In this document: positions 1 to 8,518 of the stretch, piece by piece
Layout of the letters: every line of letters starts with the position of its first letter
Position numbering within the stretch: the first letter of the stretch is position 1
Origin: Turicibacter sp.
GTDB lineage: Bacteria > Bacillota > Bacilli > MOL361 > Turicibacteraceae
Direction: 5' to 3'
Assembly (NCBI GenBank): GCA_030531025.1
Contig: JAUMTV010000129.1
Span: 1 to 8,518, forward strand
DNA: 8,518 bases
Notes under the pieces: generated by a model
The model's input: the letters and a program-made list of their open reading frames with translations, nothing else
Database searches by the model: none
What the model was told of the DNA's origin: nothing
Translations under genes and position numbers: made by a program

Positions 1-53
1 ACCGCTAGTAGGGCTTAAATTTTCTATGAAGAAAATTTATCTGGACTTATATA
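1..53 (+). mobile_element. Right end of a MITE-like repeat element (copy 1, truncated by window start)
   Basis: This stretch carries the right-end signature CTGGACTTATATA shared with the copies ending at 294, 6479 and 6839. Just inside the end is a perfect 8-bp hairpin, AAATTTTC (17-24) with GAAAATTT (31-38). The inner part, GCTAGTAGGGCTT (4-16), resembles the close of the structured module in the copy at 6258-6479, so this copy probably carries such a module too. The left end lies outside the window. Non-coding. Confidence 0.75.
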
Positions 54-167
54 TTTAAAACTCTGTTTGATTATTAATAAGCATAAACTTTCTCTGTTAA
101 TACTAGCATAAAAAACTAAAGAACAATATGCTATCTCACCTTCACCTAGGGCTTAACTGTTTATTTA
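54..167. other. Non-coding spacer between two repeat elements
   Basis: AT-rich sequence with no convincing reading frame on either strand. It contains CACCTAGGGCTTA at 143-155, which looks like a collapsed form of the module seen at 6388-6436 with the hairpin between its arms missing. It also has a weak inverted repeat, TAGCATA (104-110) with TATGCTA (127-133). No tmRNA-like sequence was recognised, although ssrA often follows smpB in related genomes. Confidence 0.4.
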
Positions 168-294
168 TATATAGAAACAGATATATATTTCATATTTTTA
201 TAACATACTTGGTTGAGGAGCCGCTTTAATACTAAGACAGACTATAGTCCAGCTAAAAGTTTTCCGATATGAAAAACTTATCTGGACTTATATA
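168..294 (+). mobile_element. MITE-like repeat element (copy 2, short form)
   Basis: A complete 127-bp copy, counting a TA at each edge. The left end is TATATAGAAACAGATA (168-183) and the right end is TATCTGGACTTATATA (279-294). Read inward, the two ends form imperfect terminal inverted repeats sharing TATA and CAGATA. Most of this copy is nearly identical to the outer parts of the 6258-6479 copy, which has an extra block in the middle. AGTCCAG (246-252) pairs with CTGGACT (282-288) around an inner A/T hairpin. It encodes no protein, so it would depend on a transposase from elsewhere. It lies just beyond the smpB terminator. Confidence 0.8.
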
Positions 295-300
295 TACAAA

Positions 301-337
301 GAAAAAGACAATACATAGATGATGTATTGTCTTTTTC
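301..337 (-). terminator. Terminator of the rnr-capA-like-smpB cluster (bidirectional form)
   Basis: A perfect 16-bp inverted repeat, GAAAAAGACAATACAT (301-316) with ATGTATTGTCTTTTTC (322-337), around a 5-base loop. On the minus strand the right arm ends in CTTTTTC followed by TTTG, a fair U-tract. It starts 9 bases after the smpB stop codon. Because the stem has A-runs on one side and T-runs on the other, it could also stop transcripts coming from the left. Confidence 0.85.
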
Positions 338-345
338 TTCTATCA

Positions 346-813
346 TTAATACTTTTGACGATCACGTAAAGCTTTTTCAATTTGACGATTAGCATCTTTA
401 GCTTTTAAATCTTGACGCTTATCATAATTTTTCTTACCTTTAGCTGTCCCAAATAAGAGTTTTGCATAACCATCTTTAATATAGAGTTTCAATGGAATTA
501 ATGAATATCCTCCCATCTTTTGAACTCCAATCAATCGGGCAATTTCTCTTTTATGAAGTAATAACTTTCGTGTACGAAGTGGATCATGATTAAATCGATT
601 TCCTTGTTCATAATGAGCAATATGCATGTTGTGAACAAAAGCTTCATTTCTCTCAATTCGAACAAATGAATCACGTAAATTCACTTTTCCTGCACGAATG
701 GCTTTAATTTCAGTTCCTTGTAAAACTAATCCCGCTTCAAAGGTATCTTCAATAAAATAATCATGACTTGCCTTTTTATTTTGAGCAATTGTTGATCCAA
801 CACCTTTTGGCAT
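346..813 (-). CDS. smpB: SsrA-binding protein SmpB
   Basis: SmpB binds tmRNA and brings it to ribosomes stalled on broken mRNA, starting trans-translation. The 155-residue product is the usual length. Conserved family segments are present: [13 protein letters not shown] (28-40), the [14 protein letters not shown] block (75-88), and the lysine-rich C-terminal tail around GKKNYDKR (126-133), which enters the decoding channel in known structures. The ATG is preceded by a GGTGGTGAAGAG ribosome-binding region. It is the last gene of a minus-strand cluster, 23 bases after the CapA-like gene, and is followed at once by a strong terminator. In many Bacillota smpB follows rnr directly and ssrA comes next; here an extra gene intervenes and ssrA is not visible. 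Confidence 0.98.
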
Positions 814-836
814 CTCTTCACCACCTTTTTAGAACT

Positions 837-2333
837 TTATTCTTCTAATTCATTATAAGTAATATAATCAACAACATCTACTTTTTGTGAGTAATTTTCC
901 ATTAATGACTTGATTGCTTCAAAATACTCTGCTTGTGATGAATCCACTAGTGGTACTAACTTATAATCTGAAGCTGAATTCTCAGCATAATTATAAGTTG
1001 GCATAAATTGTGGTTGGCTAATTTCAATTTGAACATCATCACCGATTGTTGTTTTCTTAATATCAAATTTCATAATACCACCAACTAGGCGTTCAAGTCC
1101 AACTTGTCCTGAAATAAAGTTACCTAATGAATACGCTACTAAAGTTTCATTTCCATCTTTTCCAGTTAGACGAGCCATCGGTTGTAAGACATGTGGATGC
1201 GTTCCAAGAATCACATGAACCCCTTGATCTGATAACCATTGAGCCTGTTCAAGTTGCGCTTCACTTAGAACATTTGAGTATTCAATTCCCCAGTGCATAG
1301 AAACAACAATAACATCAGATACACTTTTTGCTTTTTCAATATCAATGGTTGCTTGATTATAGTCAAACTCATTTGCTAAGTATGGTTTATCTTCTGGAAC
1401 TTGATATCCATTAAATCCATAAGAATATGATAATAAAGCAATCTTAATATCATTTTTATCAATGACAGGAATTTGATCACGTTTCTCTTGTGAGTCAGTT
1501 GATCCCGCTGTAATAATTCCTTCAAACGTTTCCCAGTTTTTTTGTGCTGCAATAACACCCGCTTCACCTTTATCTAACGTATGGTTATTCGAACGAGCAA
1601 ACATATTAAATCCAGTTGAGATTAAATCTCTTGCAATTTCATACGGGCTATTGAAGTTTGGATAAGAAGATAGACCGACTTCTGTTCCTCCAATATTTGT
1701 TTCTTGATTCGCAAAGGCAAAATCAGCTGGTTCAATATATTTCTTGATGGCTTCAAATAACGGACTGAAATCAAAAGTATCTCCTTCTAAGCGAAAATCA
1801 TTATAAACCGTATCATGTAATAAAATATCACCTACAGCAACCATCGTTGCCTCATAAACATGAATCTCAGGACCTAGTGAAAATGTTATTTCAATAACTC
1901 CTTCATAAGGGTTAGCATCATAGACAATAGCATAACCTGAATTCACCTCAGTTGAATAAGTTGGCTCATTATAGATGATATCATTTGATTTTAAACGTTC
2001 TTCTTCGATTAACTGATTTAGATACGTTTCAATCTCAATATCGGACTTACTTGAAACATCTTTCCCCTTAGAAAATGTTAGAATAACATCACATTCTTCT
2101 GTTTTTTCACATCTCTCTTGGTTGGTAACAGTTCCATAGGGTACTGTGTCAGAATAGACATTGTTATATTTAATATCAATATCGTTGGCTGCCTCATAAT
2201 GCTTGACACGATCCACATCCCATCCAACCATATCAGGTAGCACAAATGATTGTGCTAATACTAATAAACCAACCATGACGAATAAGAATAAGACGACATT
2301 ACGCCACTTAATAGTTTTTAATTTCTTCATCAT
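837..2333 (-). CDS. Membrane-anchored PASTA-like plus CapA-family (PGA_cap) metallophosphoesterase
   Basis: The 498-residue protein starts with a short basic stretch and one membrane segment (about 13-32), so the rest is probably extracellular. Residues 32-91 read like a PASTA domain: an LPDMVGWDVDR opening, a VYSDTVPYGTV core and an ILTFSKGK closing strand. Residues 97-155 look like a second, more degenerate unit ending ITFSLG. Residues 160-470 are a CapA/PGA_cap calcineurin-like phosphoesterase domain with the metal-site motifs GDILLH (168-173), NQET (209-212), SNNH (248-251), MHWG (346-349), GTHPH (377-381) and SLGNF (402-406), all intact. CapA relatives take part in poly-gamma-glutamate capsule export, but no capB or capC is nearby, so the substrate is unknown; the PASTA part suggests peptidoglycan contact (inference). 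The first of two adjacent ATGs best fits the AAAGGGAG ribosome-binding site. The gene lies between rnr and smpB with gaps of 29 and 23 bases, implying cotranscription. Confidence 0.85.
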   Translation of the reverse strand: MMKKLKTIKWRNVVLFLFVMVGLLVLAQSFVLPDMVGWDVDRVKHYEAANDIDIKYNNVYSDTVPYGTVTNQERCEKTEECDVILTFSKGKDVSSKSDIEIETYLNQLIEEERLKSNDIIYNEPTYSTEVNSGYAIVYDANPYEGVIEITFSLGPEIHVYEATMVAVGDILLHDTVYNDFRLEGDTFDFSPLFEAIKKYIEPADFAFANQETNIGGTEVGLSSYPNFNSPYEIARDLISTGFNMFARSNNHTLDKGEAGVIAAQKNWETFEGIITAGSTDSQEKRDQIPVIDKNDIKIALLSYSYGFNGYQVPEDKPYLANEFDYNQATIDIEKAKSVSDVIVVSMHWGIEYSNVLSEAQLEQAQWLSDQGVHVILGTHPHVLQPMARLTGKDGNETLVAYSLGNFISGQVGLERLVGGIMKFDIKKTTIGDDVQIEISQPQFMPTYNYAENSASDYKLVPLVDSSQAEYFEAIKSLMENYSQKVDVVDYITYNELEE

Positions 2334-2362
2334 GACTTAACTGCTCCCTTTCAGTATTTATA

Positions 2363-4693
2363 CTATTTTTTATTTTTTGTCTGATTTGTCGACTTTGTAC
2401 CTTTTGCTTTTTTTCTTTTTGGCTTTGGATTTTTAAATGTTTTGTCTGATGGTTTTGATGATTTGCGTGAACGAACTGGGCGATAGTCTTTTTTATCTCC
2501 CTTCTTATCTTTAGAGCGATTATTTTTTGAAGTAGAAGTTCCTCGCGTATCAATTCGTTTAAATCCTCGTTTTTGACGGCTTTTGCTCATTCCAACTAAT
2601 TGGAAGTCAATCGTACGTTCTTCTTTACTTGCTGCCGCAACAATGACCTTTACAATATCCCCTATTTTATAAATAGCCTTTGTACGACGACCAATTAAAG
2701 CTAAGTTATCTTCATCAAACTCATAGTAATCATCTGTTAAATCATTAACATGAACAAGTCCCTCTACTGTGTTTGGTAACTCAACATACATTCCCCATTT
2801 AGTGACAGATGAAATAACTCCTTCAAATTCTTCATCAATAAATTGAGTCATATATTCTGCTTTTTTCATATCTTCTACTTCACGTTCAGCATCAATGGCA
2901 TCACGCTCACGTTTTGATGTTTGCTCACCAATCTCTGGCATAACTGCTGTATAGTAATCTAATGTCTCTTTTGATAAATCTTGATCAAATAAATAACGAC
3001 GGATTAAGCGGTGAACAACTAAGTCAGGATAACGACGAATTGGTGAGGTAAAGTGTGTATAAAATTCTGCCGCTAATCCAAAGTGTCCTAAACTTTCTTC
3101 ACTGTAACGTGCTTTTTGTAAAGAACGTAACATCATCGTATTAATTGCTGCATGCTCTGGCTTTCCATGAACAGCTTCAGTAATCATTTGAAGTGCTTTT
3201 GGATGAACATTTTCTTTTGTTCCTTTAATCTCATAACCTAACGCACGTGCTAATTTATAAAAACGTTCTAACTTTTCTGGTTTTGGATGTTCATGGACAC
3301 GATAAATGAATGGTACATCCATCCAATGGAAATGTTCAGCTACTGTTTCATTAGCCGCTAACATGAAATCTTCGATAATACGTTCAGCAATTTCTCGTTG
3401 ACGTAATACAACATCAATTGGGAATCCATATTCATCAACGATAATTTTTGATTCTTCTAAATCAAAGTCAATTGATCCACGATCATGACGTTTCTGGCGT
3501 AAAATTTTAGAAAGTTCATACATGAGTTTAAATGTTGGTACTAAATCCTTATAACGTTCACAAAGCTCTGGGTCTTCATCAATTAAAATACGATTCACAT
3601 GATTATACGTCATACGCTCAGTTGTTTTAATGATTGATGGGAAGATTTCATGACTCACAACTTCCCCATCACTTGAAACCTCCATTTCACAAGTAATTGT
3701 TAAACGATCTACTTGTGGATTTAATGAACAAATTCCATTTGATAAACGATGAGGAATCATTGGAATTACACGGTCTACTAAATAAACACTTGTTCCACGG
3801 AAGAACGCTTCACGGTCGAGCGGTGACCCTTCTGTCACATAGTAAGACACATCAGCAATTGAGACACCTAATAAATAGTTTCCATTATCAAGCATACGAA
3901 CATGAACAGCATCATCTAAATCTTTCGCGTCATCACCATCAATAGTGACAATCGTTTCTCCACGTAAATCTTTACGTCCTTTATAGCTTTCTGGATCAGG
4001 TTCATTTGGAATCTCAGCAGCTTGTTTTAATGCATCCTCACTAAATTCAGGAACAATATCATACTTATAAACAACTGATAATATATCAATTCCTGGATCA
4101 TTTTTATGTCCTAAAATTTCAGTTACTTCTGCTTTAACTACATTATTCTCTAAGTAATCCACAATACGGACACGAACTTTATGATCTTTAACTGCCCCCT
4201 TAGTTTTGTTTTTTGGAATGGCAACTACGGCATGATAACGTGAATTATCAGGTTTAACATATCCAACTTGTTTGATTTCATAATATGTTCCAATAAACTC
4301 TGTCATCCCACGCTCAAGAACTTGAGCAATTTCTCCTTCTAGGCTATCACCTTTAGATGAAGGTAATATCTTAACTAATACGGTATCTTTATGTAACGCA
4401 CCATTTAAATCTTCACTACGAACATAAACATCATCCATGTCATCGATTTCAACGAAACCAAATCCTTTAGGATGAATTGAGATAATTCCTTTATAATAAC
4501 CTAAATCACGTGCTAAATCATAACGGTCGTTTTTTGAGCGAACAACAATTCCCTCGTCTTCAAGTTTCACCATTAATTTAACAAATTCCTTAAATTCATC
4601 GGCTCCTTCAATTTGTAAATATTCCACTAATTCATCAATCGTCATCGCCTCATATTGGCTAGATCCTAATAATTCTAATACTGTATTGCGCAA
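2363..4693 (-). CDS. rnr: Ribonuclease R (TTG start)
   Basis: RNase R is a processive 3'-to-5' exoribonuclease that degrades structured and tmRNA-tagged mRNAs. From the TTG the 776-residue product has the full family layout: an N-terminal winged-helix region (about 1-65), cold-shock-type RNA-binding domains (about 70-200), the RNB catalytic domain (about 240-575) with the acidic cluster DGDDAKDLDDAV (252-263) and the FTSPIRRYPDL motif (548-558), an S1 domain (about 623-700) and a lysine/arginine-rich tail of about 70 residues. The frame stays open upstream to a TTG at 4706-4708, but that codon abuts the GGAGGTG ribosome-binding site (4700-4706). The TTG at 4691-4693 lies 7 bases after GGAGG and gives the family-like N terminus RNTVLELL, so I chose it. 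It is the first gene of the cluster with the CapA-like gene and smpB. Confidence 0.96.
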   Translation of the reverse strand: MRNTVLELLGSSQYEAMTIDELVEYLQIEGADEFKEFVKLMVKLEDEGIVVRSKNDRYDLARDLGYYKGIISIHPKGFGFVEIDDMDDVYVRSEDLNGALHKDTVLVKILPSSKGDSLEGEIAQVLERGMTEFIGTYYEIKQVGYVKPDNSRYHAVVAIPKNKTKGAVKDHKVRVRIVDYLENNVVKAEVTEILGHKNDPGIDILSVVYKYDIVPEFSEDALKQAAEIPNEPDPESYKGRKDLRGETIVTIDGDDAKDLDDAVHVRMLDNGNYLLGVSIADVSYYVTEGSPLDREAFFRGTSVYLVDRVIPMIPHRLSNGICSLNPQVDRLTITCEMEVSSDGEVVSHEIFPSIIKTTERMTYNHVNRILIDEDPELCERYKDLVPTFKLMYELSKILRQKRHDRGSIDFDLEESKIIVDEYGFPIDVVLRQREIAERIIEDFMLAANETVAEHFHWMDVPFIYRVHEHPKPEKLERFYKLARALGYEIKGTKENVHPKALQMITEAVHGKPEHAAINTMMLRSLQKARYSEESLGHFGLAAEFYTHFTSPIRRYPDLVVHRLIRRYLFDQDLSKETLDYYTAVMPEIGEQTSKRERDAIDAEREVEDMKKAEYMTQFIDEEFEGVISSVTKWGMYVELPNTVEGLVHVNDLTDDYYEFDEDNLALIGRRTKAIYKIGDIVKVIVAAASKEERTIDFQLVGMSKSRQKRGFKRIDTRGTSTSKNNRSKDKKGDKKDYRPVRSRKSSKPSDKTFKNPKPKRKKAKGTKSTNQTKNKK

Positions 4694-4699
4694 ATAGCA

Positions 4700-4706
4700 C
4701 ACCTCC
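4700..4706 (-). promoter_or_regulatory. Ribosome-binding site that decides the rnr start
   Basis: On the minus strand this reads GGAGGTG, a near-perfect match to the anti-Shine-Dalgarno sequence. It overlaps the upstream in-frame TTG at 4706-4708, which therefore cannot be the start served by it. The TTG at 4691-4693 is correctly spaced. Confidence 0.8.
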
Positions 4707-4720
4707 AACTCATAAGTTAT

Positions 4721-4749
4721 ATTCTATCATAAGTAAACAAACATTTAAC
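4721..4749 (-). promoter_or_regulatory. Possible sigma-A-type promoter for rnr
   Basis: On the minus strand, TAGAAT (4726-4721) matches five of six bases of the -10 consensus. GTTAAA (4749-4744) lies 17 bases further upstream as a poor -35 match. This would give a very short leader, with the rnr ribosome-binding site about 10 bases from the predicted start of transcription. AT-rich sequence makes chance matches common. Confidence 0.35.
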
Positions 4750-5160
4750 CACTTTTTGCTATAATAAGATAAAGTACGTTATTTGACTTATCTATCACTA
4801 TTTTATACAAATGTGGTTATTTTATATCACTATTCCTCTTATCAGCTTAGAAAAACAGCCAAATTTTATCATCGAGTAACAATATTTAGAACAGTTATAA
4901 TGTAAAAATAAAATTAACTACAATGTATCATTAAACTATCACAAAAGATGCTCATTAATAATAAAAATGATTTTGAATTAAATTAGTATAGTTAGTTTAA
5001 AAAGAAAGCTGATGATCATTTTATATTAAGTGATTGTGGATAATATTACATCTAATCTACAAGACAAACTAATTACAGAGCATGCGTATCTTCTAAATAA
5101 CTTTTAGCAAATAGTGACCAAAATTAATCTACTAGAAAATTACTCTAATTATACTATTTA
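4750..5160. other. AT-rich intergenic region between rnr and secG
   Basis: I find no supportable gene here. In several Bacillota secG is followed closely by an esterase gene and rnr; here secG and rnr are about 640 bases apart with a terminator between. A plus-strand extended -10 motif, TGCTATAAT (4756-4764), has no reading frame after it. A short plus-strand open stretch (GTG at about 5036 to TAG at about 5107, 23 codons) has no clear ribosome-binding site and may be a gene relic or chance. Confidence 0.4.
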
Positions 5161-5197
5161 ATAAAAATAAAAACTCATATTCTAGTTGAATATGAGT
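5160..5197 (-). terminator. Rho-independent terminator, probably for secG
   Basis: ACTCATATTC (5173-5182) and GAATATGAGT (5188-5197) form a perfect 10-bp stem with a 5-base loop. On the minus strand the stem is followed by TTTTTATTTTTATT, a good U-tract. It lies about 135 bases after the secG stop and would separate the secG transcript from rnr. Confidence 0.75.
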
Positions 5198-5282
5198 CAT
5201 CTATATAATAGAAAATAAAATATATTTCAGATTTTTCAAAATCAGTCTTAGTTATTCAAATGGTTTAATAGGATAATATTCT

Positions 5283-5325
5283 AAGTCCCGCTAAATGTAT
5301 CTATGCATTAAACTTACCGGGACTT
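5283..5325 (-). other. Hairpin just after secG
   Basis: AAGTCCCG (5283-5290) pairs perfectly with CGGGACTT (5318-5325), enclosing a shorter ATG/CAT pairing. It begins 5 bases after the secG stop codon. The minus-strand side lacks a long U-run (it continues AGAATATTATCC), so it may protect the mRNA 3' end or terminate only weakly, with the stronger terminator at 5160-5197 behind it. Confidence 0.6.
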
Positions 5326-5330
5326 GCATA

Positions 5331-5561
5331 TTACTTCATAAAGATAATTAATCCTAAAACAAGAAAAACAACTGAACAGATATATGTTGCACGTACGATA
5401 TAAGCTTCTGCTCCACGCTCTTTTTGATTTTTAAATAGCTCGCTATTACCACCCGAAAGAGAATCACTTAACCCTTGTTTAGAACTTTGTAAGGCTACTA
5501 AAATAATTAGGATTACAGAGACAATCATAAATAAAATATCTACAACACCGTATTGAAACAT
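5331..5561 (-). CDS. secG: Preprotein translocase subunit SecG
   Basis: SecG is the small accessory subunit of the SecYEG channel and helps SecA-driven export across the cytoplasmic membrane. The 76-residue product has the family size and layout: a first membrane helix (about 7-25), the conserved cytoplasmic loop with LQSSKQGLSDSLSGG (24-38), and a second helix (about 55-75). The ATG is preceded by an excellent AAGGAGGG ribosome-binding site (5568-5575) six bases upstream. It appears monocistronic here, with a hairpin and a terminator after it, rather than being read through into rnr. Confidence 0.95.
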   Translation of the reverse strand: MFQYGVVDILFMIVSVILIILVALQSSKQGLSDSLSGGNSELFKNQKERGAEAYIVRATYICSVVFLVLGLIIFMK

Positions 5562-5586
5562 CCTAAACCCTCCTTAAACTATAACA

Positions 5587-5614
5587 AAAATGTACCATAT
5601 ATATGTTACATTTT
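5587..5614 (-). terminator. AT-rich inverted repeat after the exchanger pseudogene
   Basis: AAAATGTA (5587-5594) and TACATTTT (5607-5614) flank the self-complementary CATATATATG (5596-5605). On the minus strand it directly follows the TGA stop of the exchanger pseudogene and ends in TTTTTG, so a weak terminator is plausible. It also overlaps the predicted secG promoter, so an operator is an alternative reading. Confidence 0.45.
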
Positions 5615-5617
5615 CAA
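5589..5617 (-). promoter_or_regulatory. Possible secG promoter
   Basis: On the minus strand, TTGAAA (5617-5612) and TACATT (5594-5589) are separated by 17 bases and lie just before the secG ribosome-binding site. The -35 overlaps the TGA stop codon of the exchanger pseudogene. Both boxes lie in the inverted repeat described separately. Confidence 0.4.
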
Positions 5618-6257
5618 CCATTATTTAAGGATACAACTATAAAATAGAAATATATTCCAACAATAATTAATGAGGGTAAACAATAAGAAAATAAATTCTT
5701 TACTTCTTTTCTTAACAACATATAAGTTAAAATGATAGATTTACATAATCCTACTACGACAAGTAACGTATTTGATGTATCAGCAATTTCAAAAATACTA
5801 CCTGAAAGATAAAAAAGATCTGTTAATGCAATAATGCCAAAGTTAAATAAGTTACTTCCTACAATATTTCCTACTGCTAAGTCATAATTTCTTAATTTAA
5901 TTAAACTAATTAAACTTGTCATTTCTGGAAGTGATGTAGCCACCCCTAAAAACATTGCGCCAATAAATGAAGATCCAATTCCTGTTTGCTGTGCAATCTT
6001 ATCCGTAGTGATTGAAATCGAGAGACTTGAAATAATTATCATAATTTCAAAAAAAATAAGCTAAAAAATAAGCGCAGGTAAAGAACAACTCGATGTTTCT
6101 TCTTCTGAGTCTTCAGAATTCTCCTCCTCAGTTGATATAAATTTTAAATTAATATAATATAACATAGCAATAAAAATCGAAGAGATTCCAATATGGCCCA
6201 CTTTTCCCAAGCTTAAACTATAGAAACTAAATAATATAATTAAATAAATTATCGTAC

Positions 6258-6479
6258 TATATAGAAACAGATATGTATTTCATATTTTTATAACAGACTT
6301 GGTTGAGAAGCCGCTTTAATACTAAGACAGACTATCGTCCAGGGGTCACCTACCATGCGAAGCATGTTTCCTCAATTAGTAGGGAATGGGTCACCTAGCG
6401 ATTATCAAAGATAATCTAATCCTCCTTTGCTAGGGCTTTAAAAGTTTTCCGATATGAAAAACTTATCTGGACTTATATA
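6258..6479 (+). mobile_element. MITE-like repeat element (copy 3, long form) inside the exchanger gene
   Basis: A complete 222-bp copy, counting a TA at each edge, in the opposite orientation to the gene it interrupts. Its left 85 bases and right 40 bases closely match the 168-294 copy. Between GTCCAG (6337-6342) and the right-end hairpin it carries about 95 extra bases made of two similar structured units (6343-6384 and 6388-6435). GTCCAG pairs with CTGGAC (6467-6472), so the whole block sits on a closed stem. A short hairpin, GGTT-GAGA-AGCC (6301-6312), has a GNRA-type loop. No protein is encoded. Confidence 0.85.
6343..6435 (+). repeat. Two tandem structured modules within the long element copy
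   Basis: Unit 1 (6343-6384) and unit 2 (6388-6435) share one plan: GGGTCACCTA, one or two bases, a variable hairpin, CCTC, then TAGGG. In unit 1, CCTAC (6349-6353) pairs with GTAGG (6379-6383) around CATGC-GAA-GCATG (6354-6366). In unit 2, CCTAGC (6394-6399) pairs with GCTAGG (6429-6434) around GATTATC-AAA-GATAATC (6400-6416). The hairpins differ in sequence but both are perfect, which points to selection on shape. The GGG and CCTC blocks could pair as a pseudoknot. I do not recognise the family. Confidence 0.65.
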
Positions 6480-6709
6480 ATAATATTCGTTTTAGTATTT
6501 GACTTCCCAGTATGGTTAAAAAGCATATATTTCAAAAAAATCAAATTACCTATAGCTAAAATAAAAATATTAAACGCATTACTTCCTAAAATATTCCCAA
6601 AAGCTAAATCTGGATTATTTAACATAGTAATAGAAGAAATACTCGTAATCAACTCAGGAAGTGAAGTCACTCCTGCTATGACTGCGCCTCCTATTTTTGT
6701 TTGCTTATC

Positions 6710-6839
6710 TATATATAAACAGAAATAAAATCTACATTTATCACGACACACTAAATGTTTGATCGTTGTGCCGTGAAAGGCAGACTATAGTCCAGCTAAA
6801 AGTTTTTTACGATGTAAAAAACTTATCTGGACTTATATA
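6710..6839 (+). mobile_element. MITE-like repeat element (copy 4) inside the exchanger gene
   Basis: A complete 130-bp copy, counting a TA at each edge. It has the second left-end type, TATATATAAACAG (6710-6722), shared with the copy at 8467, and the standard right end CTGGACTTATATA (6827-6839). The left half differs from copies 2 and 3 and folds as CACGACACA (6742-6750) with TGTGCCGTG (6767-6775), allowing one mismatch. The right half has AGTCCAG (6789-6795) paired with CTGGACT (6827-6833) around a perfect 11-bp hairpin, AAGTTTTTTAC/GTAAAAAACTT (6800-6824). It separates the first 29 or so codons of the exchanger gene from the rest. Confidence 0.85.
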
Positions 6840-6924
6840 GTTGATCAACACATGATGAAATACGAACAGACGATAACACAACTACAAATGATAAAATTAA
6901 ATATTGTAGTAGTAGTGCTCCCAT

Positions 6925-7030
6925 TTAACTGATCCCCCTATTGCAATGATAAATTCCATTAAAGTCTTTAAACTGTATGTGATGAAAACGTATGATATGT
7001 AAGATTCACATTTATTCTAAATACTCGACA
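6925..7030. other. Upstream region of the exchanger pseudogene
   Basis: Short non-coding gap between the pseudogene start and the terminator of the AI-2E-family gene. It holds the pseudogene's GGGGGA ribosome-binding site (6934-6939). A TATCAT that could serve as a -10 lies at about 6946-6951 on the minus strand without a good -35. Nothing else stands out. Confidence 0.4.
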
Positions 7031-7032
7031 AA

Positions 7033-7059
7033 AAAAAGTTCGCAGCTAGCGAACTTTTT
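7033..7059 (-). terminator. Terminator overlapping the stop codon of the AI-2E-family gene
   Basis: AAAAAGTTCGC (7033-7043) and GCGAACTTTTT (7049-7059) form a perfect 11-bp stem with a 5-base loop, followed on the minus strand by a T-run. The gene's TAG stop (7046-7048) lies in the loop, so the entering arm encodes the last residues of the protein (KVR). A ribosome finishing translation would cover the hairpin. Confidence 0.85.
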
Positions 7060-8146
7060 GTTTCCATTCTTTTAACCATTCAAATCCATAACGACAAATA
7101 ATTTTAACAATCCCCGCAATTGGAATAATAAAAATCATTCCAACAACTCCAAAAATTTGTCCCCCTATAATAATAAGTGTTAATAGTATAACCGGATGAA
7201 AATCAATAGACTTTGAAAAGACAAACGGCTTAATAAAGTTTCCTTCAATAAAATTCAAAGCCATCACTCCAATAATGACATAAACTGGTGTCCATACTGA
7301 AACCATCAATCCAAAAATAGCAGCTGGAATGGTTCCAATCACTTGCCCAACATACGGGATAATATTTAAAAATCCAATAAGTGTTCCAAAAACAATAGCA
7401 TTTTCTAAGCCGATTATCGAAAAATAAATAGAAGCAATGATAGATAAAACGAGTGAGACTAATAAAGTTCCTGACACATATCCTTTCACTACCTCTTCTG
7501 ACTCTTTCAAAGCGTGATAAAGTCGGTTTTGTTTATGATGAAGTAAAAATGATTTTATCCGTTCACGAATTTCATAAAAGTTTTTTAAAATATAATATAA
7601 AACAACAGGAACTAATAAAACCATTCCAAGTACCATCGTGAAGCTACTGCTAAATGATGAAATCCATACTCCTAATGTAGATAAAAAGCTTGAAAAAATT
7701 TCAATGAATTTTGAGTTTTGAGAAAATAAACTACTAAAATCATACTGATAAAGATTCATATAATCAAATTGCCATGATTCTAATAAAGCCTCAACTCTCA
7801 CCATTAAAGCTGGAATTTGATCCATAATATCTTGTACACTCATCATTAGATGTGGAATCAAACTAAAAATAGCATAAACAATGGTCCCAATAATCGAGAT
7901 AAATGTAATTAAGATTGAATATGAACGCTTAATTTTTAAACGACAAAAGAAATCGACGAGTGGATTTAAAAGATAGGCCATACACGTAGCAATTAAAAAA
8001 GGACAAATAATCATATAAATAGCAGAAAAAACAGGTTTGATGATTGGAAAAATAAGAATGATAATATGGATAGTCACTAATATTCCAATCAAAAAAACTA
8101 AATAATTAATCCATTTATAATTTAATGATTCCTTTATCTGTTTCAT
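7046..8146 (-). CDS. AI-2E family transporter (YtvI/YueF-like polytopic membrane protein)
   Basis: A 366-residue polytopic membrane protein with the length and pattern of the AI-2E (formerly UPF0118) family. Membrane pairs lie at about 12-62 and 78-100, an amphipathic extracellular-type segment at 105-165, and further helices at 167-190, 225-285, 287-300 and 315-350. Family motifs are visible: FLNIIPYVGQVIGTIPA (259-275), a KP.V.SKSIDFHP stretch (306-318), and the GGQIFGVVGMIFIIPIAG segment (328-345). Members include proposed AI-2 exporters and Na+/H+ antiporters, so the substrate cannot be named from sequence. The ATG follows a GGGGGAG ribosome-binding site four bases upstream. The gene stands alone with its own terminator and is divergent from the broken CNNM gene. 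Confidence 0.92.
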   Translation of the reverse strand: MKQIKESLNYKWINYLVFLIGILVTIHIIILIFPIIKPVFSAIYMIICPFLIATCMAYLLNPLVDFFCRLKIKRSYSILITFISIIGTIVYAIFSLIPHLMMSVQDIMDQIPALMVRVEALLESWQFDYMNLYQYDFSSLFSQNSKFIEIFSSFLSTLGVWISSFSSSFTMVLGMVLLVPVVLYYILKNFYEIRERIKSFLLHHKQNRLYHALKESEEVVKGYVSGTLLVSLVLSIIASIYFSIIGLENAIVFGTLIGFLNIIPYVGQVIGTIPAAIFGLMVSVWTPVYVIIGVMALNFIEGNFIKPFVFSKSIDFHPVILLTLIIIGGQIFGVVGMIFIIPIAGIVKIICRYGFEWLKEWKQKVR

Positions 8147-8274
8147 TATACTCCCCCTTATTCATACCATTAATAGATTACCATATTTTTCAATATTTTA
8201 GGATAAAATAAAAAAACATATTTTAATTAAAAATCACATATATACTAATAATCTAGATACAAGGATGTGAGTAT
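8147..8274. other. Divergent intergenic region
   Basis: This AT-rich gap should hold the promoters of both the AI-2E-family gene (minus) and the CNNM pseudogene (plus). On the plus strand TATACT at 8231-8236 could be a -10 box, followed by AAGGA (8261-8265) as a ribosome-binding site. I see no convincing -35 on either strand. Confidence 0.35.
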
Positions 8275-8466
8275 ATAGTCGATGACCAGATTTTCCTGAT
8301 TATCACTCTAATCTTCTTAATCATCATGTCAGCTTACTTTTCAGCAACAGAAACCGCTTTTTCATCAATTAATAAGATTAGATTGAAACACTTAGCTAAT
8401 AGCCGTAATTATCGCGCACAACAAGTTTTAAAGGTATTAAAACAAATATGATCAATTACTTTCAAC
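8275..8466 (+). pseudogene. 5' end of a CNNM/hemolysin-C-like transporter gene, frameshifted and interrupted
   Basis: The reading frame encodes DDQIFLIITLIFLIIMSAYF, then SATETAFSSINKIRLKHLAN, the characteristic start of the CNNM/DUF21 membrane domain (proposed Mg2+ or other cation transport; CorC/HlyC-like family). After VLKVLKQ the frame hits TGA at 8449-8451. Skipping one base near 8443-8447 gives YDQLLSTI, the expected family continuation, so a one-base insertion is the likely lesion. The coding sequence then runs into a repeat element at 8467. The codon where a start is expected, after AAGGATGTGAG, is ATA (8275-8277), so the start may be lost too. The rest of the gene is outside the window. 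Confidence 0.8.
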
Positions 8467-8518
8467 TATATATAAACAGATAAGTATTCTACATCTAAGG
8501 TGGCAAACAAAAATACTG
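8467..8518 (+). mobile_element. Left end of a MITE-like repeat element (copy 5, cut by window end)
   Basis: TATATATAAACAGATAAGT (8467-8485) matches the left end of the 6710-6839 copy and is the closest match in the window to the reverse complement of the right end (TATATAAGTCCAGATAAGT), showing the terminal inverted repeat clearly. It interrupts the CNNM pseudogene and runs in the same direction as that gene. The right end lies beyond the window, so its length and contents are unknown. Confidence 0.75.

Follow-up and report, generated by a model that had tools for sequence, protein, structure and literature searches.

The two adjacent structured units at positions 6343 to 6435 of the window, the whole stretch of 8,518 nucleotides of Turicibacter DNA analysed here, are probably members of a family of small, nested mobile units that extends across the genus; in this instance they lie inside a miniature element of IS630 type inserted at TA. 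The double-hairpin shape of the units is real and under selection. Units occur within this carrier, in tandem arrays and singly in genes, where empty relatives of some filled sites can be recognized.

The carrier and its cargo

The element occupies positions 6258 to 6479 on the forward strand. It is a 222-base repeat with two units inside, subdivided into a left part (6258-6342), the units with their trailing triplets (6343-6438) and a right part (6439-6479). Unit 1, of 42 nt, lies at 6343-6384 on the forward strand and is followed by AAT (6385-6387); unit 2, of 48 nt, lies at 6388-6435 on the same strand and is followed by CTT (6436-6438). They score 56.2 and 57.9 bits, respectively, with the covariance model R1, with the caveat that both units are themselves part of the R1 alignment. 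The preliminary description of this region recognized two tandem modules with unrelated hairpins and that reading holds. The two form one repeat family, both inner hairpins are perfect (CATGC-GAA-GCATG with 5 bp in unit 1, GATTATC-AAA-GATAATC with 7 bp in unit 2) and the outer stems read CCTAC/GTAGG in unit 1 and CCTAGC/GCTAGG in unit 2, as had been stated. The suggestion that the modules might be cargo of an element was also well founded, the units sitting inside the IS630-type miniature element. It went unremarked there that they form only the middle of a longer repeat (6258-6479), of which the window has several copies, that the carrier is of IS630 type, and that units also insert alone into genes.

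The right end of the element (6439-6479, forward strand) consists of a hairpin and CTGGAC with a final TATATA. The CTGGAC is complementary to GTCCAG at 6337-6342, and in a diverged copy elsewhere (L043) this left/right pairing of GTCCAG with CTGGAC is replaced by GTGGCG/CGCCAC. Two more complete copies in the window, both on the forward strand, are free of units: one of 127 nt at 168-294, and one of 130 nt at 6710-6839 whose left half is diverged. Two cut copies, also on the forward strand, lie at the window ends. A right end at 1-53 starts, in the sequence as displayed, within a unit (GCTAGTAGGG-CTT), and a left end at 8467-8518, cut at the window end, resembles the left part of the copy at locus L010. 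Without units the carrier is 127 bases long (127-130 for the unit-free copies), and the number of units per copy runs from none to as many as eight or nine, the ends being of the same kind throughout.

A reverse-strand gene at 5614-6751, for a putative exchanger-like membrane protein, is split by two copies of the miniature element. The ortholog in genome G001 has an open frame of 334 amino acids and supplies the empty site, CGTAC-TA-ATAATATT, to set against the filled CGTAC-TA[...]TA-ATAATATT. The second interrupting copy is consistent with TA but diverged, so that the evidence for TA comes from two sites.

The ends of the carrier resemble those of an IS630-family insertion sequence of the genus. 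A carrier copy at locus L019 matches the IS630-like element L176 of G002 at 26 of 26 terminal bases on the left and 21 of 26 on the right. For the window copy at 6258-6479 the left end is identical to L176 at 25 of 26 positions and the last 26 bases agree with the IS630-like elements at 21, the corresponding values for the copy at 168-294 against L176 being 24 of 26 and 21 of 26. These IS630-like elements of G001 and G002 are about 1.18 kb long (five measured copies of 1179-1180 bases); L176 and L177 start with TATATAGAAACAGAAATGTATTTCAT and finish with GAAAAACTTATCTGTTTCTATATA, and the ORFs of L174 encode 172 and 177 amino acids. Since the carrier ends match IS630 elements of the genus the carrier is, judged by its sequence, an IS630-type miniature element. 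The IS630 catalytic domain (PF13358) gave ten matches, two in G001 and eight in G002, and a search of G003, G004 and G005 with the same domain gave no IS630-like gene. Units are present in these last three genomes, as are matches to the carrier ends, weak ones in the case of G004.

Unit architecture and covariation

The unit, of approximately 40-64 nt, follows a common plan: GGGTC(A/C)CC, the outer stem, an inner hairpin whose sequence is free, a stretch with TCCTC that stays unpaired, and TAGGG. Roughly three bases, in many cases AAT, come after it. Units were collected on the basis of GGGTCACCT, CCTC and TAGGG, the hairpin playing no part. This gave 74 distinct units, and in 64 the search motifs had no more than two mismatches. 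Three of the 64 were left out and the remaining 61 form alignment A1.

Over the nine pairs tested in A1, 91.9% of stem cells pair compared to 73.3% when the letters of the 3′ side are shuffled, and two-sided changes number 105 cells compared to 40.7; neither value is reached in any of 500 shuffles. Sliding the partner positions reduces pairing to 52.4% at most. The number of pairs with a two-sided change and the number of further pair types are not above the shuffles (104 and 110 of 500, respectively). Compensatory change is thus strong in both stems across 61 distinct units, which bears out the earlier proposal of a selected structure. R1 finds matches in all five genomes of the genus. Inner stems seen, each with its complement, include CATGC, GATTTCT, GATTATC, CATTTAC, CATTTCC, CTTGC, AGATTGTC and GTACGGG. 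A less strict set of 119 units, whose boundaries are loose and which includes a few false units, has an anchored stem of at least 5 bp in 71% as against 20% after shuffling. Exchanging halves among equally long units of that set still leaves 45% of hairpins at 5 bp, because many units have a common hairpin. The single-stranded DNA fold of the whole 236-base stretch is not exceptional (z -1.05), so the covariation signal sits in the units. The structure had not been assigned to an RNA family and Rfam agrees, with no match at the gathering score in the window and none at E ≤ 5 in 6200-6900.

Which strand folds was considered from several sides. Among 24 distinct triloop hairpins (32 hairpins overall) 15 have a GNA loop on the strand shown; GNA loops are very stable in DNA. 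The same strand has 23 wobble cells and five A·C cells, with 17 of the 23 wobbles in one column pair. Folding energy was set aside as a guide to the strand, there being no preference as DNA (lower for the strand shown in 30 of 61 units, for the other in 31) and the opposite direction as RNA (lower for the other strand in 39 of 61). The strand shown also carries TCACC and CCTCC, presumably as at the 3′ end of 16S rRNA, and the opposite strand GGAGG. For the pseudoknot between GGG and CCTC raised in the preliminary description, pairing was counted in two registers and reaches 93.4% and 95.1% of cells, but with hardly any variation on either side (none and one two-sided change, respectively), so that these counts speak neither for it nor against it.

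Distribution and insertion of units

With 103 candidates scored per genome, R1 matches number at least 101 in G001 and 48, 14, 38 and 23 in the other four genomes of the genus. In G007, of another genus in the same family, there are 16 matches at E ≤ 0.001 and 22 at E ≤ 0.1, and none occur in the remaining 54 of the 60 genomes searched. Wider searches matched six of 395 genomes at class level and five of 392 at phylum level, all among the six already found; we caution that searches over more than 40 genomes apply stricter filters and weak matches are lost. A blastn-type search with the whole element retrieved only the five genus genomes among 60, and the exact pattern is found in one contig, Turicibacter sp. 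UBA7094, among the named-genome contigs and nowhere in IMG/VR. Distant blastn against phage and plasmid records gave no match. The units of G007 (for example GGGTCCCCGCCCTTCCGTAGGAAGGTATCCTCCTTTGGTGGGC) keep the architecture with different letters. Nineteen of 20 fetched (L073, L078, L090, L096 and L098-L112) lie inside a longer repeat whose inverted ends resemble AGGGTACCTCTAATAA; the other, L084, is inside an ORF.

Among 91 unit arrays in fetched DNA both carrier ends accompany 22, one end 14 and neither 55, although the split contains chance matches, such as by eye the tRNA-like stretch of L126, and the fetched loci are a non-random sample of sites. The largest tandem arrays have 7-14 units. 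One in G004, running from position 497 of L137 and overlapping L036, was counted as 14 units and has no carrier ends.

Thirteen lone sites have an empty relative among the fetched loci, mostly another copy of an insertion sequence. The inserted block exceeds the unit or units by 3 nt at 11 of the 13, by 2 nt at site A and by 4 nt at site G. The junction differs in the empty relatives at sites C, F and N, and those at J and G share 75-91% identity. Site K, the only relative of which retains a remnant, one within-array match and three carrier-type rows were left out of the 13. The clearest case is a pair of ISL3 copies in G004, where the empty copy reads GCCGAGGGAGC and the filled copy GCCGA-GGGTCACC...TAGGGAAC-GGAGC; the flanks are 100% identical and the 44 nt insert splits the frame. 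In an IS3-type orfA the empty site is GGAAAT-GGAAAATG, with 45 nt inserted and best flanks of 96-100%, and in an IS3-type orfB it is GGAAAT-GAATTT, with 49 nt inserted. At the C-terminus of ISL3 in G001, G002 and G005 the empty site is CATT-TTAAATC; here 45 nt are inserted and the frame is open and continuous in L037, L152 and L154.

Ten target pieces were scanned, whether or not an empty relative of the target is known, and matches came from nine: ISL3, rve (two), IS66 transposase, IS66 Orf2, Mutator, RadC and HTH_Tnp_1 (two), with rve and HTH_Tnp_1 being IS3-type. The scan of the G007 target piece gave no match. Orientation within genes, read by hand, is sense at 14 of 17 assignable sites and antisense at three (I, J and N), several further sites being unassignable. 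AT directly precedes the unit at 15 of the 31 clustered sites, against a background of 0.10, a count that rests on a rough classification into carrier and lone sites, contains some chance matches and drops sites of the L033 type. A simple AAT target-site duplication was rejected, as several sites have GAT, CAT, TGA or CGA on the left and the triplet on the right stays AAT-like. The idea that units preserve the reading frame proved wrong for most sites read. Nine were translated. Only B and F (45 nt) stay open and in frame; the 49 nt at P cause a frameshift, and A, D, H, L, M and O have a stop within the unit or just behind it.

Individual loci gave further observations. At 1496-1541 of L162 (G005) a unit breaks the final residues of a RadC-like gene. 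The IS66 transposase gene of L143 has a TAGGG-AAT remnant where L144 and L146 have a unit, which looks like a deletion between short TAG repeats. At approximately 6083-6200 of L146 (reverse complement) what appears by eye to be the start of a group II intron (GTGTGC...) lies directly in a unit, itself seemingly within a transposase gene.

Origin of the units and relation to known repeats

The reading we favour, as likely to be correct, is that of nested mobile units. An IS630 transposase would probably, to go by the shared ends, move the carrier in trans with the units as passengers. Single units would enter new sites on their own with a preference for the position after AT, often within other mobile genes, and copies of those insertion sequences would then spread them. 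Array size would be altered by slippage or recombination. With the hairpin letters free and the shape kept, the simplest reading is that what is recognized in a unit is the shape it takes when folded as a single strand, most likely of DNA. Against the favoured reading stand the folding energies, which do not single out the strand shown, the crowding of wobbles in one column pair, the imperfect empty relatives at C, F, N, J and G, the three unit-bearing genomes in which PF13358 gave no match, and the hairpins that survive the exchange of halves. It is possible, if rather doubtful, that the unit, approximately 45-60 bases long, counts in its own right among the smallest mobile elements known, being recognized by shape and not by its letters, moved as such by an enzyme and able to colonize other mobile elements in nested fashion.

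Is another enzyme or another function responsible? It is unlikely that the units are REP-like and moved by a REP-associated single-strand (Y1/HUH) transposase. A hairpin with conserved foot sequences, in which letters vary and shape is kept, would suit such an enzyme, enzymes of the group act on folded single-stranded DNA according to the parts of the literature available, and Y1 genes are present in G001 to G004. Yet G005 has no Y1 match despite at least 23 units, R1 matches occur at only one of 14 Y1 loci searched (L059, about 1.2 kb from the gene), and the ends of 11 Y1 loci are by eye unlike the unit. Three listed Y1 ORFs have 154-157 amino acids and look like IS200. We similarly doubt that the units are functional RNA modules, serving mRNA stability, regulation or protein binding, whose spread is incidental. 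Such a role is compatible with the compensatory change in the stems, with the GGAGG of the opposite strand, which is like a ribosome-binding site, with the more stable RNA fold of that strand in 39 of 61 units and with an influence of BOX parts on nearby gene expression noted in the portion of that report available (PMC3049150). It fits poorly with transposase and RadC-like frames broken by lone units at scattered sites and with the variable presence of a unit among copies of one insertion sequence.

It is very unlikely that the cell skips units within genes, in the RNA or during translation, in the style of the bypass insertions of T4 gene 60 or yeast mitochondria, leaving the host genes working. 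The prevalence of sense insertions (14 of 17 assignable), the repeated ATG or GGN triplets on either side of many junctions and the occurrence of unit-bearing ISL3 copies several times within one genome could be taken that way. Set against this are the three antisense cases (I, J and N), mixed phase, sites B and F that are simply readable through, and intact copies of the insertion sequences able to supply transposase in trans; the repeated triplets, for their part, follow from the insertion preference of the units. There is no sign of the take-off or nascent-peptide features given for bypassing in the part of the account available (PMC5009743). Least credible of all is an ordinary minisatellite in a MITE, with units spread solely by tandem duplication and with the carrier. 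Long arrays of near-identical units are what it predicts, but it is contradicted by lone units that lack carrier ends and have precise empty relatives, and the different carrier of the G007 units also speaks against it.

An integron attC site was rejected by eye: the R box core site of attC is GTTRRRY and the unit ends, GGGTC and TAGGG, are not such sites. Rickettsia palindromic elements are reportedly short palindromic insertions inside genes; unlike these, unit insertions are often frame-shifting (44, 46, 49 or 52 nt) or carry stops. REP/REPIN sequences with RAYT are likewise, in the sources as far as available, short palindromic repeats of high copy number, whereas the Turicibacter units have two stems and form tandem arrays of one orientation, and no linked Y1 gene was found. 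The closest known kind, likened by plan and not by sequence, is the modular pneumococcal BOX element (boxA-boxB(n)-boxC) on a frame derived from an insertion sequence. As far as the available portion of the BOX report goes (PMC3049150), both consist of a pair of end parts and, between them, structured modules whose number varies, and in both the ends resemble a resident insertion sequence, ISSpn2 for BOX as opposed to IS630 in Turicibacter. The same portion counts, for one Streptococcus pneumoniae genome, 125 BOX elements with 422 modules, and 17 modules that stand alone, and it gives one boxB type between two kinds of end parts in S. suis (PMC3049150). In contrast to BOX, the Turicibacter units have free inner hairpin letters, and many are lone with precise empty relatives in transposase genes. 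RUP of S. pneumoniae, in that portion, is like the carrier short with ends like a resident IS630 transposon, but is a simple 107-bp repeat without the modules of the Turicibacter carrier (PMC3049150). The TA site of the carrier is a further point of likeness to RUP and other IS630-derived MITEs. A literature search, with most subscription papers outside its scope, found nothing that links Turicibacter with miniature inverted elements or IS630.

The elements described here make up a modular repeat family that is new but of a general kind already known, unusual in that the units are independently inserted and conserved in shape. No explanation is known for the way in which BOX-like repeats multiply their internal modules. 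One genus offers lone units, empty and filled near-identical copies of an insertion sequence (G004) and an IS630 relative of the carrier, so that how a 45-base structured unit moves is directly testable in Turicibacter.
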